This document shows positions 1-64,000 of a DNA stretch of 64,000 nt, piece by piece. Source of the stretch: Prochlorococcus sp. AG-363-N20. Lineage in GTDB: Bacteria > Cyanobacteriota > Cyanobacteriia > PCC-6307 > Cyanobiaceae. Each line of letters starts with the position of its first letter. Position 1 is the first letter of the stretch. A model generated the notes under the pieces. That model did no database searches, was not told the DNA's origin, and was given only the letters and a program-made list of their open reading frames with translations. The stretch is taken from contig QCFX01000001.1 in NCBI GenBank assembly GCA_003280105.1, forward strand, positions 62,001-126,000. Direction: 5' to 3'. The position numbers were made by a program, and so were the translations under genes.

Positions 1-10
1 AAACCTAAAA

Positions 11-125
11 TACCAGGAGATCCCTTGACATGACAAAAGCATCTCCTTACTAAGGCAAGCTTCCCTTTGAGTTATGTCAACCAACCTCAGCAAATCAGGA
101 ATTTCCATCCAAACTCTATCCAACC
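11..125 (+). repeat. Degenerate EVE-leader repeat, copy A
   Basis: This is a weak copy of the dispersed repeat. It keeps a 'ccaggagatcccttgacatg' core and the downstream half (CCCTTTGAGTTAT..., then AATTTCCATCCAAAC), which matches the 3' half of copy J at 27536-27710. The YWLMK-coding part is largely lost. It is the most decayed copy and marks the left end of the accessory stretch. Confidence 0.55.
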
Positions 126-164
126 TTGAGAAACGATCAAATCAGTTAAAAGACAACCATAGAG

Positions 165-536
165 ATGACAAGCAAAGAAACCCGTGAAGAAAGAAGAGAG
201 CGATTCAAGACAATGTCTAGTGACGAAAGACAAGCTTTGATCAGAGAAAAAATGAAGGCTGAAGGTTTAGAAGAAGGGAGCGGAGTCCCAGGGACAGAAT
301 TGTCTTCATATGACCGAGATGAGATCTGGGACCTCATCCAAATAACTAGCTGTTTCCTTGAGATGCAAACCAAGTCACGGAGAATGGAACCAAAGTCTCC
401 AGATACAAGGAAATCTTTAATTGCTTGGATAGTAATTGCAATAGCCCTTAGCGGTGGGGTGGTCTTCTATTGCCACCAATATCCATCCCCAGAAACAAGA
501 CGAGAGCTATCAGTAGATGGAATGTTCGCTGATTGA
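165..536 (+). CDS. Hypothetical single-pass membrane protein
   Basis: The product is 123 aa. The N-terminal ~40 residues are highly charged (ETREERRERF). One hydrophobic helix lies near residues 87-106 (SLIAWIVIAIALSGG), followed by a short tail. That pattern suggests a C-terminally anchored membrane protein with a cytoplasmic charged domain. I recognise no family. The gene stands alone, just downstream of a repeat copy. The reading frame is convincing because of its charge pattern and clean helix, but the function is unknown. Confidence 0.6.
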   Translation: MTSKETREERRERFKTMSSDERQALIREKMKAEGLEEGSGVPGTELSSYDRDEIWDLIQITSCFLEMQTKSRRMEPKSPDTRKSLIAWIVIAIALSGGVVFYCHQYPSPETRRELSVDGMFAD

Positions 537-644
537 ATCAGAAAGCCTCGTGGTCTATAAGAATTTACTGATATCTACAACCACCCAATATCTATGGTTA
601 CTAATGATCTCCTCAAATCATCTTTAACTAAAGGCTAGAGATCA

Positions 645-1592
645 TCATTTATTTTTGCTCAGAATTTCCTTGCTTCGCTTGATCTTAACCAGGTCTGCAA
701 TGAGGTTTTCACTTACTTCCCATAATCGTTTCCTTCCCTGGTTATCCAAGGCGGATGAGGCAACTTTGCAAAGCTTGGGGTAACCTCTCAAATTAAAACG
801 AGGTCCATATTGTTCACCACTTTTTGCATTTGGATCAGTTGCTGCAAGTAGTTGGGAAAGGGCTCCCATACGAGAACTTTGAAAAATTGGATTCATTAAT
901 TTATAAGCAATAGAGGCTTGCCAAGATCCGTTTGCGGCAAGAGTTGTGGGCTGCAAGTTGGTTCTGGCTAAACCTGGGTGAGCAGAAAGAGAGGCAACAT
1001 CTATCTCTGCCTCCTTTAATCTTTGATCTAGCTCTAAAGCGAACATTACATTCGCCAGTTTGCTTTGAGAGTATGAAGCCCAAGAATCATAAGCACCCTC
1101 TCCCTGCAGATCACTCCAATTGATTTTGCCCATGTATTGAGCCCCAGAGGTAACAGTCACAACTCTTGAGCCAGACTGATTAGCCATTAATGGCAACAAT
1201 TTAAGAGTCAATGCCATATGGCTTAAATGATTCACTGCGAATTGAAGCTCAAAACCTTGCTTGCTAGTTGTGCGAGGAGGAGCCATTACACCAGCATTGT
1301 TAATTAATAGGTCTAACTTCTGAAATTTGCGTCCCACTTGATCTGCAGCTTTATTTACTTGAACTAAATCCGCCAAATCTATTGCCAATAATTCAATCGT
1401 TCCATAACTAGTATTAGAAAGTAGCCTTTCGCTAGCTTCTTTCGCTTTTTCAAGAGAACGGCAGCCGAGAATTACTGTTGCATTCCTTTCAAGCAAGGCT
1501 TGTGCGGTTTCAAAACCCAGACCACTATTTGCACCAGTAATCAGAGCTATCCGCCCCTTTTGTTCAGGGATTGACTCAATTGACCAAACCAT
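645..1592 (-). CDS. Short-chain dehydrogenase/reductase (protochlorophyllide reductase-like SDR)
   Basis: The 315 aa product is a classical Rossmann-fold SDR. The NAD(P)-binding motif TGANSGLG is at residues 19-26, the structural NNAG at 98-101, the catalytic serine in VTSG near 149, and the YxxxK pair is Y174/K178 (YSQSK). Length and motif layout fit the retinol-dehydrogenase/protochlorophyllide-reductase-like SDRs common in cyanobacteria. It lacks the recognisable features of true light-dependent POR, so the substrate is unknown. It is a cytosolic, monocistronic gene; a hydride transfer between NADP(H) and a carbonyl or alcohol is expected. Confidence 0.9.
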   Translation of the reverse strand: MVWSIESIPEQKGRIALITGANSGLGFETAQALLERNATVILGCRSLEKAKEASERLLSNTSYGTIELLAIDLADLVQVNKAADQVGRKFQKLDLLINNAGVMAPPRTTSKQGFELQFAVNHLSHMALTLKLLPLMANQSGSRVVTVTSGAQYMGKINWSDLQGEGAYDSWASYSQSKLANVMFALELDQRLKEAEIDVASLSAHPGLARTNLQPTTLAANGSWQASIAYKLMNPIFQSSRMGALSQLLAATDPNAKSGEQYGPRFNLRGYPKLCKVASSALDNQGRKRLWEVSENLIADLVKIKRSKEILSKNK

Positions 1593-1741
1593 TTTGGTCC
1601 AACTCTTAAATCAGCACATGATGCGAAGTCTAGACAAATAACAAATCAGAAGGGTGATTCTGTACTCAAAGAGTCTTTATATGAATTGCTTAGAAATTTT
1701 GCATTGAAGTCTCCGATTCCATTCCGGTGAACCAACCACTC

Positions 1742-2047
1742 TCAATCCATGCCGGCATAACCGTTTTTAACTAGTTCATTGAAAACTATTGTCCCTCTTG
1801 CTTTTGTTCCCATGGGCACTGGATTTACCTGATCAAGAACAGCCGCAAAGCAAGTAATCCAAAAGCTACCTTTGCAAACAAGTGCAGACTTACAGATGTG
1901 GTCTGGAGCAATTTCAACGCAACTCTGAGTTCTCGAAACCTTGATGCTCGCGATTTGAGAGTCTAGTTCTAGGTCCAAAAGGTCAGCTTCTTTCCTGGTA
2001 ATTGCTGTACCGGCAGCATGACACTCAAGGAGCATTTGATAATTCAT
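1742..2047 (-). CDS. Hypothetical protein
   Basis: The product is 101 aa, with no signal peptide and no clear membrane helix. Cysteines are scattered (LLECHAAG, QSCVEIAPDHIC, ALVCKG, WITCFAA). It lies about 40 bp upstream of the DCC-family gene on the same strand, so the two may be co-transcribed; a thiol-related role would be speculation. I do not recognise the family. Confidence 0.55.
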   Translation of the reverse strand: MNYQMLLECHAAGTAITRKEADLLDLELDSQIASIKVSRTQSCVEIAPDHICKSALVCKGSFWITCFAAVLDQVNPVPMGTKARGTIVFNELVKNGYAGMD

Positions 2048-2086
2048 TTTTATGCAGCTTTAGCTTCATCTTGCACAATTTGGCAA

Positions 2087-2494
2087 TTAAGTCTCTTTCT
2101 TTGCAAGTTTTCGGGATGTACAAAGTTGATCTAATGAGGGGCGGCGAGTAAAAGGAAGGCGCCAACGTGCCCAAAGTCGATAGACCTCATCAATCAAGTT
2201 TCCTATTAATGGCCACGTGGTTGGTGCGTAGACCCAACCCAACCCGACCAATTGATAAGCCTCTCGAAAAACCTGCACATCCTTAAGAATCTCTCCTCTA
2301 TCGGTTATTGCATGAATTCTTCCCATTGCCTCTCTATAGCTAATTCCTCTATAAAGCTCTGGGCTATAAGTAGGAGAGTCAATATCTACAAAAGAAATTG
2401 TGTTCCAGCGATCTCTAGAGCGAAGAAAGGAGATCTCTCTTTGACAAAGAGGGCAACCACCATCAAATAGCAAAGTGAGCTTTAATTGAGTCAC
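2087..2494 (-). CDS. DCC-family thiol-disulfide oxidoreductase-like protein (DUF393)
   Basis: The 135 aa product opens with the family signature: a short beta strand followed by DGGCPLC (residues 11-17). This places a CxxC pair in the position used by thioredoxin-fold enzymes. Family length is typically 110-150 aa, so the gene looks complete. DCC proteins are predicted thiol-disulfide oxidoreductases; the partner is unknown. Repeat copy B lies immediately upstream. Confidence 0.85.
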   Translation of the reverse strand: MTQLKLTLLFDGGCPLCQREISFLRSRDRWNTISFVDIDSPTYSPELYRGISYREAMGRIHAITDRGEILKDVQVFREAYQLVGLGWVYAPTTWPLIGNLIDEVYRLWARWRLPFTRRPSLDQLCTSRKLAKKET

Positions 2495-2530
2495 AATGGA
2501 ATTCAGAAAAGTTCCACCTAGATAAAAGGT

Positions 2531-2606
2531 TTATCCCAACTTTATTCGAAACCTACAATTCCTGGAGATCTCTTGATATGAGTTGAGTTAATTACTGGCT
2601 AAGCAA
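2531..2606 (+). repeat. EVE-leader repeat, copy B
   Basis: Contains CTGGAGATCTCTTGATATG followed by a variant of TTAATTACTGGCTAA, preceded by one half of the TTTATTCAAAC pair (CTTTATTCGAAAC). It is truncated after GGCTAA, where the DUF3764 gene's 3' end begins. Orientation is the same as in all other copies. Confidence 0.65.
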
Positions 2607-2885
2607 CTAACCAGCAATCCAAACTTCTTGGGCAAAGCTCGTCATATCAACATCATGAGTAGCGATCCAATCACTGTTAGCTACTAGGAACTTATCTAAA
2701 TCCCCTGTCTGATGCTGATGAATAACAATTACCCGCTGAGGGTCTGCTTTATTCACTCCTCTATATAGAGGAGTGATCCCATATTCTGCATGCCTTTTAT
2801 TGGCTTCATCACTATCAAAAATGGTTGACCACTCAGCAAAAGTTCCATTGAGTGTGAAGGTTACAACAGTAGTTTCCAAGGCCAT
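2607..2885 (-). CDS. DUF3764 family protein
   Basis: The recognisable domain begins at METTV-like sequence (MALETTVVTF) and includes ITPLYRGVNK and VIVIHQHQ, typical of DUF3764, a small picocyanobacterial family of unknown function. The ORF track starts 35 codons earlier (2990). The extra N-terminal residues do not look like the family, which is usually about 90 aa, so I chose the internal ATG giving 92 aa. No good Shine-Dalgarno decides between the two. It is probably a cytosolic ferredoxin-fold-like protein. Confidence 0.75.
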   Translation of the reverse strand: MALETTVVTFTLNGTFAEWSTIFDSDEANKRHAEYGITPLYRGVNKADPQRVIVIHQHQTGDLDKFLVANSDWIATHDVDMTSFAQEVWIAG

Positions 2886-3149
2886 CCAAAAAGTGCTGTT
2901 CAAATGAGAATTATATATTCGCCAACAAGTTTCCGTGACAGCGAGCCTCTTGCGAGTAAAAGCTTCCACTGTTTCTATTGAGAACTTCAACCTTCTTGAG
3001 TTCAGTAAAGGCTTACCTTGACAGGAAGAGATGTTGTCTTGACTACACCACCTGTGTAGTCATCATTTCCTTAGAAGAGCTTTGCTGAGTGCTGCAACAA
3101 TGCCCGTCGGCTACTCTTATCTGAATAGAGTTAAAATTTAGACTTCTAT

Positions 3150-3962
3150 CTAATCAATAGTAAAAACGGGTCTGAAAGGTGCTGATCCAAATTCTTCAGG
3201 GACTCCTGTACCATCATTGGGAACAACAATATATCCAGCTTTTGTAACCTGCAATTCAACAGCCACTCCTTTTGTACTATCCGTAATGACTACTTCATTG
3301 CCGGAATCAGGTTGAAAAACACCTACTAAGTATTTAGTTGCGCTTGCAGATGTTGACCTTGTAAAGCCTGAATTTAACAACATCGCCGATATCTTCCCAC
3401 TACCTGATATTGATTCTGTACCGTCTGTTGCCCATTCTGCATCAAAAGAGCCATCCCCAAAGTCCTCTAAATCTTCGCTGTGATTCACAGCTGGACCTGT
3501 TGTTGACAAACTCGAGCCCGTGGAGTCTGAGTAATAAGTCGTCCCATTACTAAGCGCATAACTACCTCGCAAACCTATGGTCTTACCAAGAATAATATAA
3601 GCGTAAGGATATGTATTTGAAGGGGGTCGTGTGTCTGCATAAGGTAAATCAAAAGTTCCAGATCCTGCCAAATCGCCAGAGACTCCTGTTGTATCTCTCG
3701 CCATTGAAGCGGTACAGCTAGTCAAGTTTAATGTTTTACTACCTACGGCTCCATCAAGAGGGTTTGAAGTGCACAAACCCATTTCATGAATAGTGATATA
3801 AAATCTATCCGGCGTGTGTAAACACTCTGCTGTAAGGCTTGCAACCGTCCCAGAATCAGCACATTCATCGGCAGCTTTTGACACTTCAGGAACTACTAAA
3901 GGCATTAATAATGCAAAGCCACTTAAACCTATACCTAGAAAAGTCTTATTAATAATTGCCAT
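3150..3962 (-). CDS. Secreted hypothetical protein
   Basis: I start at an internal ATG (track start 4127) because it follows a GGAAGAG ribosome-binding site and opens a textbook signal peptide: MAIINK, a hydrophobic core to about residue 24, then a VSKAAD cleavage region. The mature part (~240 aa) is rich in Ser, Thr, Gly and Asp with few Lys, has scattered cysteines (ADECAD, AECLH, LCTSN, TSCT), and looks like a beta-rich exported or outer-membrane-associated protein. I recognise no domain. It is monocistronic. Confidence 0.7.
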   Translation of the reverse strand: MAIINKTFLGIGLSGFALLMPLVVPEVSKAADECADSGTVASLTAECLHTPDRFYITIHEMGLCTSNPLDGAVGSKTLNLTSCTASMARDTTGVSGDLAGSGTFDLPYADTRPPSNTYPYAYIILGKTIGLRGSYALSNGTTYYSDSTGSSLSTTGPAVNHSEDLEDFGDGSFDAEWATDGTESISGSGKISAMLLNSGFTRSTSASATKYLVGVFQPDSGNEVVITDSTKGVAVELQVTKAGYIVVPNDGTGVPEEFGSAPFRPVFTID

Positions 3963-4127
3963 AGAAGCTCTTCCAAGATTCCAGAAGGATATCAACTCAA
4001 GAAGAATGAAACAAGCACATGGACCGTCTGAGCCAGTTCTGCTAAGACCACATAATTTACCCAAACTCCTTAATATGACACCAATTGAACTACTACCAAA
4101 TAAAAAGTTAGCTATTTCTAAATTCAC

Positions 4128-4498
4128 CTAAACTTCTAATTTTAGAAATTAATCTACTGGATTTCTTGTTAACTTTTTTCTATAATAATCGGTTATTACC
4201 CACTCAAACACTAACAAGAGAATAAGTATTCTCGCAGTAAAAGATATCCATTGGAAGCAAGGCAGGCCAACGACGATTTCGGCCACAACATACTAAGAGG
4301 ATCTATAGAGGTATAAGGACAAGCAAATAACTTCAGAAGCGTTCTAAAAGCAGAAGCAAATACTCCTAGTACTTTCAACTCTAAAATGGTTTGAGGTGAA
4401 TTTATATACAGATAGTGTAGGTAACAAAGAATCTAAATCGAGAAATCAGCATGAAGGCAAGTGAAAGAGAATGTAATTACCATTAGAAGCAATCCATT
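4128..4498. other. Intergenic stretch with no gene seen
   Basis: About 370 A+T-rich bases between the secreted protein gene and the GtrA gene. Both strands are broken by frequent stops, and I found no repeat copy, hairpin with a T-run, or RNA motif. The left part presumably carries the promoter of the secreted protein gene. Confidence 0.5.
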
Positions 4499-4981
4499 TC
4501 ATTTGCCTTCATTTTTATCAATACTTCTAAATTTAAATAAGAACTTCATTGTCATTGAACTCGTCCAGAAAAAGCCGCAACTTGAGGCTATTATTTTAGA
4601 AACCAATGCATAATTATATGGAGAAGAAATCAATAAATAGCTTTTGAGACTTGTAGACAGAGAGAAATAAATTAGTTGTAGAAAATTTAATACGACAATA
4701 TTTATACTTAATGTCCCTATCCCAACAATGATCTGACTTGAAAGACCATAGCGTTTTTTCTTTATGCGTGGTTGTGTCGTAATACTAAAAACCAAATACA
4801 ATACTATTGTACCAATTACAAAAGAGATTGCTGCACTAAGATTAATTCCTATCACTGGGCTGAGAAGAGTATAAGTTAAGAGATCAACCGTAAAAGCTGT
4901 TCCACTACCTAGTAAAAAGTGAGGAATATTGAATATATACTTTTTTATTAGATTATTTAATCTTTTTTCTGAATTAAACAT
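4499..4981 (-). CDS. GtrA-like family membrane protein
   Basis: The 160 aa product has four hydrophobic segments (near residues 18-38, 42-66, 78-105 and 115-145) and the GtrA-type opening in which a charged helix precedes FLLGSGTAFTVD. GtrA proteins are thought to move or flip lipid-linked sugars for cell-surface glycosylation. It follows the FAD-dependent enzyme with a 3-bp gap and the GT-C glycosyltransferase further upstream, forming a plausible surface-polysaccharide operon. Length is typical for the family. Confidence 0.8.
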   Translation of the reverse strand: MFNSEKRLNNLIKKYIFNIPHFLLGSGTAFTVDLLTYTLLSPVIGINLSAAISFVIGTIVLYLVFSITTQPRIKKKRYGLSSQIIVGIGTLSINIVVLNFLQLIYFSLSTSLKSYLLISSPYNYALVSKIIASSCGFFWTSSMTMKFLFKFRSIDKNEGK

Positions 4982-4984
4982 GGT

Positions 4985-6583
4985 TTACTTCTCTTCATGA
5001 TATTCCTGCTCTGTATTTATAACCCATAAACACGACTTATTATCAGCGCTAATTAGTTCCTGTGAAATAAGCTCAGCTGCCTTAAAGCCAGTAAGCATTG
5101 AATGATCTTGATTGTTGTACTTGTGCATTCCATTTCTACCTACAAGAAAAAGGTTGGGGATCTTGTCGAAGAAATCTTTTAGCTTGTCAAGCTCCATGTA
5201 AGAGTCAAAGTAGGCAGGGTAAGTATTTGCCTCTCTTAGTACAGTTCCATCCAGAAGGTCTTCTTTTGTGGAGAAGCCTAATTCAACAAGCTCACTAATT
5301 GCCATATCTATCAATTTATCATCTTCCATCTTCCAAATTGAGTCAGACTTATTGCAAAAATATTCAAGGCCAACCCAATAAGTTTCTTGGTTTGCAACTA
5401 AGAAAGGGCTCCAATTATTAAAAATCTGAAGTCTACCAACTTTGACATTATCTTCCTGGATATATATCCAGGTATCATCTAAAGTTTCATTACTAGGACC
5501 TGAGATATTCTTCAGCAACAATCCAACCGTTATAAAATCTCTATAAGGTAGGTCTTTAGCTATTCTCTTTAAATCAAAATCTAGTAATTCTTTAGAACCT
5601 TCCCCTGAAAAATTCTCAACAAGCTCTGAGATAGGCATTGTAGATACAACATAATCAAAATTCTCCTGGTGAATTAATTGGTTAGTTAAATCTTGATATT
5701 CAATTCCTTTTATTAATAGATCATTATCATCAAAGAAGACTTTTAAGACAGGAGATTCAAGTTTTATAAGAACATCTTTTCTCGCCAACTCTTTCGCCAC
5801 TTCTTCCCACATTTGCCCAGGGCCGTACTTAGGGTATAAGAACCTCTCAATCAAGGAAGTTTCTGTTCCCTTTTGGCTTATTGACTTCTTATCAAAATCC
5901 TTTGTTTCCCAGAGCTTCGAAAAAATATCCAATAAAACCCTTCGAATTGACAACCCTTTAATTCGTTGAGCACCCCACTCTGCTGATATTTCTTTAGGGT
6001 GCCTACCCCAAACTTTTTCGGTATAAGTTTCAAAGAACATCGAATAAAGCTTTTTCCCAAATCTGGAAATCACAAAATCCTCCAGGTTGTCTAGATTTTT
6101 ATGTGATACTTTTGCCTTTATATAGCTTACTGAGACATTGATCATATCAATAATTCCTATATTCTTAATCGTCTTTATGTTTAGATTTAATGGGTAATCA
6201 TAAAGCTTTTTATCAAAAAGAATTCTGGATTTCCTTTTCCTTAGGAGCATTACCTTCCCGGACTTTTTCTCCTTATCTGTGGCAATACGAAATCCATCAA
6301 TTGATCTTTCCTTCCCTTGATATTTGATCAATTCTCTTTCATTAGAAGTAGACAAATCAATTGGAAATTTATTTGTCCACCATTTCATTACTTCATCAGA
6401 CTTTGAGAAAAACCTATGGCCACCAATATCAATTCTATTGCCTTTATAATTTACAGTCTTTGATATTCCACCGATGTACTTTGATTTCTCGTAAATTACA
6501 ATTTTAGCATTAGGGCAGAAAGCCTTAAGCCTTTCTGCAAAGGCCAATCCAGCAGGACCTGCACCAATAACGCCTACCTTCAT
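4985..6583 (-). CDS. FAD-dependent amine oxidoreductase / protoporphyrinogen-oxidase-like protein
   Basis: The 532 aa product begins with a dinucleotide-binding motif ([10 protein letters not shown], residues 4-13), then IVIYEKS and GGHRFFSK, typical of the UDP-galactopyranose-mutase/protoporphyrinogen-oxidase-like flavoproteins. A C-terminal FAD-contact segment ([19 protein letters not shown]) is present. Versions next to GtrA and glycosyltransferase genes are common in surface-glycan clusters and probably act on a lipid- or nucleotide-linked sugar rather than on heme precursors. That role is inferred from context only. Confidence 0.8.
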
Positions 6584-6684
6584 TAAACTTAATTAACTTG
6601 AATGAGCTCTATAATCTTCACGATTCTAGTACATTACTTAGTTTGATGATCATATATCGCAAGGATTTTTAGAATCTTAATGGC

Positions 6685-8217
6685 TCACTTAACAACTTTG
6701 TAAACATGATAATTCCTATTAGTGTATAAAAGTTCTAACATGCCATTATTCTGATAATCAGTAATTTCACCAAAATCTGGTTGGTCACTGGAACCAACAG
6801 ACAAAGAAATAGCTATGTAGTTAGATTGCAAACCTTTTTGTATATTGCTACTCTTGAATGATTTCCTATCTGAAACAAGTTGAAGAAATCTAGGCTTAAA
6901 GAATAAAACTGTTGCATTACTCTCTGTTCGTTCTTTGAGAAAAGAAACCATCTCCTTAGTTGAGGGACTATAAGGGCCCAATCTGAAACTTCTAACTTGT
7001 TTGAAATGAATCAAAGCTATACTTAGCAAAGAGTTCCAAATCAATAAAGTAGTTAAGAATAGCTTATATAATTTTATATTGAATATGCTAAAAGAATGTT
7101 TTTCAGCTATGGCATGTTCTATCCCAGTCAACATGAAAGAGAAGTAGAATGGTAGTAAAGGGAATAGGAATCGCAAGCCTTGAGTCCCTGGCCATAAGAT
7201 ATATAGACCTAATGTGATTAAAATATAAAAGATTTCGATTTTATTGTTATCACTGTTTCTTAGACCCAAAAAAAAGTAATAGACAGAGATAGGATAGAAA
7301 ATAAATCCTACTAGATTATATTTTTGAAAAATGGAAAAGTAGTCTTGTATTAAAAATGCATAATATTGCAGATTTCGTAGTATGCTTCCTGTCGTTATAT
7401 TATTGATTTCATTTATATGAATTTGGTGAATGCTGTCTGGGAAAACTGATCTCCAAGTGACTTGAAAAATCATAAAGCCTATAATAGGTAGAAAGAAGAT
7501 ATGCAATAAATTATTCTCTCGAAAATTTCTATTTAGGGTTTTAGATCTATGAATCACAATCATCTGTGAAAATATCAAAGTAATAAGAAGCAATACTCCA
7601 TTAGGCCTAATGCTTTGGCTAGCCCCAATAAGAATCCCAATTAAGAGTCCATCAAAAAGTAAATTTACCTGAAATTCATTTAACAATATGACTCGTTTAA
7701 TTTTAAAGATAAGAAAGGTAGAAATAAGTAGAAAAGGTATATCAGACAAAATTTCGTTTGAAGCTTCGCTTATAAAAACTGGGCTGATAGCAAACAAAGA
7801 AACTATTACCAGCCTAGAGAATACTGTATGTGTTTGACTCAATCCATTCCATATCACTAGATAAAGCAAAAAAAGACAAATGATGTTTACAAGTTTAAGG
7901 CCTATAAGACTTTCTCCAAACAATGAATAAGGAATAGAAAGCAGTAATGGCAAGCCCCATGGATAATTTATTGGTCCTAATGGTTGGTCTGACTCAGTTG
8001 CCGTAAAAGAATTATAAGCTTCGTATTGTGCATGAGTTCCTGATGCAATGCTTCTTGCTTGACCAACATATCCAGCCCAATCATCTCCCCATGTGTGATA
8101 ATTAGTTAGTAAAAGAATAGACAGTATAGTGGAAGTGATTATTACCAAAAATAGTCTTAATCTTCCATCAGGTTGATCTCTACATAATCGCTTTGTTAAT
8201 CGGTGTATGGTTAGCAT
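6685..8217 (-). CDS. GT-C family membrane glycosyltransferase (ArnT/PMT-like)
   Basis: The 510 aa product has about ten hydrophobic segments. The first is followed by an acidic pair (WGDDWAGY, D45/D46) in the first periplasmic loop, the usual catalytic site of GT-C enzymes using polyprenyl-phosphate sugars. A soluble C-terminal part (~420-510) may bind acceptor. It lies upstream of the FAD enzyme and GtrA genes on the same strand, so the trio probably decorates lipids or proteins at the cell surface. Donor and acceptor cannot be told from sequence. Confidence 0.8.
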   Translation of the reverse strand: MLTIHRLTKRLCRDQPDGRLRLFLVIITSTILSILLLTNYHTWGDDWAGYVGQARSIASGTHAQYEAYNSFTATESDQPLGPINYPWGLPLLLSIPYSLFGESLIGLKLVNIICLFLLYLVIWNGLSQTHTVFSRLVIVSLFAISPVFISEASNEILSDIPFLLISTFLIFKIKRVILLNEFQVNLLFDGLLIGILIGASQSIRPNGVLLLITLIFSQMIVIHRSKTLNRNFRENNLLHIFFLPIIGFMIFQVTWRSVFPDSIHQIHINEINNITTGSILRNLQYYAFLIQDYFSIFQKYNLVGFIFYPISVYYFFLGLRNSDNNKIEIFYILITLGLYILWPGTQGLRFLFPLLPFYFSFMLTGIEHAIAEKHSFSIFNIKLYKLFLTTLLIWNSLLSIALIHFKQVRSFRLGPYSPSTKEMVSFLKERTESNATVLFFKPRFLQLVSDRKSFKSSNIQKGLQSNYIAISLSVGSSDQPDFGEITDYQNNGMLELLYTNRNYHVYKVVK

Positions 8218-8305
8218 TTTTTAAAGTCAGGTGTGGACGTCAGTTCAATAAACCTTAAGGTAATTATCTATAGTAAAAGGAAGTGCACAGAAAATTAGAG
8301 CTTTA

Positions 8306-8494
8306 GTGTTTGGAGATCCATATTCGATTCTGGTACTCGTTGGTCTCATGTTCATGGGTTTACAGCTTTATGTGCTGTTTTCAATCCTCAAGAACAACAG
8401 AGGTGAAAGGTATTTCTTTGATCGAGCTCAGCTCTATGCAATTCAATTGCGTATAGAGAAGCTCTTCGGAAAGATACAGACAAGGAAGGGTTAA
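8306..8494 (+). CDS. Small hypothetical membrane protein
   Basis: The 62 aa product has an N-terminal hydrophobic helix (residues ~8-28) and a basic amphipathic tail (RGERYFFDRAQLYAIQLRIEKLF). The start is GTG. It is divergently placed from the GT-C gene. No family is recognised; it resembles the many small one-helix proteins of Prochlorococcus islands. Confidence 0.5.
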   Translation: MFGDPYSILVLVGLMFMGLQLYVLFSILKNNRGERYFFDRAQLYAIQLRIEKLFGKIQTRKG

Positions 8495-8570
8495 AGCCTG
8501 CATGAGTTAGCTCTGAATAGCTGGTTTTTGAGGGGCAAGGGTGGGGGATTACGCATCAGAAGATGGGAGA

Positions 8571-8660
8571 ATGAAGCAACAAGACGTCAAAATGAGCCAA
8601 AGATCAGGCCTATGGCCTTGGGCTGAGGATAAAGATATCGGCATAGATGACATTCATTAA
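8571..8660 (+). CDS. Possible 29-aa peptide ORF
   Basis: ATG to TAA encodes a peptide ending in GLWPWAEDKDIGIDDIH. It is not in the ORF track because of its length. The composition (Trp-rich then acidic) is peptide-like, but nothing else supports expression. The start sits inside a G-rich stretch without a clean ribosome-binding site. Confidence 0.2.
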   Translation: MKQQDVKMSQRSGLWPWAEDKDIGIDDIH

Positions 8661-8730
8661 TCAGTCAGGTCTAATAAGGTAATGACCGCTCCTTTAACCT
8701 TTTCGAACTAGTCCTTAAGTTTTGAGATCA

Positions 8731-8934
8731 CTAAGAGGATCGGAATAAATTAAATAGCACTGAAACAAGCAAGCTAATCGCAATAGAACTAACGACTGGG
8801 AAATAAAAAGTTGTATTTTCACCCTTCAAAATTATGTCTCCAGAAAGTTGCCCTAAACCCAATTGCCTTAAGTAAGGGTATAGAACACCTATAGCAGCAA
8901 TCCAAAGTCCGAGAGCAATTAGCAGTTTTTGCAT
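8731..8934 (-). CDS. DUF2905 family membrane protein
   Basis: The 67 aa product matches the small two-helix DUF2905 family: helix 1 (LLIALGLWIAAIGVLYPYL), a conserved glycine-rich turn resembling GDIILKGENTTFYFPV, then helix 2. The start ATG overlaps the stop of the 40-aa ORF upstream (TAATG), so it is the last gene of a three-gene overlapping micro-operon. Function is unknown. Confidence 0.8.
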   Translation of the reverse strand: MQKLLIALGLWIAAIGVLYPYLRQLGLGQLSGDIILKGENTTFYFPVVSSIAISLLVSVLFNLFRSS

Positions 8935-9056
8935 TATTCATTTCCAAAAGATCTTTGGAACTGCCAAACCAAATAGGAAGAGGTTACTGCGAACAAAAAT
9001 GTTCCGACAGTTTTTAGTGCTATATTTGCAGCCTCAACTGTTGGCGAATCATCCAT
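8934..9056 (-). CDS. 40-aa membrane protein, absent from the ORF track
   Basis: Reverse-strand translation gives MDDSPTVEAANIALKTVG... and one hydrophobic helix, ending SFGNE. Its ATG overlaps the end of the 73-aa ORF by 8 nt and its TAA overlaps the DUF2905 ATG. Tight overlap on both sides strongly suggests a translated, coupled gene. No family is recognised. Confidence 0.6.
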   Translation of the reverse strand: MDDSPTVEAANIALKTVGTFLFAVTSSYLVWQFQRSFGNE

Positions 9057-9270
9057 CTTTTTTACCTTGGCCAAATAGGGGGCCAGTCAATAAAAAGTAG
9101 CCAATAGCTCCAAGGAACAAAGCAAAGGCAATAAGGTTGGGGACTATTCCTCCAACAATTGCAGCTTTAGCGAAATAAGTATTCGCTGCTTCTAGAGCTA
9201 AGAACGTCACCACGACAAATATCCTCGCCCAGTTGTCAACAAAATTAATTACCAATAAGGATAAAAGCAA
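9049..9270 (-). CDS. Small two-helix membrane protein
   Basis: The product is about 73 aa with two hydrophobic segments (residues ~17-40 and ~45-64) and a basic tail (GQGKKDG). The track start is TTG; no ATG start keeps the frame upstream, so the true start is uncertain. It heads the overlapping trio with the 40-aa ORF and DUF2905. A role in a small membrane complex is only an inference from the overlap. Confidence 0.55.
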   Translation of the reverse strand: MLLSLLVINFVDNWARIFVVVTFLALEAANTYFAKAAIVGGIVPNLIAFALFLGAIGYFLLTGPLFGQGKKDG

Positions 9271-9596
9271 TCATCACCTATCGGTTACTCGTAGAAGTCT
9301 ACTAAATCCATACCTTTCTGATAATCCTTAAGGAAGGCATGTAGAAGTCGTTGCACTGGGAATCAACTTCAATATTTGGACCAGGTTCTCGTCTCTCAGA
9401 ATTAGAAGTAAAATCTATACGCGCTCTTAACAAAGAAGCTCAACGATTGTGCTTCATAGGTCCCCAAATAAACTTCCCAGTCGATTCTTCTGCATTAACA
9501 GTCTTTCTATATTTCACCTTTATCCAAACTCTATTCAAACTACTCATCTTCGCTGAGCCCCAATAGCAGAACACAAACTTAGCTATTCGCTAATAA

Positions 9597-9825
9597 GTTG
9601 AAATTTTCAGTACGGACAACAGGTTTGAGCAAATCCTTTTCCTTAACACTTGTCTTAATCGCGAGTTTTGCGTCGTGGTTCAAGGCAACTGCTCTTAAAG
9701 CATTGCCATCATCTTAGCGCCAACAACAACAAAAGCCGTTTTACTCATGATTATGGTTCTTGCACTATGACCTGCATGTCTCATTCCTGCGTAGTGCATT
9801 CCCTCGGCATTGGTTTCTAAGCCCT
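9597..9825 (-). pseudogene. Porin gene fragment, a relic of the intact porin at 21207-22682
   Basis: Read on the reverse strand, this stretch aligns base for base with about 230 nt of the intact porin gene (around 21562-21800). Shared words include GAAACCAATGCCG versus gaagccaatgccg, GGTCATAGTGCAAGAACCAT and AAAACTCGCGATTAAGACAAG. Small indels break the frame, for example a deletion at GGCGCTAAGATGATGGC. Only the segment just after the SLH domain is left, with no start or stop. It is a decayed partial duplication, inverted relative to the intact gene. Confidence 0.85.
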
Positions 9826-9948
9826 CTATTCTTCATCCTCATCTACTCTTCTGACTCTGAGATTTAATCCAATATAAATAACAAGATATCCTAGTAGTGG
9901 AGTATATAATTGCCAGTGATTCAGATTATTTGACTCTAGGAATTCCAT
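9826..9948 (-). CDS. 40-aa membrane peptide, absent from the ORF track
   Basis: ATG to TAG gives MEFLESNNLNHWQLYTPLLG..., a hydrophobic helix (LLGYLVIYIGLNL) and a charged tail RVRRVDEDEE. One helix with a strongly polar tail is typical of real picocyanobacterial small proteins. It abuts the porin fragment. No family is recognised. Confidence 0.45.
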   Translation of the reverse strand: MEFLESNNLNHWQLYTPLLGYLVIYIGLNLRVRRVDEDEE

Positions 9949-10045
9949 GGATCAATGAGGTGTGAAGAGCCAGTGAAGAATGAGGATTGCAATTTAATTT
10001 GAGCTTAGGTGTATGTCGAAATTCCGCTCAAAACTTCCTGCATTT

Positions 10046-10180
10046 TTAATTGACCAAGCCTGAGAACAAGAAGAACCACCCAAACACAAGTACGTTTAAA
10101 ACCACCGTGATGGTGATGGCAATCACCTTAAAAGTGTTTCCCACTTCATCGGTATCTGAATTCAATTTAACCGGCTTCAT
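10046..10180 (-). CDS. 44-aa membrane peptide, absent from the ORF track
   Basis: ATG to TAA gives MKPVKLNSDTDEVGNTFK followed by a strong hydrophobic helix (VIAITITVVLNVLVFGWFFLF) and SGLVN. A polar N-terminus with a single well-formed helix suggests a genuine small membrane protein, possibly a photosynthesis- or light-stress-type subunit, but no family is recognised. Confidence 0.5.
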   Translation of the reverse strand: MKPVKLNSDTDEVGNTFKVIAITITVVLNVLVFGWFFLFSGLVN

Positions 10181-10515
10181 TGTAACGATGGGTTTGAATC
10201 AATTAATTTTCAAAGAATAGCTTTGATCAACTATTAACTACGATCAGGGGGTGAAAAAACTTTTAGGCCACCTCACTACCTTGAAGTTATATCGATCCCC
10301 TAAAACCGGAACGATATATTCAGTTGAGGCTTAGCAGCAAATCGCGGTCCATTCGATGCCGCAAAAAACGGAGTGTAAGTCCAATTACCAGGGAGTCTCG
10401 AAAGATCTACAAGCATTACTTCAAAAAATATGGGTCTTCAGGATGCCTTTTAGAACTCACTAACCAATCACTGCTGAAATGAAAATAGAATTAGCAATAG
10501 CTTTGCTGAACTAGT

Positions 10516-10648
10516 TCTATTCGAACCCTGCAATTCCCAAAATCTCTTGATATGGCTGAATCAACTAGAAGCTAATGAAAACCTTTATGCTATTGATACC
10601 AAGGGATTAAAGCGAATCGCTAAATCCTGTTCGAGCCTTGTTCGAACC
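10516..10648 (+). repeat. EVE-leader repeat, copy C
   Basis: Contains GCAATTCCCAAAATCTCTTGATATG, then a decayed version of the ACTGGCTAATGAAAA segment and GATACCAAGGGATTAAAGCGAATC, ending in TGTTCGAGCCTTGTTCGAACC, a divergent form of the paired TTATTCAAAC motif. Same orientation as the other copies. Confidence 0.75.
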
Positions 10649-10661
10649 GATGTGCGAATTC

Positions 10662-11051
10662 TTATAGCCTGCTATATCCACACTTACTTTCGAAAATTTT
10701 CAAAGGTAGGCCTGTTGCTTCCATGGCAGTTTTGCATTTTGCTCCAACTGTTCCATAAACCTCAACGGTAAATCCATCCCCTAACTGCGCATGACCTTGC
10801 AAATACTCTCCAACTTGTGGATTAGCTAAATGTGCAAGAAAAGCATCATCATTTTTATAGACCTCTGACCACGTAAAGCAAAGAGGATTATCAGGGTCTT
10901 GATCAAAGGTGTGATGCAACATTCCTGGTTCAGAAGCCTCTACCGCAGAATCAGTTTTAGTGGCAAGTTCCAAATATTCCTGAACTTTTTCTGGCTTAAC
11001 TTTTATACGAGCAATAAGAATGAAAGGGCTTGAAGAATCGAATGCAGTCAT
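10662..11051 (-). CDS. Antibiotic biosynthesis monooxygenase (ABM) domain protein
   Basis: The 129 aa product carries one ferredoxin-like ABM domain: ILIARIKVKPEKVQEYLELA (residues 11-30), PGMLHHTFDQDPDNP, then WSEVYKNDDAFLAHLANPQVGEYLQ. This family includes quinol monooxygenases and heme-degrading relatives; the catalytic chemistry here is unknown. A ~30-residue C-terminal tail beyond the domain (KTAMEATGLPLKIFESK) is also present in related proteins. The gene is monocistronic, flanked by repeat copies C and D. Confidence 0.85.
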   Translation of the reverse strand: MTAFDSSSPFILIARIKVKPEKVQEYLELATKTDSAVEASEPGMLHHTFDQDPDNPLCFTWSEVYKNDDAFLAHLANPQVGEYLQGHAQLGDGFTVEVYGTVGAKCKTAMEATGLPLKIFESKCGYSRL

Positions 11052-11340
11052 GCAGAAGTTTCAAATCAATTAAAGCCTCTCATATCTGAAAACACATTGT
11101 CTTAAAAAAAAACACTCTTTGAGCAGCTACTGACACAAAGCACAAACGAGCTAACTAAGCAAGAATGAGAAAGAGCAGAAGATTGATCTCGATGAACTGA
11201 TTCAACGCCTTCTAGAAGCATCAATTGGTACTGGGAGGAGTCGTTAAAAGAGATTCTGACATCACCCAACTAAAACAGCTAGAAAACAAATTAGTTCTAA
11301 AAGCCACCAATGGGTCATGTGAATAGCTACTGTTCATACC
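11052..11340. other. Intergenic stretch with decayed coding remnants
   Basis: No intact gene is seen. Short open stretches (for example DLDELIQRLLEAS near 11190) look like decayed coding DNA but are interrupted by stops and frameshifts. A run of nine A residues lies near 11104. Nothing here can be assigned to a family. Confidence 0.35.
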
Positions 11341-11465
11341 TGACAGCATCCCGAAAATCCTTGGTATGACTGATATTCCTTATTGGCTAATGAAAATTTC
11401 ACTCTATTGATCCAAAAGGATTAGACGGAATCTCTAAATCCTGTTCAAACTTTCGAGCAATTTCC
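11341..11465 (+). repeat. EVE-leader repeat, copy D
   Basis: Contains TTGGTATGACTGATATTCCT, TATTGGCTAATGAAAA, GATCCAAAAGGATTAGACGGAATC and CTAAATCCTGTTCAAAC, in the standard order. It ends ten bases before the sdhA fragment begins, so that fragment sits directly behind a repeat. Confidence 0.8.
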
Positions 11466-11474
11466 AAGACAGCG

Positions 11475-11978
11475 ATGTATAGCAACAATCACTTGACTCA
11501 AATATCCAATGTATTGGTAATTGGGTGTGGAGGTGCTGGATTACGAGCAGCTATAGAAGTCAAATTAGCTGGTCTTGAAGTTTCAGTTTTAGGAAAGCGA
11601 GCAAAAACAGATCCTCATACCGTATTAGCAGCAGGAGGTATTAATGCCGCATTTGGGAATGTAGACCCAGAAGACTCCTGGAAACAGCATTTTACAGATA
11701 CTTATTTAGAAGGATATGGAATTGGTGATGTTCACCAGATTGAACTAATGGCTAAGGAATCTCCTTTACTTGTAAATGAAATAGATACATGGGGAGCAAA
11801 CTTTGCAAAATTAGAAAATGGCAGCCTAGATCAAAGGTTTTTTGGAGCGCATACATATAGAAGAACCTTCTGATCGACGTTGCATTTTCCATGAATACAA
11901 GGAATGGTTAGGAGAAAATATTAATGACGAAGTTTGGGCAATCCCGACAGAGCCAATTCAAGAAGATCTCAATAGGTA
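11475..11978 (+). pseudogene. sdhA: Truncated succinate dehydrogenase/fumarate reductase flavoprotein (sdhA) fragment
   Basis: The 132 aa open part shows the FAD-binding N-terminus of SdhA/FrdA: VLVIGCGGAGLRAAIEVKLAG (residues ~13-33), then AAGGINAAFGN, HFTDTYLEGYGIGDVHQIELM and FFGAHTYRRT. It stops at 11873, where the full protein would continue for over 400 residues. A further open stretch in another frame (SDRRCIFHEYKEWLGEN, to ~11978) does not look like SdhA. This is therefore a broken remnant, not a functional dehydrogenase. Confidence 0.8.
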
Positions 11979-12399
11979 GATCTTGCAATGAATAGGAATT
12001 CGTTCATGCAGTCTTAAGCACTAAAAAGGGTTTGGGAAGGATTAAAGCTGGGATGAGGGACCTCAGCACTAGAGACGAGACAGAAGAGGAAAACTTCCAT
12101 CTCAAAGTTTTGGGAACCATGACGATGCCTGTGAATTGCTGGAAGAGATCTACGGGGGTATGTGCGTCTCAAACGGACTATAAAGACCGTCCTTACAATG
12201 AATTCATTGAGGTCAAACAATAAAACTGCAGGCAGAAAAGACAAAAAGCCGTTTTTTGTGCCCTTATGAACTACATCTCTATTCCGTAGTGGCTATCAAT
12301 AAAGAGGACATATGGCCAAAGCGCATTCAGACTCATTTCTCAAAGAGCCTGTTAATCAACACACAAAGATGTTCTTTGACCAGCTTCAATCTTTAAACA
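11979..12399. other. Intergenic stretch, possibly decayed genes
   Basis: ORFs listed here (12014-12244 on minus, 12032-12223 on plus) overlap each other on opposite strands and show no domain, signal or helix. Short stretches such as DDACELLEEIYGGM in a third frame hint at degraded coding DNA. I do not support any gene here. Confidence 0.4.
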
Positions 12400-12807
12400 A
12401 TGGAAAAACTTCTATATCGGGGTAACAAATATACCCAACACAAAGAAATTGTGTCTAAAAAGCCTGTCCAGTTAAAGTACAGGCGGAGTATTTACACTCA
12501 AAAAAGAGAATTAATGCCTAAGGTTCAAAATGATTTAATCTACCGTGGCAGCAAATACTTGTCTAAATCGTCTCCTAATAACTCTTACATATCTGATGCT
12601 AATAAAAAAATCTTCTCGTTAGCAAGGGATCTTATTAATGCACAATTTAATCTTGCCAATGATGAACTAAGTCGTAATCTATGGAATGAGGTGGCAGCCC
12701 TGAAAATTGATCCACAGCGTATTATCAATCTTATGTATAAATGCTCCTCAAGTGAAGATAATCAGAGCATGTTAGAGGCTGATTTGGATTATTTCTCCAA
12801 AAAATAA
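12400..12807 (+). CDS. DUF4278-type protein with three YRG motifs
   Basis: The 135 aa product has three copies of the DUF4278-like L-x-Y-R-G-x-x-Y motif: LLYRGNKY (residues 4-11), LKYRRSIY (degenerate, ~25-32) and LIYRGSKY (~46-53). A helical C-terminal domain follows (ANKKIFSLARDLINAQFNLAND...). DUF4278 proteins are small cyanobacterial proteins of unknown function that usually carry one motif; three in tandem plus an extra domain is unusual. It is monocistronic. Confidence 0.7.
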   Translation: MEKLLYRGNKYTQHKEIVSKKPVQLKYRRSIYTQKRELMPKVQNDLIYRGSKYLSKSSPNNSYISDANKKIFSLARDLINAQFNLANDELSRNLWNEVAALKIDPQRIINLMYKCSSSEDNQSMLEADLDYFSKK

Positions 12808-13003
12808 TTGCAAAGGGTCCCCACAAATTAAACAATTCCAAACACAAGCTAATAATCTAAATCTAACTTCCCAATTCAGAGCTAACCTTAGTTAAGGAAG
12901 AGATGTTTGGTTTGAATATTTTTTTTGTAGCAACTGCAACATATGAGTAATATAGATCTCTGCTCTAATGGTTATCAATTTGTTCTCAAGAAAAGGGCTT
13001 TAA

Positions 13004-13198
13004 ATGGTCAACCGCCTCTATAGATCAAAATCAACAAGAAGATTGATAACAAGACCTTCTAAGCCAATAAATGATTTAAGACACTCCAGTAATTTCAATA
13101 ATGGACTAGATAGAGACATTGCTGCCATGAAGAAAGTTTGGAACATGCTACTGGAAGGTTCAATACGCTGGTTTGGGGAAGTAGGTCGTAAATATTAG
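13004..13198 (+). CDS. Small basic hypothetical protein
   Basis: The 64 aa, Arg-rich product (MVNRLYRSKSTRRLITRPSK) ends in an amphipathic helix (IAAMKKVWNMLLEGSIRWFGEV). The NRLYRSK start resembles the YRG motif of the preceding DUF4278-type gene, so the two may be distantly related. The function is unknown. Confidence 0.4.
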   Translation: MVNRLYRSKSTRRLITRPSKPINDLRHSSNFNNGLDRDIAAMKKVWNMLLEGSIRWFGEVGRKY

Positions 13199-13359
13199 TC
13201 TTCCTGCTTAGATTCTGAAGAGAGGTAAAAGAGCTAAATGGCTATTTTCTTGTGTCCAAATATACATTGTATAGGTTTCTGATCTACTGTGGAAATGAAA
13301 GATTAGCAAGATCTTAGATGGGTCAATCAATCCAAATTGGTCTTGGATAGAATAATGTT

Positions 13360-13373
13360 GTATCTAAATATAC
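13360..13373 (+). promoter_or_regulatory. NtcA binding site upstream of nirA
   Basis: A perfect GTA-N8-TAC palindrome (GTATCTAAATATAC), 203 bases before the nirA start. A TAN3T-type -10 box (TATTTT, 13398-13403) follows with a 24-nt gap, close to the 22-23 nt of class II NtcA-activated cyanobacterial promoters. This implies activation when ammonium is scarce. The box and spacing are seen; regulation is inferred. Confidence 0.75.
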
Positions 13374-13576
13374 TATATTCTAAATTCAAGAAATTTCTAT
13401 TTTGGTTTAATCTGATACATAGAGAGTGAGCTGCTAAATGCATTAATAGGAGATCAAGTTTATTCCTTTGCTATGAATAGAGGTCTGGCATCACAAAATT
13501 AGAAAGGCTGAGGCATTCCTCAATTCATTATTCTCTTTTTTTAAGATACAAATCAATAGCACTCAAAAACTAAGCC

Positions 13577-15181
13577 ATGAAACCGTATTTAGAAGGAAAA
13601 AAATTAAATAAAATAGAAAAGAATAAGGCTATGAAAGATGGACTTCTATTAGGTAGTCAAATAGAAGAGTTTGCCAAAATTGGTTGGGAGAAAATGGACA
13701 AAACCGACTTAGAACTTCGCTTGAAATGGTATGGGATGTTCTGGCGGCCTAAAACACCAGGAAAATTTATGCTTCGTTTACGAATAACTAATGGGATACT
13801 AAATGCACGTCAATTAAATTTAATTGCATCTATTGTTGCTCGTTATGCAGAAGATGGAAGTTGCGATATCACTACAAGGCAAAACCTTCAACTCCGTGGA
13901 ATTCTTATTAGTGACCTGCCTGAAATTCTTAGACGTCTAAAAAATGCTGGTATAGAAACCATCCAATCAGGATTTGATAACCCAAGAAATGTCACAGGTA
14001 ATCCATTAGCAGGAATCGATCCAAAAGAAATTATAGATACCAGACCATATACATTGGAGTTGGAAAATTACTTAACTAATAATGGAGAAGGAAATTCTGA
14101 ATTCTCTAATTTGCCAAGAAAATGGAACACTGCAGTAGCAGGTTCACATGACAACTTTCTTTTGCATAATGACATTATCTTCCACCCAGTTATAAAAGAA
14201 GGGGAACTTGGTTTTAGTGTTTGGGTTGGAGGGATTCTTTCTTCTCAATTAAATGATTACGCTATTCCTCTTAATGTATGGGTTAAACCACATGAAATCT
14301 GTAATTTCACAGGTGTAGTTATATCTTGTTGGCGCGATGATGGAGAACGTTATAAACGTCCTAAAGGACGATTTAGATTCTACTTAAATCAAGTGGGATT
14401 AGAAAATTTTAGGAGTGATGTTCAAGAAAAATTTGGAAGGCTTATTCCAGACCCTGGTTCTATATTTTCACAAAAACCACGTTCTTTCTTTGGGATTCAT
14501 CCTCAAAAGCAGTTAGGACTTAACTATGCAGGCATACATATTCCAGTAGGTCGGCTTTCAGCAGAAGAAATTCAAGATTTGGCAAACATAAGTGCAACAC
14601 ATGGGAGCAGTGAAGTACGTCTTACTGAAGATCAGAATGTGATCATAATTAATATCCCAGACAAACAAGTTGATAGTTTTAAAGCTAATCCTTTATTAAA
14701 GAAGTTTCCTCTCAGCCCAAAAGCAATAGCGGCAGGAACTGTCTCATGTACAGGTAATACCTACTGCAGTTTTGCTATGACAAATACTAAAGATCAGGCT
14801 CTAAAGATATCTAAGGAGCTTGACTCAGAAATTGATTTACCTGAAGAACTAAAGATTCACTGGACAGGGTGTCCTAATAGTTGTGGTCAAGCCTATATGG
14901 GAGCAATAGGCCTAACCGGGACAAAAGCTAGAAATGCTGATGGGGAAATGATTGAGGCTTATGACATATCAATTGGAGGAGAACAAGGTCCAAATCCAAA
15001 GATAGGAAAGTTAAAACATAAGTCAGTGCCTACTGCTGAATTAAAAAATATATTGAAAAAATTATTGATTGAAAATTACTCTGCAATTCCAAAGACCAAG
15101 AATTCCTCTGAGAAATTTATTACTTTAAATCAGATTATTGTTTGGATTCGGCAGTTAGGAAAAAGCAGTAATTCTCCATAA
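13577..15181 (+). CDS. nirA: Ferredoxin-nitrite reductase
   Basis: This 534 aa enzyme reduces nitrite to ammonium using six electrons from ferredoxin. Two nitrite/sulfite reductase half-domains are visible. The [4Fe-4S]-siroheme cysteines are C391 and C397 (SCTGNTYCSFA), C432 and C436 (TGCPNSCGQ). The N-terminal substrate segment TTRQNLQLRG is also present. Family length is ~510 aa, so the gene is complete; the N-terminus is slightly long. An NtcA box lies upstream, and a small ORF and a FNT transporter follow on the same strand as a nitrite-use operon. No nitrate reductase gene is in the window. Confidence 0.96.
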   Translation: MKPYLEGKKLNKIEKNKAMKDGLLLGSQIEEFAKIGWEKMDKTDLELRLKWYGMFWRPKTPGKFMLRLRITNGILNARQLNLIASIVARYAEDGSCDITTRQNLQLRGILISDLPEILRRLKNAGIETIQSGFDNPRNVTGNPLAGIDPKEIIDTRPYTLELENYLTNNGEGNSEFSNLPRKWNTAVAGSHDNFLLHNDIIFHPVIKEGELGFSVWVGGILSSQLNDYAIPLNVWVKPHEICNFTGVVISCWRDDGERYKRPKGRFRFYLNQVGLENFRSDVQEKFGRLIPDPGSIFSQKPRSFFGIHPQKQLGLNYAGIHIPVGRLSAEEIQDLANISATHGSSEVRLTEDQNVIIINIPDKQVDSFKANPLLKKFPLSPKAIAAGTVSCTGNTYCSFAMTNTKDQALKISKELDSEIDLPEELKIHWTGCPNSCGQAYMGAIGLTGTKARNADGEMIEAYDISIGGEQGPNPKIGKLKHKSVPTAELKNILKKLLIENYSAIPKTKNSSEKFITLNQIIVWIRQLGKSSNSP

Positions 15182-15221
15182 TCTGCTTTTTCCAAAACCA
15201 CAATCATTTATTAACTTCTCC

Positions 15222-15365
15222 ATGCAATTTAAATCCAATTCAACTGATTTCTTTAGTCGCATTGTCAATTGGCTAAGTGAATTTGGAAGTGACCGTCCAC
15301 TAATTAATCGTCAAGGCGGAAGTAAAGATCCTTTTTCAAGACTAATGAATCGCATTAGCAGGTAA
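15222..15365 (+). CDS. 47-aa ORF between nirA and the nitrite transporter
   Basis: ATG to TAA encodes MQFKSNSTDFFSRIVNWLSE... ending SRLMNRISR, a soluble, mildly basic peptide with an amphipathic helix. It fits in the 230-bp gap between nirA and the FNT gene on the same strand and is absent from the ORF track. A nitrite-related role is inferred from position only. Confidence 0.5.
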   Translation: MQFKSNSTDFFSRIVNWLSEFGSDRPLINRQGGSKDPFSRLMNRISR

Positions 15366-15410
15366 ATAAATCAATTTAAAAATATCTTCAACACAATCAC
15401 TTTTAAAAAC

Positions 15411-16322
15411 ATGGATTCAAACACCTCACAAATGGATTATGTCCTTCCTAATGAATTAGTAGATGGAATGATTGCAGCGGGTGGGAAAAAATCTACTGTA
15501 AGTACAAAAAACTTACTAGTAAGAGGTTTTTACTCTGGGGCAATACTTGGCTTAGCCACATGTCTAGCAATAACTGTAGGTATTCAATCTGGGATGCCTT
15601 TCCTTGGCTCAGTTATCTTTCCATTTGGTTTTGCAAGCATAGTACTTTTTGGTATGGAGCTAGTTACTGGAAATTTTGCTCTATTACCTATGGCAACTTG
15701 GGCGGGTAAATCCTCCTGGAAAGCCACATTTAGAAATTGGGGTTGGGTCTGGATAGGTAATTTCTTAGGCACATTTCTTGTGGCAGTTTTACTTTCAATT
15801 AGTTTGACAAGCGCAGGAACTATTGACCCTTTATCTGCAGCTGAAGGAGGTAAAGGATGGGCCGTTGTTGCATCAAAACTGATATCTATAAATCAATCAA
15901 ATGTTCTTACCAAGTATGAGTCTCTAGGAAGTACTGGACTTTTCCTAGCATTTATACGAGGTGTTATTGCTAACTGGCTCGTATGTCTTGGAGTCACAAT
16001 GGCTCTAGTAAGTAAAAGTGTTCCAGGAAAACTTCTTGCTTGTTGGCTACCAATTACTGCATTCCAAACAATGGGCATGGAGCACATTGTTGTAAATATG
16101 TTTTTGCATACAGTAGGTCCTCTTCTAGGATCTGGAGTGCCCTTCAGTAAGGTTATCTTTTGGAATTTCCTGCCAGTTACTGTTGGCAACATTATTGGAG
16201 GAATGGTTTTTATAGGCATGCTCTTCTACAGCACACATCGCACCAAGATGTCTAATGTCCTGCCAACAGTTCATGATGAAAAGCTGGAACGAGAACTAGC
16301 AGCAGAACTTGGTGCACGCTAA
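15411..16322 (+). CDS. focA: Formate/nitrite transporter (FNT) family nitrite channel
   Basis: The 303 aa product has six membrane helices. FNT signatures include GMELVTGNFALLPMATWAGK (residues ~80-100) and the later TMGMEHIVVNMFL repeat half. In marine picocyanobacteria lacking nitrate reductase, a FNT protein beside nirA imports nitrite; that is the likely role here. It sits 230 bp after nirA and overlaps the leading edge of the HEAT-like ORF's track start, so the genes are likely one transcript. Confidence 0.9.
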   Translation: MDSNTSQMDYVLPNELVDGMIAAGGKKSTVSTKNLLVRGFYSGAILGLATCLAITVGIQSGMPFLGSVIFPFGFASIVLFGMELVTGNFALLPMATWAGKSSWKATFRNWGWVWIGNFLGTFLVAVLLSISLTSAGTIDPLSAAEGGKGWAVVASKLISINQSNVLTKYESLGSTGLFLAFIRGVIANWLVCLGVTMALVSKSVPGKLLACWLPITAFQTMGMEHIVVNMFLHTVGPLLGSGVPFSKVIFWNFLPVTVGNIIGGMVFIGMLFYSTHRTKMSNVLPTVHDEKLERELAAELGAR

Positions 16323-16338
16323 AGATAAAGGACTATCT

Positions 16339-17052
16339 ATGGCCATCAATGAAGACTCAATCTGGGAAAAGCTCAACCAATCCCGCAGGGTTCCCCTAGA
16401 GCCTTGCTGGTTGGGTGAGGTTTATTCACTCAATCTTCAGGCAGACCTTCGCTTTGCGATAACTGAGCAACTCGGATTACTAAGCAATAAAGGTTGGCCA
16501 GTTTTAGAGTTGATAATTAAAAAAGCAGGGGCTCAACCAGAGTTAATTAGTGCAGCAGGACTGTGTCATCAAACTGAGGCAAAAACTTGGTTGCTAAAGC
16601 TGCTCAAAGAAGAGAAACACCTCAAGCTGCCAGTTCTGCAAGCACTTGCATGCTGGGGAGGTGAACTTCCAATCATGCTCTTTAGGAATGTCTTAAGCGA
16701 AAAATCCCAACCCCTTCTCTTAGCAGGCTTGGAATTACTTAAATTCAAAGTTCATCAACTCAGTGATGAACTTCTTCTTGATCTTGTTCAGAAACCATTA
16801 AAAGATTTTCGCGATCCAGTTGTGTTATCAACTATTAGGGTTTTACAACGTCGCAATAGTGCCGCCGTCAACTCACAAATTGCAGAAATTGCTAAACACG
16901 GATCAGAAGCAACAGCTCGTGCAGCACTTCTTGCCCTCAGTTGTATAGCCACTTCCCATAGCCTTGTAACCCTGTCAAATCTTCTCAATGAGCTCCCAAA
17001 AGGCCCCCTAAAAGAGATGGCCGAAAAGCAACTGCAACTTCAAGACAAATAG
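16339..17052 (+). CDS. HEAT-like helical-repeat protein linked to nitrite assimilation
   Basis: I use the ATG preceded by AAAGGA (start 16339) rather than the track's TTG at 16309, which overlaps the transporter. The 237 aa product is almost entirely paired amphipathic helices (for example LLLDLVQKPLKDFRDPVVLSTIRVLQ, ARAALLALSCIATSHSL), like HEAT/PBS-lyase repeats. Such proteins in cyanobacteria often help cofactor insertion or protein assembly. Its place at the end of the nirA-focA operon suggests an accessory factor for nitrite reductase. The assignment is contextual. Confidence 0.7.
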   Translation: MAINEDSIWEKLNQSRRVPLEPCWLGEVYSLNLQADLRFAITEQLGLLSNKGWPVLELIIKKAGAQPELISAAGLCHQTEAKTWLLKLLKEEKHLKLPVLQALACWGGELPIMLFRNVLSEKSQPLLLAGLELLKFKVHQLSDELLLDLVQKPLKDFRDPVVLSTIRVLQRRNSAAVNSQIAEIAKHGSEATARAALLALSCIATSHSLVTLSNLLNELPKGPLKEMAEKQLQLQDK

Positions 17053-17071
17053 GTCAAGATAGAAAAAACAG

Positions 17072-17230
17072 AAATCCCCTGAGCTCAAGGGTTTATTCAA
17101 ACTTTATTCAAACCGCCCATTTTCACTCACAAACATTGGTATGAATGAAATTAACTACTGGCTAATGAAAACTTTTATCCTATGGATACCAAAGGGTTAG
17201 AGCGAACCTCTAAATCTTGTTCAAGCTTTT
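17072..17230 (+). repeat. EVE-leader repeat, copy E
   Basis: A full-length copy. It opens with CCCCTGAGCTCAAGGGTTTATTCAAAC and a second TTTATTCAAAC, then ATGAATGAAATTAACTACTGG, CTAATGAAAAC, GATACCAAAGGGTTAGAGCGAAC and TAAATCTTGTTCAAGC. It lies right after the nitrite operon and ends 14 bases before the next small gene. Confidence 0.85.
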
Positions 17231-17243
17231 CTAGGTAGCCAAA

Positions 17244-17447
17244 ATGCGTACAAAAATGTCTCCCAGAAGAGCTTTGCTTACTGCGGCAATAATGTCTGTT
17301 ATACCAACTCTTCTCTTTGCTACTTGCTCTGAGAAGTTTTCAGTTTTCGGAATCCTAATTACCTCCACACTCATTAATTGGCCAGTAATCCGATGGCTTG
17401 ATGATCGTCAGTGGTATAGAGAATGGATCAAAAAGGAATCTAAATAG
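17244..17447 (+). CDS. Small membrane protein between two repeat copies
   Basis: The 67 aa product has a basic N-terminus (MRTKMSPRRALL), a hydrophobic stretch (~residues 10-45, probably two short helices) and a charged tail (DDRQWYREWIKKESK). The positive-inside pattern with 'MSPRR' is typical of small DUF2798-like membrane proteins, but I cannot assign it firmly. It forms a one-gene cassette between repeats E and F. Confidence 0.6.
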   Translation: MRTKMSPRRALLTAAIMSVIPTLLFATCSEKFSVFGILITSTLINWPVIRWLDDRQWYREWIKKESK

Positions 17448-17464
17448 TCGAATTGTTCCTAAAA

Positions 17465-17575
17465 AACCGCAAGCACTCCTGCCATGAATGAACCTAACTA
17501 TTGGCTAATAAAAACTTCCCTTTAGGTGATAGCAACCGATCTCAGAGAATCAGACATTTCTATTCAAACTTGGGA
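17465..17575 (+). repeat. EVE-leader repeat, copy F
   Basis: Contains ATGAATGAACCTAACTATTGG, CTAATAAAAACTTCCCTTTAG, GTGATAGCAACCGATCTCAGAG, ATTTCTATTCAAAC. It belongs to the 'CCCTTTAGNTGATAGCAAGCGATCTCAG' subtype shared with copies H and J. Confidence 0.8.
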
Positions 17576-17615
17576 AATTTGCTGAGAATCCTCATCAATG
17601 ATTTTTCCTAGTCTC

Positions 17616-18533
17616 TTAGAAATTAAATCCTGATCTTTTCTTGCTACTAGAAACACAACCTAATTTCAATCTTTTCATTCCGCCATCATCCCAAAGCCAG
17701 TAAACAGGAACGGCTGCTTTTGCTTTTCGCAAATCAGCCCTATCTCGCAAACTGACAGGAATAAATTCCTTATTTGGATCAAAGTCCCTATCTCTTACTG
17801 CTTGATTCAATACCATGCTGCCCTCCTTACCTGAAACAGATTGGTGATAAGTCCCAATAGGTATTTGGAGAGCACCCATTTTTCGATTGAGGTAAATCAC
17901 GTGATGGGGCTCATCCCATTGAGGGTTGAGCAGAGTAAAAGTACGGCTTCCATCTAAAACCAAGTTGTGATCAATCTGATGGTGATGAACGTAATACTGC
18001 TCAAATTCCTCGTCATTAGGAGGAGAGATTGCAGCTCCATGATGAATTACCACATCAGATCCATTAGAGCCGTTAACTCCTGCATCAAAGAACGTGACTT
18101 GAGGAGTTTCACGAAAGACATTAGTAGGGACAAAATTCAGAGATGTCTTTTTCTCCTTTTTTGATTGATTCCACTTAACTTTGATTTTTATTGAGGCATT
18201 TAAATTTCTCAAAACAGGACAGTCCTTCGTGGCCTTTTGAAGGACCTTCAATTGATCAGCTCCTAAATTAGGTGGCATATCAATTTGAAGCAATAAGGAG
18301 TCAATCTTGCGAGGGCCCTGAGTTGTCATTTTCTTATCAATTACAACTTTTATCTCATCTAATTTCCACTCTTTCTCTTTAGCAGTGATTCCCATCACTG
18401 TAAGGAAACAAGTCCCTACAGCTGAAGCCAATAAATCAGTAGGAGCAAAGTTCTCTCCTTTGCCTGCATGGTCAACAGGTGCATCGGTTCTGAGTTTTTC
18501 TCCAGAATTTACATGCTTCGCTTCAGTATGCAA
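17616..18533 (-). CDS. OsmC-family protein fused to a cupin-like domain
   Basis: The N-terminal part (to ~125) is an OsmC/Ohr-type peroxidase-like domain with the two family cysteines: C42 (SAVGTCFLTVMG) and C105 (TKDCPVLRN). The C-terminal ~170 residues form a cupin-like double-psi barrel (HHHQIDHNLVLDGSRTFTLL, IPIGTYHQSVSG). OsmC proteins are normally ~140 aa, so this is a fusion. The track start is a TTG, yet in-frame codons upstream read ICRYLGDL, which matches the usual OsmC N-terminus but has no ATG/GTG; the true start may be a rare ATT/ATC or a lost codon. It may act in organic hydroperoxide or thiol stress. Confidence 0.75.
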   Translation of the reverse strand: MHTEAKHVNSGEKLRTDAPVDHAGKGENFAPTDLLASAVGTCFLTVMGITAKEKEWKLDEIKVVIDKKMTTQGPRKIDSLLLQIDMPPNLGADQLKVLQKATKDCPVLRNLNASIKIKVKWNQSKKEKKTSLNFVPTNVFRETPQVTFFDAGVNGSNGSDVVIHHGAAISPPNDEEFEQYYVHHHQIDHNLVLDGSRTFTLLNPQWDEPHHVIYLNRKMGALQIPIGTYHQSVSGKEGSMVLNQAVRDRDFDPNKEFIPVSLRDRADLRKAKAAVPVYWLWDDGGMKRLKLGCVSSSKKRSGFNF

Positions 18534-18935
18534 ATCTCCTAAATAACGGCAAATGATCTTGTCTACACTTCATAGAGCTTACAAGTAGATTTAGTGGGAT
18601 GAAGTTTGCATTCTTGCTCCCAAAAGTTAACTTGATTTTTATTCGGCAACTTGTAATTAAAATCGTGGATATGGTCTATGTCCCTAAGTGGGTTTGCAAT
18701 TACAGTGAAAGGAGTTCTTAGTTTCATAACCCTCCTATTTGGCTGATTTATTTATAACACATTTACGTGAATTATCTATAGGGCTTTTACGAAAGCATTT
18801 AGACTTTACGGTTCTTACTAGCTAAAGTGTTATTAACCGAATCAGGTGATATTTACCGTATACACTTCTTCGGTTTACAACATTAGTTCTTTCTGAAACT
18901 AGAGGCAAACTAATGGTGTTCCCGCACAGAACATC
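18534..18935. other. Intergenic region with divergent promoters
   Basis: About 400 bases separate the minus-strand OsmC-cupin gene from the plus-strand coiled-coil gene. No ORF or repeat copy is seen. AT-rich promoter-like segments occur near 18745-18875 (for example TATTTATAACAC and TATTTACCGTATACAC), but no box can be named with confidence. Confidence 0.4.
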
Positions 18936-19229
18936 ATGTACACATCCTTATTCGACTCCGTTTTTGCTGACTCATTCTTTTCTCCAATGAGGACTGTTTA
19001 TGTTGTCACTGATAGCCAACTAGAGGAGATCAAACGTAAGCAACGGCAAGAGGAACTCGACAATCTTGAAGCTTCCCGCAAGAGGCTGGAAGAGACCTAT
19101 CAATCTCGCATCAAAATTATTGATGAACGTGAGCATGAGCTTCAAGAAGAACTCAAAGCGTTAACCCCAGCAGAAAAAAAAACTGAACTCACTACTGAAG
19201 AGACTGAAAAGTGTGCTGTTAAGCCTTAA
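18936..19229 (+). CDS. Coiled-coil hypothetical protein
   Basis: The 97 aa product begins with a mobile N-terminus resembling small heat-shock starts (MYTSLFDSVFADSFFSP), then a long charged coiled coil (QLEEIKRKQRQEELDNLEASRKRLEETYQSR..., residues ~27-80) and an acidic tail. It is followed by a strong terminator, so it is a single-gene transcript. The family is familiar from marine cyanobacteria and cyanophages as a hypothetical; no function is known to me. Confidence 0.7.
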   Translation: MYTSLFDSVFADSFFSPMRTVYVVTDSQLEEIKRKQRQEELDNLEASRKRLEETYQSRIKIIDEREHELQEELKALTPAEKKTELTTEETEKCAVKP

Positions 19230-19272
19230 GCTCTTCGGCTAGCTGAGTGATGGGGATCGCTAAGGACGCCTA

Positions 19273-19297
19273 GAGGGGCCTAAGAGGCCCCTTTTTC
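19273..19297 (+). terminator. Rho-independent terminator
   Basis: The hairpin has arms GGGGCC and GGCCCC around a TAAGA loop, followed by TTTTT. It ends the coiled-coil gene transcript. Confidence 0.85.
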
Positions 19298-19379
19298 TTG
19301 CAATTTCAGAGATTTTGATGACTAAGCAATACTTCTTATGAATGGTTATAAGTAACTACCAGATAATAAAATTATGAGC

Positions 19380-20126
19380 CTAATAATTCTTAGCCACATT
19401 AGATTGCTGCCTAACAAGTTCAAAAAACTCTTGCTTCAGGCTTGAATCATGACGAAAATCACCTCTAACCACTGAGTTAATCATGCTTGTTTCTGGCTCT
19501 TTAACACCTCGCCATTTCATACAGTAATGCTGCGCCTTAATAATGATTCCTAAACCCTTAGGTTCACATAGGCGTTCGATTTCATCGGCGAGGATCATCA
19601 CAGCTTCCTCTTGAATATGAGGCCTAGAAAAAACCCAATCAGCTACTCGTGCAAACTTTGAAAGACCAATAACTTTCTCGCCTGGCTTAATTCCTATCCA
19701 ACAATCGCCCAATATCGGTACTAAATGATGAGAGCAGGCAGATCGAACAGTAATTGGTCCAACAGTATATATTTCATCTAAATTCTTATCATTTGGAAAA
19801 CTAGTAACTTTTGGCTGATCATGATATCTTCCCTTGAAAACCTCATTTATGTACATCCTTGATACTCTTTCTGCAGTCTCTTGAGTATTATGGTCGTTGT
19901 CAATATCAATCAACAAAGTTTTAAGTAGATCTCTGACTCTAGTAGCGACCTCTTTCTCTAGAGTATCTAATTCACCTGGTAAAATGTAATCTGAAATATT
20001 ATCATTTGCATGAAATCTAGCTCCATCAGACTTGATTCGTTCACGAATTATTTCTGATACCAACTTGCAGGACATCTTATCTTGAAGATCATCTTTAATA
20101 TTCTCATTAGGGGCTGTAGAAGTCAT
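19380..20126 (-). CDS. folE: GTP cyclohydrolase I
   Basis: FolE converts GTP to 7,8-dihydroneopterin triphosphate, the first step of folate/pterin and queuosine-precursor synthesis. The 248 aa protein has zinc ligands C131, H134 (SACSHHLVPI) and C202 (QHYCMKWRG), and the active-site segment GLSKFARVADWVFSRP. The C-terminal core is typical; the ~40-residue N-terminal extension is common in cyanobacterial forms. It is monocistronic and convergent with the coiled-coil gene. Confidence 0.93.
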   Translation of the reverse strand: MTSTAPNENIKDDLQDKMSCKLVSEIIRERIKSDGARFHANDNISDYILPGELDTLEKEVATRVRDLLKTLLIDIDNDHNTQETAERVSRMYINEVFKGRYHDQPKVTSFPNDKNLDEIYTVGPITVRSACSHHLVPILGDCWIGIKPGEKVIGLSKFARVADWVFSRPHIQEEAVMILADEIERLCEPKGLGIIIKAQHYCMKWRGVKEPETSMINSVVRGDFRHDSSLKQEFFELVRQQSNVAKNY

Positions 20127-20228
20127 AAATTGTATATTAAAAGAGCAAAAAACAAATAAAAGTTAATTAGCGAGCATAGAGCTTAACATATTAGGTTAGT
20201 AGTGTCACGAGGGGGAATCATTAATTAC

Positions 20229-20420
20229 ATGCCTAAAACGAATTGGCTCAAAGGTTTGAAATTAAATATCCATGCTCCAGGCACTGGATTTGCATTGATG
20301 GTCTTGGCACTTACTCAGATACCAGTAGCAATCAAAACATCGGCAGAGATCTATTGCATGGAGAAAGTGGGAGTCCAAACAGGCTCATTCGTCGCGGCAG
20401 TGAAGGAATGCAATGGATAG
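20229..20420 (+). CDS. Small membrane protein, first of an overlapping small-gene run
   Basis: I start at ATG (MPKTNWLKGLKLN); the track's GTG nine codons earlier is possible. A GAGGGGG element lies 13-14 bases before the ATG. The 63 aa product has one hydrophobic helix (TGFALMVLALTQIPVAI) then a polar domain (KTSAEIYCMEKVGVQTGSFVAAVKECNG) with two cysteines that could form a disulfide. It heads a run of five small ORFs before the porin gene. Confidence 0.55.
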   Translation: MPKTNWLKGLKLNIHAPGTGFALMVLALTQIPVAIKTSAEIYCMEKVGVQTGSFVAAVKECNG

Positions 20421-20492
20421 ATAGTCAGGTCTTTTACCTATATCGATTCAAGGAAATAGCGTTTAAATTTCAAGGAACCGGTCAAACTTGTT

Positions 20493-20651
20493 GTGCTGAT
20501 TGCAGCAACATTCTCTGAAGTGCTGAATTCCCCAGTGGGGATTGGGTTGGTCGTGGTGTTTTTCGCGTCCTTCTTGACACTAAGCGTGACTGCTTTTGGG
20601 TTTGGGACGAGGAACGAGAACCGTAGAGCTCAAGGACATGATCAGGATTAA
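20493..20651 (+). CDS. Small membrane protein with uncertain start
   Basis: The frame reads R-L-N-F-K-E-P-V-K-L-V-V-L-I-A-A-T-F-S-E then GIGLVVVFFASFLTLSVTAFGFG and GTRNENRRAQGHDQD. There are two hydrophobic segments and a polar tail, convincingly protein-like. No ATG is available; I mark the in-frame GTG at 20493, but the natural start may lie at 20463 (TTA), suggesting a lost start codon. The track instead lists a different frame (20243-20518), which I reject. Confidence 0.45.
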   Translation: MLIAATFSEVLNSPVGIGLVVVFFASFLTLSVTAFGFGTRNENRRAQGHDQD

Positions 20652-20655
20652 TTCA

Positions 20656-20790
20656 ATGAACCACTTCACCGCTACCTACATCGACTTCATTCAAACCATT
20701 GGTGTGATTGTGATCTTTGGTGTTGCTGCTTATGCCGTCAAAGAGATGCTTCTACGTGTAGAGAAAGTACAGATCAAAGTAGAAGAGTGA
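20656..20790 (+). CDS. 44-aa one-helix membrane protein
   Basis: MNHFTATYIDFIQTIGVIVI... has one membrane helix (IGVIVIFGVAAYAV) and a charged amphipathic tail (KEMLLRVEKVQIKVEE). An alternative ATG is at 20638, overlapping the previous stop. The track start at 20596 runs through the preceding gene and is unlikely. It stops one base before the next ATG. Confidence 0.6.
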   Translation: MNHFTATYIDFIQTIGVIVIFGVAAYAVKEMLLRVEKVQIKVEE

Positions 20791-20791
20791 G

Positions 20792-20959
20792 ATGGATGCA
20801 CTTGACCCACTCAGCCAAGTTGTTGGAGGGAATGCTCCTTCCCCGCTGTTGTTGATCATGGGATGTATTGGAGCATTCTTTGCAGGTGCCTTGATCACCT
20901 CGCTTTTAAGAGGCAGAGAAGAACAGGGTTGGTTTAAGCAAAAAGAGGAAGATAAATGA
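20792..20959 (+). CDS. 55-aa membrane protein, absent from the ORF track
   Basis: MDALDPLSQVVGGNAPSPLLL... has one hydrophobic helix (LLLIMGCIGAFFAGALITSLL) and a strongly charged tail (RGREEQGWFKQKEEDK). It begins one base after the preceding TGA and its own TGA overlaps the next ATG (ATGA), typical of translational coupling. No family is recognised. Confidence 0.6.
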   Translation: MDALDPLSQVVGGNAPSPLLLIMGCIGAFFAGALITSLLRGREEQGWFKQKEEDK

Positions 20960-21081
20960 CTGATTTAGATAGAAACGTTGATGACGATTCCTATGACGAA
21001 AATGTCAGGCTTGATCTTGGGGCTTTGGCAATTCTTAAAAAGTTTTCCCTTTGTTTGATGAATAAGCCAGGTTTTCACTAG
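20956..21081 (+). CDS. 41-aa acidic peptide, absent from the ORF track
   Basis: MTDLDRNVDDDSYDENVRLD... is acidic for 20 residues, then has a short helix (LGALAILKKFSLCLM) and NKPGFH. The start overlaps the previous gene's stop by 4 nt. It is the last of the coupled run. Function unknown. Confidence 0.5.
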   Translation: MTDLDRNVDDDSYDENVRLDLGALAILKKFSLCLMNKPGFH

Positions 21082-21206
21082 CTTTGTGTCCGTTTCAATA
21101 TTCCATTAGCTCATGAATCTTCTGGACAAAAGCCACAAAAGATCATTTTTAATGTAAGTATTTATACGTACTAGTTTAACTAGTAAATTTCCGTGTGAGG
21201 AACCCC

Positions 21207-22682
21207 ATGAAACTTTTCCAGCGTTTGCTGGTGGCTCCTGCTGCATTGGGCCTAATGGCTCCTGTTGCTGCAACCGCCGCTGCGCTAAACATCAACGATG
21301 TCTCTAGCTACTCCGACTCCGTCGAGTCAGTTAAGAGTCTTTCACAATTTTCCGACGTCTATCCAACAGACTGGGCTTATCAGGCTTTGAGCAATATGCT
21401 CGACCGCCATGGTTGCCCAGCTGTTACTGGTAATGGCGCCATGACCCGCTATGAAGCGGCAGCACTTTTAAACAAGTGCCTTGGCAAAGTTGCTCAAGTC
21501 AATACTGAAGAGCGTCGCCTTGTTAATGAGTTCTCTGCAGAACTTGCTGTTATCAAGGGTCGTCTTGATGGTGTAGAAGCCAATGCCGGCGGAATGCATC
21601 ATTCAGGAATGGGACATGTCGGTCATGGTGCAAGAACCATGATTATGGGTAAAACGGCTTTTGTTGTTGGTGGTGCTGAAGATGATGGCAATGTTTCAAG
21701 AGCAGTTACCTTTAACTACGACACAAAACTCGCGATTAAGACAAGTTTTAATGGAAAGGATTTGCTGAAAACTGTTGTTCGTACGGGCAATTTCAACAAT
21801 GCAGATACATTTGGGATGATGGGACCTGTACGGCTAGAGACAGCTTTTAATAGCAGCAATGCTTTAAACCTACATCGTGCGTATTATCAGTTTCCTGTAG
21901 GAAATAATTTCAACGCAACTGTTGGTCCCAGACTTCGCCAGGACGACTTGCTTGGCGTATGGCCTAGCGCATATCCAAATGATTCCATTCTGAATATCTT
22001 CACTTATGCCGGAGCCAATGCCGCTTATAGCAAAGAAATGGGCGCAGGTGCAGGTGTTACCTATGCCAAAGACAATTTGAGTGCATCTCTACTTTGGGTA
22101 GGCGATGAAGCCTCTACTTCTGATGCCGCTTCTGGTGGTATTGGTACAGAAGCAGGGTCTGATGACATCACAGCTCAGTTAGCTTGGGTTGGAGAAGGAT
22201 TCACTCTTGCTGCTGCTTACACCGTTTCTGATGGTGGACGCGATGACAGCGCTGCCGCAAGCAACGATGACTTCGAGGCTTGGGGCTTGAGCGGAGTGTA
22301 TGAGTTTGACTCCGATAAAGGCATTCTCCCTAGTTCCATCAGTGCTGGATTCGGTTGGAAGACCGTTGACAAGGAAGATGATGATGGAGCTGACGGCATC
22401 CAGAACAACTCTGATGATGTTGAAGACACTCAGACATGGTCCGTTGGACTTCTTTGGGACGGAGTTGGTGGTGAAGGCAATTCTCTTGGCATAGCCATGG
22501 GTACTGCTGAAGGCCACAGAGATGACTCTGGCTATGACGACCCAATGGCGTATGAGATCTTCTATTCCATGGCCGTAACTGACAGTATTACTGTTACCCC
22601 AGCTCTCTTTATTGTTGAGAAAGATGGTGAGGCTAATGATGATTACACCGGTGGCGTAGTCAAGACAACGTTCTCTTTCTGA
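21207..22682 (+). CDS. SLH-domain outer-membrane porin (SomA/iron-uptake-porin type)
   Basis: The start is the ATG behind GTGAGGAACCCC; the track's GTG is part of that ribosome-binding region. The 491 aa product has a signal peptide (to ~AATAAA, residue 24), one SLH domain (FSDVYPTDWAYQAL..., GCPAVTGNGAMTRYEAAALLNKCL) that binds the cell wall, a short coiled region, then a beta-barrel of alternating segments ending in a terminal aromatic (TTFSF). This is the abundant porin type of marine cyanobacteria. A decayed copy lies at 9597-9825. Confidence 0.9.
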   Translation: MKLFQRLLVAPAALGLMAPVAATAAALNINDVSSYSDSVESVKSLSQFSDVYPTDWAYQALSNMLDRHGCPAVTGNGAMTRYEAAALLNKCLGKVAQVNTEERRLVNEFSAELAVIKGRLDGVEANAGGMHHSGMGHVGHGARTMIMGKTAFVVGGAEDDGNVSRAVTFNYDTKLAIKTSFNGKDLLKTVVRTGNFNNADTFGMMGPVRLETAFNSSNALNLHRAYYQFPVGNNFNATVGPRLRQDDLLGVWPSAYPNDSILNIFTYAGANAAYSKEMGAGAGVTYAKDNLSASLLWVGDEASTSDAASGGIGTEAGSDDITAQLAWVGEGFTLAAAYTVSDGGRDDSAAASNDDFEAWGLSGVYEFDSDKGILPSSISAGFGWKTVDKEDDDGADGIQNNSDDVEDTQTWSVGLLWDGVGGEGNSLGIAMGTAEGHRDDSGYDDPMAYEIFYSMAVTDSITVTPALFIVEKDGEANDDYTGGVVKTTFSF

Positions 22683-22714
22683 GCTAAGTAAGCCTTTACT
22701 AAACTCAAGAAAGT

Positions 22715-22749
22715 AAAAGCTCTCACTAGAAATAGTGGGAGCTTTTTTT
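22715..22749 (+). terminator. Rho-independent terminator of the porin gene
   Basis: Arms AAAGCTCTCACTA and TAGTGGGAGCTTT surround a GAAA tetraloop, followed by a T-run. It lies 33 bases after the porin stop. Confidence 0.9.
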
Positions 22750-22761
22750 AAGACGTTCGAA

Positions 22762-22809
22762 CAAGTTGCTTATGAATTGAACTATGAAAACATGACTGAA
22801 GTATTGGTA
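22762..22809 (+). pseudogene. Inverted fragment of the downstream secreted-protein gene
   Basis: TTGCTTATGAA.TG.ACTATGAAAACATGACTGAAGTATT matches, on the opposite strand, the segment of the neighbouring minus-strand gene at about 23062-23110 that encodes LAYEMDYENMTEVL. About 45 bases are nearly identical. It is a small partial duplication in inverted orientation, about 250 bp from its source. Confidence 0.8.
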
Positions 22810-22883
22810 GTGAGAATGACGCTTAAGATCATTCATAAAAAGCCTTGCTGATCAACTTCCATTCACACAATATTCACACATTT

Positions 22884-23366
22884 TCAAAGGAAAGAAGGGT
22901 CTAAAAGTGATGGTCGATAAGAAAGTAAGAAAGGTCTTTGTTCACTCTTAACTGCAGTAATTACATCTTCTCCTGTGTGCCAAATCCATTGTTGTTGAGG
23001 CGATCTTCCGTCAACATCAACGCTTGTTCCAACAGGAGGCCCAAAACGATGTCTTAAACCCGCTAATACTTCAGTCATGTTTTCATAGTCCATTTCATAA
23101 GCAAGCTGTTTTAACCCATCCTTGTCTTCAACACGAACACGAAGACTATTCACAGGTAACCCGCTCATCTGAAAATCTCTAACTTCAAAAAGACCCCTAT
23201 TTAAATCTTCTTGAACAGGAGTCAAGGAAACTCCAAGATGGCTCTCTACACTTGAGAGATCCATCCCCCACGACAAACCTTCAACACAAGCCATCACAGG
23301 TTTAGGCGTTAATTGAATAAACAAAAGCAGAACTGCTATAGCAACGTATCTAAAAACCTTCATCAT
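22884..23366 (-). CDS. Exported hypothetical protein
   Basis: The 160 aa product has a signal peptide (MMKVFRYVAIAVLLLFIQLTPKPVMA, cleavage near residue 26) followed directly by Cys. A lipoprotein box is imperfect (VMAC), so lipid anchoring is possible but unsure. The mature part contains two related beta-rich segments (WGMDLSSVESHLGVSL; LRHRFGPPVGTS) of the 'first-helix plus GxP' kind seen in periplasmic DUF proteins. No family is assigned. Confidence 0.65.
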   Translation of the reverse strand: MMKVFRYVAIAVLLLFIQLTPKPVMACVEGLSWGMDLSSVESHLGVSLTPVQEDLNRGLFEVRDFQMSGLPVNSLRVRVEDKDGLKQLAYEMDYENMTEVLAGLRHRFGPPVGTSVDVDGRSPQQQWIWHTGEDVITAVKSEQRPFLLSYRPSLLDPSFL

Positions 23367-23536
23367 CTAAATGCGATTGCGCCTTTCTCCAAAAGAAACT
23401 AGTCGGATCTAGAGGAGAAGCTTATCTTTTGTGAGCTATCAAACTTAAAATGGTCAAAACCTCCTAATGGGGAAAAGCCCTCGCTAACTGATCTCTTTAA
23501 AAACCAGTAGCCATCTCATTCACACATTATTCACAC

Positions 23537-23663
23537 ACCGCAATTCCTGGAGATCTCTTGATATGACTGAAATTAACTACTGGCTAATGAAAAGTTAAAA
23601 ACCTTTTATACCAAGCGATCTCAAGGAATCGACAAAACCCATACCAGCAAAATACTAGCAAGC
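23537..23663 (+). repeat. EVE-leader repeat, copy G
   Basis: A near-consensus copy: CTGGAGATCTCTTGATATG, ACTGAAATTAACTACTGG, CTAATGAAAAGTTAA, ATACCAAGCGATCTCAAGGAATC, then the paired ACCAGCAAAATACTAGCAAGC. It is preceded by a tandem ATTCACACATTATTCACACA. It runs directly into copy H. Confidence 0.9.
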
Positions 23664-23785
23664 ATTTTCGCCCAAATCCCTTGATATGACTGAAATAAAC
23701 TACTGGCTAATGAAAAGTTCCCTTTAGTTGATAGCAAGCGCTTTCAGCGAATCGTCGAGATTTACTCAAACTTTATTCAAACTTG
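23664..23785 (+). repeat. EVE-leader repeat, copy H
   Basis: Immediately behind copy G: ATTTTCGCCCAAATCCCTTG, ATATGACTGAAATAAACTAC, TGGCTAATGAAAAGTTCCC, TTTAGTTGATAGCAAGCG, then ACTCAAACTTTATTCAAAC. G and H form a tandem pair with no gene between them, like an emptied cassette. Confidence 0.9.
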
Positions 23786-23995
23786 CATCCAAGAGATTAA
23801 TCACAAGTAAGTATCACTAAGAATTAGTGAACTCGATAAGTATTAGAGAATACTTAAATCCAATATTATGTATTTATTGAAACTCATTATAGTTAGTCTA
23901 TCAAGACAAAGCTCTGTTTTAGTGAGAAATGTACCAAAAAGAACAATAAGTACCTTCATTAATCTATATGTTTTAATCACTTTTATAAGGTTCAT

Positions 23996-24178
23996 ATGAA
24001 AAATTCCATCAGCACAAAAAAGCTAAATAGAGTTAAAGCAATCGTTAGGCATTTTAAAAATTCTCCTCCACAAGGATATGGCTATATATCTTCATCGATA
24101 ATGCGGCCTCTTGAAAAGAGAATCGATGACTATTGGATCCGTGAGATTGAACTTCACAATAGAGAATATGAAATATAA
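23996..24178 (+). CDS. Small basic hypothetical protein
   Basis: The 60 aa product (MKNSISTKKLNRVKAIVRHF...) is soluble and basic, ending in EIELHNREYEI. There is no signal or membrane helix. Position between repeat H and the hli gene. The function is unknown. Confidence 0.45.
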   Translation: MKNSISTKKLNRVKAIVRHFKNSPPQGYGYISSSIMRPLEKRIDDYWIREIELHNREYEI

Positions 24179-24200
24179 ATATTTTAATCACAATTATTTT

Positions 24201-24368
24201 CTAAAAGCTTTCTTGACCAGCCTTTAATCTTGAAGGCCTCCCAATTTCTAATGACTCTTTCTTTGGAAGAACTTCAATCAAACTTTCATACGGATCAAGC
24301 TCGTTGGCTATCAAAAAAGATTCATATGGCTCTAATTCTGCAAAACATTGCTCATCATGAGAATTCAT
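24201..24368 (-). CDS. 55-aa acidic hypothetical protein, absent from the ORF track
   Basis: ATG to TAG gives MNSHDEQCFAELEPYESFLI..., an acidic soluble peptide ending RLKAGQESF. It lies downstream of the hli gene on the same strand, beyond its terminator, and shows protein-like composition. No family is recognised. Confidence 0.4.
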   Translation of the reverse strand: MNSHDEQCFAELEPYESFLIANELDPYESLIEVLPKKESLEIGRPSRLKAGQESF

Positions 24369-24405
24369 ACATAAATAGATAGAGACTATTGATTGAAAGA
24401 GAAGA

Positions 24406-24435
24406 ATTTATAGGAGCCAAAAGGCTCCTATAAAT
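24406..24435 (-). terminator. Hairpin terminator of the hli gene
   Basis: A perfect 13-bp palindrome: ATTTATAGGAGCC, loop AAAA, GGCTCCTATAAAT. It lies just after the hli stop codon on the minus strand. The U-run is weak (TATAAATTC). Confidence 0.7.
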
Positions 24436-24439
24436 ATAA

Positions 24440-24565
24440 TTAAAATATGCCTGGAATTATTTGTCCTGTAGTGGCATATGTTCCAATTGCTACTAGAAAC
24501 CCAAGCATTGCTGCCCATCCATTATATTTTTCAGCTTTCTCACTCATCAGGTCTTTAGCAGTCAT
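24440..24565 (-). CDS. hli: High-light-inducible protein (Hli), short form, absent from the ORF track
   Basis: ATG to TAA encodes 41 aa: MTAKDLMSEKAEKYNGWAAM followed by LGFLVAIGTYATTGQIIPGIF. The NGWAAMLGFLVAIG helix is the chlorophyll-binding Hli/ELIP signature. Short Hli proteins in Prochlorococcus sit in islands and cyanophages and protect photosystems under light or nutrient stress by binding chlorophyll and carotenoid in the thylakoid membrane. It has its own terminator. Confidence 0.88.
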   Translation of the reverse strand: MTAKDLMSEKAEKYNGWAAMLGFLVAIGTYATTGQIIPGIF

Positions 24566-24843
24566 AAGAAATCTCCAAAAAAAGGATAATAAAAAAATAT
24601 CAAAATAAGCACTTAGTCACTGTAATTAAAAATACATTTCATATCATTCACCAAGTTTATGTTCATTCTCTAGTTTGGAGTGATATCAATAGCTACAAAC
24701 TGCTTGAAATTTGTATAAATTAAATCCAATAGTTTTCAGGCTTCAAAAGCTTTCGCAGAGATCATCCTTGATAGTATCAATAACTACATAGTTGAAGGAT
24801 TAATTGCTTTAAATTAGTTAGTTGAATTAAACCATTTTTACGA

Positions 24844-25044
24844 ATGACATCAGAAGCAGGTACACAAGAATGTTATGCATTACTAAAAGCCAAGGTAAAT
24901 ATTGAAGAGGCAATACAAGTTATAGCAAAACTAAAGCATTCAGAGCATATAAAACAGCAATTACTAGCTGTTCACAACCAGCTTGAAGGCATGCATGAAC
25001 TTAAAAGACGCGTTGTTCAGTCAAATGCTGAATCTTCAATCTAA
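24844..25044 (+). CDS. Small helical hypothetical protein
   Basis: The 66 aa, probably all-helical product (ECYALLKAKVNIEEAIQVIAKLKHSEHIKQQLLAVHNQLEGM) looks like a heptad-based coiled coil. No family is recognised. It lies upstream of the cupin gene on the same strand with a 90-bp gap. Confidence 0.5.
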   Translation: MTSEAGTQECYALLKAKVNIEEAIQVIAKLKHSEHIKQQLLAVHNQLEGMHELKRRVVQSNAESSI

Positions 25045-25134
25045 GAAATTTGACCTTATAGACCTGAGAGAAAGATTAAAGACTGTTTAACAGATCTCAA
25101 TCAGCTAAAAAGAAGTTGAGCTCGAAAAAATTAA

Positions 25135-25410
25135 TTGGCAATCTCAATCACATCACCCTGCCCTGAAAGCACTATCAACGAGTTAGGGATAAAGGAATGG
25201 CCAATATGGACTTGTGATCCAAGTTCATTTCCTTGGACATATAGCGACAAGGAGACTTGTTTAATTCTGGAAGGAGATGTGACGGTGACGCCTAACGAAG
25301 GTCAGCCTGTCAGGTTTGGGGTCGGGGATCTAGTTGTCTTTCCCAAAGGAATGTCTTGTACATGGGAAGTACATAAAGCAGTCCGAAAGCACTATCGTTT
25401 TGGTGACTAG
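25135..25410 (+). CDS. Cupin-domain protein (DUF861/EutQ-type)
   Basis: The 91 aa single-domain cupin has WPIWTCDPSSFPWTYSDKET, CLILEGDVTVTPNEG and GDLVVFPKGMSCTWEVHKAVRKHY. This is the compact DUF861 form common in cyanobacteria. The start is TTG (MAISIT...), consistent with relatives that begin MAI. A metal-binding role is likely but the usual His pair is mostly absent, so catalysis is doubtful. Confidence 0.85.
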   Translation: MAISITSPCPESTINELGIKEWPIWTCDPSSFPWTYSDKETCLILEGDVTVTPNEGQPVRFGVGDLVVFPKGMSCTWEVHKAVRKHYRFGD

Positions 25411-25421
25411 AAAATCAATGA

Positions 25422-25588
25422 GCCCCTAAGATCGAGGGTTTATTCAAACTTTATTCAAACCGTCCATTTCCGCCCAAACCCCTTGATATGACTGAAATTA
25501 ACTACTGGCTAATGAACAGTTATAAACCAATGATACCAATGGATCTCGGCGATCTCGGTAAATCTATTCTAGCAAAATTCTAGCAAGC
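25422..25588 (+). repeat. EVE-leader repeat, copy I
   Basis: A full copy: CCCCTAAGATCGAGGGTTTA, TTCAAACTTTATTCAAAC, CCAAACCCCTTGATATGACTG, AACTACTGGCTAATGAACAG, then a diverged middle and the pair ATTCTAGCAAAATTCTAGCAAGC. The ATG opens a 31-codon frame (25488-25583) that is nearly the same in copy L. Confidence 0.9.
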
Positions 25589-25752
25589 AAATAGGCGAGA
25601 AATATTCAATTTCATCTATCACAAGTTAGATGTCGCTAAAGATGTTCGGTACTACTTAGTTTTCAAGTCACCTCAAGAAGTATTAGGAGCATTGACGTAG
25701 TAATAGTGCTTGTAATGGGCTCTCCATTGGGTTTGTCTTTGGGAGAAATGGC

Positions 25753-26814
25753 TTAATACCTAATTAAATCTCCTTGATACCTGAGGTGATTATCTTCAAA
25801 GTTCTTTTGGAGATTTTCTAGGCGAACTACAAGCTTGTTATATCTTCGTGCTGAAGCAGAATCATCAAGATCAACCAAATCAAGTCTGCAAGTATCTAGA
25901 TATTCCAAAAAGTCTTTTGGTTCACATTTCCCTGCTCCTTTCCAGGAATGGAAATCTGAATGGACATTACCTTCAACTACCAAGATATTTTCATGTAAAT
26001 CAGCCAAGTCTGGCCGAGTATTCCTATCAAACAAATGGTGTCCGTCTAATTTCAGCCTGTTTCCTTGAGTCCTTTTTCTCCCTGTTACCTCACAAGTTTC
26101 TCCTGTTGCTCGTTTTGCAGCTGAAATTGCTTTATCAATATTCTTAGGAGCAGCTTTTAGTCTTTTTATTTCTCTTTTAAAGCAATCTTCCACAACCAAT
26201 CCCACTGCATCCATCCAAGCCGTACGAGCCTTTTTTTTCTTCACAGAGGATTTCTCTCTCATGTTGATTGCCATCCTGGCTATTCCTTTTTGACTCCATA
26301 ACCTTTCTTCTTCTAAAAGCACAAAATGCTTATCTATTTCAAGAGCTTCTGGTCCTTCTGCTGATCCTTCTTTTCGAAGACGGTCCAGAGTGTTTTTGTA
26401 TCCCGTACCATTAGTTTGAAGGATGTAAATAGTGCTTTTCTTAGGAACAAAGGCCAATTCATTTTTAATAATAAAATCCTCAGCAGATTCAACAAATTCT
26501 TGAGTAATTCGACGAGAAACAAGAGTTTTCTTTCTCTTTATCCTTCTTCGAGTTAGAAGCTCTTTAATAAAGTCTAGGAAACCATTTTTATCTTTTTCTA
26601 TATAAGCAGCAATAACTTCAACACCAGCCTCTGTAAATCTCCTAGCACGTCTACTGCGTCTACCATTCCTAGTGACAAATTCAAAATGTTTACCTTCTTT
26701 AAGCTTCCACCTGCCCGTTAGACCTGAATCGAAAGTCCTTACGATCTTATAGAGACTTGGTCTACTAATACCAAGAATAGTTGCAGTTTCTTTGTCAGTA
26801 AGTAGATCCTTCAT
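25753..26814 (-). CDS. HNH-type nuclease with N-terminal helix-turn-helix
   Basis: The 353 aa product has an N-terminal MerR/excisionase-like winged helix (LLTDKETATILGISRPSLYKIV, residues 4-25) with a basic patch (RNGRRSRRARRF), a middle helical, Lys-rich region, and a C-terminal HNH-like zinc/metal finger: C241 (CEVTG), H259/H260 (DGHHLF), N276 (HENILVV), H285 and H289 (HSDFHSW). That layout suggests a DNA-binding HNH endonuclease. It follows the J-domain gene on the same strand with an 18-bp gap and lies between repeats I and J. It could be a mobile or defence nuclease; the target is unknown. Confidence 0.75.
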   Translation of the reverse strand: MKDLLTDKETATILGISRPSLYKIVRTFDSGLTGRWKLKEGKHFEFVTRNGRRSRRARRFTEAGVEVIAAYIEKDKNGFLDFIKELLTRRRIKRKKTLVSRRITQEFVESAEDFIIKNELAFVPKKSTIYILQTNGTGYKNTLDRLRKEGSAEGPEALEIDKHFVLLEEERLWSQKGIARMAINMREKSSVKKKKARTAWMDAVGLVVEDCFKREIKRLKAAPKNIDKAISAAKRATGETCEVTGRKRTQGNRLKLDGHHLFDRNTRPDLADLHENILVVEGNVHSDFHSWKGAGKCEPKDFLEYLDTCRLDLVDLDDSASARRYNKLVVRLENLQKNFEDNHLRYQGDLIRY

Positions 26815-26832
26815 TAGATAATTAAAAGGTCG

Positions 26833-27372
26833 TTAATCCATGAGGGCTATCAAGGAATCCTTCATGATATGTAAACGCTGAAAAACTCTTGGGTCACCGC
26901 CAGTATCTGGATGATGGAGCTTTGCTAAAGCCTTGAAGGCTTTTTTGACATCTTCTTTAGAAGCCGTATTGCTATCCAAACCAAAAATATGCCATGGCCG
27001 ATTGTTTTCTAAAACATCAATTCCGTTAATACATGTTGGCCCAATCCTCCCTGTCTCTTCAGGAGGAACACCGATCCATCTTCTATAGAGCTTCATCCAA
27101 TCTTCTCGGCTTCTTAACGCAAAAGTCTCTCCAGTCATTGACATCATGAATGTCTTGTCTTTTCTCAACTCCAGGGCATTCCTACATCCAAATTTCAGCA
27201 AAACTGCTGACTTGGCTTGCGCTGCAGTCATTGGCGGTTCTGAAAATGGAGCACCGTTAACTTTTTGAGCAAAATCAAAGAGGACTTCATCCGTCCACAA
27301 ATCATCTCTCCTGAGCTGAGTAATCAACTCCATTACTTGAGGTTTAGAAAGTCGCTTGCGCCTTGGTGCCAT
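26833..27372 (-). CDS. J-domain (DnaJ-like) protein
   Basis: I start at ATG (MAPRRKRLSK), two codons inside the track's TTG start. The 179 aa product has a basic N-terminal domain (~1-115, helical, unassigned) and a C-terminal J domain with the invariant HPD at 154-156 (AKLHHPDTGGDP) that stimulates an Hsp70 ATPase. There is no G/F or zinc-finger region, so this is a class III type. It is upstream of the HNH gene, almost certainly one operon; the pair may recruit Hsp70 to a DNA-handling complex. Confidence 0.8.
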   Translation of the reverse strand: MAPRRKRLSKPQVMELITQLRRDDLWTDEVLFDFAQKVNGAPFSEPPMTAAQAKSAVLLKFGCRNALELRKDKTFMMSMTGETFALRSREDWMKLYRRWIGVPPEETGRIGPTCINGIDVLENNRPWHIFGLDSNTASKEDVKKAFKALAKLHHPDTGGDPRVFQRLHIMKDSLIALMD

Positions 27373-27535
27373 AACCAATTATTAGCAGATCAGCTTTTTT
27401 ATACATTTTATTTTGCCGGGCTCTGAAAAGGCTTTCAGAACAAGGGAGGATAGAACTTGCCACATGATTCTCCCAAAGCACTGCAAAAGCTAAAAGCTCA
27501 AACCAGATAATTGAGTCAAAATGAAAAAAGGGGAA

Positions 27536-27710
27536 TCTTGTACAAATTCCAGCAAAATTCGAGCAAGCCTCTAACCCTCAACTAGCCCTCTAACCTCTTT
27601 TATCGCAATGGCTGAAAAAGATATCTCGTATTGGCTAATGAAAAGTTCCTTTTGAGTGATAGCAAGCGATCTCAGCGAACCAGGAATTTCTATTCAAACT
27701 TTATTCAAAC
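27536..27710 (+). repeat. EVE-leader repeat, copy J (closest to the live EVE gene)
   Basis: About 110 bases match the leader and first 12 codons of the EVE gene at 34561: AAATTCCAGCAAAATTCGAG, CAAGCCTCTAACCCTCAA, TTTTATCGCAATGGCTGAAA, AAGATATCTCGTATTGGC. After AAAAGTTCC it switches to the GTGATAGCAAGCGATCTCAG type 3' half and ends TATTCAAACTTTATTCAAAC. It encodes a stop soon after MAEKDISYWLMKSSF. Confidence 0.93.
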
Positions 27711-27818
27711 TAGAGAAATGGCAGAAATGAAAGAAGAAAAAATCAGGGATACATAATGAAAATGGTTATCGTTCTCATGTTCTGATATTTTCGTAGGGAG
27801 ATTGTCATTGTTCAAAAA

Positions 27819-28604
27819 ATGAGCCAGACATGGCTGATCTCGGGTTCGCCAGGCTGCGGCAAAACCAGCTGGATACTCAAAACAATGCGAAGCCATCAAG
27901 GCAAATGCGGATATTTGCGACTAGATGGCTATCCCTCTAACGAGCTAGAGCAGGTATCTGACTCAGGAATCGATAAGGCATTTCTCAAGGATCAATTCCC
28001 TGAACTAATAGATCTATCGGGTTCCCATCATGCCTCCAGATCGCAACAAGGCGACCTGCTCACATTGATAGAGCTTCCCCAGTTCCAGGCTCCTCAGCAT
28101 GCAGGCATAACGGGTATGGATCCTCGCGTCAAAAATCAGCTTGAAGCCTTGCAACTTCATCCTGACAGGTATCTCCACTTTGGTCGGGATCCTGAATTAC
28201 CAAACAAAGACACATTGGAATTCAAAAAACTTGAATATTTCAGCCTCAGTCTTAAAGCCAGCGTCTGGGATCCACCCAGTCTGAATACCTTGTGGTTCGA
28301 GCTAGTGAACGGAGCATATGGCGACGTCTATCGAGCTAAGGCCTTGATGAACTTGCCAGATGGTCGCTCTATGTTCTTCAACTGGATCGTGAGTCAAGAA
28401 AGCTCACAGTTCCTTCCACTTGAAGAAATTTCAGCTCCAAATGGCAGGCCTGCCAGCTTATCTGAGCTTGTCGTGCAAGGAAAACATCTTGATGGCTTAC
28501 GTATTCAATCAACGATCGACCTCTGCCTACTAAACGATGCCGTACTTGAGATGCATCAAATGCCTCTTAGGGATCGACAAAAAGAAGCTATTCCCTCAAC
28601 TTAA
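27819..28604 (+). CDS. CobW/G3E-family P-loop GTPase
   Basis: The 261 aa product has a Walker A motif at residues 9-17 (GSPGCGKTS) and a C-terminal CobW-like segment (GAYGDVYRAKALMNLPDGRSMFFNW). Compared with canonical CobW/COG0523 metallochaperones it is short and lacks a clear CxCC motif. G3E GTPases deliver metals to enzymes. It precedes two metallophosphoesterase-like genes, 5 bp and then a 4-nt overlap apart, so a metal-delivery role for those proteins is a reasonable inference. Composition is visibly more G+C-rich than neighbours, suggesting transfer. Confidence 0.8.
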   Translation: MSQTWLISGSPGCGKTSWILKTMRSHQGKCGYLRLDGYPSNELEQVSDSGIDKAFLKDQFPELIDLSGSHHASRSQQGDLLTLIELPQFQAPQHAGITGMDPRVKNQLEALQLHPDRYLHFGRDPELPNKDTLEFKKLEYFSLSLKASVWDPPSLNTLWFELVNGAYGDVYRAKALMNLPDGRSMFFNWIVSQESSQFLPLEEISAPNGRPASLSELVVQGKHLDGLRIQSTIDLCLLNDAVLEMHQMPLRDRQKEAIPST

Positions 28605-28609
28605 TCGCC

Positions 28610-29425
28610 ATGAATCACGCAATTATCTCCTGTCTACACGCCAATCTCCCTGCAGCGGAAGCTGTCTTGAATGACATTGATAGGCAAGGGATTGACACCA
28701 TTACCTGTCTTGGTGATCTAGTGGGCTATGGCCCCCAGCCCAACGAAGTAGTTGAGCTGATACGAAAGCGTGGTATAGCGACCTGCCAGGGCTGCTGGGA
28801 TGAAGATATCATCGATGGTCTTAATGCCTGCGAGTGCAGCTACCCTTCTCAGCTAGCAGAAAGACGTGGGCACCTGGCCCACCAATGGACAGATGATCAG
28901 CTAACGGACGAAAACAAAAGTTTTTTGGCCAGCCTCCCAACATCATTACGTCGTGATCGACTCCTCTTCGTGCATGGCAGTCCCAACAGTCAGCATGAGT
29001 ATCTTCTGCCGGACATGGATGCATTTGCAGCTCTCGAGCGAGTAGAAACAGCAGGGGCCGATATTCTCTTTTGCGGGCATACTCACCAGCCTTATGTACG
29101 TGAATTGAGAGATGGATCTATTCGTGTACGTTTACAAAATGCCGACCATGGCAACGATCAGGGTGAAGAACTAACCCTGCCGATGCGCAAAATCGTCAAT
29201 GCTGGATCAGTGGGCGAGCCACGTCATGGAAGTACCAATGCCACCTATGTAATTCACAACGATGCAACTGATGAAGTTGAGATAAAAGAGGTGGCCTATG
29301 ACGTTGGTCGAACGTGTCAAGCGATTGTCGAGGCGGGGCTACCGAAAGTCTTCGCATGGCGATTGAGTCATGGTTTTGAATTCGCCGAACAGGCTGAAGA
29401 TGCAAGTCATGTGTGTGAACGATGA
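28610..29425 (+). CDS. Metallophosphoesterase with substituted metal ligands
   Basis: The 271 aa calcineurin-like phosphoesterase shows the family blocks in order: ISCLHANL (residues 6-13), LGDLVGYGPQP (34-44), QGCWDED (60-66), HGSPNSQ, GHTHQPYV and NAGSVGEPRHG. In the first block the usual Asp (D-x-H) is Cys8, and in the third the usual Asn of GN-x-D is Cys62. The other ligands remain. This suggests altered metal choice or activity. It is the middle gene of the CobW operon. Confidence 0.85.
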   Translation: MNHAIISCLHANLPAAEAVLNDIDRQGIDTITCLGDLVGYGPQPNEVVELIRKRGIATCQGCWDEDIIDGLNACECSYPSQLAERRGHLAHQWTDDQLTDENKSFLASLPTSLRRDRLLFVHGSPNSQHEYLLPDMDAFAALERVETAGADILFCGHTHQPYVRELRDGSIRVRLQNADHGNDQGEELTLPMRKIVNAGSVGEPRHGSTNATYVIHNDATDEVEIKEVAYDVGRTCQAIVEAGLPKVFAWRLSHGFEFAEQAEDASHVCER

Positions 29426-30135
29426 TTGAAAGATGGGCACTAGTAAGTGGTCTACGCGGAGATCTCGAGACCTATGACCTCATTCAACGGGATCTAAAGA
29501 AGACTCGTGGAGTTACAGCCTTATTTGTCCTTGGAGACCTCGTCGGGCCCGAACGCAACTGTGACGCACTCTTAGATCGACTAAAAAATCCCCATCGCGG
29601 CGATTTAAAACCAGATTGCATCTATGGCTGGTGGGAAGAGCAACTACTTGCAGAGCGTGGGTTTCGTGGTGAACGCAAAGCTGATGCTCTGCGGCTCAGC
29701 CAAGGTGAAGACGCAGTCAGCGCACTGCTAAATACGGTTAATCCTTCTCACCTGAAATGGCTGGCATCACTGCAATTTGGCTTCATTGAACTTGACTGTG
29801 CACTCATCCATGGGAGCTCTTCAGACGTGGGTGACAACCTCACATCTGAAACGTCTCCACTGATCCTCCTTGATCGACTCACCCGTCTCAATGTGAACAG
29901 ACTGTTCACAGCGCGCAGTACTAAACAATTTCATCTTGAACTGACTGGAGGAGGGATCAACTCACAAGTAAAGGATCTGAACGGCAAACGTGAACAACAA
30001 CAGGAAGTTCCCAAGCGAAGCGTGATTGGAATTGGCGCTGGTTTGAATTACACCCTTTATGACATTGGTAGCGATAAAACGCACTTCCTTACCGCCGGCA
30101 GCAAAACAAATCCCAAAGGGAAGGGTTTCGCATAA
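29422..30135 (+). CDS. Degenerate metallophosphoesterase paralogue
   Basis: The 237 aa product keeps the phosphoesterase skeleton but with most ligands changed: LVSGLRGDLETY replaces D-x-H, LGDLVGPERN keeps the GD block, YGWWEEQ replaces GN-x-D, and IHGSSSD keeps one His; the GHTH block reads FTARSTKQF. It overlaps the preceding gene by 4 nt (ATGA). It is probably a non-catalytic partner of that enzyme, a pseudoenzyme derived by duplication. The C-terminal tail is glycine/lysine-rich. Confidence 0.7.
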   Translation: MIERWALVSGLRGDLETYDLIQRDLKKTRGVTALFVLGDLVGPERNCDALLDRLKNPHRGDLKPDCIYGWWEEQLLAERGFRGERKADALRLSQGEDAVSALLNTVNPSHLKWLASLQFGFIELDCALIHGSSSDVGDNLTSETSPLILLDRLTRLNVNRLFTARSTKQFHLELTGGGINSQVKDLNGKREQQQEVPKRSVIGIGAGLNYTLYDIGSDKTHFLTAGSKTNPKGKGFA

Positions 30136-30247
30136 ACCTCGTCATTATTTTGAGAGAGAGATTGCTAGCAACAAATATTGCTCAATGCCATCAAAAGCTC
30201 TATGAATAAAAGAAGCAATACAGAAATTCCTTCATTTAAAAGTCAGA

Positions 30248-30405
30248 AACCCCTGAGATCGAGAGTTTATTCAAACCGCCTTTTTTCGCCCAAACCCCTT
30301 GATATGACTGAAATTAACTACTGGCTAATGAAAAGTTAAAACCCTTTGATACCAAGGGATTTGGAGGAATGCACTTAACCCATACTAGCAAAATACTAGC
30401 AAGCT
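30248..30405 (+). repeat. EVE-leader repeat, copy K
   Basis: CCCCTGAGATCGAGAGTTTA, a single TTCAAACCGCC, GCCCAAACCCCTTGATATGA, CTGAAATTAACTACTGGC, TAATGAAAAGTTAAAACCC, GATACCAAGGGATTTGGAGG and the pair ATACTAGCAAAATACTAGCAAGC. It ends about 30 bases from the small-gene cluster on the minus strand. Confidence 0.9.
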
Positions 30406-30435
30406 ATTTCTTCCGAGAGATTTAAAAAAGAAACC

Positions 30436-30648
30436 TCAATCGTCATAAACCTTGCAATGAGAATTGGTTGGATGCTCTTCGCATTCTTCATCCCAAAAAT
30501 CTAAATTTGGCTCTTGGTTATTTACCTCTAATTCGAGGCCACATTCCTTAATAGGCACATCAACATCATCGATCGTACAAACGATGTTATCTAGTGATTT
30601 GTTCTTCAATGCATCCCCAAGGATGTCGAATTTTCTTGTTAGTTTCAT
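30436..30648 (-). CDS. Small acidic protein with a strong ribosome-binding site
   Basis: The start is the ATG behind AAAGGAGG with 6-nt spacing; the track start six codons earlier (30666) is wrong. The 70 aa product is acidic (MKLTRKFDILGDALKN... DFWDEECEEHPTNSHCKVYDD) with four cysteines in all, three of them near the C-terminus or middle. Its ATG overlaps the stop of the upstream gene by 4 nt. Perfect Shine-Dalgarno sites are uncommon in Prochlorococcus. No family is recognised. Confidence 0.7.
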   Translation of the reverse strand: MKLTRKFDILGDALKNKSLDNIVCTIDDVDVPIKECGLELEVNNQEPNLDFWDEECEEHPTNSHCKVYDD

Positions 30649-30785
30649 TGAAAACCTCCTTTGCATGCAACTGCAAATTCATGCCAGAACTCCCGGGCAC
30701 CTAGAAAGGCCAAGCATCCAAGAGAAATAACAACAGCTATTGGGAGAATAGATTCAATTAAGTTGAGTCCTTCTTGATAGTTCAT
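30645..30785 (-). CDS. 46-aa one-helix membrane protein with a strong ribosome-binding site
   Basis: The ATG follows CAGGAGGTCTGTA, so I start at 30785 instead of the track's 30875. The product MNYQEGLNLIESILPIAVV... has one hydrophobic helix (SILPIAVVISLGCLAFLGA) and a tail with one Cys (FAVACKGGFQ). It is coupled by ATGA overlap to the acidic protein downstream. The basic-free membrane helix plus an acidic partner resembles small two-component peptides, but no function can be claimed. Confidence 0.7.
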   Translation of the reverse strand: MNYQEGLNLIESILPIAVVISLGCLAFLGAREFWHEFAVACKGGFQ

Positions 30786-30957
30786 TACAGACCTCCTGAG
30801 GAAGTTTTGCGAGGGGCTTGCGACCAAAGCCCCCCTAAAGCCAGTCAAAGCATTAACCTTGTATTTATTGCCCATCTAGGCTCTACTTAATTTTTAATTG
30901 TTAATAGCAACAATGTCTATGGTGCTATTACTAAAGTACTTACCCTCAATAATCTAT

Positions 30958-31350
30958 TCATGGAAGCCAAGAACTTGCAGGCAGTGGCATAGAAGATATA
31001 TCTTCTTGATCTTTAATAGAGGAATCCTTTAAATCACAAGCTAAATCACATTCGGTCAATTCTGGGTTAGCGAGGCGATCGAGAATTCTTGTCATGTCTA
31101 CTGCGGAAAGTTCACCATCACTGCTCCACTTCAATGTGGTTTTTCTTTGAGAAGAAACCTTATCAGAAACTTCCGTAATCAAACTATTCTTACCTTCCAA
31201 ATCATCCAAGTATGCCTTGGCAGAATGCAAGTCTCTTGAGTACACACAATGGCCTCTTGAGCATGATCGAAAGATCCGACCAGTATCACCTCTAAAACAA
31301 GTAATTGAACCGCCTTTAGGGCTAACAAGCAAAGGGTTTCTAGTAATCAT
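30958..31350 (-). CDS. Cys-containing hypothetical protein with a strong ribosome-binding site
   Basis: I start at the ATG overlapping the upstream TGA (TGATG), behind AAAGGAGGAAGAGTG; the track uses the GTG one codon earlier. The 130 aa product has a Cys/Arg-rich N-terminus (SITCFRGDTGRIFRSCSRGHC) and a helical, acidic remainder with ELTECDLACDLKDSS. It is translationally coupled to the CX3C protein gene. No family is recognised. Confidence 0.65.
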   Translation of the reverse strand: MITRNPLLVSPKGGSITCFRGDTGRIFRSCSRGHCVYSRDLHSAKAYLDDLEGKNSLITEVSDKVSSQRKTTLKWSSDGELSAVDMTRILDRLANPELTECDLACDLKDSSIKDQEDISSMPLPASSWLP

Positions 31351-31532
31351 CACTCTTCCTCCTTTGGTAAGCGATTCTTAGCAGCGCGATGATGCTGAAT
31401 TTCAATACATTGAGTTATACAATGTATACTATTATCATTTAAAGAACAGGCAGTAATACATGCAAAATACTCATCGATAGCGTCATGATCGTTGTCGATT
31501 GCATCCATTCGATTAGTCAACTTACTAGTCAT
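31350..31532 (-). CDS. Twin CX3C small protein
   Basis: The start is the ATG behind AAGGAGGTG (track start 31553 is seven codons too early). The 60 aa product has C25-x3-C29 and C38-x3-C42 separated by eight residues (CITACSLNDNSIHCITQC) in a helical context, like a helix-loop-helix hairpin closed by two disulfides (CHCH/small-Tim-like arrangement). No such family is known to me in cyanobacteria. It heads a two-gene coupled transcript. Confidence 0.7.
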   Translation of the reverse strand: MTSKLTNRMDAIDNDHDAIDEYFACITACSLNDNSIHCITQCIEIQHHRAAKNRLPKEEE

Positions 31533-31680
31533 AACTAGCACCTCCTTAATCACGCAGAGAAACTAGCATTGAATCGACAATTGCGACCTCTCTCCTACAA
31601 AATATAAAGTACCTATTTAGCATTTAATGGCTAAGAATAAGGACTTAACTAGTACATCTTATTTGCAATTAAATAACAAA

Positions 31681-31722
31681 ACTGACCCTTCTTTGATCCT
31701 CACGGAAGAAAGAAAGGTCAGT
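31681..31722. other. Long hairpin in an intergenic gap
   Basis: ACTGACC..TTCTTT pairs with AAGAAA..GGTCAGT across a ~12-nt loop. Read on the minus strand it is followed by TTTTGTTATTT, a weak terminator-like tail. It lies about 150 bases upstream of the CX3C gene and could be a terminator or an RNA element. Confidence 0.5.
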
Positions 31723-31878
31723 CTTAATTTGCGTTATTTAGGGAAGCTTTTTGCTATTAATCGCCTGGGGCCAAGTTTCTAGGTGTAAGGCTGATAAGAC
31801 TCCATTTAGGGCACCTAAACGGTGCAGAGGAGTGTCACCAATGTTTTAAAGAACATCTATGACCAGCCCACTTATAAA

Positions 31879-31974
31879 ATGAGACTGTTGGAGCAGGGAC
31901 CGCAAGTCAATTCGCTTCTGTTTGATACTCAGGTGGAGTGTCGATCATTAATCCCTCCGTGCGACTTAGAATGA
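31879..31974 (+). CDS. Possible 31-aa peptide ORF
   Basis: ATG to TGA encodes MRLLEQGPQVNSLLFDTQVE..., ending PPCDLE. It is more G+C-rich than its surroundings and protein-like, but very short and without a clear ribosome-binding site. Absent from the ORF track. Confidence 0.25.
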   Translation: MRLLEQGPQVNSLLFDTQVECRSLIPPCDLE

Positions 31975-32011
31975 TTTTGTAGCAACCGATACATTATTGC
32001 AATCCGTTTTA

Positions 32012-32107
32012 ATGCTTATTCCTCGCCCAATCACTGCTAAGCAAAAACAAATAAAGGCTGGTCTTGGTGCATACGCCAGAATGAGAACAGGCTGGATGAT
32101 TCTCTAG
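32012..32107 (+). CDS. Possible 31-aa basic peptide ORF
   Basis: ATG to TAG encodes MLIPRPITAKQKQIKAGLGA..., ending RMRTGWMIL. It is basic with an amphipathic helix, 37 bases after the previous short ORF. It ends 24 bases before repeat copy L. Support is weak beyond composition. Confidence 0.25.
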   Translation: MLIPRPITAKQKQIKAGLGAYARMRTGWMIL

Positions 32108-32130
32108 TCCCTAAAAGCGGCAGTAGTTCC

Positions 32131-32275
32131 ACACCAGCAAAATACTAGCAAGCATTTTCGCCCAAACCCCTTGATATGGCTGAAATTAACTACTGGCTAA
32201 TGAACAGTTATAAGCCAATGATACCAATGGATCTGAGCGATCCTCGTGAATCTATTCTAGCAAAATTCTAGCAAT
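32131..32275 (+). repeat. EVE-leader repeat, copy L
   Basis: CACACCAGCAAAATACTAGC, AAGCATTTTCGCCCAAACCC, CTTGATATGGCTGAAATTAA, CTACTGGCTAATGAACAG, then ATTCTAGCAAAATTCTAGCAA. Both sides carry the paired AGCAAAAT motif. Its 31-codon frame (32176-32271) closely matches the one in copy I. Confidence 0.9.
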
Positions 32276-32373
32276 AACTTCTTCTATATCGATTGGCATC
32301 AAAAGCTTCGGAGAACAAGTAAAAAGTAAAGCCCTAATATTGAATCATTGAAAAGGACCCATCAAAACTTTAA

Positions 32374-34110
32374 TTATTGTTCTAATCTAATTTGATGATT
32401 CAAGGGTAAAGCTGAGATTTTATCACTTACAAGTATATTTTTTTTGAAAAAATCATCCCAACCTTGATCCTCTACTAAAACGACAAGATCATCAATTTCA
32501 TCGCACAATTCAAAAACAGATAACTCTTTAGTTCTTAATTCCGTATTTCCTCCCCATTCTTTCAATGAGTCTGGCAAATCTCCAGGTTGAGCCCAAGTAG
32601 TGGCAAGAAGCATATACTGCTCGATGGTCCAAGCAACCGCTCTATCGACCTCAATCCTATAAAAGCATTCAGTATACCTAGATCTCGAACGATCATTAAA
32701 ATCAACTGAAATGCCAAATTTTAAAAACGAGTTATCTACTTCGACAAAATAAAACTCCGTAGGGATTGAGGCCCATAAAGGATCTGATTTGAATGTTTTA
32801 TATGAATCTCTACCTCTATTAATATCTCCACATTTTTGACAACCTCTTCCAGCCATATGATCTCTTGCTAATTGCTTAAATTCACCATGCTCAGGTATTG
32901 GACAAACAATAGTAACTATATTCATAGTGACTTTTGAAAAGTCTTTAACTAACTCATATGAATACTTATTTGAATGTTGTTCATTCGATCTTTTTATCCA
33001 TTCTTCTTTCCCAATGGGTCGAACTTCATGCCATAAATATTCCATATGACACTTTCTACAACCGCCTTTGAAATGAAGTATTGGCGCTTGATGGAATGCA
33101 CCATGAACACTGCAAATAATCTCTACTGGTGTATGTGATGGAGCTTTTTTCGAGAGTACAACTTTTGAATAGTCATATTTACCACCATGTTTTTCTTTAG
33201 CTCTCCTTAAAAATTCATCTAATTTCAGGGATAGTTTTTCAGAAGATGTTTCTTTTGCACATTTCGGACAACCACCTCCGCCTAAATGAACGGATGGCAA
33301 TTGAGGGAAGAGCCCATGATCGTCCTTACGACATTTTATAAGCACTTGATTTGTACTACCCGTATATAAGACAAGTGAATAGTCATACTTCTCTTTATGT
33401 ATCTTTTTAGCTTCATCAATAAATTCTTCATTTGTTTTTCTACACCTCAAACCTGTAGCAATGGCCGCACATAACTGGCAGCCACTATTTCCTCTCATGA
33501 AACTATTCGCTTCAGTTTCAAAGAATCCATGCCCTGGAACTTTACAGCCAACTTCTATTTGATCATGTAGATTTTCATAGCTAATTCTTGATAAGTCATA
33601 TTTGTCTTTATATCTTTCTTTGCATCTGGCTTTAAAGGTATCTAGTGGCAAGACTTGGTCTAATCTTGCTCTATTAAGATTGCATAGATTACATCCTTGC
33701 CCAGCGAGATGCTTAGTACCTTTTTGTCTAAATGGCTCATGCTCTGATACCGGGCAATTAATTAAATATTTATCAGTTTTATATCTAAAAGATTTAATTA
33801 ATTCATAAGAATAATACCCATCATGAACTTCATTGGCATCATTGATGAAATCATTCAAGGTATAAGGAGTAATACCCAATGCTTCGTTTTTTAATCTAGT
33901 TTTTTCTTTGCTCTTTATTGACTGGCAAGTAACACATCCTTTCCCCATACCTTTACTTTGATAGCAAGGTGAAAAATGATCACCTTTCTTGCATTTATTC
34001 CTAGGAAAGTATTTTTTTAATTGCAACTCCTCTGCTTTTTTTGCAGTGGTTGGCATATCAAGCCATTCAATTGGGACCTTTTTGAAATCGGTTATTTCTC
34101 CATATTCCAT
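32374..34110 (-). CDS. Zinc-finger-repeat protein with GIY-YIG-like C-terminus
   Basis: The 578 aa product has about five tandem ~60-residue units of the type K-Y-D-Y-S...-C...H-G-x-F...H-x-x-G-x-G-C-x-x-C (for example KYDYSLVLYTGS ... HLGGGGCPKC), plus an N-terminal half unit (GKGCVTC). Each supplies Cys/His for a treble-clef-like zinc finger. The C-terminus (TEFYFVEVDNSFLKFGISVDFNDRSR, near 455-480) resembles a GIY-YIG nuclease domain, although the second tyrosine motif is unclear. Similar proteins occur in phages and as homing-type nucleases. It is the single gene between repeat L and the EVE gene. Confidence 0.75.
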   Translation of the reverse strand: MEYGEITDFKKVPIEWLDMPTTAKKAEELQLKKYFPRNKCKKGDHFSPCYQSKGMGKGCVTCQSIKSKEKTRLKNEALGITPYTLNDFINDANEVHDGYYSYELIKSFRYKTDKYLINCPVSEHEPFRQKGTKHLAGQGCNLCNLNRARLDQVLPLDTFKARCKERYKDKYDLSRISYENLHDQIEVGCKVPGHGFFETEANSFMRGNSGCQLCAAIATGLRCRKTNEEFIDEAKKIHKEKYDYSLVLYTGSTNQVLIKCRKDDHGLFPQLPSVHLGGGGCPKCAKETSSEKLSLKLDEFLRRAKEKHGGKYDYSKVVLSKKAPSHTPVEIICSVHGAFHQAPILHFKGGCRKCHMEYLWHEVRPIGKEEWIKRSNEQHSNKYSYELVKDFSKVTMNIVTIVCPIPEHGEFKQLARDHMAGRGCQKCGDINRGRDSYKTFKSDPLWASIPTEFYFVEVDNSFLKFGISVDFNDRSRSRYTECFYRIEVDRAVAWTIEQYMLLATTWAQPGDLPDSLKEWGGNTELRTKELSVFELCDEIDDLVVLVEDQGWDDFFKKNILVSDKISALPLNHQIRLEQ

Positions 34111-34256
34111 TTAACAACTAGATAAGGGGGTGAAGGTAGAGAAAATACCAATCCCTCCGCCTCAAAGAACTAAGGAGGAACGTAAACGCATTCAACACGT
34201 AAACCGAAGGTTTTCTACAGAGAGCAGGCATCTAATTTATAATTAGCTCAGGATAT

Positions 34257-34341
34257 TGCATCCAGATAGCAGCGAGGGACTTGGCCCGTTGACCTGCAAC
34301 CAACCTCCTAGAAGGAACGGTGGTAATGCCAAGGTCCGATG
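34257..34341 (+). ncRNA. SAM-I-type riboswitch candidate
   Basis: The conserved SAM core is visible: GAGGGACTTGGCCCGTTGA, then CTGCAACC (family GGGACTGGCCC..GAA..GCAACC), and later GGTGGTAATGCC (family GGTGCTAATTCC). A closing helix GCATC/GATGC (34257-34261 with 34337-34341), P2 GCAG/CTGC and a P3 CCT/AGG stem can be drawn. No methionine or SAM gene follows; the next genuine start is the EVE gene 220 bases on. The downstream DNA looks truncated by the EVE leader, so the element may be orphaned. Confidence 0.6.
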
Positions 34342-34483
34342 CTCTAAACAACCAATGCCTAAAAGAATCCTCAACTGCGTCTGTTGCGGCTTGCCCTGGG
34401 AGGTTTCAAACAAGTACCCAGCTACGTCGGTACGATGCTGTTGGCCAGATAGACCCCGAATCCTCGGAGTCAAAATGGAAAAG

Positions 34484-34605
34484 GGAAAACTTGCTCAAAT
34501 TCCAGCAAAATTCGAGCAAGCCTCTAACCCTCAAAAAGATCTCTACCTTCTTTTATCGCAATGGCTGAAAAAGATATCTCGTATTGGCTAATGAAAAGTG
34601 AACCA
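34484..34605 (+). repeat. EVE gene leader and 5' end, the source of the dispersed repeat
   Basis: AAATTCCAGCAAAATTCGAG, CAAGCCTCTAACCCTCAA, TTTTATCGCAATGGCTGAAA, then codons for YWLMKSEP. Copy J matches it almost perfectly, and all other copies match the section from the CTTGATATG position to AATGAAAAGT. Confidence 0.9.
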
Positions 34606-35040
34606 GATGTATACGGAATCAACCATCTCAAAAAAGAAAAAGAGACTTTATGGGATGGTATCAGAAACTATCAAGCGCGTAATTTTATGCGCTCAATGAA
34701 GATAGGAGATCAAGCATTCTTCTATCATTCGAATTGCACTCCTCCATGCATAGTCGGGATGATGGAAGTCACAGAAACAAACTTAATAGATCCAACTCAA
34801 TATGATACTAATTCTAAATATTATGACGCGAAGTCAACTAAAGACAAACCTCGCTGGGATTGCGTGAAACTAAAGTACTTAGGTATTTTTAATAACCCAT
34901 TAACTCTTGCAGAACTCAAGGTAACTTATTCCGAAGAAGAGCTAAAAGTAGTGCAAAGAGGTAATAGACTTTCGATAATGCCTGTAGATAAGAAAATAGC
35001 CCTTCTCTTAATAACAAAATTGGGTGATCTTCATAAATAA
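34561..35040 (+). CDS. EVE-domain protein
   Basis: The 159 aa product is one EVE (PUA-like) domain: ISYWLMKSEPDVYGINHL at the start, WDGIRNYQARNFMRSMKIGD, FFYHSNCTPPCIVGMMEV and the closing helix. EVE domains bind modified bases in DNA or RNA and often sit in defence or RNA-modification settings. Length is normal and all core blocks are intact. The 5' end of this gene is repeated about twelve times across the preceding 34 kb, making it a probable integration or recombination target. Confidence 0.93.
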   Translation: MAEKDISYWLMKSEPDVYGINHLKKEKETLWDGIRNYQARNFMRSMKIGDQAFFYHSNCTPPCIVGMMEVTETNLIDPTQYDTNSKYYDAKSTKDKPRWDCVKLKYLGIFNNPLTLAELKVTYSEEELKVVQRGNRLSIMPVDKKIALLLITKLGDLHK

Positions 35041-35045
35041 AGGTA

Positions 35046-35417
35046 TTATTTTGCAGGGCAATTCTCAACTAAAGATTTAGATCCAAACATATTCCCTACG
35101 TAAAGGCGCGTAATTTGCCTTGTCTCTACTCCATTTTGGACAAGAAATCCCGCCAAAGCCGCCTGTATAAGCCTGTATTGATCCCAATTCGGATAACGCT
35201 CAATAAACCGTGTCATTGCCTCTTGAAGAGCTATTGGCAATTCAGCCTGAAAGCTAACCAAGCCATCCTTTCCCAAGTCTGATGGCTTCTGATTAAGTTC
35301 TTTAGAGTGAACTAGCAATGATTGGAGTGGCGCAAAGGAGCCAATAGATTGATCTTCTTGCATCATGCGAAATCTTTGATTGACAACTAGTTCCTCATAT
35401 AGAAGGCTGCAAGTCAA
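35046..35417 (-). CDS. DUF2811 family protein
   Basis: The conserved part VSFQAELPIALQEAMTRFIE ... PNWDQYRLIQAALAGFLVQNG ... ITRLYVGNMFG (residues ~48-115) is the cyanobacterial DUF2811. The N-terminal ~45 residues are poorly conserved; an alternative ATG at 35366 (MMQEDQSIG) would give a 106-aa protein and may be the true start. It is the first conserved gene after the island. The function is unknown. Confidence 0.8.
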   Translation of the reverse strand: MTCSLLYEELVVNQRFRMMQEDQSIGSFAPLQSLLVHSKELNQKPSDLGKDGLVSFQAELPIALQEAMTRFIERYPNWDQYRLIQAALAGFLVQNGVETRQITRLYVGNMFGSKSLVENCPAK

Positions 35418-35672
35418 GCTCTGGCCAGATCACTAATCTCATAGAGTCTCAAGCAAAGAACGTCCAGGATTGCCTTATCTTCTGAGCATGATCATGCCCA
35501 GCTCATATAGCCGAGAAAGCCTTTAAGTCAATCAAAAGAAAACTTTTCCGAGTGTTTTCCCCAAGCCTGAGGTATATAGCCATTTCAAGCACCTTGACTG
35601 TGGAGAACCTGTGAAAAACACACAAAATTCAAGGGGAAAAATCAATAAGAAATCTTTGATAAGTCTATCTAA

Positions 35673-36050
35673 TCACTGATAGCAGTCCCACATGGTTCTC
35701 ATTGCAAAGACAATTGATTGAGAAGCAGGCGCAGGCCAAAAAGCTTCGAATCCTCTTATAGAAGGTTCGTTTTCTTTAAGAATCAATCGAAGGCTCCATT
35801 GACCGATTGCTCCATCTATGCAAGCCCACCAATGACCTCGCTCTAATTCAATAAACAAATCTTCTTCGGGCATTAATTGGCTTTCTAATCTCTGATATTG
35901 ATTAATCAAATCTTGTATTAAAAGATTTACTGAATTCCATTCGGCTTTTGTAATTTCTATTGCCCAGTGATCACCGCCCAGGAGAAATTCAAAATTTCTC
36001 CTTGAAGAATCCTTAGCCAAACGCCAACCTGGACCTTCATCTTGAATCAT
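35673..36050 (-). CDS. DUF1818 family protein
   Basis: The 125 aa product has the family opening GPGWRLAKDSSRRNFEFLLGGDHWAIEIT and the end RGFEAFWPAPASQSIVFAMRTMW. DUF1818 is cyanobacteria-specific and of unknown function. It sits 3 bp from rpoZ on the same strand, an arrangement common in marine cyanobacteria. Confidence 0.88.
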   Translation of the reverse strand: MIQDEGPGWRLAKDSSRRNFEFLLGGDHWAIEITKAEWNSVNLLIQDLINQYQRLESQLMPEEDLFIELERGHWWACIDGAIGQWSLRLILKENEPSIRGFEAFWPAPASQSIVFAMRTMWDCYQ

Positions 36051-36053
36051 TCA

Positions 36054-36302
36054 TCAACCTGGAAGCAAGTCAGGCTGATCCTGCTCATCACTTAATTCAA
36101 CAATTGCTCTATGAACTGGCTTGACACTGGACTCCTCCAAGAGACCGTCAAAGTCATCAAAACGGCGCTGCTTGGCACGAAAAGCAATCCGAACGGTGGT
36201 CAAGTAACGATTCGTCGATTGTCGAATAAGACTTTCACCTCGTTTAGCAAGGTCCTTTGAATCTAAACCCGGTCTAATCACAGAGCCCCAGCAATTACTC
36301 AC
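36054..36302 (-). CDS. rpoZ: RNA polymerase omega subunit
   Basis: The 82 aa product matches cyanobacterial omega: [40 protein letters not shown] and [20 protein letters not shown]. It binds the beta' C-terminus and aids RNA polymerase assembly. The start is GTG. Upstream is a conserved hypothetical gene; downstream is DUF1818. Confidence 0.95.
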
Positions 36303-36329
36303 ACATTTTAAAGGAAAGTCGACTCATTC

Positions 36330-36614
36330 TCAATAAACCAAGTCAGTTGGCGAAGTCTCTTCCAGAGAATAAATACGTTGCGATAACCCAGGTGCACGTA
36401 GCGAAATCTTTTGGCCAAGTTTTAAGAGTAAAAATGGAGGCTTCAAATAATCAAGTAATTCACTGACTTGTTCAAGGTGATAAAGGTCTACGCATTCAAT
36501 GCGGATAGTGCCCCAACTACGAGTTATCTCGCATAAGAGCAATGGGGCAAGTAAGCATTTAATTTGCAGGTCCTCTCTATAAAAAGAAAAAACCACATTC
36601 CTCAGCCTATCCAT
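36330..36614 (-). CDS. Conserved cyanobacterial hypothetical protein
   Basis: The 94 aa product (MDRLRNVVFSFYREDLQIKC... HLEQVSELLDYLKPPFLLLKLGQKISLRAPG) is soluble, with hydrophobic beta-alpha stretches. It sits between rpoZ and the Hsp70-like gene, divergent from the latter, a position often held by a small conserved cyanobacterial gene. I cannot give a function. Confidence 0.65.
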   Translation of the reverse strand: MDRLRNVVFSFYREDLQIKCLLAPLLLCEITRSWGTIRIECVDLYHLEQVSELLDYLKPPFLLLKLGQKISLRAPGLSQRIYSLEETSPTDLVY

Positions 36615-36662
36615 CTTCTTTTCTCCGCTTAATCTGATATAGCAAGAAACTTCGCTATAGAG

Positions 36663-38276
36663 ATGGTACTTTCCTCAATTAATAAAGAAAACGACGTTCT
36701 CCAAGAAATTGGGACCTTGGCAATAGACCTAGGGAATAACACTACTGTAGTGGCATTTCAAGGGGAGTTCGCAGATGAACCTAGGCTCTTACATTTGCCT
36801 CCTATAAGTAGAGACAAAGGAGAAGTGCCTAGCCTTGTTTATTACGATGAGCAAACAAACCACCCACTCTTTTTAATAGGGCAGCAGGTTCTAGATCGTG
36901 ACCTGAAAGAACTAAAAAACAACCAGATTTGTAGTGACTTCAAGAGATGGATAGGAAGTAAAGACAACTATGGTTTCCCTTCAAATTATCCATCACCGGA
37001 GGAGGCTGGGGAAAAGCTTTTAGAAGAAATATGGAAGAGAATTCCTCCAGATTTGAAAGTTAAAAGGCTTGTTTTAACTGCTCCTGTTGAAACTTATAGA
37101 GCTTATAGGTCTTGGTTAAATAAAGTCTGCAGTTCTTTCTCAGTAGATGAAATAGCGCTTATAGATGAGCCTACAGCTGCAGCAATGGGTGCAGGTTTAC
37201 CAGCAGGATCAAAGCTTTTAGTAGTCGATATAGGAGGAAGCACAATTGACATGTCTCTAGTTGCGCTTGAAGGAGGGGAAGGCAAAGCTGAACCAGTTGC
37301 ACAGTTACTGCGATTTGACGGCATAGATCTTGAAGGGAAAAGCAAACAAGTTTTACGTTGTGCAAAAGTTCTTGGGAAATCAGGGCAAAGATTGGGCGGC
37401 AGAGACTTTGACCGATGGATAGTTAGCAAACTCCATCCCAATCTTTCAATAACAGAATCTCTTTTAAATTCTGCAGAGAAATTAAAATGCCGTCTAAGTG
37501 ATGAAAATATAAGTGAAGGTGAATTGCTTGTTGAAAGTTACACAGAGGTTTCTCAAAACAAAACTTTTAATCTTTCATTAACCAGAAAACAACTTGAAGA
37601 ATTGCTAGTTGAAAGAGGGTTGATAAAAACTCTCAAAAGTTTGTTTACTCAAACTTTTAAAATAGGTTTATTAAATAATTGCAAGCTGGAAGATCTAAAT
37701 GGGGTTGTAATTGTAGGTGGAGGAGCAAGGATTCCATTAGTTCGTAGATGGTTAGAGAAAGAAATAGAGCCAGCGCAATTAATAACACCACCTCCAATAG
37801 AGGCTGTGGCTAAAGGAGCCTTAAAGCTTACCCCTGGAGTTAAAATTCGTGACCTGCTTCACAGAGGTGTATCGATTCGCTGCTGGGACAAGAAAAGTAA
37901 TCGACATACTTGGTACCCATTATTTGTTGCCGGACAGCCTTGGCCTACAGAAAAAAATCTTGAATTAATCTTGTCCTCAAGTAAAGATAATCAACAAGAA
38001 ATTGAATTAGTACTAGGTGAACCAGAAATCAAAGGAATGCAAGAAGTTGTTTATATCAATGGAATACCTAAGGTGACCGATCAAAAAGAAGGCTCTGAAG
38101 TTATCCCATGGGATGGTTCAAATCATTGTGTTTTTCTAGATCCTCCAGGTCAACCAGGACAAGATTGTTTAAAGCTTAATTTTTCGCTGGATCAAGAATG
38201 TCTCTTAATTGTTGAATTGCAAGATATACGTTCAGGCCAAGAACTTGGAAGATTAATACTTGGATCTGTAAGGTAG
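36663..38276 (+). CDS. Hsp70-family (DnaK-like) protein
   Basis: The 537 aa product has Hsp70 nucleotide-binding signatures: TLAIDLGNNTTVVA (near residue 17), LLVVDIGGSTIDMSLV (~184), VVIVGGGARIPLVRRWLEKE (~349). It is shorter than DnaK (~630 aa) and its C-terminal ~150 residues do not form a typical substrate-binding domain, so it is a divergent paralogue, not the housekeeping chaperone. A possible partner is any J protein; the island's J-domain protein is one candidate. Confidence 0.88.
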   Translation: MVLSSINKENDVLQEIGTLAIDLGNNTTVVAFQGEFADEPRLLHLPPISRDKGEVPSLVYYDEQTNHPLFLIGQQVLDRDLKELKNNQICSDFKRWIGSKDNYGFPSNYPSPEEAGEKLLEEIWKRIPPDLKVKRLVLTAPVETYRAYRSWLNKVCSSFSVDEIALIDEPTAAAMGAGLPAGSKLLVVDIGGSTIDMSLVALEGGEGKAEPVAQLLRFDGIDLEGKSKQVLRCAKVLGKSGQRLGGRDFDRWIVSKLHPNLSITESLLNSAEKLKCRLSDENISEGELLVESYTEVSQNKTFNLSLTRKQLEELLVERGLIKTLKSLFTQTFKIGLLNNCKLEDLNGVVIVGGGARIPLVRRWLEKEIEPAQLITPPPIEAVAKGALKLTPGVKIRDLLHRGVSIRCWDKKSNRHTWYPLFVAGQPWPTEKNLELILSSSKDNQQEIELVLGEPEIKGMQEVVYINGIPKVTDQKEGSEVIPWDGSNHCVFLDPPGQPGQDCLKLNFSLDQECLLIVELQDIRSGQELGRLILGSVR

Positions 38277-38303
38277 CTTGATTAAGGGAAAAGAAGCGAA
38301 GAC

Positions 38304-38858
38304 TTATTCTTCACACGTACGGAGGAATACACCTTCTTCATTATCAATGTCCTTAAGACGCAATTCTATTGATTCTGTTCTTCGAGTTGGGACTTGCCTC
38401 CCACAAAAATCAGGCTGAATAGGGAGCTCTCTATGACCACGATCAACCATTGCTAAAAGCATTACTCGTTCTGCTCTACCCCAGGACTGGAGAGCTTCAA
38501 GTGCTGCACGAACAGTTCTACCCGTAAAAATCACATCATCCACCAAAACTACTTGGCGACCCTCAACATTTGCTGGCAAATCTGTAGGTTGAACCATTCT
38601 TGTTCCAACCCTTTTCAAATCGTCTCTATGAAAAGTTGGGTCAAGACTTCCATGAGCTATTGGATGGCCAGCAATCACCTCAAGTTCTTTTGCCAATACT
38701 CGAGAAAGATGGACCCCACGAGTAGGGATACCCAACAAGAGAAGCGTTTGACTATCCTGGATACTCTCTAAGACCTGAGATGCAAGGCGAGTAATAGTTC
38801 TCCCAAGCTCGATGCCGGAAAGTATTTCAACTCGCTCATTTTTGGGAGACTTTGTCAT
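38304..38858 (-). CDS. pyrR: PyrR-type uracil phosphoribosyltransferase/regulator
   Basis: The 184 aa product has the type I PRTase PRPP loop VVLVDDVIFTGRTVRAALEAL, the flexible loop THRDDL-like SLDPTFHRDDLKRVG, and the N-terminal LLGIPTRGVHLSRVLAKEL. In bacteria PyrR has uracil phosphoribosyltransferase activity and may bind pyr mRNA; the regulatory role in cyanobacteria is uncertain. It is divergent from gpmI. Confidence 0.92.
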   Translation of the reverse strand: MTKSPKNERVEILSGIELGRTITRLASQVLESIQDSQTLLLLGIPTRGVHLSRVLAKELEVIAGHPIAHGSLDPTFHRDDLKRVGTRMVQPTDLPANVEGRQVVLVDDVIFTGRTVRAALEALQSWGRAERVMLLAMVDRGHRELPIQPDFCGRQVPTRRTESIELRLKDIDNEEGVFLRTCEE

Positions 38859-39044
38859 GAGGGTTGCAATTGAAAATGAATCTTATGACGATTAAAAAGT
38901 ACATACTTAAATTGAATGTACAAAAGCTGACTTAAAAACTCAAAACTGAAAGAAAGCCCTTTGAGGAAGTAATTTGTTATTTAGGCCTCTATTCAGGCAG
39001 AACCCATTCCGGTCACAAAGCCGAACCCTAGATCCGGTGCAAGC

Positions 39045-40640
39045 ATGCAATCCGGCCCTGTAGCGCCTGTAGTGCTGGCGATACTAGATGGCTGGGGCCA
39101 TCGCCTGGAAGAGCAGCACAATGCTGTGAGGGGCGCAAAGACTCCAATAATGGACGCCTTGTTCAAGGCTTACCCAAACACATTGATTGAGGCGAGTGGA
39201 GCATATGTGGGTCTTCCAGATACACAAATGGGAAATTCCGAAGTAGGTCATCTCACAATTGGTTCAGGGAGAATCATCCAACAAGAGTTAGTGCGAATAG
39301 GGAACACCGTCAAAGAAAATAAGCTTGGAGAAAAGCTGGCTCTAATTGAATTAGCTCAAAGCATTAAAGAGACCGGAGGAACGCTCCATCTCATGGGCCT
39401 TTGCTCTAATGGAGGTGTTCACAGCCATGTTGATCATCTATGCGGACTTATTGAATGGGCTGAGTCTGTCCAAATAAACAAGGTCGCAATTCATATTTTT
39501 ACTGATGGCAGAGATACTCCTACAAAAAGCGCTGCCAATTTTGTCAACGCCATAGAAAAAGTCATCAAAACAAAAGGAGTAGGCGAGCTCTCTAGCCTCT
39601 GCGGCAGATATTGGGCAATGGATCGTGATAATCGCTGGGAACGAACTGCAAAGGCATATGACCTACTAACCAATCCATCCATTGCATTAAGCAAGGCCTC
39701 CCCGCAACAAATACTTGAAAAAAGCTACGAGTCAGGAATTACAGATGAGTTTCTTGAACCAACAAAACTGCAAAATTCTTATTTAAAAGATGGCGATGGA
39801 TTAATAATGTTCAACTTTCGGCCAGACCGAGCTCGCCAGTTAATTAGATCTTTAACACTTGAAAATTTTGATAGCTTCAAACGAACTCACTTCCCAAGCT
39901 TAAATGTGGTTACTTTTACCCAATATGAAGCTGACTTACCAGTTTCTGTTGCATTCCCTCCCGAGCCACTGGATCATCTTCTAGGGCAAGTAGTTTCCGA
40001 GCATGGACTTCTCCAATATCGAACAGCCGAAACCGAAAAATATCCACATGTAACTTATTTTCTCAACGGAGGTATAGAAAAACCTCTTCCCGGAGAAGAC
40101 CGCCACCTTGTAGCTTCGCCAAGAGTGGCTACTTACGATCTTGCTCCAGCAATGTCCGCCGATGAGCTAACTAGAAGTTGTAAAAGAGCAATTGAAAGTG
40201 GGAAATATTCTCTAGTGGTTATCAACTATGCAAACCCTGACATGGTTGGTCACACAGGTGTCTTAGAGGCTGCAAAAGAAGCAATAGAGAAGGTTGATTA
40301 CTGCATTGGACAGCTTCTGGAGTCCACGGGAAAAATGAGCGGAACACTTCTGATTACAGCTGATCATGGTAATGCGGAATTAATGCAAGGCGAGGACGGT
40401 CAGCCATGGACAGCTCACACAACCAATCCTGTTCCAGTCATACTTATTGAAGGTGAAAAAAGAAAGCTGACTGGTCTTGGAAATGCAATAAGGCTGAGAA
40501 ACGGAGGAGGCCTTTCAGACATCGCTCCCACTATTCTTCATTTAATGGAATTACCAAAACCAGACGCGATGTCTGGATCATCACTAATCGAAAAAATCGA
40601 AATACCTTCGGTTTCTTCATTAACTGCACAACCCGTTTAA
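39045..40640 (+). CDS. gpmI: 2,3-bisphosphoglycerate-independent phosphoglycerate mutase
   Basis: GpmI interconverts 3- and 2-phosphoglycerate with two metals (Mn/Zn). The 531 aa protein shows ILDGWG (metal Asp15), MGNSEVGH with the phospho-accepting Ser65, [19 protein letters not shown] and [10 protein letters not shown]. Length is typical (~510-540). It is probably transcribed with secG 54 bp downstream. Confidence 0.95.
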
Positions 40641-40694
40641 TGGATCTATTTCCAAATCTTTTCTCTAGCTCTTCTTCCAATTTAGAATAAATAT

Positions 40695-40925
40695 ATGATT
40701 ACTTTTTATCTTTCCTGGGTCTGGGCTGCATCTGGTCTAGTGCTAATCCTGTTGGTTCTTCTTCATAGCCCAAAAGGTGATGGAATGGGAGGTCTTGCAG
40801 CATCTGGAAGTTCAATGTTCACAAGCGCAAGTAGTGCAGAAGCAACTTTAAAAAAAACTACCTGGACATGTCTTGCAATTTTTTTGACTTTAGCTGTGGT
40901 TTTAAGCGCCGGCTGGCTTGAATAA
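40695..40925 (+). CDS. secG: Protein translocase subunit SecG
   Basis: The 76 aa product has two membrane helices (residues ~3-22 and ~53-74) around the conserved loop SPKGDGMGGLAASGSSMFTS, the SecG signature. It supports SecYEG protein export across the plasma and thylakoid membranes. It follows gpmI on the same strand and converges on groEL. Confidence 0.92.
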   Translation: MITFYLSWVWAASGLVLILLVLLHSPKGDGMGGLAASGSSMFTSASSAEATLKKTTWTCLAIFLTLAVVLSAGWLE

Positions 40926-41118
40926 AGTCTTTCTGGAAGTCTCCTCTTAGATAATTTTAATGGGAGGTGAGAAATCAATTCTTCAAAATCATATTGCAGT
41001 CTTTATTGCTTTAAAAATTTTTCAATGGTAAATGAGAATCCTGAAGATTATGTAATGCACCCGTTTTCTTGTTTAGTGAATCAGGTCAATCCATTTAAAA
41101 CCATTTAAAGATTAACAA

Positions 41119-41164
41119 CTAGCCATAAAAAAAGCGAGGATCACCTCGCTTTTTTTATGGCTAG
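41119..41164. terminator. Bidirectional terminator between secG and groEL
   Basis: An almost perfect 21-bp stem: CTAGCCATAAAAAAAGCGAGG, loop ATCA, CCTCGCTTTTTTTATGGCTAG. Both directions have a run of seven T after the GC stem, so it can end both the plus-strand secG and the minus-strand groEL transcripts. Confidence 0.92.
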
Positions 41165-41199
41165 TCTTCAAAGGTTAAGTCTAAAAATTCCTTCAAACA

Positions 41200-42901
<1,702 letters not shown>

Positions 42902-42918
42902 TCAGAAACTGAAAGAAA

Positions 42919-43230
42919 TCAGTTAACGACTGCAAGTATGTCCTTTTCAGACAAAAGAACATATTCATCGCCGCCAAGTTTTATGTCAGTGCCGGCGTAC
43001 TTGCTGTAAAGAACTTTGTCGCCAACTCCTACCTCAGGAGCTTGACGAGAGCCATCATCATTGCGCTTACCAGGACCTACCTGAGCAACTTCGCCGACTT
43101 GAGGCTTTTCTTTAGCGGTATCTGGGAGAAGAATCCCACCCGCAGTTTTTTCTTCTGACTCAGAGACTTTGACGAAAACACGGTCTCCGAGAGGCTTTAC
43201 GGTGGAGACGCTGAGAGAAACAGCTGCCAT
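42919..43230 (-). CDS. groES: 10-kDa co-chaperonin GroES
   Basis: I start at ATG giving [20 protein letters not shown], since the track's 20 extra N-terminal residues are not GroES-like. The 103 aa product has the mobile loop region [20 protein letters not shown] and the core [24 protein letters not shown]. GroES caps GroEL. A CIRCE-type element lies just upstream. A (GT/CA) microsatellite lies between groES and groEL. Confidence 0.96.
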
Positions 43231-43283
43231 GGATGAATGCAAGAGCAAGAACAGGGTGCAAAGCACCTCAAAAAACGACTGAG

Positions 43284-43310
43284 CTAGCACTCAAAGCCGA
43301 TGACTGCCAA
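43284..43310. promoter_or_regulatory. CIRCE element upstream of groES
   Basis: CTAGCACTC, nine bases, GACTGCCAA. The consensus is TTAGCACTC-N9-GAGTGCTAA; eight of nine and seven of nine positions match. HrcA repressor would bind here, linking groESL to heat shock. It lies about 55 bases before the groES ATG. Confidence 0.8.
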
Positions 43311-43450
43311 CCTATTCGTTTAAGCAGTTAATCGACCATAGGGGTTCTGTGCGGTTGACCGAACCGAATGCATCATCAGCATGCAGAGTGGTAATGTTGC
43401 GCCGCTCTGCGAAGTGCAGCGCATTTTTAGCGCTCCCTATTAATTCTTAG

Positions 43451-44923
<1,473 letters not shown>

Positions 44924-44925
44924 AT

Positions 44926-44970
44926 AATTAATCAAAAAGAGGGTTTATGAAACCCTCTTTTTGATTAATT
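44926..44970. terminator. Perfect hairpin between atpD and atpC
   Basis: AATTAATCAAAAAGAGGGTTT, loop ATG, AAACCCTCTTTTTGATTAATT. It lies immediately after the atpD stop and has T-runs on both strands. It could attenuate or process the atpD-atpC transcript, leaving less epsilon than beta message. Confidence 0.85.
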
Positions 44971-45015
44971 ACTGTCAATTTCAAACCCTTTTTCATCCCT
45001 CCATTCCTGCACCAA

Positions 45016-45423
45016 ATGTCTCTCACCCTTCGAGTGCTGGCTCCTGACCAAAGTGTTTTTGATGGCACTGCTGAAGAAGTAATTCTTCCAAGCACCACAG
45101 GTCTTGTAGGCATACTTCCTGGACACATATCCATGGTGACCGCAATAGACACAGGAGTTCTAAGGGTTTTAAACAATGGCAACTGGGATTCAATTGCCTT
45201 GATGGGAGGGTTTGCTGAAGTAGAAGCTGACGACGTAACCGTCTTAGTTAATGGAGCAGAACTAGGAAGCAATATCGATGCTTCCAAGGCCGAAGCAGAG
45301 CTGGAAAAAGCTAAAACTGATTTCACTCAGCTAGAGGGACAACCGAACTCACCAGAAAAGGTCAAAGTTCAACAACAGCTCAATCGAGCCAGAGCAAGAT
45401 TCCAAGCAACAAAATCTGAATAA
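45016..45423 (+). CDS. atpC: ATP synthase subunit epsilon
   Basis: The 135 aa F1 epsilon has the N-terminal beta sandwich (LTLRVLAPDQSVFDG, GLVGILPGHISMVTAIDTGVL) and a C-terminal helical pair (SKAEAELEKAKTDF... KVQQQLNRARARFQ) that inhibits ATP hydrolysis. It follows atpD by 92 bp with a strong hairpin between. An AAATG start is clear. Confidence 0.96.
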   Translation: MSLTLRVLAPDQSVFDGTAEEVILPSTTGLVGILPGHISMVTAIDTGVLRVLNNGNWDSIALMGGFAEVEADDVTVLVNGAELGSNIDASKAEAELEKAKTDFTQLEGQPNSPEKVKVQQQLNRARARFQATKSE

Positions 45424-45438
45424 ACAATTTGCAACTAG

Positions 45439-46113
45439 GTGAGCCTTAATCTTCTTCTAGACAATGCAGATCCTAGTGAATGGGGAAAGTGGCTAAAAAG
45501 TGGGATCTTTAATGGCGTAACAACTAATCCAACCTTGTTAAAGAAAGCAGGCCAAAAATGCTCGCTGACGAATCTAAAAGGTCTGTGCAAAAAAGCACAA
45601 GACCTTGGCTGCAAAGAAATCCATATTCAGGCCTGGGGGCAGAATTCCGACGAGCTTGCCAACTGTGGACTAAGTCTTGCAGAACTTTCAAATAAAGAGA
45701 TAGATGTCTATGTAAAAATACCAATAACAATTGAAGGAATAAAAGCAGCCAGAAGACTTTTAGAGCATGAGGTTAATATTACTTTTACAGCTTGTTATGA
45801 AGCAAAGCAAGTCCTTATTGCAACTGCCATTGGAGCTAAATATATCGCGCCTTACATGGGAAGAATAAATGACTTAGGTAAAGATGGAAGGCAAGAAATA
45901 ACTTCAATGCAAAGAATATTGGAAGGCCTGGAAAGTCATTGCAAAATACTTGTTGCAAGCATAAGAAGCTGCGAAGATATCAATCATCTTGCTGCCAATG
46001 GCGTTTGCACCTTTACACTTAGTACTGATATTGCTTACAAGCTTTTACATTCAAAAGAGACTGCTAAAGCAGCAAAAATCTTCGAGAAAGATTCAATTTC
46101 TAATTGTAATTAG
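45439..46113 (+). CDS. Transaldolase / fructose-6-phosphate aldolase-like protein
   Basis: The 224 aa product is a small TalC/FSA-type TIM barrel: GVTTNPTLLKKAG, IHIQAWG, YVKIPITIEGIKAARRL with the Schiff-base Lys (VKIP), NITFTACYEAKQVLIA, APYMGRINDLGKDG and ILVASIRS. It starts with GTG behind AACTAGGTG, 15 bp after atpC. It could take part in sugar-phosphate exchange in the pentose-phosphate network; the exact substrate is not decided by sequence. Confidence 0.85.
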   Translation: MSLNLLLDNADPSEWGKWLKSGIFNGVTTNPTLLKKAGQKCSLTNLKGLCKKAQDLGCKEIHIQAWGQNSDELANCGLSLAELSNKEIDVYVKIPITIEGIKAARRLLEHEVNITFTACYEAKQVLIATAIGAKYIAPYMGRINDLGKDGRQEITSMQRILEGLESHCKILVASIRSCEDINHLAANGVCTFTLSTDIAYKLLHSKETAKAAKIFEKDSISNCN

Positions 46114-46131
46114 AAGAGAAATATTTATCTC

Positions 46132-46686
<555 letters not shown>

Positions 46687-46706
46687 TCAAATTCTCTTCT
46701 TTTAGC

Positions 46707-47486
46707 TTGAAAGGATTCCTTCTCTTTGACATCGACGGAGTTATTCGTGATGTAACTAACAGCTATCGGCTGGCAATTCAAGAAACCGTAAATCACTTCG
46801 TTGAATGGCGGCCAAACATGGAGGTAATAGACACGCTCAAAGCAGAAGGATGCTGGAATAACGATTGGGAAGCCAGTCAAGAGATCATAAAAAGAAGGTA
46901 CAAAGCATTGAAAGCATCTAAAAAAGAACCAAGCTTTGAAGAGATTGTAAAAATATTCAATGGTTTCTATTTTGGCGGTGAAGAAAATGGCGACAGCAGG
47001 AATTGGACAGGATTTATAAAAAACGAAGTCCTATTAGTCAAAAAAGACTTTTTTGAAGAATTAACCACCAAAGATTTTGCATGGGGATTTGTAAGTGGTG
47101 CTGAAGTGGCCTCCGTAAAGTTTGTCCTGGAAAATCGTTTAGGTCTAAAAGCACCAAATGCACTGGCAATGGGGCAGTCTCCAGAGAAGCCAGACCCAAC
47201 TGGTCTTTTAGAAATATCAGCCAAACTTGCAGGAACAAATTTAGGTAATGGCGTGGCACCTATTGGCTACTTGGGGGATACAGTTGCAGATGTGATCACA
47301 GTTAAAAATGCAGAGAAAGCTATTCCTGAACAAAGGTTTATAAGCTTTGGCATTGCACCACCACACCTTCATAAGAGAGACAAATTAATAGCAAGAATGG
47401 AATACGAGAAAGAATTAATAGCAGCAGGAGCTGATCATATCTTAGAGTCAATAGATGAAGTAATTAGATATGCAATAAAATGGTAA
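46707..47486 (+). CDS. HAD-superfamily hydrolase
   Basis: The 259 aa HAD phosphatase has motif I FLLFDIDGVIRDV (nucleophile Asp in DIDGV), motif II in GFVSGAEVAS, a motif III Lys in EKPDPTGLL and motif IV GYLGDTVADV. The layout fits the TIGR01548-type family seen in cyanobacteria beside sugar or amino-acid metabolism. The start is TTG. The substrate is unknown. Confidence 0.85.
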   Translation: MKGFLLFDIDGVIRDVTNSYRLAIQETVNHFVEWRPNMEVIDTLKAEGCWNNDWEASQEIIKRRYKALKASKKEPSFEEIVKIFNGFYFGGEENGDSRNWTGFIKNEVLLVKKDFFEELTTKDFAWGFVSGAEVASVKFVLENRLGLKAPNALAMGQSPEKPDPTGLLEISAKLAGTNLGNGVAPIGYLGDTVADVITVKNAEKAIPEQRFISFGIAPPHLHKRDKLIARMEYEKELIAAGADHILESIDEVIRYAIKW

Positions 47487-47649
47487 GACACAAAAAGAAA
47501 GCATTGTTCAAGTTTAATTAAAGGGGTCAAAGCATTTTCTTAAGCACCGCACTTACAAGAGAAGGTTTTAGAGTAATTAACTATAGATATATTTTTGATG
47601 GCAACAAAAGGGGCTAACACCGATGAATTTTATTTTTAGAGGAAAAGGG

Positions 47650-48975
47650 TTAATGCTCGAGACTATCTATATCTTTTTTTGCCGTGGAGCTTAAAACTTC
47701 AGGATCACTTAGTGTCACCAAAACATCATCCTCTATCCGGATACCAATTCCTTTCCAGTGTTCCCCTATCTGCGGCTGTCCTTCTGGAACCGCCAATCGA
47801 TCACTTACATATAGACCTGGCTCTACGGTCAAAACCATGCCCTCTTTAAGCTGCACGGGGTAATCGCCTAAACGGTAAGCGCCTACATCATGTACATCTA
47901 ATCCAAGCCAATGACCTGTGCGATGCATATACAAATGGCGATATGAGCCGTTCTCAATCACACTCTCTACAGAGCCTTTAAGCAATCCAAGATCTATCAA
48001 TCCTTCAACTAAGACCTGCAACGCAATTTGATGAACCGATTCAGCATTTTGGCCAGAAACCACAGAAGCCACAGCCAATTCTTGAGCTTCTAAAACAATT
48101 TCATAAAGAGCTTTCTGCTCCGCATTGAAACGTCCATTAATTGGAAAAGTGCGAGTTATATCTCCGTTGTAATAATCAGGCAAAGCGCAACCCGCATCAA
48201 TAAGCAATAAATCACCATCTATCAGCTGAGCATTGTTAGAGGTGTAATGCAGAACACATGCATTATCTCCACTTGCAACAATCGATCCATAAGCAGGTCC
48301 CCTTGCGCCTTGATCAAGGAAATATTGCTCAATTACAGCCTGGATTTGCCTCTCGTTCATTCCCGGGCGAACAGAAGCACGAGCCAACTCATGAGCTTGA
48401 GCAGATATTCGAGCTGCTTCTCTCATCCGATCTATTTCACATGGATCTTTCAGAAGCCTCAACTGGTGGAGTAATGCATTAGGTGACAAAAGTGCAAGCG
48501 GGGAGGCCCCACTGCGTTGAACTCCATCCAGTTGTCTAGCTAATACTTTGAGTACAACAGGTTCAATCTTTGGATGCTTTCCTATTCGAAAGGCAATTCC
48601 TGAAGAGCCTTCAAGGTAGTGACCTAAAAGTTTTGGAAATTCCTCAATAGGATGCGCAATATCAGCACCAAATAAAGAAACCGCCTTCTCCACACCAGAG
48701 CGCAAACCAGTCCAAACCTCCAAACTCGGATCACTAGGCAACACAAAAAGGATGTATTGCTCACCTAAAGGACGGTTAGGTAAAAACAGTGCGACTGCAT
48801 CTGGCTCATCAAATCCAGTTAAATACCAAAAATCACTGTTTTGTCGAAAAGGGTATTCACAATCAGCATGGTGAGGAACCAAGGAAGCAGCAGGAATGAT
48901 TGCTGCATTGCCTTCTAATTGAGCCAAAAAGCCAGCTCGGCGCTTACAAAAGCTATTTTGATCAATCAAAGGCAT
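47650..48975 (-). CDS. pepP: Xaa-Pro aminopeptidase (M24B)
   Basis: The 441 aa product has an N-terminal creatinase-like domain (HADCEYPFRQNSDFWYLTGFDEPDA) and a C-terminal pita-bread domain with two-metal ligands: Asp in LLIDAGCALPDYYNGDITRTFP (two Asp), His in HRTGHWLGLDVHD, Glu in VEPGLYVS, and Glu in GIRIEDDVLV. It removes N-terminal residues before proline. It is monocistronic and cytosolic. Confidence 0.93.
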   Translation of the reverse strand: MPLIDQNSFCKRRAGFLAQLEGNAAIIPAASLVPHHADCEYPFRQNSDFWYLTGFDEPDAVALFLPNRPLGEQYILFVLPSDPSLEVWTGLRSGVEKAVSLFGADIAHPIEEFPKLLGHYLEGSSGIAFRIGKHPKIEPVVLKVLARQLDGVQRSGASPLALLSPNALLHQLRLLKDPCEIDRMREAARISAQAHELARASVRPGMNERQIQAVIEQYFLDQGARGPAYGSIVASGDNACVLHYTSNNAQLIDGDLLLIDAGCALPDYYNGDITRTFPINGRFNAEQKALYEIVLEAQELAVASVVSGQNAESVHQIALQVLVEGLIDLGLLKGSVESVIENGSYRHLYMHRTGHWLGLDVHDVGAYRLGDYPVQLKEGMVLTVEPGLYVSDRLAVPEGQPQIGEHWKGIGIRIEDDVLVTLSDPEVLSSTAKKDIDSLEH

Positions 48976-49228
48976 TTATTCTCTTTAGAGTTTCAAGATG
49001 TCAGTTGGCAACCATTTTAAGAAATTTTTTCTGAAGTTTTGCAAGCGAAGTCTCAAGGGAACGTTAATGAACTGCTGGACATCAATGTAATTACTAGTAA
49101 GGATTGGCTAATTCTTTTGTTAATCAACCTACCCTTCATTACCTTCTATGAACTACAAAGAGACTTCTGAAGAAACAAAAAATTCTTGATTTAATGGTCC
49201 TATACAACAACACGACAAGCCTTAAGGC

Positions 49229-50227
49229 ATGAGTCCTGATCTTATTTATCTGGGCCTACTCGTACTAATAGTCTTAGTAGGATCAGCTTTTTGCTCTGGG
49301 ATTGAAGCGGCACTCTTAACTGTCAATCCTTTGCGTGTGCATGAGCTAGCCGCAAGGTCAAAACCCGTTCCAGGAGCTCGAAGGCTTGCAAATTTAAGAA
49401 AGCGCTTAGGAAGAACACTCACTGTTCTTGTAATAGCTAACAATGGTTTCAATATCTTTGGCAGCCTAATGCTGGGCAGCTATGCCACTTATGTCTTTGA
49501 GCAGCGAAATATCCATGGAGTGGCTTTGCCACTGTTTTCAATTGGGCTAACAATTCTGGTGATTTTGTTAGGAGAAATATTGCCAAAATCTCTTGGTAGT
49601 CGCCTGGCAATAGAGGTTTCACTGGCAAGTGCGCCGATACTTCATGCGCTAGGCCTGGTAATGCGTCCATTATTGCTTCTACTAGAGCAATTATTACCAG
49701 TCATTACTGCAGAGAACGAATTAAGTACGGATGAAGAAGAAATACGTCAGATGGCCAGACTGGGATCCCAAAAAGGCCAAATCGAAGCCGATGAAGCCGC
49801 AATGATTTCCAAAGTTTTCCAATTAAACGATTTAACAGCTAGAGACCTTATGACTCCAAGAGTTTCTGCTCCCACACTCGATGGATGTACTGACCTCATT
49901 TCACAAAAAACAAATCTATTAAAAAACAATGCGCAATGGTGGGTAGTTCTTGGAGAAGAAGTCGATAAAGTTCTTGGTGTGGCAAATCGTGAGCAATTAC
50001 TAACAGCCCTGCTCGAGGGTAATGGTCAGCTCACTCCTGCCGACTTAAGCCAAGCAGTTGAATTTGTCCCAGAAATGATTCGAGTTGATCGATTATTAAC
50101 AGGTTTTAACGATGACAAGCGTGGAGTAAGAGTAGTTGTAGATGAGTTCGGTGGATTTGTTGGCTTGATTGGCCCAGAAGCAGTGTTGGCAGTTTTAGCA
50201 GGCTGGGGGATGGAATCGAAGTCATGA
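49229..50227 (+). CDS. CNNM/CorC-like transporter with DUF21 and CBS domain
   Basis: The 332 aa product has a DUF21 membrane part with three or four helices (LIYLGLLVLIVLVGSAFCSGIEAALLTV near the start, LTILVILLGEILPKSLGS) and a C-terminal CBS region (RDLMTPRVSAPTL, VVLGEEVDKVLGVANREQLL, VRVVVDEFGGFVGLI). Such proteins probably export or regulate Mg2+ or other divalent ions. Its stop overlaps the next start by 4 nt. Confidence 0.88.
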   Translation: MSPDLIYLGLLVLIVLVGSAFCSGIEAALLTVNPLRVHELAARSKPVPGARRLANLRKRLGRTLTVLVIANNGFNIFGSLMLGSYATYVFEQRNIHGVALPLFSIGLTILVILLGEILPKSLGSRLAIEVSLASAPILHALGLVMRPLLLLLEQLLPVITAENELSTDEEEIRQMARLGSQKGQIEADEAAMISKVFQLNDLTARDLMTPRVSAPTLDGCTDLISQKTNLLKNNAQWWVVLGEEVDKVLGVANREQLLTALLEGNGQLTPADLSQAVEFVPEMIRVDRLLTGFNDDKRGVRVVVDEFGGFVGLIGPEAVLAVLAGWGMESKS

Positions 50228-51546
50228 GATCACTCCCATCTACACCTGAGCGATGCAAATTGCTACTTAATCAGTGGAGAGATCAATTAACTCTGACAAA
50301 TAAAGAAAAACATCTTCTGGCTGGAGAGATAAAAGCACTAGATCGACAACTAGATCGCTTATTGCATAGCCATCTTCGTATTGCTGCTTTTGGGAGAGTT
50401 GGTGTAGGCAAGTCAAGCCTGCTAAACGCCTTGCTTGGCCGAAAAGCTTTTTTAACTGATATAGCCCACGGTTGTACTCGACACACCACCGCAGTTGAAT
50501 GGGATGAGCCTATGGCTCCACTGGAAAAAGTGGAGTTGATTGATACTCCTGGGATTGACGAAGTTGCAGCTGAAGCAAGGACAAAACTCTCAGCTCGAAT
50601 AGCACTCCAGGCAGACCTAATACTTTTTGTGCTTGATAGCGATATCACAAGTGTCGAACTCGAGGCCCTAAGCACACTGACAAAAACTGGAAAACCTCTT
50701 TTGCTAGTGCTTAATCGGTGTGATCAATGGTCAAAGAACGAATTAAATGATTTAAGAAAGAGCATCCTTAAACGTCTCCCTATTAATGCACGAGAAATAG
50801 AGCTTCATCTAGTTGCTGCAGCTCCTCGTATAGGCCAGGTTCAAAGGGATGGTCGAATAAGAAGCCAAATATGTTCACCCAGAGTTGAAGATCTTCAAAG
50901 TTCATTAAAAGCACTGCTAAGAGATCAGGGAGAGCTTTTTTTGTCTGTTAATTCCTTGAGACAAGCAGACCACTTTTATCAACAGCTCAAACTCGGACGG
51001 CTAAAGCGAAGTCGTTCCGCAGCTCAAGGGCTAATAGGAAAATTCGCTGCTATTAAAGCTTCTGGTGTAGCAATTAACCCTCTGTTAATGCTTGATCTTG
51101 CTGGGGGGCTTGCATGCGATACAGCTTTAGTTCTTCAACTCAGCAATCTATATGGGTTGCAAATGAAAGGACATTCTGCAAGAAAGTTATTAAGGCGCCT
51201 TTCTTGCTACAACGCCTATCTTGGAGGAGCACAAATAGGAGTACAAGTCGCCTTAGGTGCCTTAAGGCAAATACTTTTACTTGCAATCCCTATCACAGGA
51301 GGGTTAAGCATTGCACCAGCCGCACCTATTGCTTTAGCCCAAGCAGCATTAGCAGTACATACAACCAAATTGACAGGACGCATTACGGCTCAAGTACTTC
51401 TCACAGGGAGTCAAAACAAAGAAGCTCAACCTTCTGTCATTTTAAAAAGGTTAGTCAGGCAAGACCCTGCATTGAAAAACTGGTTAAATATCTGGTCAGA
51501 AGCAAGGTCCAACGAAAAAAATACTCTGCAAGCATTACTTCCGTGA
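50224..51546 (+). CDS. Era-like GTPase with DUF697 domain
   Basis: The 440 aa product has an N-terminal GTPase: G1 GRVGVGKSS (residues ~57-65), G3 DTPGIDE and G4 NRCDQW. A C-terminal DUF697-type region with hydrophobic segments (KASGVAINPLLMLDLAGGLA, VQVALGALRQILLLAIPITGG) follows. These membrane-associated GTPases are of unknown role in cyanobacteria. It forms an overlap operon with nadD and nadE. Confidence 0.85.
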   Translation: MRSLPSTPERCKLLLNQWRDQLTLTNKEKHLLAGEIKALDRQLDRLLHSHLRIAAFGRVGVGKSSLLNALLGRKAFLTDIAHGCTRHTTAVEWDEPMAPLEKVELIDTPGIDEVAAEARTKLSARIALQADLILFVLDSDITSVELEALSTLTKTGKPLLLVLNRCDQWSKNELNDLRKSILKRLPINAREIELHLVAAAPRIGQVQRDGRIRSQICSPRVEDLQSSLKALLRDQGELFLSVNSLRQADHFYQQLKLGRLKRSRSAAQGLIGKFAAIKASGVAINPLLMLDLAGGLACDTALVLQLSNLYGLQMKGHSARKLLRRLSCYNAYLGGAQIGVQVALGALRQILLLAIPITGGLSIAPAAPIALAQAALAVHTTKLTGRITAQVLLTGSQNKEAQPSVILKRLVRQDPALKNWLNIWSEARSNEKNTLQALLP

Positions 51547-52130
51547 AAGAGACCTATGGCCTTATAGCACTCTTAGGAACAAGTGCCGACCCTCCCACCT
51601 TGGGGCACCAAGCACTTTTAGAAGGCTTGCTAAAAATCTTTCCTAAAGTCATCACCTGGGCCAGTGATAATCCACTAAAAACACATAGTGCACCTCTTGA
51701 AATACGGTATGAACTTCTAAATGCACTAGTAAGTTCTATTGCAAATCCTCAACTGGAAATAATTCAAGATCTAAGCAGTCCTTGGAGCATAACAACCCTC
51801 GAGAAAGCAGCCAATCGCTGGCCTAATAATGAATTCATTTTTGTCGTTGGTAGCGATCTTGCGTGGCAAATCCCAAGCTGGGCAAAATCAAAAAACCTAT
51901 TGCAAAAAGTTCGCATTGGAATTGCCCCTCGCGAAGGTTGGCCGATCAAAGATGAGCATTTGCATAGCCTTAAAGCGTTAGGTGGGCAAGTGGATATTCT
52001 CCCTTTAAAAATCCCTGCCAGCGCCAGTTCAGAAGCACGCAACAATTTCGCAGCTTCTCAAATCCCTCCGGATATTCTGCCTCTAGTGCTCGAGAAAAAC
52101 TTATACGGCCTCAGCAGATATAAAAAATGA
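51543..52130 (+). CDS. nadD: Nicotinate-nucleotide adenylyltransferase
   Basis: The track's frame runs far upstream (51114), but the real start is the GTG at 51543 (VKETYGLIALLGTSADPPTLGHQ), overlapping the GTPase stop by 4 nt. The 195 aa product shows the nucleotidyltransferase motif DPPTLGHQA, VVGSDLAWQ and the final SSEARNNFA (SxxxR-type). It converts nicotinate mononucleotide and ATP to deamido-NAD. Paired with nadE just after it. Confidence 0.9.
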   Translation: MKETYGLIALLGTSADPPTLGHQALLEGLLKIFPKVITWASDNPLKTHSAPLEIRYELLNALVSSIANPQLEIIQDLSSPWSITTLEKAANRWPNNEFIFVVGSDLAWQIPSWAKSKNLLQKVRIGIAPREGWPIKDEHLHSLKALGGQVDILPLKIPASASSEARNNFAASQIPPDILPLVLEKNLYGLSRYKK

Positions 52131-53821
52131 GGTTCTTATTAGCTCAATTAAATCCAATCATAGGGGATTTCAAAGGAAATTCCTTAAAAATTAAACATGC
52201 TTGCAAAAAGGCAACTTCTGAGGGTGTGAATGTTGTACTAACACCAGAATTATCACTCTGGGGATATCCACCCAGAGATTTGCTTCTGAATCCTCAATTT
52301 GTCAAAGAACAAAATGAGACGCTTCAAGACTTGGTGAACTTTTTGAAATTAGAGACTTGTAACTTATCAGTATTTGTTGGGATCGCTGAACCTTCAGCAG
52401 ACCTGAAATTACCAAACTTATTTAATTCAATTGCTTTAGTTGATGCCACTGGATGGGAAGTCATAGCACGCAAACAATTGCTACCTACATACGATGTCTT
52501 TGATGAAAAGCGCTACTTCCGAGCACATACAACTTCTGGAACTGTAAAGATAAAAACTAAAACAAGGTCTTTGCAGATAGGTATCACCATTTGTGAGGAC
52601 CTCTGGGTAGACGAAACAATTCAAGGTCAACGTCTTTCAGGACCCGATCCAATAGCCCAATTAGTTTCAAAAGAAATTGATTTATTAATCAATCTTTCTG
52701 CCTCCCCCTTCAGCCATAACAAAGAATCTCTGCGAAACCGTCTAGCAGAAAAAGCAGCTAACCGGCTCGACTGCCCTGTGATTTATTTGAACCAAGTTGG
52801 TGGTAATGATGAGTTGATTTTTGATGGTGCAAGTTTTGCAATTAATTCAATAGGGGAGACAACTCTCAAGCTTCCTAGATGCCAAGAATCTATAGCGATA
52901 TGGGAGCCTTCGTGCAGGGTTTTAGAAAAACAAATCAACATCGCAAGTGATGAAGAGAGGCTTTTCCAAGCTCTTGTACTCGGAGTGCATGACTATGCCA
53001 AGAAATGCAAATTCAACTCTGCATTAATTGGACTCAGTGGCGGCATTGATTCTGCTCTAGTTGCAATTATTGCTGCAGCTGCACTAGGAGGAAAACAAAT
53101 TTCGACAGTCCTTATGCCTTCACCTTGGAGCTCCTCCAATTCAATAAAAGATGCTCTTGCACTAGCCCAAAGGGTTGGAACTGAGGCAAAGATTTTGCCT
53201 ATAGGAAAACTGATGCAAAGTTACGACTTCGAATTATCAAATACGCTAGGAAAACCACCCGAGGGAATTACGGCAGAAAATCTTCAATCACGAATCCGAG
53301 GGACACTGCTTATGGCATTAGCCAATCATGAAGGGCACTTACTTCTCTCTACTGGTAATAAATCAGAGCTTGCCGTTGGCTACTGCACTCTCTATGGAGA
53401 TATGAATGGAGGTTTGGCCGTAATAGGGGATCTTTATAAAACTGTCGTTTTTGCTCTCTGTAAATGGTTGGATAGCACAGCTTCTTCGAAATGTAGAAAA
53501 GATCTGGGACTACCTCATGAAGGCGAACTTATAGGAAGTGCAATTCTTGAAAAGCCCCCAAGTGCTGAACTTCGCCCAGGTCAACTAGATACAGATTCTT
53601 TACCAGATTATGAAGTTCTAGATCCAATACTTAAATCGCTTATTGAAGAAAGAAGCTACCCTGAGGAACTTATTAAGAAAGGGCATGACCCAAATTTAGT
53701 GATGCAAATAAAATTGCTCTTAAAAAACGCAGAGTTCAAGCGTCGACAAGCTCCACCACTACTTAAAGTAAGTAATCAAGCTTTTGGAAGTGGCTGGAGA
53801 ATACCAATAGCCGCTAAATGA
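52127..53821 (+). CDS. nadE: Glutamine-dependent NAD+ synthetase
   Basis: The 564 aa product has an N-terminal nitrilase-type glutaminase domain (residues 1-~260: catalytic Glu in LTPELSLWGYP, Lys in ARKQLLPTYD, Cys in IGITICEDLWVD) and a C-terminal ATP-pyrophosphatase domain with LIGLSGGIDSALVA. It finishes NAD synthesis by amidating deamido-NAD. Start ATG overlaps nadD (ATGA). Confidence 0.95.
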   Translation: MRFLLAQLNPIIGDFKGNSLKIKHACKKATSEGVNVVLTPELSLWGYPPRDLLLNPQFVKEQNETLQDLVNFLKLETCNLSVFVGIAEPSADLKLPNLFNSIALVDATGWEVIARKQLLPTYDVFDEKRYFRAHTTSGTVKIKTKTRSLQIGITICEDLWVDETIQGQRLSGPDPIAQLVSKEIDLLINLSASPFSHNKESLRNRLAEKAANRLDCPVIYLNQVGGNDELIFDGASFAINSIGETTLKLPRCQESIAIWEPSCRVLEKQINIASDEERLFQALVLGVHDYAKKCKFNSALIGLSGGIDSALVAIIAAAALGGKQISTVLMPSPWSSSNSIKDALALAQRVGTEAKILPIGKLMQSYDFELSNTLGKPPEGITAENLQSRIRGTLLMALANHEGHLLLSTGNKSELAVGYCTLYGDMNGGLAVIGDLYKTVVFALCKWLDSTASSKCRKDLGLPHEGELIGSAILEKPPSAELRPGQLDTDSLPDYEVLDPILKSLIEERSYPEELIKKGHDPNLVMQIKLLLKNAEFKRRQAPPLLKVSNQAFGSGWRIPIAAK

Positions 53822-53883
53822 TCACAACAAATCATGGTCAAGTTGACCTGACATAGCCAACCTAGTAGAAGGTGCTTTAATTC

Positions 53884-55023
53884 ATGCCCGCCTCAGTTCT
53901 ATCGAGTCCGATGGCTAGCATCGGAATCCCAACCGAAATCAAAGCCGATGAACTGCGAGTAGCTCTAACGCCAGATGGGGCAAGAGAACTCGTTACTCAA
54001 GGGTTAGAAGTGCGTGTTCAATCTGGGGCTGGGGATGGAGCTGGAATCGAAGATGAGTCATTTGCTTCTGCTGGAGCAAAAATCGTTTCTCGAGAAGAAG
54101 CTTGGGCAGCCCATCTAATTGTGAAGGTCAAAGAGCCTCAAGAAGAAGAGTTTGCTTTCCTTAGAAAAGACATGGTGCTATTTACATACCTACACCTTGC
54201 TGCATATCCAAAAGTAGGAGAAGCCTTAATAGCTGCTGGAACAACCGGAGTGGGATATGAAACTGTCCAAATGGAGAATGGAAGTCTGCCTTTGCTCGCT
54301 CCAATGAGCGAGATTGCGGGTAGATTAGCTGCTCAAGTCGGAGCACATTTACTCGAAAGACCACATGGTGGAAGTGGAGTTCTCATAGGAGGCTGTACTG
54401 GTGTCCGGCCCGCAAGAGTAATAGTGCTAGGAGCAGGAACTGTTGGCTGGAATGCCGCCAGATTAGCTGCTGCAATGGATGCAGAAGTCATGTTGTTAGA
54501 CAGATCTCCTGAACGCCTCCGCAACCTAGAAGCAGATAGAAGAGGGAGGTTAATGAGTGTTGTCAGTAGCAGAGGATTGCTTGAAAGACTCATTCCAACG
54601 GCTGACCTTCTAATAGGCGCTGTACTTACACCAGGAGGGCGTGCTCCAACCCTGGTTGACGAGCAAATGGTTAGGCAAATGAAATCCAACTCTGTAATAG
54701 TTGATGTCGCGATTGACCAAGGTGGTTGTGTGGCTACCAGCATTGAGACCACTCACACCAATCCAACTGTGAGGATTCATGGAGTTCAACATTATGCCGT
54801 TGGGAATATGCCTGGAGCTGTACCCTTTACGTCAACAGAAGCGTTGGTAAGTGTGACTCTCCCCTACATCCTTGGCATGGCAGGTAGAGGCTTAGAAGAA
54901 GCAGTAACTGAACGTCCAGAACTATTATCTGGACTTAATACAGTTCGTGGATCTGTATGTCATCCTGGAGTAGCCAAAGCACTTAATATATCTCCAAGAC
55001 ACCCTATGGCATGTTTACGCTAG
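53884..55023 (+). CDS. ald: Alanine dehydrogenase
   Basis: The 379 aa product has the Ald pattern: IGIPTEIKADELRVALTPDG at the start, KVKEPQ with the substrate-binding Lys, YLHLAAYP (catalytic His), GAGTVGWNAARLAAAMDAEV and the NAD-binding Rossmann. It interconverts alanine and pyruvate plus ammonium, linking to nitrogen assimilation. Its 3' end overlaps by 20 bp the convergent DUF3326 gene. Confidence 0.95.
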   Translation: MPASVLSSPMASIGIPTEIKADELRVALTPDGARELVTQGLEVRVQSGAGDGAGIEDESFASAGAKIVSREEAWAAHLIVKVKEPQEEEFAFLRKDMVLFTYLHLAAYPKVGEALIAAGTTGVGYETVQMENGSLPLLAPMSEIAGRLAAQVGAHLLERPHGGSGVLIGGCTGVRPARVIVLGAGTVGWNAARLAAAMDAEVMLLDRSPERLRNLEADRRGRLMSVVSSRGLLERLIPTADLLIGAVLTPGGRAPTLVDEQMVRQMKSNSVIVDVAIDQGGCVATSIETTHTNPTVRIHGVQHYAVGNMPGAVPFTSTEALVSVTLPYILGMAGRGLEEAVTERPELLSGLNTVRGSVCHPGVAKALNISPRHPMACLR

Positions 55024-56128
55024 CAATTGGTCTATATAAAGATTCCACACTTATCCCTTCACGCAACAAGCCTAATAAACCAGCGGCTTCGACATAATTG
55101 GTCGCCTTCAAAATTCTCACATCATCATTTTTGTGCAATTCGTCCTGTATTCCTAAAGACTCCTTACTAACGCTAAGCAAGCTTGGGTTGGCTACCACTA
55201 TTAAAGGAAGGTTCTTTTCTAAACATGCCAAAACAGCTGCTCCCCCAAGTGCTTCTTGAGGTGCAACAACAGCTCCTAAGTCTTGAACAGTAAGGTAGTT
55301 ATAGCATCCATTTTTAAGCAAAAGATGTCTTTCATCAATAGTTAAAAGGTCTGGAGCTCGGCTCAAACCCACTAATACAGAAGGCAGAAAAGTATGACCT
55401 AGTTCCTCCGCAGCAGCCCGAGGATCTAGATCAACATTGATGGGTAAACCCGACATTGCAGGCGCATGAGCACAAGGCAGACATAAATGACTCACTAGCA
55501 AATGACTAATAACAGCTTCTGCTCCCGCAGAAGCATCGACTCCAGTACCTTGACGATATTTTTCTAGAGCCTCTAAATCACTTCCTTCTGGGAAACGTGT
55601 TACTACAGCAATTGCAGTTGCACCTTGCCTCTTCAAACTTTCTCCAGCAGTTAATAAATCATTTACATTTCCAACCTCTCCCCAACTGGAGCCACTAGAG
55701 CCATAATTCAATGTAATTTCTAAGGGGTTATCTGTAATCACTACAGGACCTATTCGCAATCCCAAACTTGCCCGACAAGCATCGATAACTTGTAAGTGCC
55801 GCTGTTGCAAGTCAGTATCCAGACCTGCATCTAGAAGTAAGCCAATCTGCTGTTGCCTTACTGGTCGCAAAGCAAGATCACCTGCAACAAAACGGTCCAA
55901 GCTCAAACCCTCTACATATTGAATTCGTGGTTCGTTCCAATACAGCGCAGCACCATTCATCACATTAGGATGAGTGATTAAACAACCAGATACAGAAGCT
56001 AATAATCTTGCGGCAGGTATTGCATCTCCGGCATATCCACCAACTGAACACCTTATTCCAGTAGGAATAATCAAAACAGTGGGAAGCACTGAAGTATATG
56101 GGCTAACTTCTAAGAAATGTTTATGCAC
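55004..56128 (-). CDS. DUF3326 family protein
   Basis: The 374 aa product begins with VLIIPTGIRCSVGGYAGDAI and shows a repeated beta-alpha layout with LITHPNVMNGAALYWNEP and NPSLLSVSKESLG. DUF3326 is a cyanobacterial family of unknown function. The N-terminal ~15 residues before 'VLPTVLII' are probably extra, so the start may lie a little inside. Confidence 0.8.
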   Translation of the reverse strand: MHKHFLEVSPYTSVLPTVLIIPTGIRCSVGGYAGDAIPAARLLASVSGCLITHPNVMNGAALYWNEPRIQYVEGLSLDRFVAGDLALRPVRQQQIGLLLDAGLDTDLQQRHLQVIDACRASLGLRIGPVVITDNPLEITLNYGSSGSSWGEVGNVNDLLTAGESLKRQGATAIAVVTRFPEGSDLEALEKYRQGTGVDASAGAEAVISHLLVSHLCLPCAHAPAMSGLPINVDLDPRAAAEELGHTFLPSVLVGLSRAPDLLTIDERHLLLKNGCYNYLTVQDLGAVVAPQEALGGAAVLACLEKNLPLIVVANPSLLSVSKESLGIQDELHKNDDVRILKATNYVEAAGLLGLLREGISVESLYRPIASVNMP

Positions 56129-56153
56129 TATTTTCTAGCTGGTCCCATAAGAG

Positions 56154-56351
56154 TCATGAATTAACCACTACTACTGCCTCAATCTTCAATTTTCTCCGAA
56201 TTTTTTTGATGCTTGATGGTTGAGTATCAGTGATAGACCAACGTAAAGGTTGTCCATAGTCACTCAAATGTTTTAACAACCATAAACGGAGCTCCTGCAC
56301 AAAAACGTCTTCTGGCCAGTTCAATTCAATCTCAATAAACTTCAATTTCAT
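56154..56351 (-). CDS. Conserved small hypothetical protein
   Basis: The 65 aa product (MKLKFIEIELNWPEDVFVQE...QPSSIKKIRRKLKIEAVVVVNS) is amphipathic, beta-alpha-beta in feel, with a basic C-terminal helix. It is 25 bp upstream of the DUF3326 gene on the same strand, likely co-transcribed. The function is unknown. Confidence 0.6.
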   Translation of the reverse strand: MKLKFIEIELNWPEDVFVQELRLWLLKHLSDYGQPLRWSITDTQPSSIKKIRRKLKIEAVVVVNS

Positions 56352-56408
56352 TTTCTAATAGCTCACGTTATTAGCTATCAAAACTGAAGTTTAGGAGAAC
56401 CACTTTAA

Positions 56409-57359
56409 TTAAGCACAAGCTCCCCCAACCACTTCCAATATTTCTTGGGTTATGGCTGCTTGACGGGCTTTGTTGTAATCAAGAGTCAATGTCTTAGCCA
56501 ATTCCTTTGCATTGTCACTGGCATTATTCATTGCTGTCATTCGACTGGCCAGCTCTGAGGCTGCCGATTCTTGCAATGCACGCAGTAATTGATTCTGTAA
56601 ATAAAGTGGCAAAAGAGCATTGAGAAGTTGCTCAGGACTCTGTTCAAAAACTATGTCAGAAGGTAATGCTGGTTGCTCATTCGCAGGTCCCACTCCCTTC
56701 TCAACTGTAAGGCGACTATCTTTTGTGGTAAGCCTAAAGATTTCATCATCAGCTTCAGCAATCCCTTGAGGGTCTAGAGGAAGAAGAGTCTGAACTACAG
56801 GATTGCAACTAACTAAGTTGATGAATTTGGTGTAGATAACTTCCACTCTATCTGTACTTTCAGAAAGGAATTCAGCTAAGACTTCGCTTGTAATTGATTC
56901 TGCATCTTGAGCAGTGGGAACTTGTTCAAGTTCTTTAAAAGTTGCTCTGATATTGAATTGAGCTGATCTGTTCTGAAAATAAGTAATAGCTTTTCGGCCA
57001 ATCAACACAAGGTCAGGATTAAATCCTTGGTTTTGCAATTCTGTATATCGCTGCTCTGTTCTTTTAATGATATTTGAGTTATACCCGCCACATAATCCTC
57101 TGTCGCCTGTCACAGCTAGAAGAGATATGGTCTTGACATCTCTAGTTTTGAGCAAAGGGGCATCTGCTGCTTCAAATTTCATGCGCGATTGAATGTTCTC
57201 AAGCACTCTTGCAAGACGATCCGCAAAGGGACGACTTCTTAGAACTTGTTCTTGCGCACGCCTGACTTTTGCAGCTGCGACTAAGCGCATTGCTTCTGTG
57301 ATCTTACGTGTGTTCTTGACAGAAACAATTCTGTCTCGAATATCCTTAAGATTGGCCAT
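56409..57359 (-). CDS. atpG: ATP synthase subunit gamma
   Basis: The 316 aa central stalk of F1 has the conserved ends [37 protein letters not shown] and a C-terminal helix. A ~35-residue insertion around 195-235 ([21 protein letters not shown]) is typical of cyanobacterial gamma and regulates ATPase activity; the plant CxxxxxC thiol pair is absent. It is the last gene of the main atp operon. Confidence 0.97.
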
Positions 57360-57388
57360 AAGTTGATTTCTCCTTTAAACCGTAAGGA

Positions 57389-58906
57389 TTAAGCCGCTGC
57401 CAGCATCGAGGATTTAACCTCGCCAATGGCATCTTTAAGTAAGGACTCAGCATCCTCATTTAAAACTTTCTCAGAAAGCACCTTATTAATAAATTCAGCT
57501 TTATTGGTTTTCAAGTATTCTCTCAACTCCCTTGCAAATTGTGTCACCTGCTCTTCAGGTACATCATCTATTAATCCTTTAACACCTGAATAGACAATAG
57601 CGACCTGTTCAGCAAGGTTAAGAGGTGCAAATTGAGGCTGTTTCAACAGCTCTCTTAAACGCTTACCTCTGCCAAGTTGCTTTTGGGTAGCTTCATCAAG
57701 GTCAGACGCAAATTGAGAGAAAGCTGCCAGTTCATCAAATTGAGCCAACTCAAGTTTTAAGGTTCCTGCAATTTTCTTAATAGCCTTAGTTTGAGCAGCA
57801 CCGCCTACACGGCTCACTGAGATACCCACATTAATAGCAGGGCGTAAACCTGAATTAAAAAGGTCAGAACTTAAGAAAATCTGACCATCAGTAATAGAAA
57901 TTACATTGGTTGGAATATATGCCGAGACGTCACCTGCTTGTGTCTCAATAATCGGCAAAGCAGTCATAGAACCACTTCCCATTGAATCAGATAGCTTGGC
58001 AGCTCTTTCAAGTAATCGACTGTGGCAATAGAAAACGTCTCCTGGATAAGCTTCGCGTCCTGGTGGACGACGCAAAAGAAGTGACATTTGACGATAAGCC
58101 TGTGCTTGCTTTGTTAGATCGTCATAAATAACTAAAGTTGCTTTGCCTTTATACATAAAGTGCTCAGCGATAGCAGCACCGGTATAAGGAGCCAAATATT
58201 GAAGTGCTGCAGCATCTGATGCACTTGCATTGACAACAACTGTGTAATCAAGTGCTCCCTTTTCCCTAAGGACCTCAACGACATTGGCTACAGAGGCTGA
58301 TTTTTGACCAATCGCTACGTAAACGCAGATTACATCTTCTGATTTCTGATTAATGATCGTGTCTATTGCAATTGCAGTTTTGCCTGTCTGACGGTCTCCG
58401 ATTATCAATTCGCGTTGACCTCTGCCAATAGGAATCATTGCATCAATGGATGTAATTCCTGTCTGCATAGGTTCATGAACAGACTTCCTCTTAATAATTC
58501 CTGGAGCAATAGCTTCTATTAGACATGAGTCATTAGTAGAGATCTCACCATTCCCATCCACAGGTTGTCCTAGAGGACTAACTACACGTCCCAACATTGC
58601 TTCGCCAACTGGAACAGAAGCAATCTTTCCAGTTGCTTTGACAGTACTACCTTCTTGAATGCCAATGCCCTCACCCATTAGCACAACACCTACATTGTCA
58701 TCCTCAAGGTTTAATGCAATACCTTCTGTGCCATCCTCGAACTCAACAAGTTCACCTGCCATGACCTGCTCAAGGCCATAAACACGAGCAATACCGTCAC
58801 CAATTTGAAGTACTGTTCCGACATTACTCACTGAGACAGACTTGTCATAATCAGCTATCTGCTTTTTAAGAATTGAGCTGATCTCGTCGGGGCGTATGGA
58901 AACCAT
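57389..58906 (-). CDS. atpA: ATP synthase subunit alpha
   Basis: The 505 aa non-catalytic F1 subunit has Walker A GDRQTGKT (~170), [14 protein letters not shown] at the N-terminus and the [27 protein letters not shown] segment. The operon order is atp1-atpB-E-F'-F-H-A-G. It alternates with beta around gamma. Confidence 0.98.
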
Positions 58907-58972
58907 GAGAAGGGTTGCGAGTGAGGTTGAAATTGAGGTGGTAGAGAAAAAAGACTAAATGAGTCAGAAAAA

Positions 58973-59521
58973 CTAACTCACTTTTGCCAAAGAAAGTCCT
59001 AATCGACGGACCTGCCCGGAAAGGCTGGCATCGATGACCTTTGAGCCAACACTGACTACGAAGCCACCGATCAAATCAGGGTCAACCTTCAGATTGAGCT
59101 CCAAATTATCTGTGCCAGCAACAGCTTGAATCTTCTTGAGAAGATCTGCTTGCTGCGCCTCATCGAGTGTCGTTGCAGAAGTAACAGTTGCCAAAGCAAT
59201 ATTGCGCTGTTCACGATAGAGCTCAAGCATCCTTTCTAGAACAGAGTTCAACAAGCCTATTCTTTGGCGATCTGCCAATAGTTTTAAAAGGTTGAGAAAA
59301 GAAGGAGAAACCTGATTAGCAAAAAGCTTTTCAAGAGCATTCTTTTTAGATTCAATCTCTAAAACTGGTGAGGCCATCGCCTCACTAAATTCAGGGCAAT
59401 CATTCCAAAGACTTAATAAGTCTTTGGCCTGATCAACAACCTGATCAACTTCCTTATTGCTTTCGGCCACCTGGAGGAAAGCCTCTGCATAAGGAGTGGT
59501 AATAGTGTTTAGTAGAGGCAT
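58973..59521 (-). CDS. atpH: ATP synthase subunit delta
   Basis: The 182 aa OSCP-type peripheral stalk subunit begins TPYAEAFLQVAES and has a C-terminal segment LKVDPDLIGGFVVSVGSKVIDASLSGQVRRL. It joins F1 to the b/b' stalk. It overlaps atpF by 1 nt. Confidence 0.95.
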   Translation of the reverse strand: MPLLNTITTPYAEAFLQVAESNKEVDQVVDQAKDLLSLWNDCPEFSEAMASPVLEIESKKNALEKLFANQVSPSFLNLLKLLADRQRIGLLNSVLERMLELYREQRNIALATVTSATTLDEAQQADLLKKIQAVAGTDNLELNLKVDPDLIGGFVVSVGSKVIDASLSGQVRRLGLSLAKVS

Positions 59522-60036
59522 CAGGCTTTACCCATATTCTTAATTGATTGGCTAAGAAACTTGGCTTGAGTGGCTTGATCTAGCTTTCCAGGTAATGCTG
59601 TCAAAGCTTTGTCTATAGCCAATCGAGCCGCTTCTCGTCTTAATTGAGTACTGACTCTGGCTGCTTCAGCATTTAAATCAGAAGCTGCACCTTGCTTGAT
59701 GCGGGCCATTTCTTCGACAGTCCGCTTTTCACTTTCTAGGCGAATAGCTTCAGCTCGAGACTTGCAATCATTCCTTATTTGGGCTGCTTTCTTCTCAGCA
59801 GAAGCAAGTTCTTTTTGAGCCGTCTGGAGTGAATGCGAAGCCTCAAGAAGACGATTCTCAGCATCTGTGAGATCTGACAAGATTGTTTCTCGTCTGCGTT
59901 CCAGCATTCCTCCTAAAAAATTAGGCAAGAATTTATACAGTCCAAAAATTACAACCGCTAAGTTAAGAACATTAGTCTCAAATAAATTGAGATTGAGGCC
60001 AAAGCCTTCTGCGGCAAGGATTAAAGGAAAAGTCAT
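59521..60036 (-). CDS. atpF: ATP synthase subunit b
   Basis: The 171 aa product has an N-terminal membrane helix ([29 protein letters not shown]) and a long charged coiled coil forming the peripheral stalk. It overlaps the b' gene by 4 nt and atpH by 1 nt. Confidence 0.95.
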
Positions 60037-60494
60037 TTGGCTGCCAATAGACGTTCTACGATCAAATCACCAAGCTTCTCTGCATCAATCTTTAGTTGAT
60101 TCATGGCAGATTCCTTTTGGGAATCAATCTCTTTTCTTGCCGCTTCTCTTGAAGCATTTGCCTCTGCGGTAGCCAAAGCCAAAGCCTCTCGATAAAGCTG
60201 GTCTGAATCCTGCTCTGCATCATTGATAACTTTTTGAGCTGCTTGACGTGCTTCCTTGAGTTGATCCTTTAATTCAGCTTCAAGTTTTTGAACCTCAGCA
60301 AGCTTTTGCTTTGCTTCAGCACGACTTGTAGTTATATAACCCTCTCTTTCTTCAACGACCCGACCAACGGGCTTGAAAAAGAGAGCGTTAAGAATGAATG
60401 TGAGGAGCACCACTTGAACCGCCATAAGCGGCAAGGTGGCATCGAAGTCAAAGAGACCTCCCTCAGAAGCACCGAACAGAAAAAGACTGGGCAT
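60033..60494 (-). CDS. atpG2: ATP synthase subunit b'
   Basis: The 153 aa second stalk subunit of cyanobacteria and plastids has one N-terminal helix ([22 protein letters not shown]) and a coiled coil with [14 protein letters not shown]. It pairs with b. It overlaps b by 4 nt (ATGA). Confidence 0.94.
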
Positions 60495-60632
60495 GTAGCA
60501 GGATTGCGAGCGATTGAATCAAACCGCAGAGCTGAAAAGAAGAGCCGTTTAGAGATTTAAATCTGCTTTTTTTCAGATTTATGACCAAAAGCGAAGCAAT
60601 GGTCATTTCAATCCCAAACGGAAAAGCTTCTA

Positions 60633-60905
<273 letters not shown>

Positions 60906-61050
60906 TTAAGAAGCGCGGAGAGTAGGGACCGGGAGTTTATACCTGCGACTGGGACATCTCAAAACTTCTGAGATGGGCCCGGAATATATCCGGACCTGCG
61001 CGCAAGGGTTTTTGCCAAATCCTCAGTTGAGAATTGACAACAAAAGTTTG

Positions 61051-61776
61051 TTAATGATGCTCTTCAACGGCTTCACCTATGTAGTAAGCCGCAAGAGTGG
61101 CAAAGATCAAAGCTTGAATTGCACTAGTAAAAAGACCAAGAAACATTACTGGCACAGGCAACACAAGAGGGACGAGGAAAACGAGAACTGCTACAACCAA
61201 TTCATCAGCCAAAATGTTCCCAAACAAACGGAAGGAAAGAGAGAGAGGCTTTGTGAAGTCCTCAACAATCTTGAAAGGGAGCATGATTGGGGTTGGATGT
61301 ACGTAATACTCGAAATATCGCAAACCCTTGTTACTCAAGCCCGCATAGAAATACGAAAGTGAGACTAGAAGAGCTAGAGCCACTGTGGTGTTTATATCAG
61401 CAGTAGGCGCTCCAAGTTCACCACTAGGGAGACGAATCAATCTCCATGGGATTAAGGCACCGCCCCAATTGCTGACAAAGATAAAGAGAAAAAGCGTACC
61501 TATGAAAGGCATCCAATCTCGGTAAACCTTTTCGCCAATTTGAGTTCGAGCCAAATCACGTATGTAGTCCCATAAAAACTCCAAAAGGTTTTGGACACCT
61601 TTTGGATCTCGGTCCATCTTTTTGGTTCCAATAACCACAAGCGCAAGTAATGCACCTATAACGATCCAGGAGGTCATAAACACCTGACCGTGGATCCTTA
61701 AATTCCCCAATTGCCAGTAGAGATGTTGACCAACCTCTAATTCGGCAAAAGGCATTAATAAAGGCAAAGAACCCAT
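61051..61776 (-). CDS. atpB: ATP synthase subunit a
   Basis: The 241 aa Fo subunit has six hydrophobic segments and the essential Arg segment [22 protein letters not shown], with GEAVEEHH at the end. It forms the proton half-channels against the c ring in the thylakoid membrane. Confidence 0.96.
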
Positions 61777-61835
61777 TTGAAAGAAGTTCAGAGAAGCTAA
61801 TACGTCTGGAGTAAAAAGGGCCGAAATCTCGGCAA

Positions 61836-62339
61836 CTAACTTGATACTGATTTGGCTTGAATCCGCGACTCAAGCAAAACCTGAAGCATCAAAGAAGGCT
61901 TGTAGAGCAAGAAACCCAATAGTGCCGGTAAAAAGTGAAGCTCTGACAGTTTTAAAGCTGCTAGAACTAGTACTACTGGAACAACTAATTGGATTTTGCT
62001 TACTCCCTTTGAACTTCGTCCAAGTTTTCCGATACTGCGAGCTAGTAATCGCAGATAGAGAACTCCTGCAAAAGCGCCAATCAGCAAACTAATGGCAGCT
62101 GAAAAGTCAAAGAAAATAGCCGTGAATGAAGCCGCAAAAGCGGAAACAATCAAAGTTGCAAGGAATAAGCGCTGCTGAAGCTGCACATATTCCTCTTCAG
62201 AAGAACCCAAGGGAAATTCGACTGATACAGGATTTAGATTACGCTCGGGGCTTGCGGAAGCCTCCGGTGTTTTTGCCAGCGCTGTTGAACCTCCCTTAGA
62301 AGGATCAATATCAGGCTGGAGCAGCGGGGATGCCGACAA
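61836..62339 (-). CDS. atp1: ATP synthase protein I
   Basis: The 167 aa product has a long polar N-terminus (~55 residues), then four hydrophobic helices ([72 protein letters not shown]). Atp1 heads cyanobacterial atp operons and helps c-ring assembly or Mg2+ handling. It lies 60 bp upstream of atpB. Confidence 0.88.
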
Positions 62340-62391
62340 AGGCTCCGAGGCTCTCTATAAAGGCTCGCGGAATCTATCATGCAGTAGAAAA

Positions 62392-63603
62392 TCACACGGG
62401 ATAAAGCAGTAAGACCTGCTTTTTATGCAAATCCCTTGCCGTAGAAGCGATAGTTGATTTATCGAGCCCTATTTTCAAGTCACCCAAAGGCTTCCTAGGT
62501 TGACTTTGGATTTCGTGTAGAAGTTTTAAACTGTTTTGACTAAGTTCAATTTGATTCATTTCAGAGTCATATAAATTTTTGCCAGGCCACCCGTATAAGC
62601 AGGAACTAATTTTTCCAGAAGTTGCAAGCAATAATTCTTCCTCTTCCCAAGGAAAATTTTGCAGAACACCCTTAGAAAGAAAAAATTCGAAATGACTAAT
62701 ATCAGGATTCAATAGCTCTATTAATTTAAATTGTTCAACCATTGGCATGGATTTGGCTTTGTTTAAAAGCTCTCCATGCAAATAATTATCCAATTGCCAA
62801 ATGTTTGGATTAGAAAAGTTGACAAATTCAAGACCTGCTGAAGAGATTAATTCAAATAAACCTTGCAATGAGAAATATGTCTCCCTTGGGTGCATATACA
62901 TATCAGCAAAGTTCACATCAGATTCACAAGTATCTTTCCTTAGCTCTTCATAATCTTTTCTCAATTTATTATTCGAAGGCAAATTTAATATCAACTCTCT
63001 TGCTTGCATTATGCCCTTTTTATTGCGTTGAATATCAATACTTTTAAGCACCTTATGAATACGTTTTATAGCCGATCTACCACTCTCTGCATAAAGATAA
63101 ATATGGATAATTCCGCCTTTTTTTAAAAGCGATGCCAATATTTTTAAACCAGCCAAAGGTTCCTGAAGATGATGAATCACTCCTATCGAGTTAATGTAAT
63201 CAAATGAGGGTTCTTTAAAAAGATCAAAAAGACTACTATTTCTAAAAAGTACCTTTGCAATTTTGTCACCACCCGAACGCTTTAATCTCTCTCGTGCAAT
63301 TTCTAGAGGTCGTTGCGCAATATCTACAGCCAATATATTTGAACCAGGGTTTAAATGCGCCAAATAATCTGTGCTAACTCCAGTTCCGCAACCTGCATCA
63401 AGAATCTTCCATTCTTTTTGGGGAGATACTTGACCAGGAAGAGCACCTGTACAAAAAGCCAAGCTTTCTTCTACTGACCATCGCCAATTAAAACCAGGAG
63501 GCGGACCATCCTGAACAACATCTATGGGATATGGAAAGCAATTATAAAATTGACTTACTTTGGCAAAGTCTTCTGGAAAGCAGATCTTATTGGAGAGTTT
63601 CAT
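62392..63603 (-). CDS. SAM-dependent methyltransferase
   Basis: The 403 aa product has a class I methyltransferase core: ILDAGCGTGVSTDYLAHL (motif I, ~70-87), NILAVDIAQRPLEIARERL, DYINSIGVIHHLQEPLAGLKIL and a long C-terminal domain (~180 residues) rich in helix. The N-terminus matches a cyanobacterial family (FPEDFAKVSQFYNCFPYPIDVVQDGPPPGFNWRW). Substrate unknown. It is divergent from ftsW. Confidence 0.85.
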   Translation of the reverse strand: MKLSNKICFPEDFAKVSQFYNCFPYPIDVVQDGPPPGFNWRWSVEESLAFCTGALPGQVSPQKEWKILDAGCGTGVSTDYLAHLNPGSNILAVDIAQRPLEIARERLKRSGGDKIAKVLFRNSSLFDLFKEPSFDYINSIGVIHHLQEPLAGLKILASLLKKGGIIHIYLYAESGRSAIKRIHKVLKSIDIQRNKKGIMQARELILNLPSNNKLRKDYEELRKDTCESDVNFADMYMHPRETYFSLQGLFELISSAGLEFVNFSNPNIWQLDNYLHGELLNKAKSMPMVEQFKLIELLNPDISHFEFFLSKGVLQNFPWEEEELLLATSGKISSCLYGWPGKNLYDSEMNQIELSQNSLKLLHEIQSQPRKPLGDLKIGLDKSTIASTARDLHKKQVLLLYPV

Positions 63604-63751
63604 TTCAAAGCTCTATCAAATGTATCCATAGATTTAACAAGAGAAGCTAAGGGAAAAATATTTCCATCCTCTCTTTATTTCTAGCAAGACTTGGCAGATT
63701 GCTTTCCACGCGGCTCAATAGGAATAATTAATTCTTTCCTCTCCGTTCCTT

Positions 63752-64000
63752 TTGAGCAGCTTCTCCGAGATCAGGTCAGATTTACGCCAATCCAGGCCTA
63801 GGAAATCAAAGAGTCTTTCTGCAATTGATTCCCGAAAAATTCATATATGGGAAAAGCTTCTCCCTCTCCCTTGGGATGATTGGCCCCCTGAGGGCAGACT
63901 ACTTATAGCTTTAATTAGTTTTTGGAGTCTTGCGGGATTATTTGTACTTGGATCAGCAAGTTGGTGGGTAGCTAGTAGAGAGATGGGAGATGGTGCATAT
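63752..64000 (+). CDS. ftsW: FtsW, 5' end only (cut by window edge)
   Basis: The frame continues to the last base: polar N-terminus (~30 residues, basic), LPLPWDDWPPEGRLLIALISF, then the first helix SLAGLFVLGSASWWVASREMGDGAY, characteristic of cyanobacterial FtsW/RodA-type SEDS peptidoglycan polymerase. It is involved in septal wall synthesis. No ATG is available near the start; TTG at 63752 fits. The 3' part lies outside the window. Confidence 0.75.
   Translation, partial: MSSFSEIRSDLRQSRPRKSKSLSAIDSRKIHIWEKLLPLPWDDWPPEGRLLIALISFWSLAGLFVLGSASWWVASREMGDGAY

Follow-up and report, generated by a model that had tools for sequence, protein, structure and literature searches.

A gene for a J-domain protein (J) and a gene for a winged-helix and HNH protein (H) are paired in cyanobacteria far above chance, and the pair moves horizontally as a unit, recently between genera. 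The pair studied here lies in a 64,000-nucleotide stretch of contig QCFX01000001.1 of Prochlorococcus sp. AG-363-N20 (hereafter, the window; Table 1). In our judgement there is about an even chance that J-H is a defence-type module of two genes, spread horizontally and directed against phage or other invading DNA, in which J and DnaK gate the nuclease H. A role in defence is indirectly supported by the data presented below, and unproven.

Table 1. Positions of the J-H genes, their cassette and the associated EVE-domain sequences in the window.
Feature	Position	Strand	Description
Mobile cassette unit	25440..27646		95% identical over 2.2 kb to G051 (L046:9096-11312); flanks differ
Left flanking repeat (repeat I)	25423..25588	+	Degenerate 5′ end of EVE gene and its upstream region
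H	25753..26814	-	353 aa, ATG start
Domains of H			wHTH, residues 7-73; second HTH/wing-like unit, 115-188; long helix, 195-236; HNH bba-metal domain, ~240-292; C-terminal helix
J stop to H start gap	26815..26832	-	18 nt
J	26833..27372	-	179 aa from ATG; helical N-terminal domain, 1-125; C-terminal J domain, 126-179; HPD, 154-156
Right flanking repeat (repeat J)	27526..27711	+	First 121 nt 92% identical to 34479-34599, start of intact EVE gene
Intact EVE-domain gene (PF01878)	34561..35040	+	5′ end is the recurrent insertion site

The initial annotation of this DNA, made from the sequence alone, described a two-gene operon, and both reading frames are present on the same strand, J before H, with the short gap that it gave. 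It also regarded the combination as not a standard pair; in agreement with this, neither NCBIfam nor PADLOC holds a model for H, and a search of the open-licence literature returned no paper describing a J-domain/HNH operon. When 201 Cyanobiaceae genomes were searched with H alone, a full-length or near full-length H was found in about 35 of them, with J adjoining in each, and H without J occurred only as fragments; the distribution is patchy, the pair being present in about 18% of Cyanobiaceae. A scan of GTDB, again with H alone, gave 45 loci, all 45 with J directly upstream on the same strand and all from Cyanobacteria except for one record titled Bifidobacterium, which we took to be a mislabelled MAG. 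We have seen J-H only in Cyanobacteria, its absence elsewhere being a weak indication from this one single-pattern scan. Both genes were present in 29 of 386 genomes sampled across the phylum, where they formed 31 pairs, every one of them adjacent and with J directly upstream of H; in the same set J stood alone in two genomes, and the cases of H only were either fragments or G280, whose very divergent H again adjoins a J-domain gene. It is because no full-length H locus was found without the pairing that we place it far above chance, and the homologues are not normally alone, a finding that the annotation had named as one that would refute its reading. Moreover, the evolutionary distances of J and H are correlated (r=0.927 over 62 pairs), a value reached by 0 of 2000 shuffles, and although identity drops to about 17% for H and 25% for J, the HPD and the HNH residues are retained. 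A highly divergent J-domain gene and HNH gene are still adjacent at L213:4399-6085, downstream of a gene for a 1330-aa protein that looks like magnesium chelatase ChlH, and this pair suggests that the association of J with HNH is wider than the J-H family. Orphan J genes without H were found in two cyanobacterial genomes of another branch (L209:5775-6323 and L210:6383-6934), which counts against the defence reading.

H has the two parts that the initial annotation had read in it, a winged helix and an HNH domain. Its AlphaFold model (mean pLDDT 84.5) contains a beta-beta-alpha segment at residues 256-292, and C241, H259, H260, N276 and H289 are invariant among 26 divergent relatives, H285 being nearly so. 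A Foldseek search aligned H with two phage HNH-type proteins, over 91 columns at 2.7 Å and over 85 columns at 1.6 Å, with a probability of 1.00 (the second of these targets carries the UniProt name cytochrome), and weakly with the HNH nuclease of retron I-A (54 columns, 2.6 Å, probability 0.51). This resemblance settles the concern, raised beforehand, that the HNH residues might not superpose on known HNH folds: H combines the bba-metal fold with the conserved H-N-H residues of an HNH nuclease. The N-terminal winged helix is HTH_17/HTH_23-like, with excisionase/MerR-type proteins as its Foldseek neighbours. Profile searches with the window H gave no Pfam HNH family at E<=1, only weak sub-threshold HTH matches, no NCBIfam family at E<=0.01, and noise only from the PDB. 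The two HTH-wing units look alike as a structural impression only, an internal duplication being not significant by hhalign (E=0.099). The best reading of H is a DNA nuclease with HTH-wing DNA-binding units and an HNH active site that would cleave DNA, and the findings point to an undescribed nuclease family widespread in marine and freshwater cyanobacteria.

J carries a J domain with the HPD between helices II and III, as is characteristic of Hsp40 proteins. Its score against the Pfam family PF00226 narrowly missed the cut-off of 27.8 bits in a single-protein search (25.7 bits, E=1.2e-5) and was above it in a whole-genome search (27.9 bits), while Foldseek returned J-domain matches with a probability of 1.00 and the HPD was invariant in 62 of 62 relatives. 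J is not a DnaJ of type I or II, as PF00226 is the one DnaJ family that Pfam finds in it, its J domain is C-terminal, and it has no G/F region, zinc fingers or C-terminal client-binding domains; the annotation had likewise described an intact HPD and neither a G/F nor a zinc region. The same annotation had proposed as a candidate partner the divergent Hsp70/MreB-like protein encoded at window 36663-38276 (+). We rejected this candidate as a dedicated partner, for it is a Cyanobiaceae core gene, present in 76 of 76 high-quality genomes of the family with or without J-H. Two full DnaK genes are present in other parts of the genome, and the host DnaK on which J would act may be one of these.

J, without H, was also found in phages. 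Eleven IMG/VR contigs (L215-L225) match residues of about 44-179 of J at 43-45% identity with the HPD intact, and in these the viral J forms the C-terminus of an LPD1 (polyvalent-protein) protein of ~930 aa (e.g., L216:5679-8492 and L219:5712-8480). In L219 the gene immediately preceding LPD1-J encodes the portal protein, and after LPD1-J come other head genes and a serine integrase. G126 has another J, more distant and likewise with an intact HPD, in the head module of a prophage, where portal and minor-head genes lie upstream of it. In the J tree, the LPD1-linked sequences have the Cyanobium-type cassette Js as their neighbours (support 86/87 and 84/93, within a clade supported at 98/97), and this position fits a capture of J by phage, with the root assumed at the midpoint and an unrooted tree being unable to prove the direction of transfer. 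H was not found with the phage Js, annotated phages and plasmids gave no direct J-H matches, the only viral relative of H was a single HNH-domain match (L131), and viral scans with two further J sequences gave no matches. Polyvalent proteins have been described as injected with the DNA (PMC7824862) and, judging by its gene position and family, the LPD1-J protein may be injected in the same way. We also observed RIDALKRxCxTGYSCGxxCIS motifs repeated through the LPD1-J protein and the product of the next gene.

Under the defence reading, J would be an obligate co-chaperone of H, binding it through its N-terminal/middle domain, and its HPD would recruit the general DnaK of the host, so that H would be held inactive, or properly assembled, as long as the cell is healthy. 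Infection would then disturb the arrangement of J, DnaK and H, and the released H might cut the DNA of the phage, of the host, or both; in cells entered by a phage that brings extra J, within a polyvalent protein packaged in the head, H would remain off. The direction of this gating is guesswork. We prefer a brake, since the phage Js keep a working HPD and come without H. In the reverse arrangement J would deliver DnaK to activate or load H, as a sensor or activator instead of a brake, and the phage J would be a competitor. This is a live alternative that seems to us rather unlikely, even though the same J-H linkage data speak for it and DnaJ/DnaK remodel replication initiators such as RepA. 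A further point in its favour is that bNACHT25 needs the co-chaperone activity of DnaJ, with a working HPD, to sense phage (PMC12169576); the intact HPD of the phage Js, which a pure decoy need not keep, speaks against it, as weak evidence either way. The brake and the defence reading face objections of their own. The DnaJ proteins of jumbo phages have been interpreted as serving the Hsp70 needs of the phage itself (PMC7824862), and the phage J described here may do the same; the LPD1-J phages may not infect J-H hosts; and neither protein is represented in PADLOC (version 2.0.0, 0 families at E<=1 for J or H). A more specific proposal is that of a new kind of immune system: an HNH nuclease would be gated by a dedicated Hsp70 co-chaperone, and phages would package the captured co-chaperone in a polyvalent protein to neutralise that nuclease at DNA entry. 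This we regard as unlikely.

Several known systems resemble J-H in part, and three of them, the wH-HNH type IV enzymes, bNACHT25 with DnaJ and the SecB-controlled toxin-antitoxin system, are precedents for the defence reading. Type IV restriction activity has been described for proteins that combine a winged helix with HNH (PMC11037411), and the wH-HNH and PUA-wH-HNH enzymes of this group (HhiV4I, SruGXI; PMC11037411) are like H in joining a winged-helix reader and a C-terminal HNH in one protein, and in having no linked methylase. H differs from them in its greater length (compared with the wH-HNH type), in its two HTH-wing-like units, the first of the MerR/excisionase type, and in its obligate J-domain partner. 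The AlphaFold model shares the wH and HNH architecture of type IV enzymes, a likeness of architecture only by which we claim no family membership, and PDB profile and Foldseek searches showed no sequence relation of H to winged helices of the DpnI/HhiV4I type. The link between bNACHT25 and DnaJ resembles J-H in tying Hsp40 co-chaperone activity to antiphage immunity with DNA degradation, but there an NLR-like protein uses the host's own DnaJ, whereas in J-H a dedicated J is encoded with the nuclease. The chaperone SecB controls a toxin-antitoxin system, as quoted in PMC7159879, and the TAC systems quoted there similarly encode a chaperone-family gene with a toxic effector that it controls; they consist of three genes and their SecB-like chaperone acts on the antitoxin, whereas in J-H there are two genes, one of them for a J-domain protein. 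Retron I-A, whose HNH nuclease is the weak fold match mentioned above, likewise uses an HNH nuclease as defence effector, but J-H is without reverse transcriptase or ATPase and the control of the effector differs. Finally, the polyvalent LPD proteins of phages (Iyer et al., 2017, as cited in PMC7824862) are where the J module was found, in the LPD1 protein of head modules, and the papers found describe no component of the J-H type in them. If the defence reading is true, a dedicated partner couples the on/off state of a defence effector to the Hsp70 chaperone cycle, a form of control that the open-licence papers searched do not describe among known nuclease systems, and the phage-borne J provides a ready-made test of counter-defence by partner mimicry.

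The genomic neighbourhood bears on the same question. At E<=1e-5, 100 proteins from the neighbourhoods of J-H matched 133 PADLOC families, compared with 39 for a single control set of 100 proteins drawn from the same genomes. Ten large neighbours include a Type I restriction subunit (HsdR), a pAgo-like and a Ppl-like protein, and a relative of DISARM/BREX-type helicases. This enrichment of defence neighbours near H is suggestive only, because the counts are of families matched, and a single protein can account for many of them.

The initial annotation placed the pair in a cassette between two repeats, and this proved right, the repeats being duplicated 5′ ends of an EVE-domain gene. The cassette has a close counterpart in G051, a different genus, in which the core DNA adjoining the cassette matches that of the window at 68-80% and the core Hsp70-like protein at 62%. 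Between the window and the G051 copy, dN/dS is 0.20 for H and 0.43 for J, in keeping with purifying selection. J-H is present in EVE arrays of this kind at six further loci (L046, L047 and L076-L079), in either orientation, and the array looks like the outcome of repeated insertion at the region of the EVE start codon. No tyrosine recombinase was found within the window; three are encoded elsewhere in the genome. In strain G181, and only there, the pair is an integron gene cassette: an attC-like site begins at the stop codon of H, the array contains more such sites, and 2.2 kb from the pair an intact IntI is encoded (462 bits, over the cut-off). This does not hold for the window, and most other J-H loci have unrelated neighbours.

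These observations bear on a role in mobility, which the annotation had also put forward and in which H would be a homing or insertion nuclease that inserts the cassette encoding it, at the EVE 5′ end or at another site. HNH combined with HTH is common in homing enzymes, and the window cassette is bounded by EVE-start repeats. We nevertheless consider this role very improbable. The pair occurs at many unrelated sites without EVE repeats, and the fixed occupied target site of a homing endonuclease was not seen; homing is not known to involve a J partner. As other window cassettes between the same repeats (carrying a cupin, a phosphoesterase or a 577-aa protein) are without J-H, and the integron integrase moves the pair elsewhere, J-H is cargo carried by several vehicles and not mobility machinery.

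Cargo of this kind could also be an addiction module resembling a toxin-antitoxin system, with H as the toxic nuclease and J (with DnaK) as the antitoxin, which would stabilise cassette arrays and integrons and not defend against phage. Toxin-antitoxin pairs are common in cassette arrays and integrons, where J-H is found as well, the operon has two genes with the small one first, and H without J exists only as fragments. We still think it improbable, given that J shows about the same degree of conservation as H and its J domain is complete, that orphan Js exist, and that a J module in phage head-module proteins fits a conflict with phage better; the addiction and phage-conflict readings are compatible with each other. 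Likewise, the HTH units and the conserved operon would suit a housekeeping or regulatory role, in which H, as a regulator that binds DNA or a nuclease of DNA repair, would depend on a dedicated chaperone, a role that we hold to be the least credible, set against the patchy distribution, the island location, the horizontal transfer and the decay to fragments in G003, G100, G115 and G416.

The EVE array of the window has further contents. Degenerate EVE 5′ ends precede the intact gene at window 11366, 17141, 17484, 23563, 23686, 25488, 30304 and 32176, and the small cassette that each of them borders is a different one. One of these cassettes, at 27819-30135 (+), contains three genes, for a P-loop-like protein (no Pfam match), a calcineurin-like phosphoesterase (PF12850) and a third protein (no Pfam match). 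The 577-aa protein (32374-34110, -) forms its own cassette in the array; it has no Pfam or NCBIfam match, and shows repeated HGxF..H..G.GCxxC motifs, which are zinc-finger-like, and a possible C-terminal GIY-YIG-like stretch.
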